Shown: one piece after another, positions 1 to 64,000 of the stretch
How positions within the stretch are numbered: the first letter of the stretch is position 1
Layout: the number at the start of each line of letters is the position of its first letter
Notes under the pieces: model-generated
The model's input: the letters and a program-made list of their open reading frames with translations, nothing else
Databases searched by the model: none
Told to the model about the DNA's origin: nothing
Assembly: GCF_014217215.1 (NCBI RefSeq)
Contig: NZ_CP056080.1
Coordinates: 1,798,001 to 1,862,000, forward strand
DNA from: Rothia nasimurium
GTDB taxonomy: Bacteria; Actinomycetota; Actinomycetes; Actinomycetales; Micrococcaceae
Reading direction: 5' to 3'
DNA: 64,000 nt
Program-made: the position numbers and the translations under genes

Positions 1-247
1 CGGGGATCTTACCGGCTGCGTACATGCGCTCTTCAACGTCTACGGTCAGGGGGAAGAAGTCTAAGCCGTCACGGGGGCTCTTGCCGATAGCGGTGGCTGA
101 GAGCAGGGTGGTGTCGTCGTCGATGGTGACCAGGGCAGAGCCTGCGGCCTGCTTGGCGAGGCGGCCGGTTTCGAAGCGTACTACGCGCTTACCGAACTTG
201 CCGTTGTCAATGATTGCTTCTGCAAACTGAATTTCGGGACCTTCCAA
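1..247 (-). CDS. pnp: Polyribonucleotide nucleotidyltransferase (PNPase), N-terminal part, cut by window edge
   Basis: The first 82 codons of PNPase are visible; the rest lies beyond base 1. The protein begins [19 protein letters not shown] and continues with the first RNase PH-like domain of the family ([19 protein letters not shown], then [19 protein letters not shown]). PNPase is the phosphate-dependent 3'-5' exoribonuclease of the degradosome. The start is taken as TTG at 247 because GGAGGA lies five bases upstream; the nearby ATG is in another frame. It follows rpsO on the same strand, the usual rpsO-pnp order, with about 234 bp between them that can fold into hairpins. Confidence 0.93.
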
Positions 248-300
248 GGTTCCTCCATTTCTGTTGTCTGCGCCGCGCCTTCGGTCATCGATTGAGGCTC

Positions 301-465
301 ACAGACCCCGCCAATGGGGCTTTCTGTAAACCGCTACCGAGGACCGTCAAAGCACGCGGCGACTTATTTCTATTCTGTAGGTGGTAGGTGTGGGTGAGGG
401 CGTCACCCTCGACCAGCGGCGTCCGACTAGTAAGCCGGATGCGCGGGTTTCGGTGTCGCCCTCAC
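301..465 (-). promoter_or_regulatory. Hairpin-rich rpsO-pnp intergenic leader
   Basis: Two stem-loops lie in the leader of pnp. GTGAGGGCGTCAC (394-406) faces GTGTCGCCCTCAC (453-465), 13 bp with one mismatch and a 46-base loop. Near 301-327, ACAGACCCC faces GGGG and TCTGT around a short loop. In many bacteria the pnp leader is cut by RNase III and PNPase to autoregulate; that role here is inference from position and fold only. Confidence 0.4.
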
Positions 466-481
466 GCTCACAAACCTGGTG

Positions 482-751
482 TTATCGGCGGATACCGAGA
501 CGCTCGATGAGGGCGCGGTAACGCTCGATGTCGACGCTCTTGAGGTAGCCGAGCAGGTTGCGGCGGCGACCAACGAGAATCATCAGACCACGACGTGAGT
601 GGTGGTCGTGCTTGTGGAACTTGAGGTGTTCGGTCAAGTCGGTGATACGACGAGTCAGAACTGCAACCTGAACCTCGGGTGAACCGGTGTCACCTTCGTG
701 GGTTGCGTATTCCTTCATGATTTCCTGCTTGATCTTGGGATCAAGAGCCAT
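482..751 (-). CDS. rpsO: 30S ribosomal protein S15
   Basis: An 89-residue protein of normal length for bacterial S15, which binds the central domain of 16S rRNA early in small-subunit assembly. The family signature is clear: [19 protein letters not shown] near residues 18-36, [14 protein letters not shown] near 43-56 and a basic C-terminus ending LIERLGIRR. The ATG at 751 has the purine-rich CTAGGAG upstream. It is followed by pnp on the same strand, as in most bacteria. Confidence 0.98.
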
Positions 752-903
752 GGGTTAACTCCTAGAGTTAGTGCCGTGTGCGGCCCGGTCAACATTTTTG
801 CTGCCGGGTGGAGGGGCAAGGACGCCGGTGGGCGGCTTTCCCGCTGCAGATAACTGCCACGGACTGCAGTCACATGCATAGTCAACTCTACAGCACAAGC
901 CAG

Positions 904-928
904 CCACCGGGAAGAGAGGCCCCGGTGG
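904..928 (-). terminator. Stem-loop downstream of the 100-aa membrane protein gene
   Basis: CCACCGGG (904-911) and CCCGGTGG (921-928) form a perfect 8-bp stem with a 9-base loop, 20 bases past the stop codon at 948. No T-run follows, which is common for actinobacterial terminators. It separates the small gene from rpsO. Confidence 0.5.
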
Positions 929-947
929 TAGCTTGCTCACCTGCGGG

Positions 948-1250
948 CTACTTCTTTTCGCGGCCAAAGGCTAGGGATGCGAGCACGGTAGCACCGGTAA
1001 CGGCGCACACAGCGGGCCAGGGGCCAATCTTCTTGTGCAGGGCGTGGGAGTAGCCGAAGGCGCCGAGGTAGACGGCGGTGAGGGCAACAGCGGTGCCGGT
1101 TCCGGCGTTCTTCTTCCAGCCGGCAAAGGCAGCAGCGCCACCAGCGGCTAGGGCGACCCCGCCCAGGGCGCGGACGTTAGTAACACGGGCAACCTTGTAG
1201 CCGCCCATCAGGCCGGCTGAGGCAGCAGCGGTGGGAATCAGTACGTTCAT
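948..1250 (-). CDS. Small membrane protein of unknown function
   Basis: A 100-residue Ala/Gly-rich protein with several short hydrophobic stretches (residues about 3-17, 28-45, 52-68 and 75-93) and a charged end FGREKK, so probably a multi-pass membrane protein. I do not recognise a named family. The ATG at 1250 is preferred over an upstream GTG frame extension because GGAG sits seven bases before it. It lies alone between luxS (opposite strand) and rpsO, with a stem-loop after its stop, so it is probably its own transcription unit. Confidence 0.7.
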   Translation of the reverse strand: MNVLIPTAAASAGLMGGYKVARVTNVRALGGVALAAGGAAAFAGWKKNAGTGTAVALTAVYLGAFGYSHALHKKIGPWPAVCAVTGATVLASLAFGREKK

Positions 1251-1338
1251 GGAAGTACTCCAATCGTTCGTGAACACTTATGTCCTAGCCTACTCCTCCA
1301 GCTAGCGCGAGTTCCCTAAGTACGAGAGAATAGTAAGC

Positions 1339-1821
1339 ATGCAAATCACTGAGAATTTTGAGAAGCAGAAGACTAACGTTGAGTCTTTCGACCTGGATCA
1401 TACCGCTGTGGCGGCTCCCTACGTGCGTGTAGCTGACCGTAAGACCCTGCCGGGTGGGGACGTCCTGATTAAGTACGATGTGCGTTTCACCCAGCCGAAC
1501 AAGGGGCACCTGGGCATGAAGGCGGTTCACTCGATTGAGCACATGACCGCCCACCACATGCGCAATCACACCGACGCTCTGATTGACTTCTCCCCTATGG
1601 GCTGCCAGACCGGTTTCTACGCCCTGACCCTGGGTGTTGAGCCTGCCGATTTTATGCAGATTCTTGAGGCTACGATGAATGACCTGCTGGAGGCCGATGA
1701 GGTTCCGGCCGCTAACGAGGTTCAGTGCGGTTGGGGCGCTAACCACTCCCTCGACGAGGCCCAGGCTGCGGTTCGTGCTTTCCTCGAGAAGAAGGACGAG
1801 TGGGAGCAGGTGATGGCCTAG
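1339..1821 (+). CDS. luxS: S-ribosylhomocysteine lyase
   Basis: LuxS cleaves S-ribosylhomocysteine to homocysteine and DPD, the precursor of autoinducer-2. The 160-aa protein has the metal ligands of the family: His64 and His68 in HSIEH and Cys130 in CGWGANHSL. The catalytic cysteine is Cys89 in PMGCQTGFY, and RNH is at 75-77. Length and motifs are complete. Its stop codon TAG shares one base with the GTG start of the nucleosidase gene that makes its substrate, so the two are translationally coupled. AI-2 signalling or simply methyl-cycle recycling are both possible roles. Confidence 0.97.
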
Positions 1822-2561
1822 TGTCGGCTTTTGCTCTTCCCGGCGGCTTTGATAACGCCGCCATCGTGCAGGTAGCCATGGACGAAGAGGCTGCCCCCTT
1901 CCTCACCAAGACCGAGCCGGTCGGTGAGGCCTACGCCCTGGGTGAGGCCATCTTCTACCCCCGGGTGCTTGCCACCGGTACTGATGAGCTAAAGATTCTG
2001 CTGGTGCGCTCAAAGATTGGCCTGGTCAATGCCGCCACGGCCTTGTCTGTTGCCCTGGCGCTGGTGCCCACCCCGCGCGTCATTGTGTCTGCCGGTACCG
2101 CCGGCGGCCTACGCGCCGACGTGAATGTGGGCGACCTAGCTATCGGCACCGACTACACCTACACGGACGCGGACGCCACCGCCTTCGGCTACGAGTTCGG
2201 GCAGGTTCCCGGCATGCCCGCAACCTACGCCACCGACCCGGTGCTGGTTGAGAAGGCCCGCGCTGCCGCGGCGGCCTACACCGGTGAAGGCAGCGCCCTC
2301 TTTGGGCAGATGCTGGCCGGTGGGTCTTTTGTTACCGCCCACAACGTCAAAGACACCCGCCAGCTCTTCCCCCAGGCGCTTTCCACCGACATGGAAACCA
2401 CCGCTCTGGCCCAGATTAGCTCCAGTCGTTCCCTGCCCTTCATCGCGGTACGCGGTATCTCTGACCTCTGCGGCCCGGCAGCCGACCAGGACTTCCACAT
2501 GGACGCCCCCATCGTGGCCGAACGAAGCGCCACCCTGGTGCTTGACCTGCTCAGCCGCTAA
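1821..2561 (+). CDS. mtnN: 5'-methylthioadenosine/S-adenosylhomocysteine nucleosidase
   Basis: This enzyme (Pfs/MTAN) removes adenine from SAH and MTA, giving S-ribosylhomocysteine for LuxS directly upstream. Family marks: the N-terminal VQVAMDEEAAPF with the catalytic Glu, SAGTAGGLR of the purine-nucleoside phosphorylase fold, the ribose-binding DMETTALAQ, and ISDLCG holding the catalytic Asp. The start is chosen as GTG at 1821, overlapping the luxS stop (TAGTG), which gives 246 aa; an in-frame GTG at 1800 lies inside luxS. Together luxS and mtnN form a complete SAH detoxification pair. Confidence 0.92.
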   Translation: MSAFALPGGFDNAAIVQVAMDEEAAPFLTKTEPVGEAYALGEAIFYPRVLATGTDELKILLVRSKIGLVNAATALSVALALVPTPRVIVSAGTAGGLRADVNVGDLAIGTDYTYTDADATAFGYEFGQVPGMPATYATDPVLVEKARAAAAAYTGEGSALFGQMLAGGSFVTAHNVKDTRQLFPQALSTDMETTALAQISSSRSLPFIAVRGISDLCGPAADQDFHMDAPIVAERSATLVLDLLSR

Positions 2562-2597
2562 CCCGCGTCCGCCCCGCTCCACCCGAGAGGAAAACCA

Positions 2598-3422
2598 ATG
2601 CAAAACCATACCCTGCGCGACGGCACCTCAATCCCGCCCCTGGGCTTAGGCACCTACCCGCTCAACAACGTAGATGCCGAAGTCGCCGTCTCTGAGGCCA
2701 TCGCCCGCGGCTACCGCCTTATCGACACCGCGGTGAACTATGAGAACGAGGTGGGTGTTGCCCGCGGCGTCCTGCGCTCAGGCACTGCACGAGATGAAAT
2801 TTTCGTGCAGTCCAAGCTGCCGGGGCGCGACCACGGTTACGAGCCAGCCCTCCGCTCCCTCGAAGGCACCCTGAGCCGTATGGGTTTTGACTACCTCGAC
2901 GCCTACCTAATCCACTGGCCTAACCCCTCCCAGGGGCTCTACGTCGACACCTGGCGGGCTCTCATCAAAGCCCAGGAAGAGGGGCTGGTGAAGTCCATCG
3001 GTGTCTCTAACTTCCTACCCGAGCACATCGACCGTCTGATTGAAGAAACCGGCGTAACCCCCGCCATCAACCAGATCGAGCTGCACCCCTACTCCCAGAA
3101 ACAGGACTGGGCAGCCTACAACCTCGACCACGCCATTCTCACCCAGTGCTGGTCACCCCTGGGCCGCAAAACCGACCTGCTCAAGGACGCCGCCCTCGAG
3201 ACCATCGCCGCCGAGACCGGTAAAACTGTAGCCCAGGTGATACTGCGCTGGGAGGTCCAGAAGAACCTGGTACCCCTGCCCAAGAGCTCCAACACCCTGC
3301 GTATGGAAGAAAACCTGGCAGTCTTCGACTGGGAACTCACCGACGACCAAATCGCCCGCATCGATGCACTCGAAGCTGGCGTAGGCCGCGGGTTTGACCC
3401 GAATACCCACGAAGAAATGTAG
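2598..3422 (+). CDS. Aldo/keto reductase
   Basis: A 274-residue NADPH-dependent aldo/keto reductase similar to the 2,5-diketo-D-gluconate reductase group. The catalytic tetrad is visible: Asp43 (RLIDTAVNY), Tyr48, Lys73 (VQSKLPG) and His106 (YLIHWPNP). The C-terminal cofactor-binding stretch LVPLPKSSN is present. A GAGAGG ribosome site precedes the ATG by a few bases. It is 36 bp downstream of mtnN and ends in a strong terminator, so it may be the third gene of a luxS-mtnN-AKR unit. Substrate is unknown; a role in carbonyl detoxification is only a guess. Confidence 0.9.
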   Translation: MQNHTLRDGTSIPPLGLGTYPLNNVDAEVAVSEAIARGYRLIDTAVNYENEVGVARGVLRSGTARDEIFVQSKLPGRDHGYEPALRSLEGTLSRMGFDYLDAYLIHWPNPSQGLYVDTWRALIKAQEEGLVKSIGVSNFLPEHIDRLIEETGVTPAINQIELHPYSQKQDWAAYNLDHAILTQCWSPLGRKTDLLKDAALETIAAETGKTVAQVILRWEVQKNLVPLPKSSNTLRMEENLAVFDWELTDDQIARIDALEAGVGRGFDPNTHEEM

Positions 3423-3440
3423 TATCTGGGCTAATGCTAC

Positions 3441-3480
3441 AAAAGTTCCCGGAATAAGAGTTCTTATTCCGGGAACTTTT
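3441..3480. terminator. Strong bidirectional terminator
   Basis: AAAAGTTCCCGGAATAAGA (3441-3459) and its exact reverse complement (3462-3480) make a 19-bp stem with A and T runs on the two sides, between the convergent aldo/keto reductase and ribF genes. It can serve both strands. Confidence 0.92.
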
Positions 3481-3490
3481 TGTATGTTCT

Positions 3491-4447
3491 CTAGCCGATG
3501 CCGAGAATGGCCTTGGCCTGTTCAACGTCGGCGTGCATCTGCTCAATCAGTGCCTCTACACCGGTGTAGGCAACCATGCCACGCATGTAGTCGACGAATT
3601 CTAGGGTGACGTGCTGCCCGTAGAGGTTGAAGTCTTCGACCTTCTCTTCGGGGCGGCCGATGACGTGAGCTTCGACCTGGCGGGTGGTGATGCCTTCGAA
3701 GGTGGGGTTGGTGCCCACCGAAATGGCGACGGGGTGGCGGGTTCCGTCCTCGTCAATCAGCCAGCCTGCGTACACGCCGTCGCCGGGTACGAGGCCGACG
3801 GAGTCGACGTCCATGTTGGCTGTGGGGAAGCCGAGTTCGCGGCCGCGGGCAGCGCCGTGCACGACTTCACCGCTCATGTAGTGGTTGCGGCCCAGAATAG
3901 AGGCGGCGTCGCGCACCCGCCCTTCGGCGAGCAGCTGCCGGATGGAAGTTGATGAACAGCGGCGGTCATCGTGGGCGAGCAAGTCTTCAACAACGAGTAC
4001 CTCAAAGCCGTATTTTTGGCCGAGTTCCTTCATGGTGTTGAGGTCGCCGGAGTTATTGGTACCGAAGCGGACGTCATCGCCGATAACCACGAATTTGGCG
4101 TTGAGGGCATCGACGAAGGTTCGTTTGACGAATTCTTCGGGGGTTTGGGCGGCGAAGGCAAGGTTGTAGTGCAGCAGCAGGTAGTAGTCGACGCCGAGGC
4201 CAGCGAGGATTTTTTGGCGGCCATCCTGCCCCATGATTTCGATGTGTACCCCGGCAGGGCCGTGGACGCGGGCGGGGTGGGGGTCGAAGGAGACGGCTAC
4301 GGAGGAAAGGCCGTGTACCTTGGCTGTGTTGACCAGGGTGGAGAGCACTTTTTGGTGGCCGATATGCACGCCATCGAAGTTGCCGATGGTGACCACGGTG
4401 GGGCCGAAGTCGGCGGGGATCTGGGCAAGATCGGTAAAGCGCTTCAC
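3491..4447 (-). CDS. ribF: Bifunctional riboflavin kinase/FAD synthetase
   Basis: A 318-aa RibF that turns riboflavin into FMN and then FAD. The N-terminal nucleotidyltransferase domain (about 1-180) carries the TIGNFDGVHIGHQKVL motif and SSTSIRQLLAEG. The C-terminal flavokinase domain carries GRELGFPTANM and PGDGVYAGW, then VGTNPTF. It is the last gene of the infB-rbfA-truB-x-y-ribF string on this strand, a conserved actinobacterial order. No FMN riboswitch was seen upstream, consistent with an operon-internal gene. Confidence 0.97.
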   Translation of the reverse strand: MKRFTDLAQIPADFGPTVVTIGNFDGVHIGHQKVLSTLVNTAKVHGLSSVAVSFDPHPARVHGPAGVHIEIMGQDGRQKILAGLGVDYYLLLHYNLAFAAQTPEEFVKRTFVDALNAKFVVIGDDVRFGTNNSGDLNTMKELGQKYGFEVLVVEDLLAHDDRRCSSTSIRQLLAEGRVRDAASILGRNHYMSGEVVHGAARGRELGFPTANMDVDSVGLVPGDGVYAGWLIDEDGTRHPVAISVGTNPTFEGITTRQVEAHVIGRPEEKVEDFNLYGQHVTLEFVDYMRGMVAYTGVEALIEQMHADVEQAKAILGIG

Positions 4448-4527
4448 TGTGCTCCTCGGTTGGGTTGCTTCGTGTCTATACTACGCGTATTTGGAGCCTT
4501 CTGCTGAGGCCAGGCGGACGCCGGTGG

Positions 4528-4950
4528 TTAGCGGGTGCGGCTGGGGCGGGTTTTGTTGAGCCACCAGAGGCCTACCATGGGCAGGATCAGGGGGATGTAG
4601 CCGTAACCGGATCCGAAGTGGGACCAGACAGAGGCTAGCTCAAAGTGCTGGGGTTGCAGGTAGGAGAAGATGCCGATGAGGAGCACGCCGGCCATTTCGA
4701 TGCTGACGGCGGCCAGGGAGATTTTCCATGCCCCCTCCCCTTTCTTAGCCAAAGCGATAGTGGCAACCAGGTAGATGAGGGCTGAGAGTGCTGAAAGGCT
4801 GATAGACAGCGGGGCTTCATCGAACTTGCGGATAACCTGGTAGAGGGCCCGGGCCCCCGCCGACAGGGTAAAGACGCCGTAGATGACGACGAGCAGGCGG
4901 CCAAAGCCGCTATTTTTTGTAGCGGAGGCTTTGTTCTGTGTTTGGTTCAT
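4528..4950 (-). CDS. Small membrane protein between truB and ribF (first of two)
   Basis: A 140-aa protein with four predicted membrane segments (about residues 17-35, 48-67, 76-96 and 114-132) ending with a basic tail NKTRPSRTR. No named family recognised. The ATG at 4950 (MNQTQNKAS) is chosen since GGAAGAAG lies before it and the longer reading has no ribosome site. It lies between another small membrane gene and ribF, within the truB operon, so co-expression with pseudouridine and flavin genes is expected but says little about its job. Confidence 0.75.
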   Translation of the reverse strand: MNQTQNKASATKNSGFGRLLVVIYGVFTLSAGARALYQVIRKFDEAPLSISLSALSALIYLVATIALAKKGEGAWKISLAAVSIEMAGVLLIGIFSYLQPQHFELASVWSHFGSGYGYIPLILPMVGLWWLNKTRPSRTR

Positions 4951-5048
4951 TGTCTTCTTCCATCTCCCATGCAATGTTGATGCTGCTCTTACGGGCGTTT
5001 CTGGCCTTGAGCGCACGTCCTGCGCTTATGTGTCTCTGCCGAACCGCC

Positions 5049-5423
5049 CTAGTAGTAGTACCAGAGCATATTCATACGGTGCACCATGATAATCAGTACC
5101 GGCCCGGTTAGCCCCAGCACCAGGGTTGACCAGCGGGTACGTTCGGAGAGCGACCAGATGAAGGTGCCGACGGGGATAATCATGGCGGTGAGCAGGTAGC
5201 CGTAGTATTCGAGCCAGTCACCGCTGGGGCCGTCCGTTGTGACCTGCATGATGATGGAGCCGACCAGGTAGATGATGAGGAAAGCTTCAAGGAGAATAAC
5301 GGAGCCTTGTGACCAGTCGTCGGGGGCTGCTCCGCGCAGGAAGCGGATGAGACAGATGAGGAAGGAGGCTAGGCCGAGCGCGGTTATGGCCCAGAACCAG
5401 AGGTCGAGTCCGGCGATCATCAT
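5049..5423 (-). CDS. Small membrane protein directly after truB
   Basis: A 124-aa protein with four hydrophobic segments (about 6-28, 43-63, 75-92 and 98-115) and an aromatic tail MNMLWYYY. No family recognised. Its start (MMIAG) is six bases from the truB stop, so it is co-translated with truB. With the next gene (4528-4950) it makes a pair of four-helix proteins inside the truB-ribF interval; the pair may work together, which is inference from adjacency. Confidence 0.72.
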   Translation of the reverse strand: MMIAGLDLWFWAITALGLASFLICLIRFLRGAAPDDWSQGSVILLEAFLIIYLVGSIIMQVTTDGPSGDWLEYYGYLLTAMIIPVGTFIWSLSERTRWSTLVLGLTGPVLIIMVHRMNMLWYYY

Positions 5424-5429
5424 GACGGG

Positions 5430-6473
5430 TTAGTTTTCCTTGAAGGTTGTTCCGGCTTCGAAGACGAGCACGGGGGCGGCTACGTTTTCGCGGCGGAAGC
5501 GGGTGTTTTCGATGATGGCGACGAGGGTGCCGTTGGGGGCAAAGGCTGCGGTGAGGCCGGTGGTGGTGGGTTTGTCGTGCCCGCCGGTGGAGCCGGTTTT
5601 GGGGGCGGTGGTGGCGAGGCTGCCTTCGGTGGGGGTGATGCGGCGGCCGTTGGCGAGGTCGGTGGCTTCGGCTGCGGTGAGATTGCGGACGGCAAAGAGG
5701 CGGCGGGCGGCTTCTTCGATGGGTAGCAGGGGAGCTGCCTGTTCTGCTTCTCGCCCGGCAATCAGTTCGTCGAGGGTGTGGGCGTCTTCGGCGCGGATTT
5801 CGCCGATGGCGGTGCGGCGCAGGGCGGTGAGGTGGGCTCCGGTTCCTAGGGCTGCCCCGAGGTCGCGGGCTAAGGCACGGATGTAGGTGCCTGCTGAGCA
5901 GACAACGGTGACGTCAAGGTCGAGGACGCTGGTGCTCACCTCTTCTTCGCCCAGCTGGTAGGTGGCAGTGACGGGGCGAGCCTCGTGCAGCTCGAAGGAG
6001 TGCACGGTGGTGGGCCGGGCTTCGAGTTCGACTTCTTCCCCTGAGCGCACGCGGGCGTAGGAGCGTACCCCGTTGACTTTGATGGCTGAGACGGCAGAGG
6101 GTACCTGCATGATGTCGCCGGTGAGTTCCGCAATGTGCTGCCTGATGGCGTCCTTGCTGATACCGGCCAGTGCGCCCTCGTTAGCGATGGCGGTGGCTTC
6201 GCCGTCCGCGTCGTCGGTGAGGGTTGAGACGCCGAGGCGGATGGTGGCGGTGTAGGTCTTGGTCTCCCCTACGACCCAGGTGAGCAGACGGGTTGCCTTG
6301 TTGACGCCAAGGATGAGCACCCCCGTGGCCATGGGGTCGAGGGTGCCGGCGTGCCCGACTTTGCGGGTACCGGCGATCCACCGCATTTTGGAGACCACGT
6401 CGTGGCTGGTGAGTCCGGCGGGTTTATCAACGACGATGAGGCCCGAGGGCCCGGTGGGTGCTTTTTTGGCCAC
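5430..6473 (-). CDS. truB: tRNA pseudouridine(55) synthase
   Basis: TruB makes pseudouridine 55 in the T-loop of tRNAs. The 347-aa protein has the opening LIVVDKPAGLTSHDVV, the catalytic Asp46 in GHAGTLDPMATGVL, and VCSAGTYIRALARDLG. The C-terminal region is longer than in E. coli and includes a Thr/Gly-rich insert near residues 285-310 before the final TAAFAPNGTLVAII strand. Start ATG at 6473 is four bases past the rbfA stop. It belongs to the nusA-infB-rbfA-truB string. Confidence 0.97.
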   Translation of the reverse strand: MAKKAPTGPSGLIVVDKPAGLTSHDVVSKMRWIAGTRKVGHAGTLDPMATGVLILGVNKATRLLTWVVGETKTYTATIRLGVSTLTDDADGEATAIANEGALAGISKDAIRQHIAELTGDIMQVPSAVSAIKVNGVRSYARVRSGEEVELEARPTTVHSFELHEARPVTATYQLGEEEVSTSVLDLDVTVVCSAGTYIRALARDLGAALGTGAHLTALRRTAIGEIRAEDAHTLDELIAGREAEQAAPLLPIEEAARRLFAVRNLTAAEATDLANGRRITPTEGSLATTAPKTGSTGGHDKPTTTGLTAAFAPNGTLVAIIENTRFRRENVAAPVLVFEAGTTFKEN

Positions 6474-6476
6474 GGT

Positions 6477-6914
6477 TTAGGCTTCGTCTTCCTCGGTTTC
6501 GGTGCTCTTGTAGGCGTCCTCGCCACCGGCGTATTCGGCGCCTTCGCGGGCGGCGGCCAGTTCGGCGTCGCGTTCCTTAGTCTTACGCAGCAGATCTTCA
6601 ATGTGGGCTGCGTTGACGGGTACTTCGTCTGGGACGAAGGTCAGGGTGGGGGTCAGGCGCGCGGTGATGTTCTTGCCGACCTCTGAGCGCAGGATGCCCT
6701 TGGCTGATTCGAGGGCAGCCTTGGTGGAAGCCTGCTCTTCTTCGGAGCCGAAGACAGTGTAGTAGATGGTGGCGTGCTGGAGGTCGTTGGTGACGCGGGC
6801 GTCGGTGACGGTGATGAAGCCGAGGCGGGGGTCTTTGATGCGGCGTTCGAGGGCCTGGGCAACGATGACCTTGATGCGGTCGGCTAGGCGGGCGGCGCGT
6901 GCCGGATCTGCCAT
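6477..6914 (-). CDS. rbfA: 30S ribosome-binding factor A
   Basis: RbfA is a KH-like assembly factor for the 5' end of 16S rRNA. The 145-aa protein starts MADPARAARLADRI and has the conserved KDPRLGFITVTDARVTNDL and ARLTPTLTFVPDE. It has an acidic, low-complexity tail beyond about residue 105 that is longer than in E. coli. ATG at 6914 is chosen because GAAGGAG precedes it by six bases. Upstream, between infB and rbfA, lies hairpin repeat B1. Confidence 0.96.
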   Translation of the reverse strand: MADPARAARLADRIKVIVAQALERRIKDPRLGFITVTDARVTNDLQHATIYYTVFGSEEEQASTKAALESAKGILRSEVGKNITARLTPTLTFVPDEVPVNAAHIEDLLRKTKERDAELAAAREGAEYAGGEDAYKSTETEEDEA

Positions 6915-6956
6915 GATGTTCTCCTTCTCTAGAGAGGTTTCTATGTTTATGTGTAA

Positions 6957-7070
6957 AGGCACCCTAGGGTTCGCGACGAAGCTGCTGGCTCGACGGCTGG
7001 CGTGAATCGCCTTGTGAGCGAAGCGAACCAGGCGAGAGGGTCTGCAGCAAGCGCGAACCCTAGGGTGCCT
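6957..7070. repeat. Long intergenic hairpin, family B copy 1 (B1)
   Basis: Arms of 19 bp, 6957-6975 and 7052-7070 (AGGCACCCTAGGGTTCGCG and its exact reverse complement), enclose a 76-base core. Read on the minus strand the core contains ACGCCAGCCGTCGAGCCAGC (7003 down to 6984), nearly the same as the core of copies B3 and B4, plus an inner GCTGC/GCAGC stem. It sits between infB and rbfA, inside an operon, so it could act as an attenuator, an mRNA end or a processing site. Confidence 0.8.
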
Positions 7071-7097
7071 AGAAAAGGACTTAGGTACTAAGTCGCT

Positions 7098-9965
7098 TTA
7101 GACGCGGGGCTTTTCCTGCATCTCCCAGGTTTCAATGACATCGCCTTCCTTGATGTCGTTGAAGGAGCCCAGGCCGATACCACACTCGTAGCCTTCGCGT
7201 ACTTCGGTGGCGTCGTCCTTGAAGCGGCGTAGGGATTCGATGGTGAGGTTGTCGGCGACAACTGCACCGTCGCGTACCAGGCGGGCCTTGGAGTTGCGCT
7301 TGATGATGCCGGTCTTGACGATGGAGCCTGCGATGTTGCCCCACTTGGAGGAGCGGAAGACTTCGCGGATTTCGGCGGAGCCGAGTTCGACTTCTTCGTA
7401 TTCGGGCTTGAGCATGCCCTTGACGGCTGCTTCGACTTCTTCGATAGCGCGGTAGATGACGGAGTAGAACTTCATTTCTACGCCTTCACGGTCGGCTAGT
7501 TCTGCCACACGTTCGGCGGGGCGGACGTTGAAGCCGATGATGATTGCGTTATCGACGGTTGCCAGGTTGACGTCGTTCTGGGTGATAGCACCTACGCCGC
7601 GGTGGATGACGCGCAGCTGAACTTCGTCGCCGCCTACCTCGATCTTCATGAGGGACTCTTCCAGGGCTTCAACAGCACCGGAGACGTCGCCCTTGATGAT
7701 GAGGTTGAGGGTGTCCATCTTGCCTTCTGCCACTGCGGCGTCGAAGGATTCGAGGGTGACGCGCTTGCGGCGCTTGGCCAGCTGGGCGTTGCGGTCGGCT
7801 GCTTCACGCTTTTCGGCAATCTGGCGGGCGGTACGTTCTTCTTCGGTGGAGAGGAAGGTGTCGCCTGCGCGGGGCACGGTGTTGAGGCCGAGTACCTGCA
7901 CGGGGCGTGAGGGGCCGGCTTCTTCGACGTTGTTGCCGTTTTCGTCAAACATGGCGCGCACGCGGCCGTAGGCGGAGCCTGCGACGATGGCGTCGCCGAC
8001 GCGCAGGGTACCTGACTGGACGAGGACGGTGGTGACGGCACCGCGGCCCTTGTCGAGGTTAGCTTCAATCGCTACGCCGCGGGCTTCCTTGTTGGGGTTA
8101 GCCTTCAGTTCGAGGGCGCCGTCGGCGGTCAGGGTGACGGCTGCGAGCAGTTCGTCGATGTTCTTACCCTGGCGGGCTGAGACCTCTACGAACATGGTGT
8201 CGCCACCGTATTCTTCGGGTACCAGGCCGTATTCGGTGAGCTGACCGCGGATCTTGTCGGGGTTAGCGCCTTCCTTATCGATCTTGTTGACGGCAACAAC
8301 GATCGGTACGCCTGCGGCCTGGGCGTGGTTGAGGGCTTCTACGGTCTGGGGCATAACGCCGTCGTCCGCTGCGACTACCAGAATCGCGATGTCGGTGACC
8401 TTGGCACCACGGGCACGCATCGCGGTGAAGGCCTCGTGACCGGGGGTGTCGATGAAGGTCAGGTAGCGCTCTTCGCCTTCGACCTCGGTGTGGATCTGGT
8501 AAGCACCGATGTGCTGGGTGATGCCGCCGGCTTCACCATCGATGACGTTGGTGTTGCGGATAGCGTCGAGCAGGCGGGTCTTACCGTGGTCGACGTGACC
8601 CATGACGGTCACGACGGGCGGGCGTACTTCAAGTACTTCGTCGCCCTCAGCCTCGGCTTCGGCAGCCAGGTTGATGTCGAAGGATTCGAGCAGTTCGCGC
8701 TCTTCGTCCTCGGGGGAAACGATCTTGATGACGTAGCCCAGTTCGGCGCCGAGCAGCTCGAAGGTATCCTCGTCGAGAGACTGGGTCTGGGTTGCCATTT
8801 CACCCAGGTGAATCAGTACAGTCACCAGGGCTGCGGCGTTTGCGCCAATCTTTTCGGCGAAGTCCATCAGTGAGGCACCGCGACGCATACGGATCTCGGT
8901 GGTACCGTCGCCGTGGGGTACGGCTACGCCGCCGATGGTAGGCTGACGCAGCTGCTCTTCACGACGCAGAGCTGACTTAGTCTTGCCCTTCTTCTTTTTA
9001 CCGCCGCCGCGACCGAAGGCACCCTGGGCGTTGCCACGACCGCCACCGGGGCCACCGCGACCGGGGCCGCGGTTGAAGCCGCCGCCACCGTTACCGCCAC
9101 CGGGGCCGCCTGAGCCTCGACGGGGGCCGCCACCTGAGGGGGCACCGGCGCCGCCACGGGCGCCGACGTTACCGCTCATCTTGGTGGGCATCATGTTGGG
9201 TGAGGGGCGGTTGCCGCCACCTGCGGGTGCGGGGCGGGGTGCGCCGCCGGCAGGACGGGGGCCACCGGCACCTGCGCCTGCAGGGCGGGGGGCGTTGTTG
9301 CGTCCGCCTGCGGGGCGGGGGCCACCGGCACCGGCAGGACGGGGGCCGCCGGGGTTGTTGCCACGGGCGTTACGGCCGCCTGCGGGGCGAGGACCGCCTG
9401 AACGGCCACCTTCACCGCGCTCGTTGCGGTCGTTGCGCTTGCCCATGCCCTGGGAGTGGGCAAAGGGGTTGTTACCGGGGCGGGGCCCGGGCTTAGCGCC
9501 AGCAGGCTTGGGAGCCGCGGGCTTAGGAGCTGCCGGCTTAGGAGCAGACATGCCCTGGGTGGTGGAGAAGGGGTTGTTGCCGGGGCGGGGGCCAGCGGGC
9601 TTCGCTGCGGCGTCCTTCTTCTCAGCAGCAGGTGCAGCCTCAGCTGCGGGCTTGGGGGCAGCGGGGGCTGCCGGGGTTGCCGGCTTGGGTGCGGGAGCAC
9701 CGGGCTTAGGAGCGGACGCACCCGGCTTAGGTGCAGATGCACCGGGCTTGGGGGCAGCGGGGGCTGCAGCCTTCTTCTCAGCAGCGGGAGCCTCTGCGGA
9801 GGCACCGGCGTTGGGGAAGGCAGCACGCAGTTTCTTAACTACGGGCGGTTCAAGGGTTGATGATGCACCCTTGACGAACTCGCCAAGTTCCTGAAGCTTA
9901 GCGATAGCTTCTTTAGAGGGGATTCCGAGTTCTTTAGCGATCTCGTGAACGCGGGGCTTAGCCAC
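7098..9965 (-). CDS. infB: Translation initiation factor IF-2
   Basis: IF-2 is the GTPase that brings initiator tRNA to the 30S subunit. The 955-aa protein has an IF2N-type opening ([15 protein letters not shown]), a very long Ala/Pro then Gly/Arg-rich linker (about residues 50-330), a second IF2N-like region near 345-400, the G domain from about residue 450 ([20 protein letters not shown]), and beta-barrel and C-terminal domains. The linker holds repeats of KPGASAP and two copies of PRPGNNPF. Start is GTG at 9965 with CAGGAG upstream. Confidence 0.98.
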
Positions 9966-10194
9966 TTTTCTCCTGTTCTGGTTCGCACCGAACAGGGGCG
10001 AACCTTCAGTTTGTATGAGGTTTCAGCTGGGGTTCAGCTGGGTTTTTGCCGGTGGGTGAGCACAGGAAAGTACTCATTGCGCGGCACTCATCGGGTTTCC
10101 ATCAGTTTTCTGACTCGCTTTCGTACACAGTAAGTCGTCAAACTCGTTGACATTGTTGGTTCGCCACCCCTGGCGGGGTCGAACCGGCTCTCCC

Positions 10195-10440
10195 CTATGC
10201 GGGGATCACCAGTTCGTTGGCTTCGACCCGGGTTCTAAAGGCCCTGGCCAGCGCATTTTTCTTGAGCGCGAGGGCAAGGCATTCGGGTGTGTGGTGGAGC
10301 CAGGCTCCACGCCCCGGGAGGTTTTTGGCCCGGTCAAAGACTGCACGCGGGGGTTCAGTCTGTGTGAGGGCGATACGGACGAGGTCGTGGGCGGGTGCTA
10401 TGGCTCGGCAGCCGATGCAGGTGCGGACGGGGGTGTGCAG
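10195..10440 (-). CDS. ylxR: YlxR-family nucleic-acid-binding protein (DUF448), apparent CTG start
   Basis: An 81-codon reading frame gives LHTPVRTCIGCRAIAPAHDL, then LPGRGAWLHHTPECLALALK and ends ELVIPA. These are the YlxR signatures (RTCIGCR, PGRGAWLH, C-terminal KKNALARAFR). YlxR is an RNA-binding protein encoded between nusA and infB in most bacteria, exactly as here. No ATG, GTG or TTG lies between the upstream in-frame TAA and the RTCIGCR motif. The best start is CTG at 10440, with GGGAG eight bases before it. An alternative is a frameshift from an upstream ATG frame (10528 to 10355). Confidence 0.85.
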   Translation of the reverse strand: MHTPVRTCIGCRAIAPAHDLVRIALTQTEPPRAVFDRAKNLPGRGAWLHHTPECLALALKKNALARAFRTRVEANELVIPA

Positions 10441-10564
10441 CTGGGGCGCTCCCTTCGTGTTGTTCGCTTGTTTCCAGCAGGCTCTTTAGTGCTGAACCTG
10501 CGGGCATGGCTGGCCGCCGACCAGTCATGAGCACTCTATAGTGCTGTGACCTCTATAGACCAGT

Positions 10565-10586
10565 TTAGCCCCCTTGCGGGGGCTAA
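10565..10586 (-). terminator. Hairpin between nusA and ylxR
   Basis: TTAGCCCCC (10565-10573) pairs with GGGGGCTAA (10578-10586) around a four-base loop GCAA on the minus strand. It is about 25 bases after the nusA stop and likely acts as an attenuator or processing site in the rimP-nusA-ylxR-infB operon. Confidence 0.65.
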
Positions 10587-10610
10587 CGGCAAATATGTTA
10601 GTCAGCTCTC

Positions 10611-11651
10611 TTATTCAGCGGCGGCTTCGGGGGCTTCTTCAGCACCCTCTTCGTTGGCTGCACGGGCTGCTGCCATCGCAGCCTCGTACTTAGAGGCTGA
10701 GATGATATCGATGCGCCAGCCGGTGAGCTTAGCGGCCAGGCGGGCGTTCTGCCCTTCCTTGCCGATAGCCAGTGACAGCTGGTCATCGGGCACAATCGCG
10801 CGGGCTGAGAAGGTCTTGCGCTCGGTTACGGTAACTTCGCTGACCTTGGCCGGTGAAAGGGCGGCAGCGATGAACTCTTCGGGGCTCTCAGAGTGATCGA
10901 CGATATCGATCTTTTCGTTGTTGAGTTCGCCCATCACGGCGCGCACGCGGGCGCCCATTTCGCCGATGCAGGAGCCCTTGGGGTTCACACCGGGCTTGGT
11001 GGCGCGGACTGCGATTTTGGTTCGGTGGCCAGCTTCACGGGCAATCGCCATGATTTCTACTGAGCCGTCGGCAATTTCAGGAACCTCGTGCTCAAAGAGG
11101 CGGCGCACCAGGTTGGGGTGGGAACGTGAGAGCACGATGGAGGGGCCTTTGGGGCCGCGCTTGGCTTCAAGCACGTAGGCGCGGATGCGGGTGTTGTGGG
11201 CGTAGCGCTCACCGGGCACCTGCTCGTTGGTGGGTAGCACAGCTTCGAGGGTGCCCAAATCAACATGAATCATGCGGGGGTTGGGGCCCTGCTGAATGAC
11301 GCCTGAAATCAGCTGGCCTTCACGGTCTTTGAACTCACCGAGCACGGCTGAATCCTGGGCATCGCGCAGACGCTGCTGAATGACCTGGCGGGCGGTAGAA
11401 GCCGCGATACGACCAAAATTATTGGGGGTATCGTCGAACTCACCAATCTGCTGGTCGTTCTCATCGAGTTCAGGAGCCCAGATGGTGACCTTACCGCTGG
11501 TGCGGTCAAGCTCAGCACGTGAGCCACGGATGGCACCGGGCTGCTTCTGGTAGGCCAGCAGGATGGCGCTCTCAATCATCGGGATCAGGGTGTCGATTGA
11601 GATGTCGCGCTCTTTTTCGAGCAGGCGGAGGTTGCTCAAATCAATGTCCAT
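10611..11651 (-). CDS. nusA: Transcription termination/antitermination factor NusA
   Basis: NusA binds RNA polymerase and nascent RNA to control pausing and termination. The 346-aa protein has the N-terminal polymerase-binding domain ([20 protein letters not shown]), an S1 domain (about 130-200), and two KH domains with [22 protein letters not shown] and [19 protein letters not shown]. It lacks the extra C-terminal acidic repeats of E. coli NusA, as usual in actinobacteria, and ends with a Glu/Ala-rich tail. ATG at 11651 is chosen with GGAAGGG upstream; a longer reading with no ribosome site exists. Confidence 0.97.
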
Positions 11652-11673
11652 GGTTGGCCCTTCCGTGTAACAC

Positions 11674-11700
11674 GGTGCCGGAGCGGAAAGCTCCGGCACC
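11674..11700 (-). promoter_or_regulatory. Hairpin in the nusA leader
   Basis: GGTGCCGGAGC (11674-11684) and GCTCCGGCACC (11690-11700) form an 11-bp perfect stem with a five-base loop, 22 bases upstream of the nusA start, between rimP and nusA. It may be an internal terminator or an autoregulatory element. Confidence 0.55.
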
Positions 11701-11787
11701 GCTTGCGGTGTATGTTCGCGCACCTACGGCGCGCTGCCTCAAAAGTATTGAGTTGTGGTCTTGTCTTTATATTCTAGCGATTACTTG

Positions 11788-12387
11788 CTAGCGGTTGAAT
11801 TCAATTTCTACCTTTGCAGCGGAAATTGTGCCCCAGGGCAGGGTGACGGGGTCGCGGTAGCTCTCGGGCTGCCCCTTCTTGGTTTCCTTCTTGCGGCGCA
11901 CAACGGGCCCCTCGTCGGTGACGAAGTCGAGGCGGGCCAGGTACTTCTCTCCCCCGGCTTCGGTAATTTCAATCAGCCGGTCAATTGAGCGCTTCCAGTG
12001 GCGGGTTTCGGTCAGGGGGCTGGTCACACCTCGCGATGACACCTCAAGAGAGTAGGGCACTTCACCATCATCAGCAGCGTCAAGAGCCGCTGACAGGGCC
12101 TGGGAAACCTCAGCAATGGTATCGAGCGACAGGGCATCGGTACGGTCTTCGGGGTAGTCCACCACGATTTCTAGGGTGCGGTTAGCGCCGCTGCCCTTAG
12201 CGGTCAGCTTCTCCAGCACCAGCTTGAACTCCTGCTCCACCACCCGGGTAACGGCCTCACGCACGCCCTCGACGCTCACGAAGCTACCCGCGGGGGCCTT
12301 CTGGGTAATGCCCTGCTCAGCGCGGGCAGCGGCCCGGCGCTCGCGGGCGTTGGGGGCGTCCTTTTTACTGGCTTTGGGTGATGCCAT
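11788..12387 (-). CDS. rimP: Ribosome maturation factor RimP
   Basis: RimP aids 30S maturation. The 199-aa protein has a basic N-terminal extension (MASPKASKKDAPNARERRAA) not found in E. coli, then the family core: VVDYPEDRTDALSLDTIAEV, YSLEVSSRGVTSPLTETRHW (the conserved LEVSSPGxxRPL-type motif) and a C-terminal beta-barrel. The ATG at 12387 with GGAG nine bases before it is preferred over an upstream start at 12426. It is first in the rimP-nusA-ylxR-infB string. Confidence 0.95.
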   Translation of the reverse strand: MASPKASKKDAPNARERRAAARAEQGITQKAPAGSFVSVEGVREAVTRVVEQEFKLVLEKLTAKGSGANRTLEIVVDYPEDRTDALSLDTIAEVSQALSAALDAADDGEVPYSLEVSSRGVTSPLTETRHWKRSIDRLIEITEAGGEKYLARLDFVTDEGPVVRRKKETKKGQPESYRDPVTLPWGTISAAKVEIEFNR

Positions 12388-12551
12388 CGCGCGTAGCTCC
12401 TGGTGTCTAGGGGTAGGTAAATCCATTCAAGCCTACCACCGGCTCCCCGTACGTCGGCCGAGAATTCGCTGAGGGCGGGCAGGCTACGGGACTTTTTGGC
12501 AGAATGGGAGGTGGGCTCTTGCCCGTCCGTTGTTGTGAGAGGTAGCTGCCT

Positions 12552-13448
12552 ATGAATCGCTCTGTTCGTCTGACCCCGGTACTTGTGGCCGCTCTATTAG
12601 CTGGCCTACTGGTGGTGCTCCTTGCTGTGGGCTGGTTTTCGCAGCGGCAGGCGGAGCAGGTCCGCGTTGACCTTAGCGATCAGAGCACCATGGCTGCCCA
12701 GCTGACCGCCCTTCAGCAGGCGGCTAGTGAGTCGGGTCAGGACACGTTGAGGCAGGCGGCGCAGGCCGCCCTTGAGTCCCTTGCGCCTGCGGCTCAGGAC
12801 GCAACGGTCACGGAGTATGAGCCGGTAGAGCAGCAGCTACAGAGCACGGTTTCGGCCCTGCTTGATTTAGGTTTTGCGACCCAGGACGCCGGTGATCGGG
12901 CTCGGGCTCTCACCATCGTTGTCGATGTATGGCAAGCTGCCCGCCAGGACGGGCTGACTACTGCCGTCTACCCCGAGGCTCTGACCGATGAGGTAGCACA
13001 TATCAGCAGCTACACCTGTGGTGATGAGGGGCTGGCTGCCGTTGCCGCCGATAGGTCAGGCAGTGAACAGGCTGTACAGCCCGCCTCCCTACTGCCCCTG
13101 CAGCAGAGTATCTATCAGCTCAACTACGTCAGCGAGGTCTACGCCGCCCGCGCCGAGCAGGGCTATGCGGACGTAGCAGCCCAGGCCGCTCATCTAGCAA
13201 CAGCTACCACCGATATGGGACACCTAGCTGCCCCCATTCTGACCTGCTACGGGGTCTTTGAGGCGCCTGCGGCGTCCTACCCCATCGCTGACGCAGCGGA
13301 CGCCCCCCAGCAGCTCACCGACTTCACCGCGGCTATTGAATCCAACGCCCGCGCCGCCCTGTCCGACCAGACCCTTGCAACGTCAGCAGACGATATTGAA
13401 GCCCTCGCCCTCATTCTGGCCCTCGACAGCCAGGAGCTTGCTGCCTAA
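12552..13448 (+). CDS. Membrane-anchored or exported helical protein, possibly DUF4439-like
   Basis: A 298-aa Ala/Gln-rich protein with one N-terminal hydrophobic segment (about residues 8-28) that could be a signal anchor; the rest should lie outside the membrane and looks all-helical. There are two cysteines spaced far apart (TCGDEG and LTCYGV). Actinobacteria often encode a ferritin-like DUF4439 protein beside rimP, and the placement and composition would fit; this is inference, not a motif match. GAGAGG lies before the ATG. Its stop overlaps the convergent TauE-like gene by four bases. Confidence 0.7.
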   Translation: MNRSVRLTPVLVAALLAGLLVVLLAVGWFSQRQAEQVRVDLSDQSTMAAQLTALQQAASESGQDTLRQAAQAALESLAPAAQDATVTEYEPVEQQLQSTVSALLDLGFATQDAGDRARALTIVVDVWQAARQDGLTTAVYPEALTDEVAHISSYTCGDEGLAAVAADRSGSEQAVQPASLLPLQQSIYQLNYVSEVYAARAEQGYADVAAQAAHLATATTDMGHLAAPILTCYGVFEAPAASYPIADAADAPQQLTDFTAAIESNARAALSDQTLATSADDIEALALILALDSQELAA

Positions 13449-14245
13449 AGGGTACCCAGAATATCGGTGCCCAGCTTAATAATGAGGGCGCTGACTACCA
13501 CAATCATCATCCAGCGAATAAAGCGGCTCCCCCGGGCCAGCGCCGTACGGGCCCCCAAGTAGCCACCCACCATGTTGGCTGCTCCCAGCAAGAGACCAAG
13601 CGCCCACACCTGCTGACCTGCCACCGCAAACAGCACCAGGGCCCCCAGGTTGGTAGCGGCATTAATAATCTTGGTCTGGGCTGTTGCCTGCAAGAAGCTG
13701 TAGCCCATCAACGACACCATGGCCATCATCAGAAAAGAGCCGGTGCCAGGGCCCAGCAGCCCGTCATAAAAACCGATGCTTGCACCGATTGCCAGCCCCA
13801 CCATGAGGTGCTTGAGCCCTCGATGTTTGAGCTGGGTCAGTTCACCGAGTGAAGGCTTGAACACCGTGTAGACCAGCACCAGTATCAGCGCCAGTACGAT
13901 GATGGGCTTAAAGAGTTCTTCGGGGAGGGCTGTGGCGACCAGGGCCCCACCCATGCTGGTCACAAAGGCCAAGGACGCCGCAGGCAGGGTAGTGCGCACA
14001 TCAACCGGGGTGCGCCGCAGGTAGGTTGCGGCGCTGGTGAGGGTACCGAAGACAGACCCCAGCTTGTTCACAGCGAGGGCTTGCACCGGTGAAAGCCCAG
14101 GAACCATGAGAACCGCGGGAAGCTGAATCATGCCGCCGCCACCCACAACGGCGTCCACCCAGCCAGCAGCTAGGGCAGCCAGAAGCAACAAAACTAGCGT
14201 GGTCGGCTCAAGGCCGAGAGAGTCAAAGCCGAGGGTGTCGAGCAC
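13445..14245 (-). CDS. TauE/SafE family sulfite/anion exporter
   Basis: A 266-aa protein with about eight membrane helices, matching the TauE/SafE (UPF0721) family that exports sulfite, sulfoacetate or related anions. Typical features: AAGWVDAVVGGGGMIQLPAVL near the N-terminus, a second half repeat with GFYDGLLGPGTGSFLMM, and NAATNLGALVLF. Start is GTG at 14245 with GGAAGG seven bases upstream. It lies between proS and rimP, separated from proS by repeat A1. The substrate cannot be told from sequence. Confidence 0.93.
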   Translation of the reverse strand: MLDTLGFDSLGLEPTTLVLLLLAALAAGWVDAVVGGGGMIQLPAVLMVPGLSPVQALAVNKLGSVFGTLTSAATYLRRTPVDVRTTLPAASLAFVTSMGGALVATALPEELFKPIIVLALILVLVYTVFKPSLGELTQLKHRGLKHLMVGLAIGASIGFYDGLLGPGTGSFLMMAMVSLMGYSFLQATAQTKIINAATNLGALVLFAVAGQQVWALGLLLGAANMVGGYLGARTALARGSRFIRWMMIVVVSALIIKLGTDILGTL

Positions 14246-14280
14246 GCTGATGCCTTCCTGGGAGTGCGGTTAAACCACAA

Positions 14281-14341
14281 GGTACCATCTAAGTCAGAAA
14301 AGACCAGCTCGTTGGTGGTCTTTTCTAACTCAGATGGTACC
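14281..14341. repeat. Long intergenic hairpin, family A copy 1
   Basis: GGTACCATCTAAGTCAGAAA at 14281-14300 pairs with the complementary run ending GATGGTACC at 14341, including the inner AAAAGACCA/TGGTCTTTT. The arms closely match copy 2 at 25906-25974. It follows the proS stop codon on the minus strand and most simply acts as a terminator. Confidence 0.85.
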
Positions 14342-14352
14342 TACTGCGGGTG

Positions 14353-16152
14353 TTAGCCCTGAATCTCGGCCAGCAGCTCGGTAACGGCGTCCGCTACGGC
14401 AACCTCGCGGGCCACGCCGCTGCGGCGGTCCTTGATTTCAACCTTGCCCTCGGCAAAACCGCGGCCGACCACCACGATTGTGGGCACGCCCAGCAGCTCA
14501 GCGTCGCCGAACTTCACACCGGGAGATACCTTGGGGCGGTCGTCGAACATGACGTCAAGCCCGGCGGCCTCAAGGTCAGCAACCAGCTTTTCTGCGCCCT
14601 CTGCGACCTCGGTGCCCTTACCGGTCATCACCACGTGAACATCGGCCGGTGCCAGGTTACGGGGCCAGATCAGGCCCTTATCATCGTGGTTGCCCTCGGC
14701 GATGGCAGCCAGGGCTCGGGTCACGCCCACACCGTAGGAACCCATAGTGACGGTCTGCAGCTTGCCGTTCTGGTCCAGCACCTTCAGACCCAGGGCCTCA
14801 GCGTACTTGCGGCCCAGGGCGAAGATGTGGCCCATCTCGATGCCGCGGGCAGCAATCAGGGGGCCGGAGCCGTCCGGAGCGGGGTCGCCCTCGCGCACCT
14901 CGCAGGCCTCGATCACGCCGTCAGCCTCAAAGTCGCGGCCCAGAACCAGGTCGTAGACATGCTTCTGGTCTTCGTTGGCGCCAGTAATCCAGGCAGAGCC
15001 CTCAACCACGCGGGGGTCAACAAAGTAGGGAATACCGGTAGCTGACTCAGTGCCCAGGAGCTTCTCGGTTAGGGTCAGGCCGGGGCCGATGTAGCCCTTG
15101 ACCAGCTGCGGGAACTTCTTGAAGTCCTCCTCGCTCGCAGCCTCAACCTCAACCTCGCCGCCGATGCCCAGCAGGGCACCAACGTTGACCTCGACGCGGC
15201 CCAGGTCAACAGCGCGGTCGCCGGGCACGCCAATGGCAACCAGCTGGCGGCTGCCGTCGGGCAGGATGACGGCCAGCACCACGTTCTTCAGGGTGTCGGC
15301 GGCAGTCCAGGGCTCGCCCTCGCGCGGGTGCAGGGCGTTGGACTGGTCAACCAGGGTTTCAATGGTCGGCGAGTCGGGGGTCAGCTCAATGCGGGCAGCG
15401 GGGGTGGCTGACGCGTCTACGGGCTCGGGCACCACGGTGGTGACGGCCTCAACGTTAGCCGCGTATCCGCCCTCGGAGCGCACGAAGGTGTCTTCACCAA
15501 TCGGGGTGGGGTGCAGGAACTCTTCGGAGCGGGAGCCGCCCATAGCACCCGACTGGGCCTGGACGATAGCAATCTCAAGACCCAGGCGCTCAAAAATCTT
15601 GATGTAGGCGGCGCGGTGGGCCTGGTAGGCCTCTTCCAAGCCCTCATCATCGACGTTGAAGGAGTAGGAGTCCTTCATGATGAACTCGCGGCCGCGCAGC
15701 AGACCGGCGCGGGGGCGGGCTTCATCGCGGTACTTGGTCTGGATCTGGTAGAGGTAAACCGGCAGGTCCTTGTAGGAGGTGTAGAGGTCCTTGACCAGCA
15801 GAGTGAACATTTCCTCATGGGTGGGAGCCAGCAGCATGTCTGCGCCCTTACGGTCCTGCAGGCGGAAGAGGTTGTCGCCGTATTCTTCCCAGCGGTTGGT
15901 CGCTTCGTAGGGTTCGCGGGGAAGCAGAGCGGGGAAGTGAACTTCCTGGGCACCGATCGCGTTCATTTCTTCACGCACAATGTTCTCAATCTTGCCCAGC
16001 ACCTTCAGCCCCAGAGGCAGCCAGGTGTAGACGCCGGGGGCGGCACGGCGGATATAGCCGGCACGTACCAGGAGCTTGTGACTTGCGACTTCGGCGTCGA
16101 CGGGGTCTTCACGCAGGGTGCGTAGGAACAGGTGGGACAGGCGCTGGACCAA
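14353..16152 (-). CDS. proS: Prolyl-tRNA synthetase (bacterial type with editing domain)
   Basis: About 599 aa. Class II motifs: motif 2 region [23 protein letters not shown]-like segment near residue 150, the YbaK-like editing insert between about 230 and 400, and the motif 3 [16 protein letters not shown] near 450; then the anticodon-binding domain. It charges tRNA-Pro and edits misloaded alanine. The start is uncertain: TTG at 16152 gives [16 protein letters not shown], which matches where family members begin and has a purine-rich GAGAAGCGAG before it; GTG at 16188 would add 12 residues. Confidence 0.95.
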
Positions 16153-16267
16153 GTGGTTTCTCGCTTCTCTCGTACGGGGCCCGTTCACCGACCGTGCAGG
16201 CCGGGGTGAGCATACTTATCTACCAGTTTACCGCCAACCGGCGGGGTGTGTAGCCCGCCTTAAAGAG

Positions 16268-16323
16268 AGGACGCCAGCACCCACTCCCCTACCCTTGGGC
16301 AGGTAGGTGGGGTCCGGCGTCCT
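16268..16323 (-). terminator. Compound stem-loop between the 39-aa reading frame and proS
   Basis: AGGACGCC (16268-16275) pairs with GGCGTCCT (16316-16323), and inner ACCCAC/CTACC segments pair with GGTAG/GTGGGG. It lies just after the stop at 16352 on the minus strand and upstream of proS. Confidence 0.7.
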
Positions 16324-16351
16324 CGCAGGAAAATCTGCTCGACCTAGGGGC

Positions 16352-16471
16352 TTAGAGGCCCAGGGCGGTGTACCAAGCCAGCTTGGCCTGGCCCAGGTCG
16401 TTGAGCTCGGCGTTCATGAAAGCGGTGCCCTTGGGCCAGACCAGGGTGCCCCACCCCAGGTGACGGGGCAT
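16352..16471 (-). CDS. Possible 39-aa protein or gene remnant
   Basis: A short frame, MPRHLGWGTLVWPKGTAFMN followed by AELNDLGQAKLAWYTALGL, has the codon choice of real genes here (nearly all third positions G or C) and ends just before a stem-loop. I do not recognise it. It has no clear ribosome site, only GCGGGG upstream. It could be a true small protein or the preserved tail of a decayed gene that once lay between the GNAT gene and proS. Confidence 0.4.
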   Translation of the reverse strand: MPRHLGWGTLVWPKGTAFMNAELNDLGQAKLAWYTALGL

Positions 16472-16499
16472 ATGTGACCCCGCTGGGGGATCTATCTGC

Positions 16500-17693
16500 T
16501 TAAAACAGGATGGTTGCGAAGGTTGAGTGCTGCTGCCAGCCCGTTGCTGCGTAGAGGGCGCGAGCGGGGGCGTTGTAGTCATTGACGTAGAGGGAAAGGT
16601 GGGGGAAGCGCTGGCGAATGAGGTGGCAGGCTTGGGCCAGGAGCACGGGGGCTAGGCGCTGGCCGCGATAGGCAGGGTGTAGCCATACCCCCTGTAGCTG
16701 GCAGGTGGAGTCGTGGGCAAGACCCAGGTCAGTTTTAAAAATGACCACGTTCTCGCTGTTGACGGCCACCAGGGTGCGGCCGGTACGGGTGAGTTCGTCG
16801 ATACGGCGGGTGTAGCCTGCAGGGTCACGCGTCATGGGGTCATAGCCGACTTCTTCGGTGAACATAGCGACGGACGCCCGCAGCAGGCTGGGTCTGTCAT
16901 CGGTGCGGGCCCAGCGCACCGGCTCTGTGATGGCGGGAGCCCCGAGGGAGGGGCGGGCCAGGGGGGCGCGGACGAGCTCGCTCAGGTCAGCGGTCACGGG
17001 CAGCTCTAGAAGGGGTTGGTTTTCACGCACGTCAAAGGGGGTGGGCATGCGCGAAGCGAGGTGCGACCAGATTCCCATAACCGGTTCGCGGTGGCCAAAG
17101 ATGGAGCCGATGCGCCGGTTGTGCCGCCAGATATAGGCCGCAACCTGGCGGTAGTGGGCCTCGGGCAGGGTGAGCGGAACGCAGTTAGCTCCCAGCCAGA
17201 AGGCCCCCACCAGGCAGTAGCGGGGTTCGGCAGCCACCGAGGTACGCGCGGACGTCGGCACTAGAGTCTCTGCCAGACCGGGCATGGCGGTGCGCGGAGC
17301 AGCTGCCTCTTCGGCGAAGTGGGCTCCAGCTGAGGTGGCAACCCTGGCGGTTGCCTTCGCAAAAAGCCCCTCAAGGGTAGATCGCACACGTGTGGGCAGG
17401 CGCTCCCCTACGGTTTCGGTGAGGTGTGCAGCCGAGCTGGCGGGGGCGTCCTTTGGTCCCATGTCTCCGGGGACTTCGCGGGGCACAAAGACACCCATGA
17501 AACCGTGGGGAGTTTTCAGTGACGTCAGGGCACTAGGGGCTGGTAGGCCGAAGTGGTGCAGGTGCTCGGCAGCAAAGAGAAAGCCCACCGGGTCCGACTC
17601 AATCATGGTTTCAAGTTCCGCCCGGTCATCGATGGTAAGGGGGCGGATCAGGGCATCTTCTGCCCCGCGGGAGAAACGTGAAAAGACGGTCAC
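16500..17693 (-). CDS. DUF4081/GNAT acetyltransferase
   Basis: A 397-aa protein of an actinobacterial family that pairs an N-terminal DUF4081 domain with a C-terminal GNAT domain. The GNAT part shows QLQGVWLHPAYRGQRLAPVL (the acetyl-CoA loop, Q/RxxGxG-like) and LYVNDYNAPARALYAATGW. Members usually sit after ispG, as here. This copy is longer than usual because of an Ala/Pro-rich insert near residues 72-160. Start GTG at 17693 (VTVFSRFSRG). Substrate unknown. Confidence 0.9.
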   Translation of the reverse strand: MTVFSRFSRGAEDALIRPLTIDDRAELETMIESDPVGFLFAAEHLHHFGLPAPSALTSLKTPHGFMGVFVPREVPGDMGPKDAPASSAAHLTETVGERLPTRVRSTLEGLFAKATARVATSAGAHFAEEAAAPRTAMPGLAETLVPTSARTSVAAEPRYCLVGAFWLGANCVPLTLPEAHYRQVAAYIWRHNRRIGSIFGHREPVMGIWSHLASRMPTPFDVRENQPLLELPVTADLSELVRAPLARPSLGAPAITEPVRWARTDDRPSLLRASVAMFTEEVGYDPMTRDPAGYTRRIDELTRTGRTLVAVNSENVVIFKTDLGLAHDSTCQLQGVWLHPAYRGQRLAPVLLAQACHLIRQRFPHLSLYVNDYNAPARALYAATGWQQHSTFATILF

Positions 17694-17714
17694 GGTGGGC
17701 TTTTCTTCAGCTGC

Positions 17715-18878
<1,164 letters not shown>

Positions 18879-19033
18879 ATCTTCCTCCAAAGGTTCTTTG
18901 GCGGTGCGGTCTTGCGCACCTGTTCAACTATCTATTGTGCCACGCTTCAGCTCAAAGAGCGGTTGAGCTAAAGCACACAAAGGCAGGTAGGACACCCTCG
19001 CAGCTGATTGGAATGGATGAGCGAGGGAGGGGC

Positions 19034-19137
19034 GGGGCAGGATGCCCTCTAGCCGACTAACCTTCTTGAGCTCGCGCTGGGGCGCTCGCTCAATTCATGC
19101 CAGACCCAGCCAGTCGGCTGCGAGGGCATCCTGCCCC
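19034..19137. repeat. Long intergenic hairpin, family B copy 2 (B2)
   Basis: Left arm GGGGCAGGATGCCCTC with TAGCCGACT (19034-19058) pairs with 19112-19137 (one bulge). The loop holds GCTCGCGCTGGGGC, the same 14 bases found in copy B4, and ATGCCAGACCCAGCCAG, a drifted form of the shared core. It lies between rseP and ispG, which usually form one operon. Confidence 0.8.
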
Positions 19138-19150
19138 ACATACTCAGCTC

Positions 19151-20497
19151 CTAGAACACGCTCACCGGCTTGAAGATATCGGCGGCTACCAAAATTACAG
19201 TCATCAGTAAGAAGGCACCGGCTACCACATAGGTCAGGGGTAGCAACTTGACGGGGTCGAAGGGGCCGGGGTCGGGCCGTCCCAGCAGCTTGGCGCTCTT
19301 GCGGCGGAAGCCCTCCCAGAGGGCGCCCAGAACGTGCCCGCCGTCCAGGGGCAGTAGGGGGATGAGGTTGAAGGCAAAGAGCATGAGGTTCATTTGGGCA
19401 ACCAGGGACACCAGGGAGGCTGCCTTATCGCGCAGAATAATCTGGTCGTGGGCGGCAATTTCACCGGCGATGCGACCCACACCCACAACTGAGACCGGGC
19501 TGTTGGCGTCGCGCTCACCGTTGGTGACCAGGGTGACGGCTACCCCGTAGACGCGGGCGGGCAGCTTGATGAGGGTGGCCCCGATCCGTTGTAGGGACTC
19601 CCCTACTGTCGGCAGCACCTCGCCTATGGTTCCGGGGGTTAGTTCACTGGTGGGGCCGATGCCAATGAAGCCGACTTCCTGGGTCTGGTAGCTCCCGTCG
19701 GAGTTGGTGAGGTAGGTACCGGTGAGTTCATCGTAGATGGGACGCACGGTCAGCATGGGGGTGATGGTGAGCTCTAGGCTCTGCCCGGCGCGCTCAACAG
19801 TGAGGGGCACCTCGGTGTCGGCGTTGGTGCGAATCAGTTCGGTGAGCTGGTCCCAGCTGGTGATGGTCTGCCCGGCGAAAGAGGTAATGGTGTCCCCGGG
19901 TTGCAACCCTGCTGCGTTGGCAGGAGATTGGGGGTCTTCGATCCCACACTCGGTGGAGTTAGCGGTGTCGGCGCTGGTGGAATCAACGGTTTGTACGCAC
20001 TGGGCAACGCTCTGGACGCTGGTGGTCGGCTGGTAGGAGCCAAAGCCGGTCACGAGCACCGCGGTTGCCACCACACCGATGAGAAGGTTCATGAAAGGCC
20101 CACCCAGCATAATGATGATGCGCTTATAGACCGGTAGCTGGTAGAAAAGCCTGCCTTGGTCGGCTTCGGTGATGCGCTCGGCGTCCGCTTCCCTTGCCTC
20201 GCGGGCAAGCTGCTGGAGGGGGCTGGTGCCGCCGGCGCGTCCGTCCGCCCCGTCTTTGCCGGGCGGGTACATGCCAATCATCGAGATGTAGCCACCTAGG
20301 GGCAGGGCCTTGAAGCCGTACTCGGTTTCACCGCGCCGCCAGGAGAAGAGGGTCTTGCCGAACCCGATCATGTACTGGGGTACGCGCACGCCAAAGAGTT
20401 TGGCGGGCACCAGGTGCCCCAGCTCGTGCAGGGCGATAGAGGCGGCGATAGCCAGGGCCATCAGCACTACACCGACGATGAAAAGTAGGACGGTCAC
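19151..20497 (-). CDS. rseP: Site-2 intramembrane metalloprotease (RseP/Rip1-like)
   Basis: A 448-aa M50 protease that cuts membrane-bound substrates such as anti-sigma factors. It has the zinc motif HELGH near residue 25, the second site IPLLPLDGGH near residue 388, a PDZ domain around 190-265 (PANAAGLQPGDTITSFAGQ), and four membrane segments. The GTG at 20497 is used because AAGGAG precedes it by nine bases. In related genomes dxr lies directly upstream; here a plus-strand pfl module separates them. Confidence 0.95.
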   Translation of the reverse strand: MTVLLFIVGVVLMALAIAASIALHELGHLVPAKLFGVRVPQYMIGFGKTLFSWRRGETEYGFKALPLGGYISMIGMYPPGKDGADGRAGGTSPLQQLAREAREADAERITEADQGRLFYQLPVYKRIIIMLGGPFMNLLIGVVATAVLVTGFGSYQPTTSVQSVAQCVQTVDSTSADTANSTECGIEDPQSPANAAGLQPGDTITSFAGQTITSWDQLTELIRTNADTEVPLTVERAGQSLELTITPMLTVRPIYDELTGTYLTNSDGSYQTQEVGFIGIGPTSELTPGTIGEVLPTVGESLQRIGATLIKLPARVYGVAVTLVTNGERDANSPVSVVGVGRIAGEIAAHDQIILRDKAASLVSLVAQMNLMLFAFNLIPLLPLDGGHVLGALWEGFRRKSAKLLGRPDPGPFDPVKLLPLTYVVAGAFLLMTVILVAADIFKPVSVF

Positions 20498-20790
20498 GCG
20501 AGGGTGCTCCTTGTAGATGCGGCGCCCGTGGTGGTTGGGCAGGTCATCTGCCAGGGTACGCCATGGGGCTGGGAGCTGTCGCCTTAGGTGGCCTTGGAGT
20601 TTCCCCACAAAGAGGGAGGGTGAGTAGGGCTTTGGGGTGGTTTTTACCTTTACTTTTGGGTCAAAAAGGCCTTTACGTCACAAAGTGTCAAAGAGGGGAT
20701 TTCTGGAGCCTGATTATAGGCTGCGATAGGTGCTCAGAAAGCAGGAAAGACCCCTCGACATCTGCGATGACCAGTAGAAATGCAAGTCAA

Positions 20791-20819
20791 TTGCACACCG
20801 CGGTGTTTTTAAGTATCTA
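20791..20819 (+). promoter_or_regulatory. Candidate pflB promoter
   Basis: TTGCAC (20791-20796), 17 bases, then TATCTA (20814-20819) gives a plausible sigma-70-type promoter about 100 bases before the pflB start. The surrounding 20610-20922 stretch is AT-richer than the genes and otherwise empty. No confident Fnr or Rex palindrome was found. Confidence 0.4.
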
Positions 20820-20922
20820 CCATACCTATTTTGTTTTACCGGGCAAACTAGGCAGAATAAAAGAAGAAAGCGCGCCACCTCAGCAAAGGTGCCACCCCAT
20901 CACGTCACGAGGAGCACTCATC

Positions 20923-23040
20923 ATGACTGCACAGGTTGAAGCCCCCACTACGGGAGTCTTTGTCAACGAACAATCCGCCACCGCTTGGGAAGGCTTCACC
21001 CCCGGCCCCTGGCAAGACAGCATCGACGTGCGCGGCTTCGTCCTTGCAAACTACACCCCCTACGAAGGCGACGCCGCCTTCCTCGCCGGGCCCACCGACA
21101 AGACCCTGCGCGTCTGGGACACCCTCGAAAAGAACTACCTCTCCGTCGAACGCAAAAACCGCGTCTACGACGTAGACACCCACACCCCCGCCGAAATCGA
21201 CGCCTTCCCCGCAGGCTACATCTCAGACGACGACAACGTCATCGTCGGCCTCCAAACCGACGTGCCTCTCAAGCGCGCCATGATGCCCAACGGCGGCTGG
21301 CGCATGGTCGAAACCGCAATCCGCGAAGCCGGTAAAGAACCCGACGAAAACATCAAGAAAATCTTCACCGAATACCGCAAGACCCACAACGACGCAGTCT
21401 TCGACATCTACACCCCCCGCATCCGCGCGGCCCGTTCCTCCCACATCATCACCGGCCTACCCGACGCCTACGGCCGCGGCCGCATCATCGGCGACTACCG
21501 CCGCGTAGCCCTCTACGGCGTCGACAACCTCATCGCCGACAAAGAACGCGCCAAGCACGCCGTTGCCGATCAAGGCTTCTCAGAGCACTGGGCCCGCTAC
21601 CGCGAAGAGCACTCCGAACAGATTAAGGCTCTGAAGCGCCTCAAGAAGATGGCTGCCCTCTACGGCTTCGATATCTCCGGCCCGGCTCGCACCGCCCAAG
21701 AAGCGGTGCAGTGGACCTACTTCGCCTATCTGGCTTCCGTCAAGTCCCAGGACGGCGCCGCCATGTCCATCGGCCGCCTCTCAGGCTTCCTCGACGTCTA
21801 CTTCGAACGCGACCTCGCCGCCGGCCTCATTACCGAAACCGACGCCCAGGAAATGATTGACGCCCTCGTCATCAAACTCCGCATCGTCCGCTTCCTACGC
21901 ACCATCGACTACGACCAGATCTTCTCAGGCGACCCCTACTGGGCCACCTGGTCAGACGGCGGCTTCGCCGACGACGGCCGCACCCTCGTCACCAAAACCT
22001 CCTTCCGTCTCCTGCAGACCCTCCGCAACCTAGGCCCCGCCCCCGAACCCAACATCACCATCTTCTGGGACGAAAACCTACCCACCGGCTACAAGGAATT
22101 CTGCTCCGCTATCTCCATCGAAACCTCCTCCATCCAATACGAATCAGACCCCCAGATTCGTGAACAGTGGGGCGACGACGTCGCCATCGCCTGCTGCGTC
22201 TCCCCCATGAAAATCGGCAAGCAGATGCAGTTCTTCGGCGCCCGCGTCAACGCAGCCAAGGCCCTGCTCTACGCCATCAACGGCGGACGCGACGAAATGA
22301 CCGGCAAACTCATCGTCGAAGGCTACGAACCCATCAAGGGCGACGGCCCCCTCGACTTCGACGAAGTCTGGCTCAAATACGAAGAAATGCTCGACTGGGT
22401 CATCGCCACCTACGTTGAAGCACTCAACATCATCCATTACAGCCACGACAAGTACGCCTACGAATCCATCGAAATGGCCCTCCACGACTCAGACATCATC
22501 CGAGCCATGGGCTGCGGCATCGCCGGCCTCTCCATCGTCGCCGACTCCCTCGCCGCCATCAAATACGCCACCGTCACCCCCGTCCGCGACGAAACCGGCC
22601 TCATCGTCGACTACATCACCGAAGGCGACTTCCCCGCCTACGGCAACGACGACGACCGCGCCGACGACATCGCAGCCACCATCGTCCACACCGTCATGGA
22701 GAAAATCAAGGCCATCCCCCTCTACCGCGACGCCATCCCCACCCAGTCGGTCCTGACCATCACCTCCAACGTGGTCTACGGCAAAGCAACCGGCAACTTC
22801 CCTTCCGGCCACCGCGCAGGCACCCCCTTCTCCCCCGGCGCCAACCCCGAAAACGGCATGGACACCCACGGCATGGTCGCCTCCATGCTCTCCGTCGGCA
22901 AGCTGGACTACGAAGACGCCCTCGACGGCATCTCCCTGACCAACACCATCACCCCTACCGCCCTCGGCCGCACCAAGGAAGAGCAGGTCACCAACCTGGT
23001 CGGAATCTTGGACGCAGGATTCATTCCTGAAGAGGACTAA
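20923..23040 (+). CDS. pflB: Pyruvate formate-lyase core without the glycyl-radical domain
   Basis: PFL cleaves pyruvate with CoA into acetyl-CoA and formate without oxygen. The 705-aa protein carries the active-site pair Cys424-Cys425 in IACCVSPMKIGKQ and matches the PFL barrel throughout, including GKATGNFPSGHRAGTPFSPG. It stops at TNLVGILDAGFIPEED, where E. coli PFL continues into the glycyl-radical domain; that domain is the next gene. A GAGGAG site precedes ATG at 20923; upstream in-frame codons are not protein-like. It is codon-biased to NNC and lies on the strand opposite its dxr and rseP neighbours. Confidence 0.95.
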   Translation: MTAQVEAPTTGVFVNEQSATAWEGFTPGPWQDSIDVRGFVLANYTPYEGDAAFLAGPTDKTLRVWDTLEKNYLSVERKNRVYDVDTHTPAEIDAFPAGYISDDDNVIVGLQTDVPLKRAMMPNGGWRMVETAIREAGKEPDENIKKIFTEYRKTHNDAVFDIYTPRIRAARSSHIITGLPDAYGRGRIIGDYRRVALYGVDNLIADKERAKHAVADQGFSEHWARYREEHSEQIKALKRLKKMAALYGFDISGPARTAQEAVQWTYFAYLASVKSQDGAAMSIGRLSGFLDVYFERDLAAGLITETDAQEMIDALVIKLRIVRFLRTIDYDQIFSGDPYWATWSDGGFADDGRTLVTKTSFRLLQTLRNLGPAPEPNITIFWDENLPTGYKEFCSAISIETSSIQYESDPQIREQWGDDVAIACCVSPMKIGKQMQFFGARVNAAKALLYAINGGRDEMTGKLIVEGYEPIKGDGPLDFDEVWLKYEEMLDWVIATYVEALNIIHYSHDKYAYESIEMALHDSDIIRAMGCGIAGLSIVADSLAAIKYATVTPVRDETGLIVDYITEGDFPAYGNDDDRADDIAATIVHTVMEKIKAIPLYRDAIPTQSVLTITSNVVYGKATGNFPSGHRAGTPFSPGANPENGMDTHGMVASMLSVGKLDYEDALDGISLTNTITPTALGRTKEEQVTNLVGILDAGFIPEED

Positions 23041-23060
23041 AACTCAATAAACCCGCAGTA

Positions 23061-23135
23061 ACCCAGGTAGAGGGGCGCCAGCCAGCACCCTAAACGCCAG
23101 CCCCGAGCCAGCTGGCTGGCACCTCTCTACCGGGT
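23061..23135. repeat. Long intergenic hairpin, family B copy 3 (B3)
   Basis: ACCC and GGTAGAG at 23061-23072 face CTCTACC and GGGT at 23125-23135, with an inner GCCAGCCAGC/GCTGGCTGGC stem. The core includes ACGCCAGCCCCGAGCCAGC (23094-23112), identical over 19 bases to copy B4. It lies exactly in the gap between the two halves of the split pyruvate formate-lyase, so it could tune the ratio of the two mRNA parts. Confidence 0.82.
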
Positions 23136-23168
23136 CTACGACCTCATCTAACTACTAAGGAGAACATC

Positions 23169-23420
23169 ATGGCCGTCAAGACCTACGAAGAGCGCCTCGC
23201 TTCCATGAAGGCAAACCGCGCCAACAAGACCGCCCCCAAGGGCCTCTACCACGCCAACATCAACGTCCTCAACCGCGAAACCCTCGAGGACGCCATGGAG
23301 AACCCCGACAAGTACCCCAACCTGACCGTCCGCGTCTCGGGCTACGCCGTCAACTTCGTGCGCCTCACTCGCGAGCAGCAGCTTGACGTACTCTCACGCA
23401 CCTTCCACCACGGAGCCTAG
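23169..23420 (+). CDS. grcA: Stand-alone glycyl-radical domain of pyruvate formate-lyase (GrcA-like)
   Basis: An 83-aa protein equal to the missing C-terminus of [23 protein letters not shown], then [20 protein letters not shown] and a final SRTFHHGA. Gly58 in RVSGYAV is the radical glycine. E. coli GrcA (YfiD) is a spare copy of this domain that rescues oxygen-damaged PFL; here the core enzyme has no domain of its own, so this protein should be required. Residues 1-25 are a short charged extension. AAGGAG lies six bases before the ATG. pflA starts ten bases after its stop. Confidence 0.93.
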
Positions 23421-23429
23421 TGATTCTTC

Positions 23430-24311
23430 ATGTCACTTGATATCTCTCACGAGATAACCGATACCGCCGGCGAGCTAGCATTTGCTCCGCCGGCGGACCG
23501 GCATTCCGGGGCAGGCACCTGGGGTCTCGGCGAACTCACCGAACTCGAACGCTCCGCCCAACTCAAACTCATGCGCGAAGGGCAGCTCGGCTCCGTCCAC
23601 TCCTGGGAACTGGTCACCGCCGTCGACGGGCCCGGCACCCGCATGACCATCTTCATGAACGGCTGCCCCCTGCGCTGCCTCTACTGCCACAACCCCGACA
23701 CCTTCAACATGAAGGACGGCAAACCCGTCATGGCAGCCGACCTCATCAAAAAAATCAAGCGCATGCGCAAGGTCTTCAAAGCCACCGGCGGCGGCATCAC
23801 CATCTCAGGCGGAGAAGTTCTCATGCAGCGACCCTTCGCCGAGAACATCCTCATGAGCGCCAAATCCCTGGGAATCCATACCTGTATCGACACCTCAGGT
23901 TTTCTCGGGGCTCATGCCTCTGACGAGTTCCTCGATAACGTAGATCTGGTGCTGCTCGATGTTAAATCGGGCTCTGAGGAGGTCTACCGGGAGCTCACCG
24001 GCCGCGCCTTACAGCCCACCATCGACTTCGGCGACAGGCTCTCAGCCCTGGGTAAGAAAATCTGGATCCGCTTTGTGCTGGTGCCCGGCTACACCGATGC
24101 CCCCGACAACATCGAAAAGGTCGCCGACATCGTCTGCCGCTGGCGCAACGTCGTCGAACGCGTTGAGGTACTGCCCTTCCACCAGATGGGCACTGACAAG
24201 TGGGAGTCCCTGGGCTACGACTACAAGCTCAAGGATGTCCACCCGCCCAGCAAAGAAGCCACCGAAGCCGCCCGCGACATCTTCCGCGCCCGCGGCCTCA
24301 CCGTCTTCTAG
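23430..24311 (+). CDS. pflA: Pyruvate formate-lyase activating enzyme (radical SAM)
   Basis: This radical-SAM enzyme uses SAM and a 4Fe-4S cluster to make the glycyl radical in PFL. The 293-aa protein shows the CxxxCxxC motif in NGCPLRCLYCHNPDTF, the GGE motif in ITISGGEVL, and VDLVLLDVKSG. Its N-terminus is about 40-50 residues longer than E. coli PflA (AFAPPADRHSGAGTWG and following), of unknown role; the SAM barrel starts near HSWELVTAVDGPG. It is the last gene of the pfl unit, ending at a perfect 23-bp hairpin. Confidence 0.96.
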   Translation: MSLDISHEITDTAGELAFAPPADRHSGAGTWGLGELTELERSAQLKLMREGQLGSVHSWELVTAVDGPGTRMTIFMNGCPLRCLYCHNPDTFNMKDGKPVMAADLIKKIKRMRKVFKATGGGITISGGEVLMQRPFAENILMSAKSLGIHTCIDTSGFLGAHASDEFLDNVDLVLLDVKSGSEEVYRELTGRALQPTIDFGDRLSALGKKIWIRFVLVPGYTDAPDNIEKVADIVCRWRNVVERVEVLPFHQMGTDKWESLGYDYKLKDVHPPSKEATEAARDIFRARGLTVF

Positions 24312-24327
24312 ACTCCATACATCAAAC

Positions 24328-24397
24328 GATGACCCCCTTGTTTCTCTCTTCACCCCATGGATTATCTCAGGGTCAAGAGAGAAACAAGGGGGTCATC
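24328..24397. terminator. Bidirectional terminator between pflA and dxr
   Basis: A perfect 23-bp stem: 24328-24350 (starting GATGACCCCCTTGTTTC) and its exact complement at 24375-24397, with a 24-base loop. It separates the convergent pflA and dxr genes. Confidence 0.9.
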
Positions 24398-24421
24398 TCT
24401 ATAGATACGCCTATGCGGGAT

Positions 24422-25726
24422 CTAGGCCTGCCCCAGAATCTCGTTGGCGCGGGTGCGGGCCCAGGCTTCCGCCTCCAGCACCCCTTCCAGGGTCAGAGAA
24501 CCAGATTCGGCCAGGGCCGAAGAATTCGCGTGCTCATCAAGCACCCGCCCGGTCGTCTCAATCATGTCGGTAAAACGAATAGCACCGGCGTGGAAGGCAG
24601 CAACCGCCTCCTCATTCGCTGCGTTGAAAACTGCAGGGAAGGTACCGCCCCGCTGGCCCGACCGCTTAATCATCTCCACCGCCGGGAAGGCCTTGTTATC
24701 CAGGGGCTCGAAGGTCCACTCGGTAGCCTGCGACCAGTCGCAGGGCTGCGCGATACCCGGAATACGGTGGGGCCAGGTCAGCCCCAAGGCAATGGGCAGC
24801 AGCATGGTGGGCGGGGACGCCTGAGCCAGGGTCGAGCCATCCACAAACTGCACCATAGAATGCACCACCGACTGGCGGTGAACCGTCACATCGATGCGGT
24901 CCAGGTCAATGCCGAAGAGGTGGTGGGCCTCCAGCACCTCCAGGGCCTTATTGACCATAGAGGCCGAGTTGGTGGTCACCACCAGCCCCATATCCCAGGT
25001 GGGGTGGGCTAGAGCCTGCGCCGGGGTGACCTCCCGCAGCTGCTCGTAGGTCATACCCCTAAAGGGCCCGCCCGATGCGGTTAGCACCAGCCGGTCAATC
25101 TCCCGGTCGGTGCCCGAAGCCAGGGCCTGGGCCAGAGCAGAATGCTCAGAATCCACCGGAATCATGGGCTGGTCCAGGGGTGACGCGTCAACGGCGGCCT
25201 TGACCAGCTCGCCACCGGCAATCAGGGACTCCTTGTTAGCCAGTGCCACCTGGGAGCCTGCCTGCAGGGCAGCCAGGGTGGGTTCCAGACCGATAGAGCC
25301 TGTGATGCCGTTGAGCACCACGTCCGCCCCGGCGCGGGCTGCGGCGGTGGCGGCGTCCTTGCCCCACTCGATCTGGGGGCTGTAGCCCGGTGCCAGCTCA
25401 GCCAGCAGCGAGCGCAGGGCGGTGGCGTCCGCTTCGGTGCCGCTGGTGGCGACCAGGTGCGGACGCAGGCGGGCGGCCTGCTCTGCCAGCAGGGGCAGGG
25501 AGTGGGAGCCTGCTGAGAGGGCAGTGACGCGCACGGGAGCGTCGTCGCTACCGGTGGAGGTTCCTGCCAGGGAGTTGAGGTGGTCGATGACCTGCACGCC
25601 CTGGGTGCCGATGGACCCGGTGGAGCCGAGCAGGGTGACCGTCCGCCCGCCGTGCAGGAAGTCTGCTAGCTGGTCGGTAAGTTGATCGAGGGAGGCGCCG
25701 AAGCGCTGAGTTGAGCCAAATCGCAT
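24422..25726 (-). CDS. dxr: 1-deoxy-D-xylulose 5-phosphate reductoisomerase
   Basis: Dxr makes MEP, the first committed MEP-pathway intermediate, using NADPH. The 434-aa protein has the NADPH motif LLGSTGSIGTQ near residues 32-42, the metal/substrate stretch PVDSEHSAL, ASGGPFRGM and the C-terminal NAANEEAVAAF. The N-terminus is about 27 residues longer than typical (MRFGSTQRFGASLDQ). It belongs with rseP and ispG, but the pfl module now lies between. A 51-aa gene ends five bases upstream of its ATG. Confidence 0.96.
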   Translation of the reverse strand: MRFGSTQRFGASLDQLTDQLADFLHGGRTVTLLGSTGSIGTQGVQVIDHLNSLAGTSTGSDDAPVRVTALSAGSHSLPLLAEQAARLRPHLVATSGTEADATALRSLLAELAPGYSPQIEWGKDAATAAARAGADVVLNGITGSIGLEPTLAALQAGSQVALANKESLIAGGELVKAAVDASPLDQPMIPVDSEHSALAQALASGTDREIDRLVLTASGGPFRGMTYEQLREVTPAQALAHPTWDMGLVVTTNSASMVNKALEVLEAHHLFGIDLDRIDVTVHRQSVVHSMVQFVDGSTLAQASPPTMLLPIALGLTWPHRIPGIAQPCDWSQATEWTFEPLDNKAFPAVEMIKRSGQRGGTFPAVFNAANEEAVAAFHAGAIRFTDMIETTGRVLDEHANSSALAESGSLTLEGVLEAEAWARTRANEILGQA

Positions 25727-25730
25727 GATT

Positions 25731-25886
25731 CTATTTTCCGGTAAGGTGTCGGGCCGGTCCTAGCAAAATCGTCCAGGAGCGACGGGCGGGATCGGTTGTC
25801 AGGTAGCGGTAGCCCCAGAAGGCGAAGTGACTGGCGGTGGCAAGGGCGAGCCCACCGGCTAAGGTGGTGAGGGTGCTTTTCTTCAT
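25731..25886 (-). CDS. 51-aa single-helix membrane protein before dxr
   Basis: The frame from ATG at 25886 reads MKKSTLTTLAGGLALATASH, then FAFWGYRYLTTDPARRSWTI and ends LLGPARHLTGK. A hydrophobic segment with a Lys-rich start suggests a signal-anchored small protein. Its stop is five bases from the dxr start, so it is likely coupled to dxr. No family recognised. AAGG directly abuts the ATG, so the ribosome site is poor; leaderless start from a TAAAAC box is possible. Confidence 0.5.
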   Translation of the reverse strand: MKKSTLTTLAGGLALATASHFAFWGYRYLTTDPARRSWTILLGPARHLTGK

Positions 25887-25905
25887 ACCTTAAGTTTTAC
25901 ACCCC

Positions 25906-25974
25906 GGTAGGTACCATCTAGGTCAGAAAAACCCACCTAGTTGATGGTCATTTCTGACCTAGATGGTACCTACC
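25906..25974. repeat. Long intergenic hairpin, family A copy 2
   Basis: A perfect 24-bp inverted repeat: 25906-25929 begins GGTAGGTACCATCTAGGTCA and is mirrored at 25951-25974, loop 21 bases. The arm shares GGTACCATCTA and GTCAGAAAA with copy 1 at 14281-14341. It follows the stop of the ABC exporter gene on the minus strand. Confidence 0.88.
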
Positions 25975-25978
25975 CCTT

Positions 25979-27817
25979 TTAGCCGACGATGTCGAAGCTC
26001 TGCAGCTTCTTCTTGCTAGCCTTACCGCCGCTGTTCTGCAGGCCCAGCAATTCGGCGTAGATACCATCGGAGGCCGCCAGCTCGGCAGGGCTGCCCACCT
26101 CGTCGATACGCCCCTCCTTGAGGGTGACGATACGGTCTACCGTTGCGATGGTCGAGAGACGGTGGGCAATGATGAGGGAGGTTCGGCCCTCCATCAGCTC
26201 TTCCAGGCCTTTCTGTACAGCCCGCTCGGCCTTGGTGTCCAGGGCGCTGGTAGCCTCGTCAAGAATTAGAATCGGAGCGTCCTTGAGCATGGCCCGGGCA
26301 ATAGCGATACGCTGTTTCTGGCCGCCCGAGAGCTTCAGGCCGCGCTCACCGATGAGCGACTCGTAGCCGTCCGCAAACTTCGAGATGAAATCATGGGCGT
26401 TCGCCTTAATGGCAGCCTCGATGATTTGCTCCCGGGTAGCGTCGGGGCGGCCGTAGGCAATATTCTCGGCAATGGTACCCGAGAAGAGTGAGGCGTCCTG
26501 GAAGACCATGCCAATCAGCGAGCGCACCTGCGCCAGGTCGCTGCCGGCAATATCCATGCCATCAACCAGCACCCGGCCCTCGCGCGGGTCATAGAGACCT
26601 TCGAGTAGGGCCATGAGGGTCGACTTACCCCCGCCGGACTCCCCCACAAAGGCAATACGCTCACCGCGCTTCACCGCCAGATTAATCCCGTGCAGCACAT
26701 CTGATTCGCCCTCATAGCCGAAGGTCACGCCCTCAAAGCGGACGAGTTCGGCCCCGGGTTCAGCGGTGATGCTGGCGGCAGCGGCTTTAGTAGCGGAATC
26801 CGGACGCACCCCGGCAGCCCCGGCGGTAATGGCCAGGGCCCGGGCGTCTGACTGCCGTTCCATAACCTCGAAGTAGTCCTTAGAACCGGCAATAGCGCGC
26901 TGGGCTGTATCGACGATCCAGGAGAGCGAATTGATGGGAGCTACCGCCATGGCCAGAAGCTGAATGAGCAGCACCATTTCGCCGATGGTGAAGTCCCCGG
27001 CCAGGGTGCGCAGGAAAATCAGCAGGTAGAGGGCGAAGAAGATGAGGTTGAGGAAGGACAGGCGGGCAACGTCCATAGCGTGCCAGAACTTAGACTGGGC
27101 GCGGGTGAGCCCGATGGTCTTTTCAAAACGACCACCGAAATCAGTGAGTTCTCGGCGCTCGCGGCCGAAGGACTTCACCACGCGAATCTGCCCGATAACT
27201 TCGGCAAAGCGGCCGGACGCAATGTCGATGTTCTCGTTCTTCTCGCCTTCCCAGACCTGCCATTTTTCGCTGGTTTTGCTGGTGAGCCAGAAGTAGACCG
27301 GGAAGATAATAATGAGCAGCAAACCCAGAGGCCAGTAGTAGATGGAGCTAATCACAATCACCGAGACCGTGGTGAGCACCAGGGAGATGAAGGTGTTGCT
27401 CATGGTCTTCACGAAGTTGGTGACTTCGGTGATGGAGCGGTTGAGCCGGGCGATAATGGTGCCGGTCAGCTCGGTATCGAAGTAGGACAGGGGCAGGGAG
27501 AGCAGTTTCTCGTAGTAGCGCACCGACAGGATGGTGCGCATGCGCTGACTCATCACATCACCGATGTAGCCGCCGATGTTGGTGGTCAGCACGCTCACCA
27601 GCTGGGCTGCCAGGTAGGCAACCGCGAACCAGGCGATGGCTGTGCCGGTGGTGGGGGCTGAGCCGTTCAGGTGCCCTACGACGGCATCGGTTGCCCCTGA
27701 AATAATGAAGGGGGCCAGCAGGGAGGTTGCGCTGGTGAGCACCGCACAGATGATGATTCCCACGAAGTAGGGCCACAGCTCTTGAGTGGCTCTAACGATT
27801 CTGGCGATACTTTTCAT
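25979..27817 (-). CDS. ABC exporter, fused permease and ATPase
   Basis: A 612-aa half-transporter that works as a dimer. The membrane domain (about 1-320) has six helices; the ATPase domain has Walker A GESGGGKST, Q-loop MVFQDASLF, signature LSGGQKQRIAIARAM, Walker B ILILDEATSALD and the switch His in IIAHRLSTI. Such B-type exporters move drugs, lipids or peptides; the substrate is not told by sequence. AGGTAGGGA precedes the ATG. It is a single-gene unit with hairpins before and after it. Confidence 0.93.
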   Translation of the reverse strand: MKSIARIVRATQELWPYFVGIIICAVLTSATSLLAPFIISGATDAVVGHLNGSAPTTGTAIAWFAVAYLAAQLVSVLTTNIGGYIGDVMSQRMRTILSVRYYEKLLSLPLSYFDTELTGTIIARLNRSITEVTNFVKTMSNTFISLVLTTVSVIVISSIYYWPLGLLLIIIFPVYFWLTSKTSEKWQVWEGEKNENIDIASGRFAEVIGQIRVVKSFGRERRELTDFGGRFEKTIGLTRAQSKFWHAMDVARLSFLNLIFFALYLLIFLRTLAGDFTIGEMVLLIQLLAMAVAPINSLSWIVDTAQRAIAGSKDYFEVMERQSDARALAITAGAAGVRPDSATKAAAASITAEPGAELVRFEGVTFGYEGESDVLHGINLAVKRGERIAFVGESGGGKSTLMALLEGLYDPREGRVLVDGMDIAGSDLAQVRSLIGMVFQDASLFSGTIAENIAYGRPDATREQIIEAAIKANAHDFISKFADGYESLIGERGLKLSGGQKQRIAIARAMLKDAPILILDEATSALDTKAERAVQKGLEELMEGRTSLIIAHRLSTIATVDRIVTLKEGRIDEVGSPAELAASDGIYAELLGLQNSGGKASKKKLQSFDIVG

Positions 27818-27923
27818 GAAAATCCCTACCTGCCGGTGTTCTTGTGGTGCCCCACTACCCTACCGCCAGCGTCCGCCCACATGGTTGAGGGAGCGGTGTT
27901 CTTTTGCCCACGCGGGTAGCACA

Positions 27924-27976
27924 AAGCCCCGGCGGGTGTCTTGTCCTTGGGTAAGGACGGACGCCCGCCGGGGCTT
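27924..27976 (-). terminator. Terminator after the GlsB/YeaQ-type gene
   Basis: AAGCCCCGGCGGGTGTC (27924-27940) pairs with GACGCCCGCCGGGGCTT (27960-27976) with one wobble; the loop has a smaller GTCCTT/AAGGAC stem. It lies just after the stop at 28005 on the minus strand. Confidence 0.85.
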
Positions 27977-28004
27977 AGAGACTAAAGGGCTAGGCCGCTA
28001 GGGC

Positions 28005-28268
28005 TTAGGCCTTGTTCTTGGTGATGGCACCGTAGATCCAGAGGACCAGCAGGGAACCTACAACGGCGGTGAAGAGGGTGCCGATGCTGAAGCTCTGAAT
28101 GCCGTCTGACAGGCCGGGGATGAAGCTACCGATAAAGCCACCGAGAAGCGCACCTACGATACCGAGAACCATGGTGACCAGGATGCCGCCACCCTGCTTA
28201 CCGGGCATAATCAGCTTTGCGAGGGCACCAGCAATGAGACCAAGAACGATCCAACCGAAAATTGACAT
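28005..28268 (-). CDS. GlsB/YeaQ/YmgE family stress membrane protein
   Basis: An 87-aa protein with three hydrophobic helices and the family pattern: FGWIVLGLIAGALAKLIMPG, GGGILVTMVLGIVGALLGGF and a last helix before NKA. Members are induced by general stress in many bacteria; their molecular role is unknown. A GAAGGAAAAC site precedes the ATG at 28268. Confidence 0.93.
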   Translation of the reverse strand: MSIFGWIVLGLIAGALAKLIMPGKQGGGILVTMVLGIVGALLGGFIGSFIPGLSDGIQSFSIGTLFTAVVGSLLVLWIYGAITKNKA

Positions 28269-28413
28269 GTTTTCCTTCTTTCATAGGGTTACGGGGGTGA
28301 GCACGAATTGTTCAGTGTACTTCTAGTTTATATCAAATTCCAAGATAAAGCTAAGCAAGCTACGAGTGTGCTGGCTTACCATTTCCCCGTATTACGCCCT
28401 CGACCCCACATAG

Positions 28414-28464
28414 AAACCCCCACCACCGACAAACCCTGCTATGGGTTGCCAGCAGTGGGGGTTT
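28414..28464 (-). terminator. Terminator after the symporter gene
   Basis: AAACCCCCAC (28414-28423) pairs with GTGGGGGTTT (28455-28464), with a second CTGCT/AGCAG stem inside. It lies about 25 bases after the stop of the SSS-family symporter gene. Confidence 0.82.
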
Positions 28465-28489
28465 ACAGCAAGCGCAAGCCTACCGGCTC

Positions 28490-30112
28490 TTAGTGGTCGA
28501 TAGCTCCTTCAGCTCCAACGCCGGTAAGAGAGCGGACTTCCATCTCAGCCTGCTTAATTTCGTCTTCCTTATCGCCACCGAGTGAACCCAGGAAGCCCAG
28601 CAGGAAGGCTGCAGGAATCGCTACGATACCGGGGTTAGCCAGGGGGAACCAGGCAAAGTCAGCACCGGGAATCATAGCGGCCTCAGAACCGGACATCACC
28701 GGGGAGAAGATAATCAGGATCACCGAGATGCCCAGACCGCCGTACATAGACCACAGGGCACCGCGGGTCTTGAAGCCCTTCCAGAAGAGGGAGTAAACGA
28801 TGGTGGGCAGGTTAGCCGAGGCAGCTACCGCGAAAGCCAGAGCCACCAGGAAGGCTACGTTCTGCCCCTGAGCGCCGATGCCACCTGCAATGGACAGCAG
28901 GCCAATAACAACCACGGTGGTTTTTGCTACGCGGATTTCCTTGGCAGGATCAGCATTGCCCTTGCAGATAACGTTAGTGTAGATATCGTGGGCGAAGGAG
29001 GCGGACGCGGTAATCGCCAGACCCGCCACCACGGCCAGGATGGTTGCGAAAGCAACCGCCGCGATAACACCCATCAGCAGGGAACCACCCAGCTCGAAGG
29101 CCAGCAAGGGGGCTGCCGAGTTGACGCCGCCGGGGGCCGCCTTGATAGCGTCCGCACCCACCAGAGCTGCAGCGCCGAAGCCGAGCACCAGGGTGAAGAG
29201 GTAGAAGAGGCCGATCAGCACAATAGCCCAGACCACCGACTTACGAGCTTCCTTAGCTGTGGGAACGGTGTAGAAGCGCATCAGAACGTGAGGCAGGCCA
29301 GCTGCACCAAAGACCAGAGCCAGGGAGAGAGAGATAAAGTCCAGCTTGGTCAGATCATTCAGACCGTATTTGAGACCGGGCTCCAAAATGGCCGGGTTAC
29401 CGGAGGTTTCAACCGCCGAGCCGAGCATCGCGGAGAAGTTGAAGCCGTAGATTGCCAGAATCCAGATGGTCATAATAGCAACACCAGAAACCAGCAGAAC
29501 AGCCTTAATAATCTGCACCCAGGTAGTGCCCTTCATACCGCCGATGAGCACGTACACAATCATGAGTACGCCCACGATGATGATGACCAGTGACTGGCCA
29601 GCCTTGGAGCTAATACCCATCAGCAGGGAGACCAGGGCACCCGCACCGGCCATCTGGGCCAGCAGGTAGAAGAGGGTAACTGCCAGGGTTGAGATACAGG
29701 CAGCAATTCGGACGGGGCGTTGGCGCAGACGGAAGGAGAGCACATCCGCCATGGTGAACTTACCGGTATTACGCAGGGGCTCAGCTACCAACAGCAGCGC
29801 TACCAGCCAAGCAACCAGGAAGCCAATCGAGTAGAGGAAGCCGTCATACCCCTGCAGGGCAATAGCACCCACAATACCCAGGAAGGAGGCAGCCGAGAGG
29901 TAGTCACCCGCGATAGCAAGACCATTTTGGGTACCGCTAAAGGATCGCCCACCGGCGTAGTAATCTGCCGCGGTCTTATTGTTCTTAGAGGCGCGAAGCA
30001 CCACCACCATGGTGGCCAAAACGAAAGCCCCGAAAACTGCCATGTTCACCCAGGGGGTGCCCACGGTCTGAGTGCTAGCTTCAGCAGCCAGCAGAGTTCC
30101 TGTTGACGTCAT
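28490..30112 (-). CDS. Sodium/solute symporter, acetate/monocarboxylate type (ActP/MctC-like)
   Basis: A 540-aa member of the sodium:solute symporter family with about 13 membrane helices. The GGRSFSGTQNGLAIAGDYLSA start of the ActP/MctC group is present, as is SASFLGIVGAIALQGYDG. Members import acetate, pyruvate or propionate. It follows a DUF485 gene, the usual partner (YjcH-ActP). The ATG at 30112 has AAGGGG eight bases upstream; a start three codons earlier has none. With the pfl module nearby, monocarboxylate uptake may fit the fermentation lifestyle, which is inference. Confidence 0.93.
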   Translation of the reverse strand: MTSTGTLLAAEASTQTVGTPWVNMAVFGAFVLATMVVVLRASKNNKTAADYYAGGRSFSGTQNGLAIAGDYLSAASFLGIVGAIALQGYDGFLYSIGFLVAWLVALLLVAEPLRNTGKFTMADVLSFRLRQRPVRIAACISTLAVTLFYLLAQMAGAGALVSLLMGISSKAGQSLVIIIVGVLMIVYVLIGGMKGTTWVQIIKAVLLVSGVAIMTIWILAIYGFNFSAMLGSAVETSGNPAILEPGLKYGLNDLTKLDFISLSLALVFGAAGLPHVLMRFYTVPTAKEARKSVVWAIVLIGLFYLFTLVLGFGAAALVGADAIKAAPGGVNSAAPLLAFELGGSLLMGVIAAVAFATILAVVAGLAITASASFAHDIYTNVICKGNADPAKEIRVAKTTVVVIGLLSIAGGIGAQGQNVAFLVALAFAVAASANLPTIVYSLFWKGFKTRGALWSMYGGLGISVILIIFSPVMSGSEAAMIPGADFAWFPLANPGIVAIPAAFLLGFLGSLGGDKEDEIKQAEMEVRSLTGVGAEGAIDH

Positions 30113-30124
30113 GAGATTCACCCC

Positions 30125-30496
30125 TTAGTGAGTCTTATGGGCGTAGTGCCCTGATTCAATGTCAGCGCGAAGGCTGCTTGCGCGCGGGTCAAGCTTCTTG
30201 TTTGCAAAAGCCACATACCAGCCGGTGATGGTGAACGTGGTGACAAACTGCAAAAGACCGAAGATGATGCCGATATTAACGTTGCCCAGCACCTTGGTCG
30301 ACATGAACCCGGGGGCATACACCGCCAGAATCACGTAGAGCAGGTACCAAACAAGGAAGGCCACGGTCATAGGAAAGACGAAGGACCTGCGGGTTGTGCG
30401 AAGCTCTTTAAACTCACCGCTATTCTGGGCGGCCCGGAAGTCAACGTGCTCAGCGTCAATAACGGGCTGGTGAGACTCAGGTGATGTGTGTGCCAT
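30125..30496 (-). CDS. DUF485 membrane protein (YjcH-like), symporter partner
   Basis: A 123-aa protein with two membrane helices and the DUF485 pattern FKELRTTRRSFVFPMTVAF, YVILAVYAP and GLLQFVTTFTITGWYVAFAN. DUF485 proteins are encoded directly before ActP-type symporters, 12 bases apart here. AAAGGAGG precedes the ATG at 30496; the longer frame to 30523 overlaps that site. Confidence 0.93.
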   Translation of the reverse strand: MAHTSPESHQPVIDAEHVDFRAAQNSGEFKELRTTRRSFVFPMTVAFLVWYLLYVILAVYAPGFMSTKVLGNVNIGIIFGLLQFVTTFTITGWYVAFANKKLDPRASSLRADIESGHYAHKTH

Positions 30497-30568
30497 CACT
30501 ACCTCCTTTGTGTAACTGAACACACATTAGCCTGTTATCTGCATTACACACAAGTCTCTAGATTAAAA

Positions 30569-30605
30569 AGTGCGGACCACCTGAATATTTCAGGTGATCC
30601 GCACT
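30569..30605 (-). terminator. Terminator after the DivIVA-like gene
   Basis: AGTGCGGA and ACCTGAA (30569-30585) face TTCAGGT and TCCGCACT (to 30605), with a two-base internal mismatch. It follows the stop at 30623 and separates the DUF485-symporter unit. Confidence 0.8.
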
Positions 30606-30622
30606 CGACAGCTCTCGTTGAC

Positions 30623-31216
30623 CTACGGGGTAGTGTCTTTGAGGTACTCAATTGCTCGGTCCAAGAAGGCATCGACCTGGGTTTCCTCGTAGCAGATATC
30701 CCCCGTTGCCGGGCTAAAAGCTGTCGCCCTGATATCAGCGGGGGTGAGGACGTCCGTCCCCTCCATGTGAGCAAAAAGCCGGTCACAGAGGGCATCGACT
30801 TCTGCCGTGAAATACCCCTTGGTCAACTTTTTAGCGGGTCTGCGGAAGCGCTCCCCGGCAGGACGCTCGAGACGCCCGAGCAGGAGCTCCCGTAGCTCTT
30901 GCACCGCCTGATCCCAGGTGTGCTGCCCGTACCGCTGCAGATACAGTTGCTTCTCTAGCTCACAGAAACGGTCTTCCACCTTATCGAGGGCAGCATCCAC
31001 GTCCTGCGCGTCATAGCCACCGCTCTCCCCCTCAAAGATGGCTTCACGCACCGTCCGGGAGGTATGTATGTCCTTGCCCAGCTCTGCGCCGGAAAGCATC
31101 AATTCGTAGTCGTCGGCTAGGCGGCTGAAGAATGAATCTACAGCAGCTACCGAGTACCCCTTCTCGTGGGAACTAACCCGGCGGAATTCACCGGAAGATT
31201 CAGCCTGATGTTTCAT
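30623..31216 (-). CDS. DivIVA-domain protein with repeated motifs
   Basis: A 197-aa soluble protein. The DivIVA-type pattern F-x-GY-x-VD-F repeats: FRRVSSHEKGYSVAAVDSFF (11-30), FEGESGGYDAQDVDAALDKV (61-80), FRRPAKKLTKGYFTAEVDAL (about 124-143) and a looser copy FSPATGDICYEETQVDAF (about 167-184). Full-length DivIVA/Wag31 has a single such motif followed by coiled coils; this is a compact repeat version. Related small proteins in actinobacteria are placed near cdsA and frr. A role at the pole or septum is inference. Confidence 0.85.
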   Translation of the reverse strand: MKHQAESSGEFRRVSSHEKGYSVAAVDSFFSRLADDYELMLSGAELGKDIHTSRTVREAIFEGESGGYDAQDVDAALDKVEDRFCELEKQLYLQRYGQHTWDQAVQELRELLLGRLERPAGERFRRPAKKLTKGYFTAEVDALCDRLFAHMEGTDVLTPADIRATAFSPATGDICYEETQVDAFLDRAIEYLKDTTP

Positions 31217-31249
31217 TGAGCCTCCAAATATCTGACAGCCCTCTGCCTC

Positions 31250-32095
31250 TTAGAAGAGAGCTGAGAGTACCGAGAAAATCACGTAGCCGATGGCGATAGC
31301 GAACACGATGGAATCCAGGCGGTCCATCACGCCACCGTGGCCAGGCAGAATATGCGACATATCTTTGATTCCGATTTCACGCTTGACCATGGATTCCCCC
31401 AGGTCGCCCGCTGTTGAAGCTACGACCAGGAAAATCGCCACAATCAGGCCGTACCACCAGGGGTCACCGATGAAGAGCGAACAGATGATGCCCACGATAA
31501 TGGAGCCCACCATCGACCCGGCAAAGCCCTCCCAGGTTTTCTTGGGAGAGATCTTGGGGGCCATGGGGGTCTTACCCCATTTTACGCCGGCGATGTAGCC
31601 CCAGGTATCGTTGCCGATAGCCATGAGCAGAATCATGAGCACCTTGCCGGGGCCCGATTCTTCGCGGTAGAGCAACAGGGCCAGGGAAATCATGAAGGGC
31701 ACCCAGGACATCACGAAGATAGAGCCCATAATCGACATAATCATGCCGTCGCGGTGCCCCACGATACGCCAGCCAATCAGCACCAGAATCGAGGCGACCA
31801 CGGTAAAAATCAGCCAGGACCCGCCCCCATAGTAGGCGGCAAAAGGCATGACAAAGGCTGTTGCAACGGCGGGGATAACGGGGATTCCCATGCCGCGTTT
31901 CTGGTTGAGCCCGTGGCAGACCTCCCAGGTACCTACCGACACGGCAGCAGCCGCCAGGAGCACAAGAATAAGAGGGACAAAAAACAAACCCACCGCCAGC
32001 AACGCGCCCAGCACGAGGCCGACGGTGATGGCGGCGGGTAGGTTCCTGCCGGCTTTAGAGGCCTGGGGCGGCTGTTCTTGAGATTGAACAGTCAT
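31250..32095 (-). CDS. cdsA: Phosphatidate cytidylyltransferase
   Basis: CdsA makes CDP-diacylglycerol from phosphatidate and CTP at the membrane. The 281-aa protein has about eight helices and the signature VKREIGIKDMSHILPGHGGV followed by MDRLDS near the C-terminus. Position after frr in the rpsB-tsf-pyrH-frr-cdsA string is conserved; the frr stop is seven bases from its start. Confidence 0.96.
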   Translation of the reverse strand: MTVQSQEQPPQASKAGRNLPAAITVGLVLGALLAVGLFFVPLILVLLAAAAVSVGTWEVCHGLNQKRGMGIPVIPAVATAFVMPFAAYYGGGSWLIFTVVASILVLIGWRIVGHRDGMIMSIMGSIFVMSWVPFMISLALLLYREESGPGKVLMILLMAIGNDTWGYIAGVKWGKTPMAPKISPKKTWEGFAGSMVGSIIVGIICSLFIGDPWWYGLIVAIFLVVASTAGDLGESMVKREIGIKDMSHILPGHGGVMDRLDSIVFAIAIGYVIFSVLSALF

Positions 32096-32101
32096 TCGGA
32101 T

Positions 32102-32659
32102 TTAGACCTCGAGCAGTTCAGCTTCCTTGGACTTCAGCAGCGCATCAACGGTGTCGATGTGCTTCTTGGTCAGGGCATCGAGTTCCTTTTCACCGCGTGC
32201 GCCCTCGTCTTCACCGATTTCGCCGTCCTTGACCAGCTTGTCGAGCGCGGTCTTGGCGTGGCGGCGGGTGTTGCGCACAGCAACGCGGCCTTCTTCAGCC
32301 TTGTGGCCTGCCATCTTGATGTATTCCTTGCGGCGCTCTTCGGTCATTTCGGGCATGACAACGCGCACGACGTTGCCGTCGTTGGCAGGGTTAGCACCGA
32401 GGTCGGAATCGCGGATTGCCTTTTCGATGGCACCCAGGGCGCTCTTGTCGTAGGGGGTAATCAGGACGGTGCGAGCTTCGGGGGTCTGGAAGGACGCCAG
32501 CTGCTGCAGGGGGGTGGGTGCACCGTAGTAGTCTGCGGTGAGGTTTGCGAAGAGGGCGGGGTTGGCGCGTCCGGTGCGGATTGAGGCAAATTCGTTCTTG
32601 AGGGCCTCGACGGACTTGTCCATCTTTTCGCCGGCTTCGAGCAGGGTTTCTTCAACCAT
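32102..32659 (-). CDS. frr: Ribosome recycling factor
   Basis: RRF splits post-termination ribosomes together with EF-G. The 185-aa protein shows SIRTGRANPALF, YYGAPTPLQQLASFQTPEAR, and RVVMPEMTEERRKEYIKMAG. Length and motifs are complete. It lies 81 bp from pyrH on the same strand. Confidence 0.98.
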   Translation of the reverse strand: MVEETLLEAGEKMDKSVEALKNEFASIRTGRANPALFANLTADYYGAPTPLQQLASFQTPEARTVLITPYDKSALGAIEKAIRDSDLGANPANDGNVVRVVMPEMTEERRKEYIKMAGHKAEEGRVAVRNTRRHAKTALDKLVKDGEIGEDEGARGEKELDALTKKHIDTVDALLKSKEAELLEV

Positions 32660-32740
32660 CTGTTGTTAGTCCTTTAGGGTTGTGCCCGTTAGTGGGCGCT
32701 GTATAGGTAGTCTCTATCTAGTCTAGTGGTCTTGGAGCCT

Positions 32741-33481
32741 TTAGGCAGTGACCAGAGTGCCGATCTCTTCACCTAAAATTGCGCGAGCCACATTTCCCTC
32801 TCCCTGCATACCGAAGACACGCATGGTGACGTTGTTGTCCTTGCAGAGGGAGAATGCGGTCTGGTCCATGACGCGGATATTGCGCTTGAGGGCCTCGTCG
32901 TAGGTGAGCTTGTAGAGGCGCTCGGCGTTGGGGTCCTTGTTGGGGTCGGCGGTGTAGATACCGTCCACACCGTTCTTGGCGACGAGGACCTCGTCAGCAT
33001 GGATTTCGAGGGCACGCTGGGCTGAGACGGTATCGGTGGAGAAGTAGGGCAGACCTGCGCCAGCACCGAAGATGACGACGCGGTCTTTTTGCATGTGGCG
33101 GATGGCGCGGCGGGGGATATAGTTTTCTGCGACCTGCTGCATGGAGATGGCAGACTGAACGCGGGTGTCGATGCCGGCCTGCTCAAGGAAGTCCTGCAGG
33201 GCAAGAGAGTTCATGACGGTACCGAGCATACCGATGTTGTCGGCGCGGGAACGGTCCATGCCAGCCTCTGAAAGCTCTGCGCCGCGGAAGAAGTTACCGC
33301 CACCGACGACGACTGCGACTTCGACCTGGCCGATGGTTGAGGCAATCTGTTCTGCAATGCCGCGGACGACCTCGGTGGAGATACCGACTTCACCGCCACC
33401 GAAGACCTCGCCGGAGAGCTTGAGTAGGACGCGGCGACGGCCAGTGTCGTCGCGGTGGATGGTTCGGGTTGACTCTGCCAT
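32741..33481 (-). CDS. pyrH: UMP kinase
   Basis: PyrH phosphorylates UMP to UDP, in the amino acid kinase fold, and is allosterically controlled by GTP and UTP. The 246-aa protein shows [25 protein letters not shown] and [12 protein letters not shown]. Start ATG at 33481 ([11 protein letters not shown]) follows AGGAGG by six bases; an upstream in-frame start at 33553 overlaps a terminator stem and is rejected. Confidence 0.97.
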
Positions 33482-33553
33482 GGTGGCCCTCCTGAAAAAG
33501 GTCAAAAATTTTTTGCGGCATCCGTTGCGCGCTTTGTTTCTAGCATACGGCAA

Positions 33554-33580
33554 AGGGGAGCCCCTGTGCGGGGCTCCCCT
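33554..33580 (-). terminator. Hairpin between tsf and pyrH
   Basis: AGGGGAGCCCC (33554-33564) pairs exactly with GGGGCTCCCCT (33570-33580) around a five-base loop, just after the tsf stop. Terminator or attenuator ahead of pyrH. Confidence 0.85.
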
Positions 33581-33622
33581 GAGCTATGAGCTTTTTTGGT
33601 GCTCAATCACACCTGATGAGTA

Positions 33623-34453
33623 TTAGGCGCCGACGCGGAAACGCTCGAAAGCGGTTGCGGTTGCACCGTTCTCCTCGAGAACTGCAGCTACAGACTTTGA
33701 GGAGTCCTTAGCGAAGTCCTGGTCGAGCAGGGTGTTTTCCTTGTAGAAAGCCTTGAGCTTACCTTCAACGATCTTGGGGATGATCTGCTCGGGCTTGCCT
33801 TCGCCGCGTGCGGTTTCTTCAGCAACGCGCTTCTCAGCCTCGATGTCCTCAGCTGAGATGGAGTCTGAGTTGAGGTACTTGGGGCTCATTGCAGCGATGT
33901 GAACAGCTACGTCGTGAGCAACTTCCTCGGTGTTCTCGCCAGCTACTGCGAGCAGAACGCCAACCTGTGCGGGCAGGTCCTTGGAGGTCTTGTGCAGGTA
34001 AACTGCAACGTTCTCGCCCTCAACGCGAGCTACGCGGCGAACAACGATCTTTTCGCCGAGCAGGGCGCCTGCTTCGGTGGTGAGCTCGTCGACGGTCTTA
34101 CCTTCGTAAGAAGCTGCCTTGAGTTCTTCCAGGGTAGAAGCGTTAGCGGCAACTGCTGCTTCGAGAACGTCGTTACCGAACTTGATGAAGGGCTCAGACT
34201 TAGCAACGAAGTCGGTTTCTGAGTTAACTTCAATCATGAAGCCGACGCCGTTTTCTACGCGTGCAGCAACGAGGCCTTCTGCGGTTGCACGGCCTTCGCG
34301 CTTGGTGACGCCCTTGAGGCCCTTAACGCGGATGATTTCCATTGCCTTCTGCTGGTCGCCGTTGGCCTCGTCGAGGGCCTTCTTGACGTCGAGCATGCCT
34401 GCGCCAGTCTTTTCGCGCAGAGCCTTGATGTCGGCTGCGGTGTAGTTCGCCAT
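33623..34453 (-). CDS. tsf: Elongation factor Ts
   Basis: EF-Ts is the nucleotide exchange factor of EF-Tu. The 276-aa protein has the UBA-like opening ADIKALREKTGAGMLDVKKA, VNSETDFVAKSEPF and the dimerisation core with KDLPAQVGVLLAV. It follows rpsB by 123 bp, the universal order. Confidence 0.98.
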   Translation of the reverse strand: MANYTAADIKALREKTGAGMLDVKKALDEANGDQQKAMEIIRVKGLKGVTKREGRATAEGLVAARVENGVGFMIEVNSETDFVAKSEPFIKFGNDVLEAAVAANASTLEELKAASYEGKTVDELTTEAGALLGEKIVVRRVARVEGENVAVYLHKTSKDLPAQVGVLLAVAGENTEEVAHDVAVHIAAMSPKYLNSDSISAEDIEAEKRVAEETARGEGKPEQIIPKIVEGKLKAFYKENTLLDQDFAKDSSKSVAAVLEENGATATAFERFRVGA

Positions 34454-34526
34454 GGTGAACTCCTTATATTTTGAACAGATTAGGGAAATCTATTGGGTTC
34501 CTGCCGGTATCTTCGGCAGAAGAGGT

Positions 34527-34566
34527 GAGAACGGCACCCACCGAATGTGGGCGGGTGCCGTTTCTC
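34527..34566 (-). terminator. Hairpin between rpsB and tsf
   Basis: GAGAACGGCACCC (34527-34539) pairs with GGGTGCCGTTTCTC (34553-34566) with a one-base bulge, ten bases after the rpsB stop. It may attenuate rpsB-tsf read-through. Confidence 0.8.
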
Positions 34567-34576
34567 GTATGAGGCT

Positions 34577-35386
34577 TTACTTAGCTTCTTCAGCGGGTGC
34601 TTCTGCCTTAGCAGCTTCGTGCTGCTCGAGCAGTTCGCGCTCCCATTCAGCCATGGGCTCTTCAGAAGCGTTAGCTGACTTGCCGGCCTTCTTGTTTTCG
34701 CGTTCCAGCAGACCTTCAGCAACTGCGTCCGCGATGACGCGGGTGAGCAGGTTGACGGAGCGGATTGCGTCGTCGTTGCCGGGGATGGGGAAGGATACTT
34801 CGTCGGGGTCGCAGTTGGTGTCGAGGATAGCAACTACGGGGATGCCGAGCTTCTGAGCTTCGTCAACAGCCAGGTGTTCCTTCTTGGTGTCAACTACCCA
34901 GATCAGTGAGGGAGCCTTGGTGAGGTTACGGATACCACCGAGGGTCTTCTCGAGCTTCTCGTGCTCGCGACGCAGAAGCAGCAGTTCCTTCTTGGTGAAC
35001 TGTGAGCCTGCGACGTCGTCGAAGTCGATCTGCTCGAGTTCCTTCATGCGCTCGATGCGCTTTGAAACGGTTGCGAAGTTGGTGAGCATACCACCGAGCC
35101 AGCGGTGGTTGACGTAGGGCATGTTCACGCGGGTAGCCTGCTCAGCGATGGCTTCCTGAGCCTGCTTCTTGGTACCAACGAACAGAACGGTGCCGCCGTG
35201 AGCAACGGTTGCCTTAACAGCTTCGTAAGCCTGGTCGATGAAGGCCAGTGACTGCTGCAGGTCGATGATGTAGATGCCGTTGCGCTCGGTGAGGATGAAG
35301 CGCTTCATCTTGGGGTTCCAGCGGCGGGTCTGGTGACCGAAGTGGACACCTGAATCGAGAAGCTGGCGCATAGTTACGACGGGCAT
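34577..35386 (-). CDS. rpsB: 30S ribosomal protein S2
   Basis: The 269-aa S2 shows [20 protein letters not shown], the [17 protein letters not shown] helix, [13 protein letters not shown] and [20 protein letters not shown], with the acidic Ala/Glu C-terminal tail typical of actinobacteria. AAGGAG precedes the ATG. It is first in the rpsB-tsf-pyrH-frr-cdsA string and has a long non-coding leader. Confidence 0.98.
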
Positions 35387-35877
35387 GTCGTCTCCTTATG
35401 TATTAGGGGTGCCGGGCGGGCCCCTGATTCCAGGCTAGCTCCGCTCCGCGCATAGTAGTTATCGGTTTACATGTGGAGCATGTGGGCGCAAGACCCGCTC
35501 CCCTGGTAACGCTCAGACTTTTTCGTTGGAGTGACGAAGCTGTCTCAGACCTTCACCGGCGTGTGCCGGACCGAAAGTTCCTTATCAACTAGAGGCTAGT
35601 TGCTTCGCGTTACGCGACGTCAGATCCCGGGTGAAGCTCGCGTGAACGGCTCGCCAAGGAGGGGTCTCTATGTAAAGGGATTCCCCTTACCCTTGCACTG
35701 CCTATTTTGGGCAGGGTGCAGGGGCAAACTGCAATCAACAACTATACCGCATTATTGGGCTTTAATCACCGGGATTTTAACTCTTGTGGTGGCAGGTTTC
35801 CAGTGGTAAAGATGGAGACAACCTACGGTTGGCGCCGCTTGGGGTAAGGGGCGGGCTCCGACCGAAAGGGTTTTGTC
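35387..35877. other. 491-bp non-coding region between divergent rpsB and M23 gene
   Basis: No coding frame here looks real. It holds the rpsB leader and the promoter side of the M23 gene. Visible folds include AGGGG...CCCCT at about 35405-35425, GTAAAGGG/CCCCTTAC at about 35673-35691, and CCTTGCAC...GGGTGCAGG at about 35691-35727. The last 70 bases before the M23 start contain GTTGGCGCC and a GC-rich stretch before GAAAGGG. A riboswitch or r-protein leader is possible but no known class was matched. Confidence 0.4.
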
Positions 35878-36447
35878 GTGTCTTTTCTTGTATTGATCTC
35901 TAGAAGGCTTGTGAGATTTCTAGGGGTTTGTTGTTGTGCCCTGCTTTTAGTAGGGGCAGTAACCCCGCTAGCTTTTGCGGGGCAGACGCCGCCCTGGCAG
36001 GCCCCTGTGGAGGGGCAGCTTACCGTGGTTCGGGGCTTTGAGAAACCAGTTGCCCGCTGGGCTGCCGGGCACCGCGGCGTTGACCTTGCACTGGAAGCAG
36101 GTGGGAGCGTCCTTGCCCCCTATGAGGGGGAGGTAGTTTTTGCTGGAACCGTAGTTGACCGGCAGGTGCTCACCCTTGAGCACCCGGACGGGCGGCGCTC
36201 GTCCTTTGAACCGGTTTCTAATCCGCTGCCGGTAGGTAGCCGGGTGCAGGCCGGGGACGCTATCGCCCAGCTTGACTCTAATATCCAGCACTGTACCTCG
36301 AGCTTTTGCCTACACTGGGGCGTGAGGGAACCAGCCCCGGGTTCTGAAACAGCACGCAGGAGGCTCGATTACACGAACCCCCTGCTCCTACTGGGACTTG
36401 AAGAGCCCAGCGTCCTTCTACCTATCGGTGATGATTTCGCTGCCTAG
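35878..36447 (+). CDS. Secreted M23 (LytM) family peptidase-like protein
   Basis: A 189-aa protein with a signal peptide (residues about 1-34, ending LAFAG) and one LytM domain: RGVDLALEAGG with GHRGVD, QAGDAIAQLD and HCTSSFCLHWGVREP. Many actinobacteria encode such a gene divergent from rpsB with this Cys-flanked HC...CLHWG version of the usual HxH motif; disulfide bonding is likely. It probably cuts or binds peptidoglycan. GTG at 35878 has GAAAGGG upstream. Confidence 0.9.
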   Translation: MSFLVLISRRLVRFLGVCCCALLLVGAVTPLAFAGQTPPWQAPVEGQLTVVRGFEKPVARWAAGHRGVDLALEAGGSVLAPYEGEVVFAGTVVDRQVLTLEHPDGRRSSFEPVSNPLPVGSRVQAGDAIAQLDSNIQHCTSSFCLHWGVREPAPGSETARRRLDYTNPLLLLGLEEPSVLLPIGDDFAA

Positions 36448-36455
36448 CGCGGTTC

Positions 36456-37220
36456 TTAGTGCCCGGCGGCAAGGTCACCGCAGGCAGAAACGGCAATTGC
36501 CCTGAAATGGGCTAGGTCCGTCTCTGCCCAGTCCAGTTCGGTACTCTCCCCCGCGCTAAAGCCACGCCCCAGTCCGGCCGGTATCAGGGCAAGGACGCGG
36601 TGCCCCATCTCGGCGAGTGCACGTAGGTTACTCTCTTCTGTATAACTGGGCTGGGCTGGCCAGGAGCCAATAATGATACCTTCCACCGGCAGGTTGCGCT
36701 GGTTCAGGTAGGAGACGGTGAGCTGGCAGTGGTTGAGGGTTCCCAGCCCGCTTCGGGCAACCAGGAAGGTTGTTGCGCTGTGCCCGGCCCTGGCTAAAAG
36801 CTCCATGAGGTCGGCCTGGTTGTGGGAGCTGTATGCTGAGCCTGGCTCCCCCTCAGCCATGTCCACGGTGACGCCACCCGAACCTTCGACAATAACGGCA
36901 TCATAGTCGGCGGTGAGCAGGCCGATACGGTCAGCGTGTTCCTGCAAGCTCGGCAGGGTAAACCCGTCAAGCCGGGCGGCGGCCACCGGCGCTAGAGGGC
37001 GGCTTGCGCGGCTCCCCTCAAAGGCCCTTGCGCCCGACAGGTAGGCGGCAAAATCAGCGTCACCGGGTTGCCCCGGTGCAACACCCGTTTGGGCTGGCTT
37101 GTAGATAGCGACCCGTTTGCCCGCCTGTTCCAAGGCAGATGCCAGGCAGGCGGTTGCCAGGGTCTTGCCCACGTCGGTATCTGTGCCAACAATGTGATAA
37201 ATCACGGCGCTAGAACTCAT
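36456..37220 (-). CDS. bioD: Dethiobiotin synthetase
   Basis: BioD closes the ureido ring of dethiobiotin using ATP and CO2. The 254-aa protein has the P-loop HIVGTDTDVGKTLATACL, the KPAQTG substrate loop and VEGSGGV. It is the last gene of a four-gene overlapping biotin operon (bioA-bioF-P450-bioD); its start overlaps the P450 gene by 11 bases. No bioB lies in the window. Confidence 0.95.
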   Translation of the reverse strand: MSSSAVIYHIVGTDTDVGKTLATACLASALEQAGKRVAIYKPAQTGVAPGQPGDADFAAYLSGARAFEGSRASRPLAPVAAARLDGFTLPSLQEHADRIGLLTADYDAVIVEGSGGVTVDMAEGEPGSAYSSHNQADLMELLARAGHSATTFLVARSGLGTLNHCQLTVSYLNQRNLPVEGIIIGSWPAQPSYTEESNLRALAEMGHRVLALIPAGLGRGFSAGESTELDWAETDLAHFRAIAVSACGDLAAGH

Positions 37221-38406
37221 TTCTCACCTCAAACTTCAGCTCCAGCGGAGCACGGTAGGACAGCAGATCAAGCCAGCGGGGTTCCTCGGCCAGATGCAGG
37301 CTCAGCTTTTCGTGCTCGAGCCAGCAGGCCAGCTTGTGAAGCATCCAGGTACATTCTGATTCGGCTAAAAGGGCACCCAGGCAACGGTGGGCACCCCAGC
37401 CGAAGGCCATGCGGTAGTCATCGCTCTGCGGGCCGCTGACTTCAAGCAGGACTTCTTGCCCCGCATGGACGGGGCACCCTCCAACCGAGCTGTCGGCGGT
37501 AGCAACCCTCCGCCAGGTCGGTACCGAAGACTCTGCCTGGAGGACCGCACGCACCAGCTCTTGTGCCCGGGAAAAGTCGGCGCACTGCCCCAGGGTAATA
37601 CCCCACTGCCCGGTGACTCCCGCATGAAGAATCGAGTTCATGAGCAGGCAGGTGGTGTACTGGCCCGCTATAGCGAGAAAATAGGCCAGCGAGACAATCC
37701 GCTTGCTCTCAATCTTCTGGCTGGCCAGCGCACCGAAAAGGGTATCCGGCCGCTCAGCACACCCAGCGACCAGAGCTGAGAGCTTGCGGTGGAATTCCCC
37801 TGCCCGGTGGGCCAGTTCCTGCTGGCGCTCAGGCTCCACCCAGCCCCAGAAGAGTTCGAGTGAGTCCAGGGAATAACGGGCAAGTTCTGCCTCATCAAGC
37901 CCCTGGGCGAGGTAGTCCTGGCGGGGTACACCGGTGAGTTCCTGCATCAGAGCCACTGGGAGCAGGTGGAAAACCGGTAGTTGCCCCGCACCCGATGCCC
38001 GGTCAGCAAGCACCGCCCTCATGCGGGCCCGCACACCTTCCTCCTGGGCGCGTACCTTCTGGGGCGTGAAGAAAGAAGTGACCACTTTACGCACGGAACG
38101 GTGGAGCTGGCCCTTTGCACTGGCTAAGACCTCCGGCAGAGAGAACCCGTAGGACAGCAGAATCCGTAGGGAGGCCGGTTCCAAAGGAGTAACAGCGGTG
38201 AGCGCGTTATCGGGGGCAAAAGTTTCGGTATCGCCCATCACCTGCCGGATAGCCTCAGAACCACCCACCAGCAGGTAGGGGTTCTCCCCCGCAACAGGCC
38301 AGTAGCCCTGCAAAAGTTCTGCCCGGCTGACCAGTTTTTGGCCGTTGGTTGGCAGACTCATATCCCAGATAGGCTCAGGCTGGGAGTGCTCTAGCGGCGC
38401 GCTCAC
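37210..38406 (-). CDS. Cytochrome P450 in biotin operon (BioI-position)
   Basis: A 398-aa cytochrome P450. The heme-thiolate loop is FGWGAHRCLGALLA with Cys342; the C-helix HRSVRKVVTSFFTPQKV fits; the I-helix reads LAIAGQYTTC (Tyr250-Thr251-Thr252), so the usual Asp/Glu before Thr is Tyr. Where the K-helix ExxR is expected (287-290) it reads AVLQ, with ELVR one turn earlier (283-286). The stretch between the K-helix and heme loop is about 20 residues short, lacking the usual FxxPxxFDxxR part. In B. subtilis BioI, a P450 in the bio operon cleaves acyl-ACP to pimeloyl-ACP; the same role here is inference from position. Confidence 0.85.
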   Translation of the reverse strand: MSAPLEHSQPEPIWDMSLPTNGQKLVSRAELLQGYWPVAGENPYLLVGGSEAIRQVMGDTETFAPDNALTAVTPLEPASLRILLSYGFSLPEVLASAKGQLHRSVRKVVTSFFTPQKVRAQEEGVRARMRAVLADRASGAGQLPVFHLLPVALMQELTGVPRQDYLAQGLDEAELARYSLDSLELFWGWVEPERQQELAHRAGEFHRKLSALVAGCAERPDTLFGALASQKIESKRIVSLAYFLAIAGQYTTCLLMNSILHAGVTGQWGITLGQCADFSRAQELVRAVLQAESSVPTWRRVATADSSVGGCPVHAGQEVLLEVSGPQSDDYRMAFGWGAHRCLGALLAESECTWMLHKLACWLEHEKLSLHLAEEPRWLDLLSYRAPLELKFEVRNEF

Positions 38407-39527
38407 GGGGCCACTTCCTCTCGTACTAGGTCAAGTGCTGTTTTTAAGGCTTGGGGGTCAAGGCCTGCCTGGGCTGTCAGCCGCAGACGCGCTATACCGT
38501 CGGGTACAGCGGGCGGGCGGAAACAGCCCACAGCCACACCGCGTGACGCTAGACGTTCCTGCACCTGGCGGGCATACCCCGACCCCTGCGCGATGGGGAA
38601 AGACTGTACAGCACCGGCGGCCGGTTCCAGCCCTAGCTCACCGCTGATGGCCTGTGCACAGGCCACTACCTCGGCGCTTAAGCCCTGCCCTTCTTGGCTG
38701 ATGAGGCGGGTACTCGCTAAGGCGGTTGCGGCGTTCACCGGCGAGAGAGCCGTATCGAAAATAAAAGAGCGAGCGCTATTCACCAGGTAATCTCGAATCC
38801 CCGCACTAGCAACCACTGCCCCGCCCTGGGAGGCAAGAGCCTTGCCAAAAGAAAGCGTCACCGCAATATGCTCAGCTCCAGCAAGACCGGACTCAGCCAC
38901 CAGCCCCCGGCCACCACCGCGCACCCCTATCGAGTGGGCCTCGTCAACCACCAGCAGGGCATCGTAGCGCAGAGCCAGTTCAGAACAGGCCGCTATATCC
39001 GCGTTATCCCCCAGCACCGAATAAATACCCTCAACCACCAGCACTTTCACCGCACTAGAACTAGCCGCCAAGAGTTGCTCAGCCTGCACCAGGTTGTTGT
39101 GCTCAAAAAAGCTGACCTGCCCCTGCCCCAGACGGGCCGCATCGTGCAGAGAAGCATGAACGTGTTCATCCATCACCAGCAGGGCATTAGGCCTGCTCAG
39201 CGCAGCCAATAGCCCCAGATTAGCGGCATAACCGCTCGAAAAGACCAGAGCTTCTTCCGCTCCAAGCAGGTGGGTCAAGGCCTCTTCCAGTTCGCGGTGC
39301 ACCGGCAGGGTGCCGCTGACCACCCGCGAGCTACTCGCAGAGACCCCGTAATCTGATAGCGCCCGCCGCCCCGCTTCGATAAGCCTGGGGTGGTAGCGCA
39401 AACCCAAATAGTCGTTAGTTGCCAAGTCACACGCAACCGGCCCCAAGACAGCAGTCTGACGTTCCAGCCCGCGGGCGGCCCGCACCTTTTGCGCCTGCTC
39501 CACAAGACGCCGGTAACCGGTTGCCAT
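38403..39527 (-). CDS. bioF: 8-amino-7-oxononanoate synthase
   Basis: BioF condenses pimeloyl-ACP/CoA with alanine, PLP-dependent. The 374-aa protein shows NDYLGLRYHP, SGTLPVHRELEEAL, VVDEAHSIGVRGG and the PLP lysine in LSFGKALASQGG. Overlaps the P450 gene by four bases and the bioA stop by one, so the four genes are translated together. Confidence 0.95.
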   Translation of the reverse strand: MATGYRRLVEQAQKVRAARGLERQTAVLGPVACDLATNDYLGLRYHPRLIEAGRRALSDYGVSASSSRVVSGTLPVHRELEEALTHLLGAEEALVFSSGYAANLGLLAALSRPNALLVMDEHVHASLHDAARLGQGQVSFFEHNNLVQAEQLLAASSSAVKVLVVEGIYSVLGDNADIAACSELALRYDALLVVDEAHSIGVRGGGRGLVAESGLAGAEHIAVTLSFGKALASQGGAVVASAGIRDYLVNSARSFIFDTALSPVNAATALASTRLISQEGQGLSAEVVACAQAISGELGLEPAAGAVQSFPIAQGSGYARQVQERLASRGVAVGCFRPPAVPDGIARLRLTAQAGLDPQALKTALDLVREEVAP

Positions 39528-40900
39528 CAGCCGTACACCCTCTCAAGGGCACTACAGATACCCGCACCAATACGCTCCACATCGTGCGGGCTACTAATAT
39601 AGGTCGGCATGGTGTAAACCGTCTTACGGAAAGGACGTACCCACACACCGGCTTCTAAGGCACACTCGGTTACAGCAGGGATATCAACGTCCTGCACCAG
39701 CTCCACCACACCGATTGCACCCAGCACACGCACGTCCTGAACAATCTCAAGCTCACGGGCAGGGGCAAGCGCCCTGTGCAGATTCTCACCAATGACGGGA
39801 ACCTGATCCGACCACAGCGAACTGGGGTACCCCTCATCGGCGGGTAAGGCACCCGTCAGCAAGTCAAGGGAAGCGCAGGAAACCGCGCTCGCCAATGGGT
39901 TGCCCATAAAGGTTGGCCCGTGCATCAGTGCCTTATGCACAGAATTGCTAATTACATCGGCCACCGGACTAGTTACCAGAGTTGCCGCCTGCGTTAGATA
40001 CCCGCCGGTCAGCGCCTTGCCCACCGTCATCACGTCGGGAGTCACCCCAGCCCACTCAGCAGCAAACAACCGTCCGGTTCGCCCAAAACCGGTCGCAATT
40101 TCATCAAAAATCAGTAGAAGACCGTGCTCATCGGCTAGGGCACGCAGGTGGTTGAGGCACCTCGGATGATAGAAGAACATACCGCCGGCCCCCTGAACCA
40201 CCGGCTCAAGAATCAGCGCGGCAGACTCTTGTGCGTAGTGGCCTACCAGGGTGCTCACTGTTTCTTCCCACTGCATTTGCTCGGCTTCATCGCATTCCCA
40301 GGTGTCGCTCTGGGGCAGGTAACGGGCGGCAGGTGGCCGGGGTACAAAGAACTGAGAAGTGACCAAGTGGGAAAAGTCCCGGTGCATACTCCCAGCGGGG
40401 TCGCTCACTCCCATGGCACCGATAGTGTCGCCGTGATAGCCGCCCTCCAGAGCAATAAAACGGCGACGTTCAGGCTTACCCAGAGCGCTCTGGTACTGTA
40501 CAGCCAATTTGAGAGCCACCTCCACAGAGATGGAACCAGAATCAGCCAAAAAGACGTGGTTAAGCCCCTCGGGGCTCAGCGCAACCAGCCGCTCAGCCAG
40601 CTCAATAGCAGGCTGATGGGTGAGACCCCCAAACATCACGTGGGAAAAACGGGCCGCTTGTTCAGCCAGCGCCCGGTCAAGGGCAGGGTTGCGGTAGCCG
40701 TGGACCTGACACCACCAGGAACTCATCGCATCGAGTGCGGAATAGGTGGCGCCTTCAGCGCTTTGTAGCGTAATGACACTACCTTGCGCTTCTGTTACGG
40801 CATATAACGGGCGTGATTCCAAGGGAGCATAAGGGTGCCAGAGAAGGCCACGGTCGCGTTCAATCAGCGACTTTGCTGGGGCATATGTTTTTTTGAACAC
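39527..40900 (-). CDS. bioA: Adenosylmethionine-8-amino-7-oxononanoate aminotransferase
   Basis: BioA moves an amino group from SAM to KAPA to make DAPA. The 457-aa protein has HPYAPLESRPLYAV, MSSWWCQVHGYRNPALD, ALEGGYHGDTIGAMGV, FDEIATGFGRTGR and the PLP lysine in VGKALTGGYL. The start is GTG at 40900 (VFKKTYAPAK). No ribosome site is present; a TAAAAT box lies seven bases before the GTG, so the mRNA is probably leaderless. The GTG lies inside a perfect palindrome (see the operator entry). Confidence 0.94.
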   Translation of the reverse strand: MFKKTYAPAKSLIERDRGLLWHPYAPLESRPLYAVTEAQGSVITLQSAEGATYSALDAMSSWWCQVHGYRNPALDRALAEQAARFSHVMFGGLTHQPAIELAERLVALSPEGLNHVFLADSGSISVEVALKLAVQYQSALGKPERRRFIALEGGYHGDTIGAMGVSDPAGSMHRDFSHLVTSQFFVPRPPAARYLPQSDTWECDEAEQMQWEETVSTLVGHYAQESAALILEPVVQGAGGMFFYHPRCLNHLRALADEHGLLLIFDEIATGFGRTGRLFAAEWAGVTPDVMTVGKALTGGYLTQAATLVTSPVADVISNSVHKALMHGPTFMGNPLASAVSCASLDLLTGALPADEGYPSSLWSDQVPVIGENLHRALAPARELEIVQDVRVLGAIGVVELVQDVDIPAVTECALEAGVWVRPFRKTVYTMPTYISSPHDVERIGAGICSALERVYG

Positions 40901-40936
40901 TGTTCAATTTTAGAGGAAGACACCAACCGGCGACAA
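40893..40936 (-). promoter_or_regulatory. bioA promoter with BioQ-like operator
   Basis: TTGAACACTGTTCAA (40893-40907) is a perfect 15-bp palindrome with 7-bp arms, matching the TGAAC-N3-GTTCA type bound by BioQ, the TetR-family biotin repressor of actinobacteria. On the minus strand TTGTCG (40931-40936), 18 bases and TAAAAT (40907-40912) form a promoter whose first transcribed base would be 40900, the G of the bioA GTG. The operator thus spans the -10 edge and start site. Confidence 0.75.
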
Positions 40937-41062
40937 ACCTACCCGCCCGATTCCACGCACACTAAGACTCAAAGCAACTTTAACGACACAAGCCCCCTGC
41001 AACTTGTACTATCTTCCCCCCCATCGGTAACAAGTTACATTTCCCCCACCCCGGAGTACCCC

Positions 41063-41206
41063 GTGCTAAAAATTTTAGCTATCATCATTGTGCTGATTCT
41101 CTTATTGAATCTAGCTTTAGTTCTCTTTCTGCTTTTCCACTATGTTTTCTCTGCCCTAAGTGGGAACAGGAAAAGAGAGCACAATGGAAACGTTGTGGAG
41201 CCATAA
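41063..41206 (+). CDS. Small single-helix membrane protein
   Basis: A 47-aa frame, VLKILAIIIVLILLLNLALV continuing LFLLFHYVFSALSGNRKREHNG, with one long hydrophobic helix and a basic tail. GTG at 41063 follows GGAG by six bases. No family recognised. It lies divergent from bioA and faces the tRNA-Met gene. Could be a small membrane peptide; only the helix and ribosome site support it. Confidence 0.5.
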   Translation: MLKILAIIIVLILLLNLALVLFLLFHYVFSALSGNRKREHNGNVVEP

Positions 41207-41239
41207 AAGACATGATCCACACGATATGGAATAAAAAAA

Positions 41240-41275
41240 CATCCTCTATCTCAAGACGATCTGAGATAGAGGATG
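41240..41275 (-). terminator. Rho-independent terminator of tRNA-Met
   Basis: CATCCTCTATCTCA (41240-41253) and its exact complement (41262-41275) form a 14-bp stem; on the minus strand it is followed by seven T. It ends the tRNA-Met transcript. Confidence 0.93.
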
Positions 41276-41282
41276 AAACCGG

Positions 41283-41356
<74 letters not shown>

Positions 41357-41495
41357 ACAGCACAGCTTTTGCAAGCGGCACTGCCACTAAGAATACCTAA
41401 AAACACTGCGCCGACCAAACCACTCATTGAGCCAGTACGGCAGGCACTCCACCTATCTTGCGCGTTTTGTGCGCGATAGGTTACCTCGGCAGAGT

Positions 41496-42704
41496 CTAGC
41501 CTCGGTGTTCCACGAACTGGCGGTACAGCTCATCGGAGCGGTAGAGGGACTCGAAAGTTTCCCAGGTTTTATCGGCTGCGTGACGGGTGACCATCTGGTG
41601 TGAGTACTCCCCCATAGCCAGCCGATCCTGTTCGGGCAGCTCCAAGATGTGGGCAAGGTAGCCTGCCAGTTCATCCGTGTTGCCCGGCTCAAAGAGAAAA
41701 CCATTCTTTCCCTGCTCCACCAGGTGAGGCAGAGCCAGGGCGTTAGCAAGAACCACGGGTTTAGAAGCGCTCATGGCCTCAAGTGTCACCAGTGACTGTA
41801 GCTCGGCTGTGCCCGGCTGGCAGAAAACATCGCACCGCAGGTAGCCTGCCCGCAGTTCTTCGTCGGATACATACCCCAAGAAGCGCACACGATCGCTCAC
41901 CCCACAAGCATGAGCCTTGTCCTGGAGCTGGTTGAGGATTTCACCGGTACCCGCAATTTCAAGGACGGTACGTTCCCGCAGTTCCTGGGGTAGTTTAGAG
42001 AACCCTTCAATCAGCACATCGATATTCTTCTCAACCGCCAGGCGGCCTGCAAAGAAGATACTTAACTCACCGGGGTTCTTCTCAATAGTTTCACCGGGTG
42101 CCAGCTCATAGTCAGAGCTTTGAATACCGTTCGATACCGGTAGAACAGGTCGCTGGAACTTACCGGCGTTCTCCATGGCGTCCGCACCGATCTGGGTGGG
42201 GGTGGTGACCACAGCTGCCCGGCTGAGCACCCGGCGCATATCGCTCCATGAAATTTTCTCGAGCACAGCATTAACACGCTCATTGAAAGGCAGGAAGGGG
42301 GTGATATTTTCAGGCATCACGTGGTTTGTAGCAACAACGCGCACACCGCGCTTGGCGCCCACACGGGCCAGCACCCGCCCAATGATGTAATGGCACTGAA
42401 TATGAATAACATCGGGCTGAATCTCCTGCACCAGACGATCAGCCTCAGCGTAAATCTCCCAGGGGAAGTTCAGGCGCATATAGGGGTGGGTAACGACCTT
42501 ATGGGAGCGCATACGGTGCTCCACGATGCCATCTACAGTATGACAGCTGGTTACGCCCTTATCCTGCTTGGGCGCCATCACATGCACGGTATGGCCTCGA
42601 GCCACGAGGGCATGGGCAAGACGGGATGAGAACTGGGCAGCCCCGTTGATGTCGGGCGGGTAGGTATCGGCGCCAATGAGGACGGTCAGAGGCTTATCAG
42701 CCAT
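41496..42704 (-). CDS. GT4-family glycosyltransferase
   Basis: A 402-aa GT-B fold enzyme with an N-terminal acceptor domain (LIGADTYPPDINGAAQFSSR) and a C-terminal donor domain with GRLAVEKNIDVLIEGF and the E-x7-E pair in AELQSLVTLEAM. Similar enzymes in actinobacteria transfer mannose or glucose to glycolipids; the exact acceptor is not told by sequence. It is a single-gene unit downstream of the holin-like gene. Confidence 0.9.
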   Translation of the reverse strand: MADKPLTVLIGADTYPPDINGAAQFSSRLAHALVARGHTVHVMAPKQDKGVTSCHTVDGIVEHRMRSHKVVTHPYMRLNFPWEIYAEADRLVQEIQPDVIHIQCHYIIGRVLARVGAKRGVRVVATNHVMPENITPFLPFNERVNAVLEKISWSDMRRVLSRAAVVTTPTQIGADAMENAGKFQRPVLPVSNGIQSSDYELAPGETIEKNPGELSIFFAGRLAVEKNIDVLIEGFSKLPQELRERTVLEIAGTGEILNQLQDKAHACGVSDRVRFLGYVSDEELRAGYLRCDVFCQPGTAELQSLVTLEAMSASKPVVLANALALPHLVEQGKNGFLFEPGNTDELAGYLAHILELPEQDRLAMGEYSHQMVTRHAADKTWETFESLYRSDELYRQFVEHRG

Positions 42705-42832
42705 GCAGGGGCCCTTTCGAGGTCTCTTCGTTCAGTGTCACACTGACCTTACAGGGTTTTCGGCAGCCACGCATCAGCCCGGCGGCGGATTCGGCGGGGC
42801 TCACACGCGTCCGCTCCCTGCCGCCCAAAAAG

Positions 42833-42870
42833 CCAGGCCCGCTCCGGCGGTTCTGCCGGGGCGGGCCTGG
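42833..42870 (-). terminator. Terminator after the holin-like gene
   Basis: CCAGGCCCGC (42833-42842) pairs with GCGGGCCTGG (42861-42870); a CCGGC/GCCGG stem is stacked inside. It follows the stop at 42918 on the minus strand. Confidence 0.88.
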
Positions 42871-42917
42871 GGGGGGCAAGGACGCTTGTGCCGCCTCATC
42901 TGAGGCAGGGCAGGGTC

Positions 42918-43787
42918 TTACTTGCGGCGGCTAATGAGCTTGCCGAGGAAGACGAAGAAGGCTCCCAGGGAAGCTGCCAGGGTTGCAAAGGACTTCCAGT
43001 GGGCCTGCAGGGTCTCAGGGTTCGAGGCGTTTGCGGCCAGCTTCTTACTACCGTCAACGGCGGTAGCAGGAGCGTTCTTTGCGGAGGTCTTGGCGTTCTG
43101 TACCAGCCCCTGAGCGCCGGCCTGCACGTCGCGTGAGTAGGTCTCGATGTCGTCGCGCAGGGTCTTGAGGTGCTCGCGGCGCTGCTTGGTGCGCTGCAGG
43201 AGCTGTTCCTTGCTGGGGGCGGGGGTAGCAGGTGCCTGCTGCTCGCCGCCGTCCTTCTTCTCCTCTGACGTCTGCTCGGCCTTCTTGGCTTCTGCCTTCT
43301 CAGCCTGCTCGCGCTTGAGGCGCTTGGAGGTCATGGCAGAGCCTTCCTTCAGCACGCCCAGGTCATAGAGCAGACCAAAGATAGCTGATTCAGGCTTGAA
43401 GGGCAGCTGGGCCTTGATCATCTTGAAGCCGACCAGACCGGCAATGCCGGCAAGGAGCAGGAAGAGCACGAATAGAACCAGAGCTGCCGCCCAGTTAGGC
43501 ATGATGGAGGCCAGGCCAACGTAGGCCAGGATGACCAGGGCGACAGCCATGAAGAGGGCGAAGACCAGGGCTACTGCGGCAACCGCGGCGCCCTTGCCCA
43601 GGGCGATGCCCTTTTCTTTGACCTCAATCTTGGCGATCTGGATTTCGTCTTTGAGCTGCTTAGGGGCTAGGTTGGTGAGCACCTTGCCCGCGTCAGCCAC
43701 GTTCGTCACGCTAGCTTTGATGTTGTTGAAGCCGGCGCGCAGACCCTGGGCCCGGCGTGAGCCGTTCAGGTCGTTAGGAGTGGTCAT
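42918..43787 (-). CDS. Phage-holin-family (DUF1469-like) membrane protein with extended tail
   Basis: A 289-aa protein. The N-terminal part (about 20-135) matches the actinobacterial holin-like DUF1469 pattern: DEIQIAKIEVKEKGIALGKG then two membrane helices. The rest is a long Lys/Glu-rich helical region (about 150-250) and a last hydrophobic segment before KLISRRK. DUF1469 proteins are usually near 130 aa, so the tail is an addition. GAGAGG precedes ATG at 43787. No phage genes nearby; housekeeping envelope role more likely. Confidence 0.82.
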   Translation of the reverse strand: MTTPNDLNGSRRAQGLRAGFNNIKASVTNVADAGKVLTNLAPKQLKDEIQIAKIEVKEKGIALGKGAAVAAVALVFALFMAVALVILAYVGLASIMPNWAAALVLFVLFLLLAGIAGLVGFKMIKAQLPFKPESAIFGLLYDLGVLKEGSAMTSKRLKREQAEKAEAKKAEQTSEEKKDGGEQQAPATPAPSKEQLLQRTKQRREHLKTLRDDIETYSRDVQAGAQGLVQNAKTSAKNAPATAVDGSKKLAANASNPETLQAHWKSFATLAASLGAFFVFLGKLISRRK

Positions 43788-43907
43788 GTGCCACCTCTCT
43801 CTGTGTCGATAAGCGTGCTTGCGTATTACGTGTACCAAATAGTAAGTTTACCGGCTTTTAGGGGCTTGTGGCGACTGCGCCCCGATTTGTGATGCGATTA
43901 TTGGTTC

Positions 43908-44907
43908 TTAGTCTTGCGTTGTTTCAAGATGGGCCAGCGCAACCGCAAGGTGCATTCGGACGCCGGTGATGAGGACTTCGTCGTTAGCGTAGAAACGCGG
44001 TGAGTGATTAGGAGCAAAACCGCGTCCGCCATCAACAGGTTCTGGCGATGATGTTAAAACGCCCCTGGTCTTCAACATGACCAATAGAAATAGTAAACGC
44101 ATCTTTGGCATCTATCTGGCGATAGATTTGCCCCATGGCGCTGATGATGTCTGCAGCCGCTGGCATCGGATCTCGCCCCGCCCACGGCGATGAGCCGTGC
44201 ACCTGTTCACCGTGCACGGTTATCTTGACCATTTCAGATGAAGCGTGCTGCACGCCCGAGGCCCACCCCACATAGCCGCTTGGTGCAGGAATCACATGCA
44301 TACCAAAGGCCAGAGTTGGCTGGGGGTCAAGTGAATCAAAGGCCGCGTCAGTCAGCATGTGGGCAGCACCGCCCTCTTCTTCCACCGGGGCACCTTCTTC
44401 TGCTGGCTGGAAGACGAAGTAGATGGTTCCGGCGAGTTCCTCTCGGTACTCTGCGAAGGCACGCGCTGCGCCCAAAAGCATGGCGACGTGGCAATCGTGA
44501 CCACAGGCGTGGGCAACGGGAAAAGGGCCACCGGGGTAGTTTTCATCTACTTCTTCAGAGGCATAGGGCAGGTCGGTTTCTTCTTTGACGGGCAGGCCGT
44601 CCATGTCTGCCCGTAAGAGAACAGCCTTTTCTGAGGAGGTGCTCCCTCGTAGGGTGGCGATGATTCCGGTTCCGCCGATGTTTTGCTGTATGTCAGTATC
44701 TGCGAAGCCCATATCCTTGAGGCGTTCAACGATGTAGGCCGCTGTTTTTGTCTCGCGGTTTGAAAGTTCGGGGTGCTGGTGAAGGTGGTGACGCCAAGTG
44801 ATGACGTCTTTCTCGTTTCGGGCAGCGGTGGCACTGATGCCCAGATGTGGCAGTGGCGCCGCAACATTTGGGAGCCAGTGCCACACATGGGGAGCGTAAG
44901 CATACAA
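43908..44907 (-). pseudogene. Broken M20-family amidohydrolase
   Basis: The upstream part reads HHLHQHPELSNRETKTAAYI, RADMDGLPVKEETDLPY, HACGHDCHVAMLLGAARAF and QPAEEGAP, clear M20D amidohydrolase motifs with metal ligands. The frame ends at GHVEDQGRFNIIARTC then a stop. Directly after, in another frame, comes EPVDGGRGFAPNHSPRFYAN with the family C-terminal motif and the end LAHLETTQD. About 100 residues of the dimerisation and second metal region are missing, so this is an internal deletion with frame change. The start is also unclear (only TTG at 44907), right after the tRNA-Asn terminator. Confidence 0.85.
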
Positions 44908-44910
44908 AAA

Positions 44911-44932
44911 AGCCCGGCCATAAGACCGGGCT
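44911..44932 (-). terminator. Rho-independent terminator of tRNA-Asn
   Basis: AGCCCGG (44911-44917) pairs with CCGGGCT (44926-44932); on the minus strand six T follow. It ends the tRNA-Asn transcript ten bases after the tRNA. Confidence 0.9.
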
Positions 44933-44941
44933 GTTTATTTG

Positions 44942-45014
44942 CTCCCCCGACTGGACTCGAACCAGTAACCCTTCGATTAACAGTCGAATGCTCTGCCAAT
45001 TGAGCTACGGGGGA
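44942..45014 (-). tRNA. tRNA-Asn (anticodon GTT)
   Basis: A 73-base cloverleaf, read from 45014: acceptor TCCCCCG paired with CGGGGGA, D-arm GCTC/GAGC, anticodon loop CTGTTAA with GTT, T-arm CTGGTTCGAGTCCAG. Discriminator G. CCA is not encoded. A clear terminator follows. Confidence 0.96.
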
Positions 45015-45110
45015 ATGTTGTTTGCTTTGTTTCCATCGCTGCAACGAGTAATAACTTTACACGGGGTTTTTACCCCGTGCAAATCGAGATTGAGTTAACT
45101 GCATCACACC

Positions 45111-47015
45111 TTAGTCTTGGCCTTGCATTTTGCTGCGGCGGCGGAGTTCGAGAGTGAGGAGTTGCTGTTGGATCTCCCGGTAGGCCTCGGCGTTGTCCTG
45201 GGGCGATAGACGCTGGAGCTGCATGAGGAGATCTGATTTTTGCCGGGTGATTTCTTGTTCAAAGAGGCGGTTGAGTATGTCGCGGGAGTAACGATTGAGC
45301 TGGTCGTCGGTGCGGGCGGGGATGGGGGCGACGGTGAGTTCTGCGATGAGCGCGTGGACGGGTTCGGGGGCATAAGCTCGCACGGTATTGACCCAGGTGG
45401 CTCCGGGCTCAGGAGCGATGATGGAGGCTGCCCCAATGATGCCCTGGGCGATGCCGCTGTGGGCCCGGTAGCGGTAGTGCACGGTGGCTAGTTCCTGCCA
45501 CTGTTCGAGGGAGAGGTACTGGGGGTATTGCAGCACAATTTCGAGTGCTTCACGCTCGGTGCGGGCTACAGGGTCGCGTAGGTCAGGCAGCTCGTAGGGG
45601 TCTTCTACGGGGGCGGGGGCTTCTTCTGCTGCGATTCGGGCGGCGCGTTCTGCTTCTGCGGCTTCGGCTCGCTGGCTGGCGGACGCCTGCGGGTTAGCTG
45701 CCGCTGCGCTGACGGCCCGCTGCACTTCGGCGGCGTCTAGCCCTAACTGCCCTGAAACTTGCCGTACGTAGGCTGGCCGCAGGGCGGCGTCCTTGATTCC
45801 GGCGATGATGGGGGCGATGGCGCGCATGCCGCGCACACGCCCTTCGAGGGTGCCGAGGTCGTAGTTGGCGAGGGTGGCGTCGATGGCGAATTCGAAGAGC
45901 GGACGCCGGGAGGCGATGAGGGAGCGCACGGCAGCGTCCCCGCGGGCTAGGCGCAGGTCGCAGGGGTCCATGCCGTCTTTGGCGACAGCCACGAAGGTTT
46001 GGGCGACGAAGCGCTGGTCTTCTGAGAAGGCAGCGAGGGCGGCTTTTTGGCCGGCGGCGTCGCCGTCGAAGGTGAAGATGACTTCGCCGCCTGTGCCGTC
46101 GTCGGAGATGAGACGGCGCACGATTTTGATGTGGTCGGTGCCAAAGGCGGTGCCGCAGGTGGCGACGGCGGTGTCGATTCCGGCCAGCTGGGCTGCCATG
46201 ACGTCGGTGTAGCCCTCGACGACCACAATCTGCTTCTTCTTGGCGATAGGACGTTTGGCTAGGTCAAGCCCGTAGAGGACCTGTGATTTTTTGTAGAGGG
46301 CGGTCTCGGGGGTGTTGAGGTATTTAGGCCCCTGGTCGTCGTCGAAGAGGCGGCGAGCGCCGAAGCCAATAGTTTCACCGGTGATGTTGCGGATGGGCCA
46401 GATGATACGCCCGCGGAAACGGTCGTAGAGGCCCCGCTGCCCCTCTGAGAACATGCCGGTGTCGCGGAGTTCCTCGGTAGTAAAGCCCTTGTTCATGAGG
46501 TATTTGAGCAGGTTATCCCAGCCGCGCGGGGCAAAGCCCACCCCGAATTTTTGGGTGGCTGCGGGGTCGAAGCCGCGGGCGCCAAGAAACTTTTGGGCTT
46601 CAACGGCGGCAGGGGTGTAGAGGTTTTTTTGGAAGAACTCCGCTGCAATCTTGTGGGCATCGAGGAGGCGCTGGCGGCGTCCTACCTCTTCGCGGCTCAT
46701 GCCGCTACCCTGCTCGTAGTGCAGTTCGTAGCCGATACGGGCGGCAAGTTTTTCGACGGTTTCGGTGAAGGAGGTGTGGTCCATTTCCATGAGGAAGCTG
46801 ATCACATCGCCCGATTCGCCGCAGCCAAAGCAGTGGTAGGTGCCCATCTGGGGGCGCACGTGGAAGCTCGGGGTGCGTTCATCGTGGAAGGGGCACAGCC
46901 CCTTGAAAGAGCCGATACCGGCGGATTTGAGGGTTACGTACCCTTCGATGATTTCGCGGATGTCGGTGCGGGAGCGCACCTCGTCAATGTCTTCTCGTTT
47001 GATTAAGCCTGCCAC
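45111..47015 (-). CDS. dnaG: DNA primase
   Basis: DnaG lays RNA primers for replication. The 634-aa protein has the zinc-binding domain (CPFHDERTPSF, YHCFGCGESGDVISF), the TOPRIM core (VVVEGYTDVMAAQLAG, then FTFDGDAAGQKAA) and a C-terminal helicase-binding region. Start GTG at 47015 (VAGLIKREDIDEVRSRTDI); no ribosome site is seen but TAGAAT lies seven bases before the GTG, suggesting a leaderless start. Long 5' extension of the frame is not protein-like. Confidence 0.96.
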   Translation of the reverse strand: MAGLIKREDIDEVRSRTDIREIIEGYVTLKSAGIGSFKGLCPFHDERTPSFHVRPQMGTYHCFGCGESGDVISFLMEMDHTSFTETVEKLAARIGYELHYEQGSGMSREEVGRRQRLLDAHKIAAEFFQKNLYTPAAVEAQKFLGARGFDPAATQKFGVGFAPRGWDNLLKYLMNKGFTTEELRDTGMFSEGQRGLYDRFRGRIIWPIRNITGETIGFGARRLFDDDQGPKYLNTPETALYKKSQVLYGLDLAKRPIAKKKQIVVVEGYTDVMAAQLAGIDTAVATCGTAFGTDHIKIVRRLISDDGTGGEVIFTFDGDAAGQKAALAAFSEDQRFVAQTFVAVAKDGMDPCDLRLARGDAAVRSLIASRRPLFEFAIDATLANYDLGTLEGRVRGMRAIAPIIAGIKDAALRPAYVRQVSGQLGLDAAEVQRAVSAAAANPQASASQRAEAAEAERAARIAAEEAPAPVEDPYELPDLRDPVARTEREALEIVLQYPQYLSLEQWQELATVHYRYRAHSGIAQGIIGAASIIAPEPGATWVNTVRAYAPEPVHALIAELTVAPIPARTDDQLNRYSRDILNRLFEQEITRQKSDLLMQLQRLSPQDNAEAYREIQQQLLTLELRRRSKMQGQD

Positions 47016-47083
47016 GGGTTCAATTCTAGTCGGGGGCGTCAAGCCGAGGCTTGAGGGTTTATGCCTTGTGGGCACCAATATGT

Positions 47084-47287
47084 TTAGCTGTAGAGATCGT
47101 CGTCGAGTGGCCCCGGGCGGGTGCGCCCCAGCCCGAAGGATTCCGGTGAGAGCGCAATTAACAGGGTCACGATGAAGGAACCTATGCCCACAATCCACAG
47201 GCCGGTCAGTGACCCGGCGAGCAGTCCGATGAGCAGGCTCGCCAGGGCCGCCATGAAAATCTGTTTGATGGGTTTCTTGTATCTCAT
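47084..47287 (-). CDS. Small membrane protein before dnaG
   Basis: A 67-aa protein with two hydrophobic helices (about 8-27 and 29-46) and a C-terminus ending PGPLDDDLYS. AAGGA precedes ATG at 47287. It lies between dgt and dnaG on the same strand. No family recognised. Confidence 0.7.
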   Translation of the reverse strand: MRYKKPIKQIFMAALASLLIGLLAGSLTGLWIVGIGSFIVTLLIALSPESFGLGRTRPGPLDDDLYS

Positions 47288-47312
47288 GTGTCACGTCCTT
47301 AGCAGTGTGTAT

Positions 47313-48650
47313 CTACCACAGCGGTTTATCGCCAACCGCCCAGTGGGTTCCTGTGATTCGTTTGAAGAGGGCGACCGCGGAGCGGTCGGTCAGGCAGGCG
47401 ACCTGGTCAATCACCAGGCGCAGGCGGGCGGTATCGTCATTGCGCCCCAGCTCCTGCAGGTCAGCGGCAAAGACCGGGTCGAGGTAGTTGGGGTTATCAA
47501 AGAGGGCGTGCACCAGGAATTCAAGGATCTCCTGCTGGTTCCCCTCGGTTGTCTGCGCGGCTGCCGCATCGCGGGGAGCCATCACAAATGCCGTGGCTAT
47601 ACCCTTGAGCACGGCGATTTCGTGCTCGGTTTCTTCGGGCACCACCAGCTGGGCCTGGTAGCGGGTGAGCGGTTCGTCCCCGTAGACGTCGCGGGTTGCC
47701 AGCATAGCGCTGGCAGCAAAACGCCCAATGAGCTTAGAGGTAAGGGCCTTAAAAGCCGCCATGGACGAGCGGGTCCCCGTCATATTCGGCACCCAGCGGT
47801 TGAGGTTCTCTAAGCGGGTTAGGGCTTTGTCGAGGGTGGCGTCCTCAACCCCGGGCAGGTACCAGAGCCGGGTTTTGTCGAAAACCTGTTGGCGGGCGTC
47901 CGCCTTTTTCAGGTCATCAAGCTGCACATGCCCACCGAAGACGGCGTCCTCAACGTCGTGCACGGAGTAGGAGATATCGTCGGCGAGGTCCATGACCTGG
48001 GCTTCCAGGCATTTTTGGGTGGGGGCAGCCCCGGCTTCAGCGGCCCCGGCGCGGAGCCATTCAAAGACGGGCAGATCATCGGTGTAGACGCCAAATTTGC
48101 GGTTGGGCTTGCCGTCGGTTCGGGCGGGGGCGTTGGCGCGGGTCCAGGGGTTCTTGCAGGTTGCGTCCAAGGACGCCCGGGTCAGGTTTAGCCCGGCAGA
48201 ACCGCCGTCGTGCCTGATCACCTTGGGTTCAAGGCGGGTGAGCAGGCGCAGGGTCTGGGCATTGCCCTCAAAACCACCGGCGTCCGCCGCTAACCGGTCG
48301 AGGGCGGTTTCACCGTTGTGCCCAAAGGGCGGGTGGCCTAGGTCGTGGGAGAGGCAGGCAGTATCGACCACATCGGGGTCGCAGCCCAGCATGCGCCCCA
48401 ACTCGCGGCCAATCTGGGCAACTTCCAGGGAGTGGGTCAGGCGGGTACGCACGAAGTCGTCGGTATCGGGGTCAACCACCTGAGTTTTGGCACCGAGACG
48501 GCGCAGAGCCGCAGAATGCAACACACGGGCGCGGTCGCGCTCAAAGGGCGAGCGGTAGACAAACTTGTGGTGTTCGGGAACCCAGCGTTCGGCGTCCGCT
48601 GCGCTATAGCCGGGGGTGGGGGCCTGTTCGGGGGTGAAGGTGCTGCTCAT
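47313..48650 (-). CDS. dgt: Deoxyguanosinetriphosphate triphosphohydrolase-like protein
   Basis: A 445-aa HD-domain enzyme that removes triphosphate from dNTPs. Metal motifs: RLTHSLEVAQIGRELG, then CLSHDLGHPPFGHNGE with the HD pair, and DLADDISYSVHDVEDAV. The type without cofactor is usual before dnaG in actinobacteria. It shares direction with the 67-aa gene and dnaG. Confidence 0.94.
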   Translation of the reverse strand: MSSTFTPEQAPTPGYSAADAERWVPEHHKFVYRSPFERDRARVLHSAALRRLGAKTQVVDPDTDDFVRTRLTHSLEVAQIGRELGRMLGCDPDVVDTACLSHDLGHPPFGHNGETALDRLAADAGGFEGNAQTLRLLTRLEPKVIRHDGGSAGLNLTRASLDATCKNPWTRANAPARTDGKPNRKFGVYTDDLPVFEWLRAGAAEAGAAPTQKCLEAQVMDLADDISYSVHDVEDAVFGGHVQLDDLKKADARQQVFDKTRLWYLPGVEDATLDKALTRLENLNRWVPNMTGTRSSMAAFKALTSKLIGRFAASAMLATRDVYGDEPLTRYQAQLVVPEETEHEIAVLKGIATAFVMAPRDAAAAQTTEGNQQEILEFLVHALFDNPNYLDPVFAADLQELGRNDDTARLRLVIDQVACLTDRSAVALFKRITGTHWAVGDKPLW

Positions 48651-48698
48651 GAATCTCGTCTTTTCTCTACCGGTTCAATCTAGGCCTGGGATTCCAGT

Positions 48699-49259
48699 TT
48701 AGAGGTCATCGCCCTGGTCGAGACCGTATTCGGCGGGCCAGGTGACCTCGCCTGAGATAGGCGGGTAGTCGGGGGTGAGGTTAACGAGTTGCAGGGCTTC
48801 TGCCAGGGCAGCCGGCTCAATACCATCGATGACTGCGCGCACCCCGTGGCGGGCTGCCGCCTCGAACCCAAAACGGCTGTAGTAGGCGGGTTCGCCGAGC
48901 ACCAGCAGGCTGGTGGGTGCATTACTAATCTGGGCGGACGCCGCCGCACGGGCTAGAGCTTCACGGGCCAGGGCGGTGCCCACTCCCCTGCCCTGGTAAT
49001 CAGGGTGGACGGCCAGGGGCGCGAGCGCATAGGCAGGCCAGGACCCCACCCAGCAGCGGCTAATGAGAATGTAGCCGATAAGAGCACCGGTGACGGTATC
49101 GCGGGCTGTGAGGGAAATTCCCGGTTCCCAGGCGTTGGGGTTATCGTGCAGGGCATCGACCAGGTCGGCCTCGTAGCTGGTCTCAAAGGTAGCCAGGAGC
49201 AGGTCACGAATTTCTGCGGTATCAGCCGGGGTTTCGGGGCTCAGGGTGTGGGTGTGCAT
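48699..49259 (-). CDS. GNAT acetyltransferase (YhbS-like)
   Basis: A 186-aa GNAT protein. The acetyl-CoA site is APLAVHPDYQGRGVGTALAR (V-x-P-x-Q/RxxGxG), followed by VLGEPAYYSRFGFEAAARHG, typical of the YhbS group. Substrate unknown. It is monocistronic between dgt and a hairpin pair. Confidence 0.9.
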   Translation of the reverse strand: MHTHTLSPETPADTAEIRDLLLATFETSYEADLVDALHDNPNAWEPGISLTARDTVTGALIGYILISRCWVGSWPAYALAPLAVHPDYQGRGVGTALAREALARAAASAQISNAPTSLLVLGEPAYYSRFGFEAAARHGVRAVIDGIEPAALAEALQLVNLTPDYPPISGEVTWPAEYGLDQGDDL

Positions 49260-49290
49260 GTTTTAAGTCTAGAGGGTGCACCCAGCTCAG

Positions 49291-49355
49291 TGGGGCGGAT
49301 GCCGCCCCCTCTCTTCTGGCCCAGAGGCAAGGAAGCGGGGTGCAGCGTCCGCCCA
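49291..49355. terminator. Imperfect stem-loop upstream of the 72-bp repeat
   Basis: TGGGGCGGAT with GCC GCCCC (from 49291) faces GGGGTGCAGCGTCCGCCCA (to about 49355) with several mismatches, and a TGGCCCAGAG turn inside. Next to repeat C1; possibly a second terminator. Confidence 0.4.
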
Positions 49356-49368
49356 CCCTTACCCTTCA

Positions 49369-49440
49369 CAAACCCGGTGCCCACAAGAATCGCGCAGAGC
49401 CCACAAGCGTCGTGGGCCCTGCGCGATTCTGATAAGCACT
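49369..49440. repeat. 72-bp hairpin repeat, family C copy 1
   Basis: Matches the copy at 52449-52520 over 72 bases with five mismatches, same orientation. The arm AGAATCGCGCAG...CCCAC pairs with GTGGGCCCTGCGCGATTCT (one mismatch in this copy). It lies just after the stop of the DUF6176 gene (49443) on the minus strand, so it is also a terminator. Confidence 0.9.
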
Positions 49441-49442
49441 GT

Positions 49443-49805
49443 TTACTGGGGCATCGGCTTCATGGATGCCAGGACGCGGTCAGGCAGCATGTGCACGCAC
49501 GGCGACAGATCTTGGGGTGGGTACGTAGGGTCAATACATTCACGCCAGTACTCGACGTGTTTCTCGTCCAACCAGTGCTCAGACTCAGTAACCTTCTGTT
49601 CTAAGCCGGCCTCCCCACGCACCGAATACCAGTAGAGGTAATCGGTTCCGTCGATTGTTTCAGCAAAGATTGTCTCAACATACATGTGCTCAGGCTCTAG
49701 TGTTTCTTTGACAGCCTCCATGTTTTCGTTGAGGAAAAGCATCCACTCATCGACCTTATGTCGCTTGCCCGGTTTTACTCGAAATCGGGTCAGTTCAATC
49801 TGCAT
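49443..49805 (-). CDS. DUF6176 family protein
   Basis: A 120-aa protein with FRVKPGKRHKVDEWMLFLNE, EHMYVETIFAETIDGTDYLY and EYWRECIDPTYPP, the DUF6176 pattern: small, likely an alpha/beta-barrel dimer. Function unknown in the family. It is the last of three minus-strand genes with GltS-like and SolA-like neighbours, in a segment of lower GC than the flanks. Confidence 0.85.
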   Translation of the reverse strand: MQIELTRFRVKPGKRHKVDEWMLFLNENMEAVKETLEPEHMYVETIFAETIDGTDYLYWYSVRGEAGLEQKVTESEHWLDEKHVEYWRECIDPTYPPQDLSPCVHMLPDRVLASMKPMPQ

Positions 49806-49841
49806 ACCATGATTCTATCCAGGGTTTTCTTAGCTCCAGGG

Positions 49842-51188
49842 CTATCTCTTCATCCGCGAGTGTGCGTTATGCCCGCCCCTCGCCAATATAAAGAGCGCAA
49901 CAATAGCAACCACTGTGACTAGCCCCCAGATTCCAGCAACAGTCCATGAAGCACCAGCAACGACTAAAGCAGGAATAAAAGTAACTGCCAGAATCTCATT
50001 CTGATTAAAAATCGAGAGTAAGGCGTAATCTTCAAGCGTGCTGGACTTAAGTTTCGGGTCAACAATGCGCAGTAGGGCAATGCCCTGCGCTAAGGCTCCT
50101 GTAGCCCAGCCCCACGTGAAAATTTGCTTCTCGAACCAGCCCTGATCAAGAACACGAGGAGCCAGCACCAACCCAAGAACCAGCAAAAGGACAAGACCCA
50201 CGGCAAATAGAATAGTTAGCTGCACCCAGTAATCTGCTACTAAGCCAGGCTTAATAGAAGCAATACCGAAAACGATCAATACATCGGTAGCAGTGCCAGA
50301 AATAGACTGCATAGTGGTTCGGTCAACGAAATGGCCTAGCTTGAGCTTATCTATGCTCAGGCGAACGATGAGTCCCAAGATAAAAGCCAAGCTAAAAACA
50401 GGAATCGAAACTGATGGGAAAAACCCTTTAAGGTACTGCTGAGCCATATAGCCAATTGCGGTAACAGCAGCAATAATACCCAAGTGAAAACCTAGGGTAT
50501 CGATTGAAGAACTAGAAAATACGTGAGTACCGATAGAGGGCCGCTTAGCTTTCTGCGGAAGAATGCCTGTTCGAATTTCCTCAGGTAATTCCTTAAGGCC
50601 TGCAAACTCTTCAACGTAACCTTTTTTAGCGCCATACTTAGCGATAATTACGCCGCCTAAAATCCCAATGAGTAGACCGACCGTTGCTGAGGTATAAGCT
50701 AACGACTGTATCTCTTCTTGTCCGGCCTGAGTAAAAACATCTCCTACTGCAGCTGCCGTGCCAAATCCACCAGCCCATCCGGAGAATAGAACCACTCCAA
50801 ATGCTTCTGGGGTATCAAACAGAGGCCCCAGCAGTAAAAGGGTCAACAAAATACCTACAACAACTTGGGCGGAGTAGAGCAGGACTGTGTAACTCAAGAA
50901 CTGCCCCAAAGGGCGTCCTAGCTTATTGAGGCTCAGGTCTGTTCCTAACGCGATACAGGCAAAGACGGCAGCAATAAGTACCGAGCCGTACGAACCAATC
51001 GCACTTGAAAACGGTAACCAGTTAGCCCCGGCTGGCCCCAAAGCTAGCCCTAAAAATCCCGCAATAACGGGAGCCGGGATCATCAATTCTTGAATAAATT
51101 TAATGCGAGCTCGCAGTACGGTGCTAACCGTGAGCAGCAGCCCGATAATACCCAGGTCAATGACCAGAGCCCAGGGAGTAAAGTCCAT
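49842..51188 (-). CDS. GltS-type sodium/glutamate symporter
   Basis: A 448-aa transporter with about 11-12 membrane helices. GWAGGFGTAAAVGDVFTQAG and the second-half TWGWATGALAQGIALLRIVD match the two inverted-repeat pore loops of the glutamate:Na+ symporter (ESS) family. Substrate may be glutamate or another carboxylate. AAAGGAG precedes the ATG at 51188. Sampled GC (29 of 60 bases in 50641-50700) is clearly below the 36 of 60 in nearby dgt (48541-48600). Confidence 0.85.
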   Translation of the reverse strand: MDFTPWALVIDLGIIGLLLTVSTVLRARIKFIQELMIPAPVIAGFLGLALGPAGANWLPFSSAIGSYGSVLIAAVFACIALGTDLSLNKLGRPLGQFLSYTVLLYSAQVVVGILLTLLLLGPLFDTPEAFGVVLFSGWAGGFGTAAAVGDVFTQAGQEEIQSLAYTSATVGLLIGILGGVIIAKYGAKKGYVEEFAGLKELPEEIRTGILPQKAKRPSIGTHVFSSSSIDTLGFHLGIIAAVTAIGYMAQQYLKGFFPSVSIPVFSLAFILGLIVRLSIDKLKLGHFVDRTTMQSISGTATDVLIVFGIASIKPGLVADYWVQLTILFAVGLVLLLVLGLVLAPRVLDQGWFEKQIFTWGWATGALAQGIALLRIVDPKLKSSTLEDYALLSIFNQNEILAVTFIPALVVAGASWTVAGIWGLVTVVAIVALFILARGGHNAHSRMKR

Positions 51189-51260
51189 GGGAATCGCTCC
51201 TTTGCGTGTAGGGTGCGCTGTTTACTGTAGATGTGATTCAAGTTGTATTGCCGAGGAAAC

Positions 51261-52391
51261 CTATGCCGAGGGTTCAAAGAACCGACTTAGGTTGAAATTC
51301 TGTAATGAAAAAGCTGGTTCTTGGTCCTCAACTAAATCTGCGATGGCACGGCCGAGAGCCGGGGTTAATTTGAAGCCATGCCCAGAAAAAGCTGTAGCTA
51401 CTATAATCCGCCCCGAAAGACGATCGATAATCGGCCTGTGATCTTGAGAAAATAGATCCATGTGCATAGAGTGGCGGGCGGGTCCGTCTGTGACCCCTTT
51501 CAGATACCGAGTAACTAATTGCGCAGGTTCTCGTAGAGCTGGGCCAGAGGCTCGAGGTGGAAGTTCCCGCGGGGTGGGCACCTCAGAACGGTTACCAACG
51601 TTACCTACCTTTACGGTCATCCCATCGAGACATGGGAAACCGTAGAGATGGGACCCATTTGATTCTCTAATAAAGCCAGGAAAAGAGCTGGGAGCATAGT
51701 CCGTAACACCATTAGTGATGTACCACCCCAAGCTAATGGGAACAATCGACACGTACGGCTCCAGCTCTGGCATAAGGGTCTTAGACCATACTCCTGCACA
51801 GACGATGAGATGGTCAGTCTTATAGGTATCTCGGACAGTGCGCACCTTAACTCCGCGGGCAGTTTCTTCGAAGCCTACAACTTCTTCGTGGGTATACAGC
51901 TCCGCACCAGCCGCTTTCGCTTCTTGTTGCATTTGGTGCACGATAGCGTCTGAATACAGCACCCCGCCTTGCTTATCGAGAATGCCAATTTCATCTGTGA
52001 TATCAGCGTGTTGGGGGTAGCGGCGCCTCAGTTCTTCTGCATCGTATGCTTCGAAATCAATATGAAAGTTGTTGATAGAGTCTTGAACGCCAATCAGCCC
52101 TGCACCATTGGGATGTCCGATTGTAAGAGCCCCTGTTTGGTGAAAAAGTTTTGCGGGATGACGCGTATCTAGGTCGATGAAGTAGTTACGTGAATATTTG
52201 AGAAGCGGCACATATTCAGCTCCCTCGTGGTAGGCCATACGAAAAAGTCGAGATTCGCCAGAGTATCCTCCGCGGTCATGCACCGGGGCGTACTGTTCAA
52301 TTCCAAGCACTGAATGCCCACGAGCAGCTAGCTCCCCTGCAAGATACGAACCAATCGCTCCAAGACCCACGATAACTACTGAATACTTCAT
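51261..52391 (-). CDS. FAD-dependent amine/amino acid oxidase (SolA-like)
   Basis: A 376-aa DAO-family flavoprotein like N-methyltryptophan or sarcosine oxidase. It has the FAD motif VVIVGLGAIGSYLAGELAAR, the ESRLFRMAYHEGAEY segment, and FSGHGFKLTPALGRAIADL. In monomeric sarcosine oxidase a Cys in the CMYT-x-PD-x-F motif binds FAD covalently; the matching segment here reads HSMHMDLFSQDHRPIID, with Ser in its place, so FAD is probably not covalent. With the symporter it may take in and oxidise a methylated amino acid; that is inference. Confidence 0.88.
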   Translation of the reverse strand: MKYSVVIVGLGAIGSYLAGELAARGHSVLGIEQYAPVHDRGGYSGESRLFRMAYHEGAEYVPLLKYSRNYFIDLDTRHPAKLFHQTGALTIGHPNGAGLIGVQDSINNFHIDFEAYDAEELRRRYPQHADITDEIGILDKQGGVLYSDAIVHQMQQEAKAAGAELYTHEEVVGFEETARGVKVRTVRDTYKTDHLIVCAGVWSKTLMPELEPYVSIVPISLGWYITNGVTDYAPSSFPGFIRESNGSHLYGFPCLDGMTVKVGNVGNRSEVPTPRELPPRASGPALREPAQLVTRYLKGVTDGPARHSMHMDLFSQDHRPIIDRLSGRIIVATAFSGHGFKLTPALGRAIADLVEDQEPAFSLQNFNLSRFFEPSA

Positions 52392-52448
52392 GTGTCACAG
52401 GTTACACGCTTGGCTTCTGTTAATAAATTTCCTTGCACTTATATTTCG

Positions 52449-52520
52449 CAAACCCAGCGTCCACAAGAATCGCGCAGGGCCCACCAGCGTCGTGGGCCCT
52501 GCGCGATTCTGATAAGCACT
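52449..52520. repeat. 72-bp hairpin repeat, family C copy 2
   Basis: The second copy, direct orientation. Here AGAATCGCGCAGGGCCCAC pairs perfectly with GTGGGCCCTGCGCGATTCT (19 bp). Together with copy 1 it brackets the three-gene cassette. It lies upstream of the SolA-like gene and downstream of no minus-strand gene, so a terminator role is less natural for this copy. Confidence 0.9.
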
Positions 52521-52568
52521 CACATAACCTGTGGTGTTAGAACCTACCGGACGGTACAGTCATAATCT

Positions 52569-52988
52569 ATGAGTGAGAAGTATGTGCCCAACTACGGCGA
52601 CCCGGAGCGCTTTCGATATGAGATGCTTATTCGCACCAAGTCCAGGGCCTACCAGTTGGCTTGCTGGCAGGGTTACCTGGGCACCCACGAGTTCTTTCTG
52701 GGCAACACTCTCAAAGGCTGGGCGACGCTCCTTCTCACCATGGCGGCCGCTAGCCTACTCATCTACGAATGGATACTCGGGCTTCTCCCAGTGATCTTTG
52801 CTATCTGCCTCAATATCACGGCGGTACGGGCCATCGCCGCATCAGACCCAGCCAGCGACATCTACGGCGAAGAGTGCGGAGCTGTCTTTCACAGCCTCCA
52901 TATGATGAGCCCCTTCTCCATCATGTGGGACATGAACCTATGGAAGGGCAAAACTCCCACCGACCCTCCGCCGCCCGACATGGACTAG
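52569..52988 (+). CDS. TM2-like membrane protein
   Basis: A 139-aa protein with a YLGTHEFFLGNTLKGWATLL segment resembling the TM2 pattern (GxHxFYLG) and two or three membrane helices. The C-terminus is Pro/Asp-rich. TM2 proteins have no well-known role. It stands alone on the plus strand between repeat C2 and dusB. Confidence 0.75.
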   Translation: MSEKYVPNYGDPERFRYEMLIRTKSRAYQLACWQGYLGTHEFFLGNTLKGWATLLLTMAAASLLIYEWILGLLPVIFAICLNITAVRAIAASDPASDIYGEECGAVFHSLHMMSPFSIMWDMNLWKGKTPTDPPPPDMD

Positions 52989-53010
52989 CCGGGCCCGGGC
53001 ATCCGCTCCC

Positions 53011-54207
53011 CTAGCCGCCGCTGATATCCAGCTCGGCGTCCACCAGGCCCAATCGCTCGGCGTCCCCCAGGACGCGGGAGTTCAGCCACCCGTCGGGCAG
53101 GTGGGGCTTCTTGGGGTTGCCCGCGCGCCCGCGAGGGCCCTCAACAGCGGCACCGGGGTAGCCAATGGAGTGGTCCAGCTCGGCCAGGTACTCACGGAAG
53201 GCTTCGAGGGTGGGCACGGTCGACATCTTGGCGCGCAGCTTACCGCCCACCGGGTAGCCGTGGAAGTACCAGGCCACGTGCTTGCGGATCTCGCGTAGGC
53301 CGCGGGCCTCGTCACCAAAGGTCTCCACCAGTAGTTCAGCGTGGCGGTAAATCATATCGGCTACCTCAGACACACTGGGGCGGTGGCGCTCTTCAGACCC
53401 TTCAAAGGCATTTTGCAGGTCGCCAAAGAGCCAGGGGCGGCCCTGGCAACCGCGGCCGACCACGATGCCGTCCACCCCGGTCTGCTCGACCATGGCAATG
53501 GCGTCCTCGGCGGAGAAAATATCGCCGTTGCCGAGAATCGGCACGTCGGGGATTGCCTCGCGCAGGCGGGCAATCGAGTCCCAATCGGCCTTGCCGGAGT
53601 AGTGCTGGGCGGCAGTGCGACCGTGCAGGGCAATCGCCGCAACACCCGCGTCACGAGCAATTTTGGCTGATTCTAGGTAGGTCAGGTGGTCCTCGTCGAT
53701 GCCCTTACGCATCTTGATGGTCAGGGGCACGTCCCCGCGGGAGGCCTCACGCACAGCGGTCTGGACGATAGCGGTAAAGAGGTCGGTCTTCCAGGGCAGG
53801 GCGGAGCCGCCGCCCAGCTTGGTGACCTTGGGGACGGGGCAGCCGAAGTTCAGATCAATGTGGTCGGCACGGTCTTCTTCGACCACCATACGAATCGCCT
53901 TGCCGACGTTGACGGCGTCCACACCGTAAATCTGAATGGAGCGAATCTTTTCGTCGCCGTCATGGTCGATAATGCGCAGAGACTCGGGGTTACGCTCCAC
54001 CAGGGAGCGCGCGGTGACCATCTCGGTCACGTAGAGGCCGCCACCGTAGTCGCGGCAGAGTCGGCGGAAGGCCTTGTTGGTGACGCCCGCCATGGGGGCC
54101 AGCACCACCGGGGTGTCGATGGTGTGCTTGCCCAGCTGTAGGGGCGGCAGTTTCAGCTGCTTAGCGCGGGCCGGGGTCTGGCCGGTCTCTAAAGTCTCTT
54201 CTGTCAT
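53011..54207 (-). CDS. dusB: tRNA-dihydrouridine synthase
   Basis: A 398-aa FMN enzyme that reduces uridines in the tRNA D-loop. Motifs: VVLAPMAGVTNKAFRRLCRD, LNFGCPVPKVTKLGGGSAL (catalytic Cys in NFGCP), ALHGRTAAQHYSGKADW and GNGDIFSAEDA. It is 53-54 kb, single unit. ATG at 54207 has GGAAGG only two bases before it; the longer frame from 54228 has no better site. Confidence 0.94.
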   Translation of the reverse strand: MTEETLETGQTPARAKQLKLPPLQLGKHTIDTPVVLAPMAGVTNKAFRRLCRDYGGGLYVTEMVTARSLVERNPESLRIIDHDGDEKIRSIQIYGVDAVNVGKAIRMVVEEDRADHIDLNFGCPVPKVTKLGGGSALPWKTDLFTAIVQTAVREASRGDVPLTIKMRKGIDEDHLTYLESAKIARDAGVAAIALHGRTAAQHYSGKADWDSIARLREAIPDVPILGNGDIFSAEDAIAMVEQTGVDGIVVGRGCQGRPWLFGDLQNAFEGSEERHRPSVSEVADMIYRHAELLVETFGDEARGLREIRKHVAWYFHGYPVGGKLRAKMSTVPTLEAFREYLAELDHSIGYPGAAVEGPRGRAGNPKKPHLPDGWLNSRVLGDAERLGLVDAELDISGG

Positions 54208-54267
54208 AACCTTCCAATTCTGGCACAAACGGCCCCGGTGCGCTGTTAGCTAGAGCAAAGATAAGGA

Positions 54268-54332
54268 CGCCCGCCCCACCTTCCTGCCCCGCACCGGGCA
54301 GGGCACGGGGCGGGAGGCTGATGAAGCGGGCG
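54268..54332 (-). terminator. Compound stem-loop after the SDR gene
   Basis: CGCCCGC (54268-54274) faces GCGGGCG (54326-54332), with CTGCCC/GGGCAG and CCCGC/GCGGG stems inside. Lies just after the stop of the SDR gene (54362). Confidence 0.72.
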
Positions 54333-54361
54333 CCATGTAGTTCAGGCGACGTGCTGGGCGT

Positions 54362-55246
54362 CTACGGGGTAGGACGTCCGCCGGTGAGACCCAGGGTTTC
54401 GCCGGAGACGTAGCTGGCCTCATCCGATGCCAGGAAGACGTAGGCACCAGCAATTTCAGCGGGTTGGCCCGCCCTACCCAGGGGTGTGTCTTGCCCAAAC
54501 TGGGTGAGCTTTTCCTGGGGTTGGCCGTGGCTGGGCTGTAGGGGTGTCCAGAAGGGGCCGGGGGCAACAGCGTTCACGCGGATACCGCGAGGGGTGAGCG
54601 CCTGGGCAAGACCCTTGCTGAAGTTGTTCTGGGCAGCCTTGGTCAGGGCGTAGTCCAGCAGGGTTTCGCTGGGCTCGTAGGCCTGAATCGAGGAGGTGAA
54701 AATAATAGATGCACCTGCCTGAAGGTGCGGCAGCGCAGCCTTAGTTACCCGGTAGGACGAGTACACGTTAGCTTTCATGGTGGCGTCGAAGTCCTCGTCT
54801 GAGAGGTCTTCTAGTTTTTCGTGCCACACCTGGCGGCTGGCGTTGTTGACGAGAATATCGAGACCGCCGAAGGCCTCAACGGTCTTCTCAACAACCAGCT
54901 GGCACTGCTCAAGTTCCCGCAGGTCACCGGGGAGGGCTAGTGCCTTGACGCCAGCTTTTTCGATCTGCTCGATGATGATGCGGGCATCTGGCTCTTCTTC
55001 GGGCAGATAAGCGATGGCTACGTCGGCACCTTCCCGGGCGTAGGCAATGGCTACCGCTGCGCCCAGGCCGGAATCGCCACCGGTGATGAGCGCCCGCCGT
55101 CCTTTAAGGCGGCCTGCCCCCTGATAGGTGTCGATGCCCAAATCGGCTTTGGGGGTCATTTCAGCGTCTAAGCCGGGTTCGGGCTGGGTCTGCTTCGGAG
55201 GGGCAATGACGGGGTATTTGCTGCGGGGGTCAATTAGTTCGGTCAT
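54362..55246 (-). CDS. SDR-family oxidoreductase
   Basis: A 294-aa short-chain dehydrogenase of the general-stress subgroup (like B. subtilis YhdF/GsiB-region proteins) with an N-terminal extension (PPKQTQPEPGLDAEMTPKAD). The cofactor loop is TGGDSGLGAAVAIAYAREGA, the catalytic residues lie in NNASRQVW, Ser in IFTSSIQAYEP and YxxxK as YALTKAAQN. Substrate unknown. Single unit between terminators. Confidence 0.92.
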   Translation of the reverse strand: MTELIDPRSKYPVIAPPKQTQPEPGLDAEMTPKADLGIDTYQGAGRLKGRRALITGGDSGLGAAVAIAYAREGADVAIAYLPEEEPDARIIIEQIEKAGVKALALPGDLRELEQCQLVVEKTVEAFGGLDILVNNASRQVWHEKLEDLSDEDFDATMKANVYSSYRVTKAALPHLQAGASIIFTSSIQAYEPSETLLDYALTKAAQNNFSKGLAQALTPRGIRVNAVAPGPFWTPLQPSHGQPQEKLTQFGQDTPLGRAGQPAEIAGAYVFLASDEASYVSGETLGLTGGRPTP

Positions 55247-55276
55247 TTTCTTCCTTAGGGGTAGAGAGTAAGCAAA

Positions 55277-55302
55277 AGCCCCGGGTGGTTCTTCCCGGGG
55301 CT
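55277..55302 (-). terminator. Terminator after the PRC-barrel gene
   Basis: AGCCCCGGG (55277-55285) and CCCGGGGCT (55294-55302) form a perfect 9-bp stem with an 8-base loop. The PRC-barrel gene ends at 55346, 44 bases before it on the minus strand. Confidence 0.88.
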
Positions 55303-55345
55303 CTGCATGAGGCTGTGGTTCAGTGCTAGAGGCTTTTATCTAGAC

Positions 55346-56128
55346 TTACTTCTTGTCGCCTTCTACGACGATTTCTTCCTTGCGGACGTCGGCTGAGACG
55401 CGCTCGGTGTCGGTGTGAACTTCCTTGCCGACGGAGACACGCTCGGTTGCTACGGTCTCGGTGGAGACAACGGGGCGCTCTTCGTGGGCGGTGACGGTGA
55501 CGTCTGCCTGAGCTTCGGCTGCGTCAAAGTCGTAATTCTCGACTACTTCGCCGTCCTTGAGGTTGGTGCGCTCTACAACGATTTCTTCCTTGCGAACGGG
55601 AACCTCAACGGTTTCGGTTTCGGTGCGGACGACCTTGCGCAGGCGGACCTGACCGGTCTGGGTTGCGCTGGTTGCGGTGCCGACATTCAGACGCTCTTCG
55701 TGAGCGACAACGTCGCCGTTCTCGGCGGTTGCGGTGGCCTGGGTTGCGTGGGCATCGGTGGCAGGACGCTCGGTGTTAGCGACACCTGCGGTGGCAGTGC
55801 CAGCGGTTGCAGTGCCTGCGGTGAGTGAGTAGTACTCGTAGAGGCGCTGCTCTTCTGCGGGTGAGAGTTCGCCGTCTTCTGCGATGTTGGGGGCGTCCTT
55901 GACGAATTCCTTGGTGTAGGGAACGTGAATCTCTTCGCCTGCGTAGCGGGCCTGGTTCACGGGGATGAAGGATTCGTTGGTGCCGAAGAAACCGGTGTTG
56001 ACGGTGACGAAGGTGGGTTCGCCGGTCTGGGCGTCGAGGTAGAGCTCGCCTACCTTGCCGATTTTTTCGCCATCAGTGCCGAATACAGTGCTGTTACGCA
56101 GGGTTTCGATGGTTTCGTTGGTAGCCAT
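55346..56128 (-). CDS. PRC-barrel and DUF2382 stress protein
   Basis: A 260-aa protein with an N-terminal PRC-barrel (NSTVFGTDGEKIGKVGELYL, FVTVNTGFFGTNESFIPV) and a C-terminal DUF2382 region with repeats of VPVRKEEIVVER and VRKEEIVVEG (about 170-258). Between them is an Ala/Thr-rich linker containing AGTATAGTATAG. Members resist stress and desiccation in actinobacteria and cyanobacteria. Single unit. Confidence 0.9.
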   Translation of the reverse strand: MATNETIETLRNSTVFGTDGEKIGKVGELYLDAQTGEPTFVTVNTGFFGTNESFIPVNQARYAGEEIHVPYTKEFVKDAPNIAEDGELSPAEEQRLYEYYSLTAGTATAGTATAGVANTERPATDAHATQATATAENGDVVAHEERLNVGTATSATQTGQVRLRKVVRTETETVEVPVRKEEIVVERTNLKDGEVVENYDFDAAEAQADVTVTAHEERPVVSTETVATERVSVGKEVHTDTERVSADVRKEEIVVEGDKK

Positions 56129-56314
56129 GAGCTGTTGCCTTTCTTTGCGACTCTCAGTACGCGGTGTTACGTCAGCCCTGCGCCCCCTATGAGCGCTATC
56201 AGTAGGCTGAGCAACTGTTCATAACCCTACATACTTTCAGCAGACTGAGCAAGTGATAAGCGAACTTTTTAAGAAAAAAGACAATATTTCACTCTGAGAA
56301 TAAAAAATCACCCT

Positions 56315-56349
56315 GACTAGGCATGTCAATCTATATCATGTCTAGTCAT
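56315..56349. promoter_or_regulatory. Imperfect palindrome in the PRC-barrel/HTH gene gap
   Basis: TGACTAGGCATG (56315-56326) mirrors CATGTCTAGTCA (56338-56349) with one mismatch, in a 419-bp AT-rich gap between divergent genes (56129-56547). Further TCATGTC and CATGTCA words overlap it. Could be an operator or a small RNA stem; otherwise nothing was seen in the gap. Confidence 0.45.
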
Positions 56350-56547
56350 GTCACTCTTGAGAGATGAACACAAGGAGATAACAAGGGGCTAGTTTTAAAG
56401 TAAATATTTCCTAAATTTACATTCCCCAAAGAATGCACCACCTCGATCCTGCATGTGAATCGTCAAAATCTCTTGACAGCCCCACACTCTTTCCCGATAC
56501 TTGTGATAAGTCAATATAAATTGACGAAACCTAGTTGAGGAGGCCCT

Positions 56548-57087
56548 ATGCAGTCCGATGACCCGCGTATTACTGCCGTCCGCACCGCCCATGAACAGGT
56601 CGCCCAAGCCACCCGCGCACTTGAGGACGCTGTGCAGGCAGCCCGCGCAGGCGGCGCAACCTGGCAGCTCATTGGGGCAGCTATCGGCGTGACCAAGCAA
56701 GCTGCCGCCCAGCGCTTTTCCGAGACCGTCTATAACGCCCGCTCACTCTCGCAGATTCAGGTCGAGCTGGAGCAGATCACCGAAGCCCTCTTTGCTGCCC
56801 TGGCTCACAGTGACATCGAGCATGTACACAGCCACATGACCTACACAACCGCCCGATTACTGTCTAAACGCAAGATTCTGAAAACCTGGCAGCAGGTACT
56901 TGAGGCAAGCGGCCCCTTTATTGAGGTCAAAAAGACAGTGGTGGAACAGGCAGGCTCCGGCTTTGTACTCACCTACCGACTGCGCCACGAAAATGGTGAG
57001 CCGGTCGGCCAACTCTCTTTCAACTCAGCCCGCAAAGTAACAGGATTGGTGATCTTCAATGACGATTCAGCAGAACTCCCCTGGTAA
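56548..57087 (+). CDS. HTH-containing protein with NTF2/DUF3887-like domain
   Basis: A 179-aa protein. Residues about 35-58 (GGATWQLIGAAIGVTKQAAA) look like a helix-turn-helix that resembles sigma-70 region 4 or KfrA-like DNA-binding heads; the second half (LLSKRKILKTWQQVLEASGP, then FIEVKKTVVE and LTYRLRHENG) matches the DUF3887 pattern. GAGGAGG four bases before the ATG supports the start. It may be a regulator that senses a ligand; that is inference. The next gene overlaps its end by 29 bases. Confidence 0.75.
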   Translation: MQSDDPRITAVRTAHEQVAQATRALEDAVQAARAGGATWQLIGAAIGVTKQAAAQRFSETVYNARSLSQIQVELEQITEALFAALAHSDIEHVHSHMTYTTARLLSKRKILKTWQQVLEASGPFIEVKKTVVEQAGSGFVLTYRLRHENGEPVGQLSFNSARKVTGLVIFNDDSAELPW

Positions 57088-57442
57088 CAGCATCTATGCG
57101 CCCCTCATCATGGTGGGACTGTGGGGCCTACACGGTTTTATCACCTGGTACCTCAGCCGAGAACTAGCTATAACCTTGTGGGCGATTGGCCTAGTGGTTG
57201 TTGGCACGGTGCTCACTCAGTGGTTCCTGCGCCCCAAGGGCAGCCGCACGATGGTATGGCGACCGGGACTCTTTGCCGGGACGCTTACTATTACCTGGAT
57301 CATCTGGGCAATTCTCAATATCTTTTGGGATATGCAAGCCCAGAACGCTGCAATCTGGCCGTTGCTCGGGTACATCGGTTCAAGCAGTAGTGCACGGGAG
57401 GCTTCAGCTCAGAGGCGTAGAGCCCGCGACATCGGCGTCTAG
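57059..57442 (+). CDS. Membrane protein coupled to the HTH gene
   Basis: A 127-aa protein with four membrane segments (about 12-32, 37-56, 67-86 and 97-110) and a basic tail (REASAQRRRARD). Starts within the end of the upstream gene (ATG 57059; a later ATG at 57110 is possible), so it is probably translated with it. No family recognised. Confidence 0.65.
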   Translation: MTIQQNSPGNSIYAPLIMVGLWGLHGFITWYLSRELAITLWAIGLVVVGTVLTQWFLRPKGSRTMVWRPGLFAGTLTITWIIWAILNIFWDMQAQNAAIWPLLGYIGSSSSAREASAQRRRARDIGV

Positions 57443-57447
57443 CCCCT

Positions 57448-57789
57448 CTAAGCCTGCCCCTCCCCCAGCTCAGCGAGGTGAGGGGCAGAAAGGTGGGCGA
57501 GGGCGTCCGCGCCTATACGGGCGGCGCCCAGAGCGACCCGCCCGTCCACTCGCAGCGGGGTGCCCTCGCTCTGCCAGTGGGGGCGAGCCTGCTCCAGGTG
57601 CCCCGGTATCTCGCCGCGGGCGTTGCAGATGCGCCACCAGGGCACGCTCGACCCCCAGAGCGCGAGGGTGCGCCCCACCAGCCGGGGAGATTCGCCGGCA
57701 ACCGCACCGACGTCACCGTAGGTAGCGACCCGCCCGGCGGGCACACACTCGGCCACCCGTAAGATTCTCTCTACCCGTGTATCGTCCAC
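57448..57789 (-). CDS. Alkyltransferase-like protein (MGMT fold, inactive Cys site)
   Basis: A 113-aa protein of the MGMT fold. In active MGMT the site is PCHR; here it reads PWWRICNARG, with Trp where the methyl-accepting Cys would be, which is the mark of ATL proteins that bind O6-alkylguanine and call in nucleotide excision repair. RVATYGDVGAVAGESPRLVG and the DNA-binding helix fit the family. It follows the GNAT gene on the minus strand and faces the membrane gene. Confidence 0.9.
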   Translation of the reverse strand: MDDTRVERILRVAECVPAGRVATYGDVGAVAGESPRLVGRTLALWGSSVPWWRICNARGEIPGHLEQARPHWQSEGTPLRVDGRVALGAARIGADALAHLSAPHLAELGEGQA

Positions 57790-57795
57790 GGGCCT

Positions 57796-58770
57796 TTAAC
57801 CGTCAACCAGTACCAGGGACTCGCTGGTCACGGTAGCAGCACCCATCTTCACCAGCTGGTCGATCAGCACAGCCAAATCTTCCATGGAGTCATCGACCTC
57901 GATTTGCACGGCGTAGGAGCCGGTCAGCACCGAAAGCAGCTGCATAATAGCTTCGCGGGCGCCGGGGTGGCCCACCCGGTAGCCGATGGTGATTTCGGTG
58001 GCGTCATCTTCAGAGACGGGCATCTGGCCGGCATCTACCTCGATGGGGCGGTAGCTCACGGCAAAAGCGATAATGTCGCCCTTCTTCCCGTTCGCCTGGG
58101 CACGAAGTACGTCATCGCGCAGCACCACAGCGCCCAGGGCCTCGGCTTCGTCGGAGAGGAAGAGGCGGTTGACGCGGCCGATGGGCAGGTCGGCAGGCTC
58201 GTCCCAGGTGTGTACAGCCCGGTAGAACTCCCAGAAACGCTGGGTAAGTTCGACAGACCCAGTGGCCAGGTCCTCGATGGCCTGGGTGATGCGTTCAGAT
58301 TCGTCCTGGCGTAGGGGTACGGACGGCACCGCCCCGGCTTCGATACGCACCATGCGCGAGCGCTGGGCGACCGTGAAACCGCGAGCAGAGGCAAAGTCGA
58401 GGCCGGTGGAGGCCGGTTCCACCTTGGCGCGCAGAGCTACGGTGCCGCTGGGGGCTGAGGCGGCGGCGTCCTTTAGGGCCTGTAGGAGCAGGCTGCCGAG
58501 GCCTGAGCGGCGGTGTTCGGGGGCTACTTCGATGTAGGACCAGAGGCGGTTGGGGTGCAGGTCAGTCTCGTAGACGGTACCTGCAGCCACGGGCACTCCC
58601 TGATGCTCGGCGACGAGGGTGCGGGAGAAGCGGGTGTCGGAGTCGGGCCCGAAGGACGAGCGGAAGGCGGCTACCTGCCGGTTTTCAGCATCGTGCCAGT
58701 ATTCGAGCAGGGCTAGGGTGTCGCCCTCGCGCCAGGGGCGTAGGGTGTAGGTATTCTCGGCAGTGCTCAC
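57796..58770 (-). CDS. Two-domain GNAT acetyltransferase
   Basis: A 324-aa protein with an N-terminal GNAT domain (WSYIEVAPEHRRSGLGSLLL carries the acetyl-CoA loop) and a second GNAT-like half (ITIGYRVGHPGAREAIMQLL) without a clear cofactor loop. GTG at 58770 with AAAGG seven bases before it is used. ATL stop and start are seven bases apart, so the two genes are co-transcribed. Substrate unknown. Confidence 0.85.
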   Translation of the reverse strand: MSTAENTYTLRPWREGDTLALLEYWHDAENRQVAAFRSSFGPDSDTRFSRTLVAEHQGVPVAAGTVYETDLHPNRLWSYIEVAPEHRRSGLGSLLLQALKDAAASAPSGTVALRAKVEPASTGLDFASARGFTVAQRSRMVRIEAGAVPSVPLRQDESERITQAIEDLATGSVELTQRFWEFYRAVHTWDEPADLPIGRVNRLFLSDEAEALGAVVLRDDVLRAQANGKKGDIIAFAVSYRPIEVDAGQMPVSEDDATEITIGYRVGHPGAREAIMQLLSVLTGSYAVQIEVDDSMEDLAVLIDQLVKMGAATVTSESLVLVDG

Positions 58771-58920
58771 GGTGGTGCCTTTCGGGGTAGCCGGTGGGGT
58801 GTACCCATCTACTTTAGCGCCCCTGCCTAAGTTGCGGGCGTCCGCTGCGGGGAAGATATGAACGCTGAGCGTGAACCGGCAGAGCGGCACCTTGATTTCA
58901 CCGGCCCGTTACCGGCTAGA

Positions 58921-58936
58921 CTTTAAGGGCTTAAAG
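58921..58936. promoter_or_regulatory. 16-bp palindrome upstream of a GNAT gene
   Basis: CTTTAAGGGCTTAAAG has 7-bp arms and a two-base centre, 32 bases before the ATG of the next gene, with TTGACT overlapping downstream (58952). It has the look of an operator for a dimeric repressor. Confidence 0.45.
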
Positions 58937-58967
58937 TTTATTTGACTCTATTGTTTAGCGTGGTTTT

Positions 58968-59588
58968 ATGACTTCTCCCCTTGCCCACAAGCCCACCCTC
59001 GTAGGTTCCCGCGTTGAGCTGCGCCCCTTCGACGCCGATGCCATTGACGCCATGATCGGTATTCTGCAGGAACCCGATGTTCTGATTAAGACCGGAACCG
59101 TTCACTCCCGCTCAACAGAGACCCACCCCTTCAACGAGACTAAGACCCGTGAGTGGTACTCCCGCCGCAACGAGAAGAAGAACCGCCTCGATTTAGCGGT
59201 GTACGCGCTGGACCAGCAGAAGTACGTGGGCGAGGTTGCCTTCAACGAGTACGACCCCGATAACGGCTCGGTTAACTACCGTATTGCGATTGGGCAGGCT
59301 GGCCAGAATAAGGGCTACGGTACCGACGCTACTAAGCTCATGGTCGATTACGCCTTTGAGAAGCTCGATTTGCACCGTATTGAGCTTGAGGTGCTGGACT
59401 TCAACGAGCGGGCCAAGCACGTGTACACCTCCTGCGGTTTTGTGCCCGAAGGACGCCGCCGCGAGGCTTTCCTGATTGACGGCGAGTACCACGATGCGGT
59501 CATCAAGTCGGTTCTGCGCAGTGACTGGGAGGCCGCCCGCTCGGTCGCGGGCCACCTGACACTGGATTTGAAGCGCGTCGAGATATAA
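58968..59588 (+). CDS. RimJ/RimL-type GNAT acetyltransferase
   Basis: A 206-aa GNAT protein. The cofactor loop is GQAGQNKGYGTDATKLMVDY, followed by HRIELEVLDFNERAKHVYTS and CGFVPEGRRREAFLIDGEYH, typical of the RimJ/RimL branch that acetylates N-terminal amines or small amines. No clear ribosome site before the ATG. Single gene, convergent with glyS over hairpin B4. Confidence 0.88.
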   Translation: MTSPLAHKPTLVGSRVELRPFDADAIDAMIGILQEPDVLIKTGTVHSRSTETHPFNETKTREWYSRRNEKKNRLDLAVYALDQQKYVGEVAFNEYDPDNGSVNYRIAIGQAGQNKGYGTDATKLMVDYAFEKLDLHRIELEVLDFNERAKHVYTSCGFVPEGRRREAFLIDGEYHDAVIKSVLRSDWEAARSVAGHLTLDLKRVEI

Positions 59589-59595
59589 GACAATA

Positions 59596-59710
59596 ACAAA
59601 AGGACGGACGTGCGTTCGCCTGCTGACCCTCTTGGGGCTCGCGCTGGGGCACTCACCCCAATCCACGCCAGCCCCGAGCCAGCAGGCTCTCCGCACGTCC
59701 GTCCTTTTGT
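59596..59710. repeat. Long intergenic hairpin, family B copy 4 (B4)
   Basis: Perfect 19-bp arms 59596-59614 and 59692-59710 (ACAAAAGGACGGACGTGCG and complement), an inner GCCTGCTG/CAGCAGGC stem (59618-59625 and 59680-59687), and the core with GCTCGCGCTGGGGC and ACGCCAGCCCCGAGCCAGC (59665-59683). It sits between convergent GNAT and glyS genes, where it is a good terminator for both. Confidence 0.92.
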
Positions 59711-59728
59711 ATATCTAACCTACGTTAC

Positions 59729-61111
59729 TTACTTGGTCAGCTTGGCTGCCAAGTAGGCGGTGACCTGGTCGAGTGAGACGCGTTCCTGGGTCATGGTGTC
59801 GCGCTCGCGGATGGTAACAGCCTGGTCTTCCAGGGTGTCAAAGTCGACGGTGATGCAGAAGGGGGTGCCGATTTCGTCCTGGCGGCGGTAGCGGCGGCCG
59901 ATTGCACCGGCGTCGTCGTAGTCGATGTTCCAGTTGCGGCGGAGTTCGTTGGCCAGGTTCTTGGCGGTGGGGACGAGGTCTTCCTTCTTGGACAGGGGCA
60001 GGACCGCGGCCTTGACGGGGGCCAGGCGCGGGTCGAGCTTGAGCACGGTGCGCTTATCGACGCCGCCCTTGGTGTTGGGGGCTTCGTCTTCGACGTAGGA
60101 GTCGACGAGGAAGGCCATCATGGAGCGGGTCAGGCCGAAGGAGGGTTCGATGACGTAGGGGACGTAGCGTTCGCCGGTGCCCTGGTCGAAGTATTCGAGT
60201 TTGGCGTTGGAGTGTTCGTTGTGCACGCCGAGGTCGTAGTTGGTGCGGTTGGCGACGCCCATGAGTTCGCCCCATTCGGAGCCCTGGAAGCCGAAGCGGT
60301 ATTCGAGGTCCATGGTGCCTGCGGAATAGTGGGCGCGGTCGTCTTCGGGTACGTCGAATTTGCGCATGTTGTCGGGGTTGATGCCGAGATCGACGAACCA
60401 GTTCCAGCAGTCTTCGATCCACTGGTCGTAGTACTTGGGGGCGTCGTCGGGGTGCACGAAGTATTCGATTTCCATCTGTTCGAATTCGCGGGTTCGGAAG
60501 ATGAAGTTGCCGGGGGTGATTTCGTTGCGGAAGGCCTTGCCGATCTGGCCGATGCCGAAGGGCGGACGCTTGCGGGCGGCGGTGACGACGTTGTTGAAGT
60601 TGACGAAGATGCCCTGGGCGGTTTCGGGGCGCATGTAGTGCAGGCCTTCTTCGTTGTCGACGGGGCCGAGGTAGGTTTTCATGAGGCCGGAGAAGTTTTG
60701 GGGTTCGGTCCACTGGCCCTTGGTGCCGCACTTGGGGCAGACGATGTCGTCCATGCCGTTTTCGGGGGCGCGGCCCTTCTTTGCTTCGAAGGCTTCGATG
60801 AGGTGGTCCTGGCGGTGGCGGGAGTGGCAGGAGAGGCATTCAACGAGGGGGTCGGTGAAGGTTGCGACGTGGCCTGAGGCCTCCCAGACTGCCTTGGGCA
60901 GGATGATGGAGGAGTCGAGGCCGACCATGTCTTCGCGGCCGCGTACGAAGGTCTGCCACCACTGCTGGCGGATGTTTTCTTTGAGTTCGGCACCGAGCGG
61001 GCCGTAGTCCCATGCTGAGCGGGATCCTCCGTAGATTTCACCTGCCTGGAAGACGAATCCGCGGCGCTTGGCCAGTGAAATAACGTTGTCGAGTTTGGAC
61101 TTCGGTGCCAT
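59729..61111 (-). CDS. glyS: Glycyl-tRNA synthetase (dimeric type)
   Basis: A 460-aa class II enzyme of the alpha2 type. N-terminal [20 protein letters not shown], zinc-like cysteines CLSCH and CPKCG, motif 2 [14 protein letters not shown], and the motif 3 region with [14 protein letters not shown]. Charges tRNA-Gly. Single unit; divergent from the S4 gene. No T-box seen upstream. Confidence 0.97.
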
Positions 61112-61251
61112 GGTTTTTGGTTTCTCCTATGAGCCTGCGCCACCGGTTGTGGCGTGCTTGGATGTAAAAAGAAAGTGGGCCGGGTGGCGCACTCGTCTTT
61201 AAGCCTACCGTACGTAGGGGTGCGAGTGTTGGCGCGGGTAGAGTGGTGGGT

Positions 61252-61470
61252 ATGAGTATTGAGTCTGTTTTTATTCGTGATGAGATGATTCGTCTGGGCC
61301 AGTTTTTGAAGTTGGCGAATCTGGTGGAGAACGGGGTGCATGCCCGTGAGGTGATTCAGGACGGCTTGGTGAAGGTGAACGGTGATATTTGTGAGCAGCG
61401 CGGGCGTCAGCTGCATGCTGGCGATACCGTTGAACTGAACGGTGTGACCGTGCAGGTGGAGGTTGAATAA
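61252..61470 (+). CDS. S4-domain RNA-binding protein
   Basis: A 72-aa protein: MSIESVFIRDEMIRLGQFLK, then LANLVENGVHAREVIQDGLV and VNGDICEQRGRQLHAGDTVE. This is a lone S4 RNA-binding domain (YaaA/HSP15-like). Members bind rRNA or tRNA; role unknown. ATG at 61252 is chosen; a GTG three codons earlier precedes it. Confidence 0.88.
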   Translation: MSIESVFIRDEMIRLGQFLKLANLVENGVHAREVIQDGLVKVNGDICEQRGRQLHAGDTVELNGVTVQVEVE

Positions 61471-61509
61471 CCTCTAGCCAAGCGAATCCCATATTGGTAT
61501 TCTCGGGTT

Positions 61510-61743
61510 ATGACAGTTCAGATTGCAGTCCGTTTACCCGATGATTTGGTGGCCTTTCTTGATCATGAGGTTGAGGAAGGCCAGGCTAGAAGCCGCGCTG
61601 AGATTGTTGCCGAGGCTCTTGAGCATGAGAGACGACGCCGGGCGGCTTTAGTTGATGCAGCTATTCTGGCTTCTCTGGGCCCAGAGGATGACCTGGATGA
61701 GTTAGTGGACTGGGCCAGCGGCACACCTTCGTCTCAGCAGTAG
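61510..61743 (+). CDS. Ribbon-helix-helix antitoxin
   Basis: A 77-aa protein with an N-terminal RHH fold (QIAVRLPDDLVAFLDHEVEE, SRAEIVAEALEHERRRR) and an acidic C-terminus (LGPEDDLDELVDWASG) that would thread into the toxin. The MazF-type gene follows after ten bases. Together a type II toxin-antitoxin module whose first gene autoregulates, as is known for the family. Confidence 0.88.
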   Translation: MTVQIAVRLPDDLVAFLDHEVEEGQARSRAEIVAEALEHERRRRAALVDAAILASLGPEDDLDELVDWASGTPSSQQ

Positions 61744-61753
61744 GTGTTGAACC

Positions 61754-62068
61754 GTGCGCGAAATTTGTTTAGTCCATCTCGATAAGACAAGGCCGGCAGT
61801 TGTTTTGACCCGTGAGCCTACGCGGTTTGCGATGACTAAGGTGACCATCGCTCCTATCACCTCAACGATCAAGGGGTTATCGAGCGAGGTCTTGCTAGGG
61901 CCTGCTAACGGTCTGGACCGTGAGTGCGCTATTTCTGCGGATAACATTCTGACGGTCCGTCAGGATACCCTTGGCCGGACGATTGGTTACCTCACGGAGC
62001 CTCAGGAAAAACAGCTGGCCCAGGCAATTATTTTCGCGTTTGATCTGCGGGCTCCCCTAGCACGTTAA
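61754..62068 (+). CDS. MazF/PemK-type toxin (endoribonuclease)
   Basis: A 104-aa toxin: VHLDKTRPAVVLTREPTRFA, VTIAPITSTIKGLSSEVLLG, and LDRECAISADNILTVRQDTL. The MazF fold cuts mRNA at short motifs. GTG at 61754 follows the antitoxin directly. Intact pattern, so the module is probably functional. Confidence 0.9.
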   Translation: MREICLVHLDKTRPAVVLTREPTRFAMTKVTIAPITSTIKGLSSEVLLGPANGLDRECAISADNILTVRQDTLGRTIGYLTEPQEKQLAQAIIFAFDLRAPLAR

Positions 62069-62095
62069 AGGTGAGCCCGCAGTCCTTACACATAA

Positions 62096-62782
62096 TTATT
62101 CGGCAAGCACTTTCTCATTGAGGAAGGCTGTGATGTGGGTGAGTTCTGCGGCGGCGACTCCGTGCCCGATGCCGGCGTAGGTGTGGGCGGTGAGGTCGGT
62201 GTGCCCGGCTACCCATTCGCGGGTGTAGGCGATTTTGTCGGCGGTGATGATGGGGTCGGCTTCGTCGCGGCCCCAGAAGAGGGGCAGGGGCTTGTCCGCT
62301 AGCTGGGCGTCCTTGAAGTAGTGTTCTCCCCCGGCCACGGCGTAGCCGGAGAGCCCCACCACGGCCTTGATGAGGTCGGGGCGGGCGCGGGCCACCGAAG
62401 TGGCAAGGGCCATGCCCTGAGAGAAGCCCAGCAGGATCACGCTATCGTAGTCAGCAGCAATGGGTTCGAGCCAGCCCAGCAGATAGTCGACAGCCAGTTC
62501 GATGGCGGTAAAGCCGACAGTTTCTAGTTGCTGGTTGAGGGGCCACCACTGGTAGCCCATGGCGGGGCTCTCGATATAGGCGGAGTCGGCGTCGGCCGGT
62601 AGCGGGTAGCCGACGGGCTGGGGCGCGCGGACGGACGCATAGGTCACCTTTTCGCTGGGCAGGTAGGGGGTGAGCCCCAGCAGGTCACGTTCGTGGGAGC
62701 CGTAGCCGTGCAGAAGGACAACCAGGTGGGTACCCCGGCGAAAGGGTTCTGCCTTTGAATATTCAACAGTGTACTGGTTCAT
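62096..62782 (-). CDS. Alpha/beta-hydrolase, carboxylesterase (YpfH-like)
   Basis: A 228-aa hydrolase of the phospholipase/carboxylesterase group: LVVLLHGYGSHERDLLG, the nucleophile elbow LLGFSQGMALA (Ser in GFSQG), the Asp in FWGRDEADPII and the His in GIGHGVAAAE. ATG at 62782 with GGGGG before it. Downstream of metX but separate. Substrate unknown. Confidence 0.88.
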   Translation of the reverse strand: MNQYTVEYSKAEPFRRGTHLVVLLHGYGSHERDLLGLTPYLPSEKVTYASVRAPQPVGYPLPADADSAYIESPAMGYQWWPLNQQLETVGFTAIELAVDYLLGWLEPIAADYDSVILLGFSQGMALATSVARARPDLIKAVVGLSGYAVAGGEHYFKDAQLADKPLPLFWGRDEADPIITADKIAYTREWVAGHTDLTAHTYAGIGHGVAAAELTHITAFLNEKVLAE

Positions 62783-62812
62783 AACCCCCAACTTACCACC
62801 GGCAGAGCCAGC

Positions 62813-64000
62813 CTAGGCCACTGCCCACAGGTGCTTGCGCCCCCGCGGTTTTGCTTCGTCAGCGACGTCCTGGGTTTCGATGCTGGTGGCAAGGATTCTT
62901 TCGAGCTGTTCGTGTTCGATGAGGAAGCCGTCGTGGCCGCAGGGTGAGTGGATGACAGCCGGTTCTACGGGGTTGGGCAGGGAGGCTGCCAGGATGTGGG
63001 AGTCGGAGGGAAAGAAGAGGCGGTCGGAGTCGACGTAGGCGATGGTCCAGCGGCAGGTGGAAAGCGCCAGTGCCTTTTCTAGCCCGCCCCGGTCACGGCC
63101 AAGGTCGTGGGAGAGCAGGGCTTCGTTGATAGCCAGGTAGGAGTTGGCGTCGAACCGGGCTGTGAGCTTTTGGCCGTGGTAGTCCAGGTAGTTCTCTACC
63201 TGGTAGCGGCCGCGGTCTGCGGTGAGGGGGTGCAGGACGTTGTGGCCGTCTTGGGCGTCGCGCCCGAAGCGGAAGTGGAGTTCGGCGGCGGAGCGGTAGG
63301 TGGTGTGGGCGATGCGGCGGGCCAGGGCCAGGCCGGTGACGGGACCGGGGCCTGGGTAGTAGTCACCGCCGGCGAAGGCGGGGTCTTGGCGGATCGCCAG
63401 GTTTTGCATGTGACCCCAGGCGATTTGTTCGGCGGTGGCGGCGGGGCCCGAGGCGATGACGGCGCAGGAGCGGACGAGCTCGGGGTAGGTGACGGCCCAT
63501 TCGGCGGCGCGGGCACCGCCGAGGGAACCACCGATGACGTGGTGGAGAGAGGTAACGCCAAGCTGGTCAAGCAGACGTTTTTCGGCGCGGACGCCGTCGC
63601 GGATGGTAACGAGGGGGAAGCGGGAGCCCCAGGGTTTTTGTTCGGGGTCGATACTGGCCGGGGCGGGTGAGGCTGGGCCGGTGGTGCCGTAGCACCCGCC
63701 GAGCATGTTGGGCGAGATAACAAAAAAGCGGTCGGTATCAATGACCCGGCCAGGGCCCACAGCAGTGGGCCACCACCCCGCAGCCTCAGCCGCTGTAATC
63801 TCTTCGGGGCTGGCACCCGCCCCTGCCCTGCCCGCCGAGACATGGGTGTCCCCTGTCAGGGCGTGCAGAACCAGGACGGCGTTATCGCCAGCTTCGTTGA
63901 GGGTTCCCCAGGTTTCGTAGCCGATGGTGACATCGGGCAGAGTAACCCCGGATTCCAGGAGCAGGTCGCCCACCGAGGCGTAGGTCAGCACGCCGTCGGC
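62813..64000 (-). CDS. metX: Homoserine O-acetyltransferase, N-terminus beyond the window
   Basis: MetX acetylates homoserine for methionine synthesis. The visible 395 residues show VTIGYETWGTLN, VLVLHALTGDTHVSAG, the nucleophile in IGGSLGGARAAEWAVTYPEL, and CGHDGFLIEHEQLERIL with the Asp/His pair. The frame is open to the last base of the window with no ribosome site at the first in-window GTG (63991), so the start is probably outside. Ends LWAVA. Confidence 0.95.
   Translation of the reverse strand, partial: ADGVLTYASVGDLLLESGVTLPDVTIGYETWGTLNEAGDNAVLVLHALTGDTHVSAGRAGAGASPEEITAAEAAGWWPTAVGPGRVIDTDRFFVISPNMLGGCYGTTGPASPAPASIDPEQKPWGSRFPLVTIRDGVRAEKRLLDQLGVTSLHHVIGGSLGGARAAEWAVTYPELVRSCAVIASGPAATAEQIAWGHMQNLAIRQDPAFAGGDYYPGPGPVTGLALARRIAHTTYRSAAELHFRFGRDAQDGHNVLHPLTADRGRYQVENYLDYHGQKLTARFDANSYLAINEALLSHDLGRDRGGLEKALALSTCRWTIAYVDSDRLFFPSDSHILAASLPNPVEPAVIHSPCGHDGFLIEHEQLERILATSIETQDVADEAKPRGRKHLWAVA

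Follow-up and report, generated by a model that had tools for sequence, protein, structure and literature searches.

On the forward strand of the window analysed here (a stretch of 64,000 nucleotides of the Rothia nasimurium genome), the sequence of pyruvate formate-lyase (PFL), the textbook glycyl-radical enzyme that is drawn with its radical built in, is divided between two genes followed by pflA. The first gene (20923..23040) encodes a 705-aa core, that is, PflB without the glycyl loop, ending in TNLVGILDAGFIPEED. TIGR01255 matched this protein over model positions 1-681 of 744, where the match stops, with a score of 982.8 bits, slightly below the curated cut-off of 994.2. The PFL barrel (PF02901, 654 bits) and the adjacent catalytic cysteines are present; Cys424-Cys425 correspond to Cys418-Cys419 of E. 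coli and do not vary among the 20 rows of alignment A2. PF01228 covers only model positions 1-65 of 106 in the core, and no glycyl-radical domain lies in the same chain. The alignment to E. coli PflB (1h16) proposed in the initial annotation confirmed its claim that the core stops where PFLs enter that domain: the core covers residues 3-694 and the small protein encoded downstream residues 698-756, which leaves only about three E. coli residues at the joint without a counterpart.

The second gene (23169..23420) lies 128 bases beyond the core, in a different reading frame, and encodes an 83-aa small glycyl-radical subunit. It has its own ATG preceded by a TAAGGAG ribosome site, and its radical glycine, Gly58, sits in the motif RVSG(58)YAV, as had been claimed when the gene was first described. 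The protein scored 164.3 bits against NF008341 (NCBIfam GrcA2; curated cut-off 145). The pflA gene (23430..24311) was correctly placed directly after it; it starts nine bases past the stop of the small gene and encodes the 293-aa radical-SAM activating enzyme (TIGR02493, 312.9 bits; cut-off 231.75). An inverted repeat with 28-nt arms (96%) 3' of pflA (24328..24397, no strand assigned) is a probable terminator facing the convergent gene at 24422-25726.

A profile search of the whole R. nasimurium genome identified no full-length PFL. PF02901 matched in one place and PF01228 in three, namely the end of the core (model 1-65), the small gene (49-106) and a 646-aa frame that is NrdD, the only other glycyl-radical match in the genome. 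The earlier view that no built-in copy of the domain exists therefore stands, and because the searches located the radical domain of PFL solely on a protein of its own, a working enzyme would need its radical provided in trans. Searches of 58 more split genomes (20 + 38), many of which are drafts or MAGs, with the PflB model likewise revealed no full-length PFL free of interruptions; they covered all but 7 of the named split loci. In two genomes (G1134 and G1154) a single PflB match extends over both genes, with a stop inside it. An extra glycyl-like piece in another genome (G006) was considered as a spare subunit and rejected, as comparison with the NrdD of the same genome indicated that it looks like a decayed NrdD end.

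The search of relatives that the initial annotation had called for found the same joint, here termed split A, at 65 of the 80 named loci (Rothia, Corynebacterium, Actinomyces, Brachybacterium and others). Of 35 genomes of the genus that were searched, 19 have PFL pieces, and every one of these shows it too. The order core, small gene, pflA was observed at 83 of 86 loci (a set that includes some genomes twice), the remaining three being too short to tell. The gap between core and small gene ranges from 4 to 378 bases, excluding one locus with a broken core (L140), and at 34 of the 86 loci both genes share a frame, against 28.7 expected (p = 0.25 versus one third). Gap length, tail and hairpin are all variable among split loci. 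At the Rothia locus the gap contains a strong hairpin (23058..23139, forward strand; 29-nt arms 83% complementary, 24-nt loop, folding z -4.4), which perhaps forms an mRNA 3' end or serves in ratio control. Among gaps of 40-400 nt compared with single-base shuffles, folding with z < -3 was seen at 13 of the 18 loci of the genus and, outside it, at 12 of 52 split A loci. Because the hairpin is variable and missing in some Rothia loci, it is not needed for the split, and we rejected the idea that it is essential. Parts of the hairpin recur elsewhere in the R. nasimurium genome.

A second split, termed split B, has its joint about 15 residues earlier and was found in a different actinobacterial lineage, which we infer to be Coriobacteriia (21 genomes), and in one Bacillota genome. 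Split B is independent of split A; the arrangement is widespread and arose at least twice. The division has also been reversed: in one Corynebacterium (L097) core and small gene form one frame, re-fused by stop loss. Trees disagree on one origin of split A, and in an AU test with 50 rows a single split A clade including L097 was not rejected (p 0.718). Since a group with fused PFL (Cellulomonas, Sanguibacter, Miniimonas, two Oscillospiraceae and one Propionibacterium MAG) sits inside or beside split A, its history may have included an additional split or a clean return to the fused form.

The small protein comprises an N-terminal helix (residues 6-18), a strand region (GLYHANINV) and the loop with Gly58. 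Its N-terminal extension is highly conserved, with Arg9 and Arg17 in 67 of 67 split A proteins and Met13 in 99%. A structure model of the small protein alone (mean pLDDT 69) shows the helix at 6-18, followed by a low-confidence stretch at 19-32; the model of the natural fusion L097 was poor (mean pLDDT 58), and docking of the helix was therefore not visible in it. Placement of the extension by MAFFT raised the idea that it is a degenerate duplicate of the helix immediately preceding the break; in a profile test of this idea, p was 0.054 for the comparison with split A cores and 0.095 for that with fused PFLs. The small gene is under purifying selection, with dN/dS of 0-0.10 against the five Rothia loci tested; against locus L073, for example, there are 23 silent and two amino-acid changes. 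Codon bias is strong in both core and small gene and exceeds that of pflA, the share of C-ending twofold codons over 64 loci being 0.879, 0.914 and 0.801, respectively.

Core and small protein align with E. coli PflB (TIGR01255) over nearly the whole chain and share with it the Cys-Cys pair and the RVSGYA radical loop, the difference being that E. coli has one chain and Rothia two genes. E. coli GrcA/YfiD (TIGR04365; PDB 6owr) is, like the Rothia small protein, autonomous, duplicates the PFL C-terminus and carries its own glycine. However, GrcA has 127 residues with a disordered N-terminus (1-60) and serves a full-length PFL, whereas the Rothia protein has a short, conserved, helix-forming N-terminus and is encoded between core and pflA; the comparison suggested earlier gave 87.8 bits against a GrcA cut-off of 170. 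The small-protein families are already modelled in NCBIfam: the Rothia protein and six further split A proteins scanned passed GrcA2, and both split B small proteins scanned passed GrcA3 (NF038360). These names imply a spare cofactor, whereas at split loci the protein is the only PFL radical carrier found. Two PDB entries for formate acetyltransferase (38la and 38lb, 687 and 739 residues) are, by sequence, cores without a glycyl-domain match and of the split B type, not split A; 38lb, which has a Cys-containing tail, scored 1205 bits against a split B core and 868 against the Rothia core. A laboratory construct of the E. coli enzyme, tPFL (1-695), stops at the same place as the natural core and becomes active after radical installation on YfiD, with a per-radical turnover like that of PFL (PMC8683613). 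Binding of tPFL to YfiD was nevertheless too weak for calorimetry, compared with 14 uM for cPFL:YfiD, radical uptake was 32-fold below that of cPFL:YfiD, and activation of tPFL:YfiD and tPFL:truncYfiD was about 32-fold and about 6-fold below it (PMC8683613). Thus, the natural pair, whose small protein has a different N-terminal segment from these constructs, must do better or be poor, and the helix of the split family may be what solves the weak binding.

The anatomy of the genes, their linkage and recurrence, the purifying selection and the searches for a full-length PFL argue that the Rothia enzyme is, with high probability, a naturally split, obligate two-subunit PFL. By analogy with E. coli chemistry, core and small protein would catalyze the reaction together: the core would provide the barrel and the Cys-Cys pair, and the small protein the strand and glycyl loop; PflA would abstract hydrogen from Gly58, and the radical would move to Cys424-Cys425 for conversion of pyruvate and CoA to acetyl-CoA and formate. 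The conserved helix probably aids docking of the small protein on the core or on PflA. In Actinomyces naeslundii, the genome of strain NCTC 10301 contains only the split form in a PflB search, and a study of this species, whose strain is not matched to that genome, describes secretion of formate, in low amount in that study (PMC6493303). Among the matches listed, no title or abstract opening described a natural split PFL or an experiment on one, subscription journals falling mostly outside that scope.

Two explanations would deny that the split is real or obligatory. Although the parts are adjacent, a sequencing or assembly error breaking one gene is exceedingly improbable: the joint recurs in many separate genomes with gaps of differing length, the frame is not conserved, and the small gene has its own start and ribosome site. 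This recurrence likewise excludes chance and a frameshift, the latter of which, together with assembly error, had been named at the outset as a way the proposal could fail. The other is that the small protein is a mere spare, as in E. coli, with a complete PFL encoded elsewhere or made by read-through of the core stop. The NCBIfam name "autonomous glycyl radical cofactor GrcA2", the third or so of loci that are in frame and the single frame of L097 are in its favor, but the full-length PFL that the initial annotation had allowed for was found neither here nor, uninterrupted, in the 58 further genomes, and the Rothia small protein is thus not a spare part in the E. coli sense of rescuing a full-length PFL of the same genome. 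Read-through was rejected, as the frame is not conserved among loci, the two genes of the window lie in different frames, and the small gene has retained a ribosome site and an ATG of its own. We regard this explanation as very unlikely.

Why the two-subunit enzyme is split is a separate matter. Oxygen is known to cleave PFL at the radical glycine, and a spare domain to rescue it; selection for swapping damaged subunits, in which oxygen would cut the 83-aa part alone and the large core would be kept, is a plausible benefit. Split A is common in actinobacterial genera that are facultative and oxygen-exposed, and the codon bias of the small gene, at least equal to that of the core, fits ample supply. 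As a general cause it is doubtful, however, because the split B lineage is presumably Coriobacteriia, mostly strict anaerobes, the oxygen-exposed Cellulomonas and Sanguibacter have a fused PFL, and L097 was re-fused. It is also possible, if rather unlikely, that the split is neutral, with a stop and a fresh start arising in a loop, tolerated because the parts assemble, then drifting and sometimes reversing. The position of the break just before the strand of the glycyl domain, the free variation of gap length, tail and hairpin, and the re-fusion in L097 are consistent with this, but the conserved N-terminal extension, the retention of the split across many genera and the similar outcome of two independent origins are not readily explained by drift.

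Tentatively, the two-subunit PFL could be pictured as a cartridge enzyme: PflA would charge small subunits that are free or loosely docked by the helix, charged subunits would enter and leave the core, oxygen-cut ones would be replaced many times per core, and the supply of small subunits would set the radical dose, in a system that evolved at least twice and is reversible. The natural pairs could be used to test the access of PflA to a glycine that lies buried when the enzyme is a single chain, the exchange of the radical part after oxygen damage, and the weak binding between E. coli tPFL and the spare. For annotation, grcA in split genomes is probably the gene for a PFL subunit and not for a stress accessory. 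In Rothia and many relatives, the protein termed a spare in E. coli seems to be the sole part of its kind, and if whole actinobacterial groups run a two-part PFL, the E. coli spare would be one end of a series toward full division of labor.

On the plus strand of the window, the PFL core (20923-23040) matches the PflB model TIGR01255 at model positions 1-681 of 744, the match resumes at positions 682-742 in the small gene (23169-23420), whose product passes the NCBIfam GrcA2 cut-off, and pflA (23430-24311) passes the TIGR02493 cut-off. Sequence alignment places E. coli PflB residues 3-694 in the core and residues 698-756 in the small protein. That the two genes match consecutive stretches of both TIGR01255 and E. 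coli PflB bears out the initial annotation, which had described a PFL made of a core and a separate glycyl-radical gene. The adjacent catalytic cysteines of the core, C424 and C425, are invariant across 20 aligned rows.

Several other features of the locus were noted. When PflA is read from 23430, its N-terminal ~55 aa (23430-23594) lie outside the family model and the ATG has no clear ribosome site, leaving the true start uncertain. Between pflA and its convergent neighbour (24422-25726) lies a near-perfect 28-nt inverted repeat (24328-24397), probably a terminator. Upstream of the core, the perfect 12-bp palindrome ACACCGCGGTGT (20795-20806) is probably not an operator, since it is not kept in four Rothia relatives. 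Finally, the core-small intergenic region matches 26 further places in the genome (E up to 1). Most of these matches are 15-28 bases long and inside query positions 45-83, and two longer ones measure 45 and 51 bases (89% and 86% identity); the sequence, at 23094-23117 in the window, looks like a dispersed REP-like repeat.

The window comes from a Rothia genome of 2.53 Mb (3 contigs); over the 640 core columns its nearest named row, R. nasimurium, is 100% identical. A search of the whole genome found the PFL barrel domain PF02901 at a single place and the glycyl-radical domain PF01228 at three, namely the core end, the small gene and, as the third, a frame of 646 aa scoring 1016.7 bits for anaerobic ribonucleotide reductase (NrdD). 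With one barrel and the third PF01228 place assigned to NrdD, the earlier claim that no built-in copy of the radical domain exists holds across this genome. Nor did a full-length PFL elsewhere, a possibility raised at the outset, come to light: no stop-free one was found in this genome or, with the PflB model, in 58 further split genomes, many of them drafts or MAGs. These 58 represent 58 of the 65 named split loci and comprise 20 plus 38 genomes, the batch of 20 having had 22 members, of which the other two carry a fused (L137) and a re-fused (L097) PFL. In two of the split genomes (G1134 and G1154) a single PflB match spans both genes but crosses a stop, in several others the core match extends slightly beyond the core stop, and a few hold another low-scoring glycyl-radical enzyme (e.g., G826, 158 bits). 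Among side matches, an isolated NrdD-like C-terminal piece that has lost some cysteines (L161, G006:C14:13147-13332, minus strand) is probably a remnant; in the same genome, the glycyl-radical domain search showed no match as long as a full NrdD. At E up to 1e-5, the small subunit also has matches in 1533 of 50,697 phage records, mainly Escherichia, Salmonella and Klebsiella phages.

Within the genus, glycyl-radical matches were present in 19 of 35 genomes, and in all 19 the PFL pieces were two separate matches; four near-whole-domain matches all lie inside 625-646-aa frames, and the one checked, in our genome, is NrdD. A search for the same split in relatives had been suggested. When species genomes were scanned with the core, at least 586 relatives were recovered, of which the best 80 were analysed: 65 are split at the same joint, and the other 15 carry the two parts in a single frame. 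L140, among the 65, is counted by its small gene, its core being broken by an internal stop on a short MAG contig. Split loci occur in Rothia, Corynebacterium, Actinomyces, Schaalia, Actinotignum, Trueperella, Varibaculum, Brachybacterium, Helcobacillus, Tessaracoccus, Propionibacterium and one Cellulomonadaceae MAG; fused ones in Bifidobacteriaceae, an unclassified actinobacterium, Cellulomonas, Sanguibacter, Miniimonas, two Oscillospiraceae, one Propionibacterium MAG and L097. Of 396 genomes from the order of our genome, 143 have a match above the PflB cut-off. Matches that end at model 679-702 number at least 32, and the other above-cut-off places among the matches listed are full-length, including those in six genomes of a family (f76) also rich in split ones. 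Thus, the split is common but not universal.

An even phylum sample of 396 genomes yielded at least 30 PFL loci, and the 30 analysed comprise six fused, two with the Rothia-type split A (our genome and L070), 21 with another break, split B, and one (L068) in which no glycyl domain was found. The 21 split B cores, from genomes that we infer to be Coriobacteriia, end near model 665, compared with 681 in split A, and some have a Cys-bearing tail; their small proteins begin with a helix like EQVDNLVSMIDGY, and pflA is next in seven loci, the remaining 14 being too short to show it. Of 299 Bacillota genomes sampled, 89 exceeded the PflB cut-off, and among the places listed G1052 has the only short-ending PFL (model 2-668), with core, small gene and pflA consecutive. 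Both split B small proteins scanned, that from Bacillota and one of the 21, pass GrcA3, and G1052 clusters with split B in a tree with ten of the 21. Because the trees place split A far from split B, among fused actinobacterial PFLs, the conclusion that split PFL arose at least twice is well supported. A single origin of split A with later re-fusion is allowed, though not proven, by the AU test (p 0.718). Separately, the PFL core of L068/L163 (G057) sits in a frame of 700 aa that diverges from the family at its C-terminus; no glycyl motif was found in the 8-kb stretch, and the gene is possibly decaying.

At the joint, fused relatives have an uninterrupted 21-residue stretch; split cores terminate in NLVGILDAGFIPEED or similar, and split small proteins carry a 20-24 residue extension followed by GLYHANINV. 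Across 67 split A small proteins, Arg9 and Arg17 of the extension are present in all 67, Met13 in 99%, and Glu8 and Lys14 in 93%. Structure prediction gives a helix at 6-18 (pLDDT about 60-70), with values below 50 in the stretch after it, and profile tests detected no significant likeness between the extension and the helix preceding the break (p 0.054 and 0.095). In Actinomyces culturomici (L108), the 378-base core-small gap holds an inverted piece (G822:C17:1221506-1221772) that matches PflB model 594-682, as though a segment of the core had been duplicated into the gap in reverse orientation.

In Corynebacterium sp. Marseille-P4321 (L097), the core and small protein form one open frame, with TAC where five relatives compared have TAA, and the in-frame linker, ~50 residues longer than in neighbouring fused PFLs, includes the former intergenic stretch, ribosome site and ATG. 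This natural fusion, seen on one contig, ties the two proteins functionally. Compared with the five Rothia loci tested, the small gene has a dN/dS of 0 to 0.10; with four more distant loci, where silent changes are numerous, the range is 0.14 to 0.36. Core dN/dS values also cover some sequence ahead of the start codon, as the frames run stop to stop. The ratio of C-ending to T-ending twofold codons is 150:5 for the core, 20:0 for the small gene and 44:14 for pflA, with C-ending shares over 64 split loci of 0.879, 0.914 and 0.801, respectively, a bias that fits high, matched expression of the core and small protein.

The natural core ends where tPFL does, the E. coli PFL 1-695 construct made by Andorfer and others (PMC8683613). 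That paper gives a radical uptake 32-fold lower for tPFL:YfiD than for cPFL:YfiD, and 2.7 uM for tPFL:truncYfiD versus 17.2 for PFL; calorimetry did not detect binding to tPFL, yet the two tPFL pairs reached a kcat of 121 and 204 per second per radical, versus 105 for PFL. The two-part form thus functions chemically, and its weak point is binding. In actinobacteria, the conserved helix of the small protein may remedy poor binding to the core and is the obvious candidate for doing so.

Published work also touches on physiology. Actinomyces naeslundii is described as secreting formate at a low level (PMC6493303), and strain NCTC 10301 (G1129), which may differ from the strain in that report, shows only the split form. 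For Fannyhessea (Atopobium) vaginae, grcA and pflB are listed separately, both among the down-regulated genes of one condition (PMC11979175), and formate is reported to drop ~90% under the PFL inhibitor hypophosphite (PMC12208373).

Parts of the system have already been met by others, since the small proteins correspond to NCBIfam GrcA2 and GrcA3 and, by sequence comparison, PDB entries 38la and 38lb are split B-type cores without a glycyl domain; literature searches listed no account of a PFL split in nature. The chemistry is already known, and what is new is an obligate two-gene form that is widespread and arose more than once.
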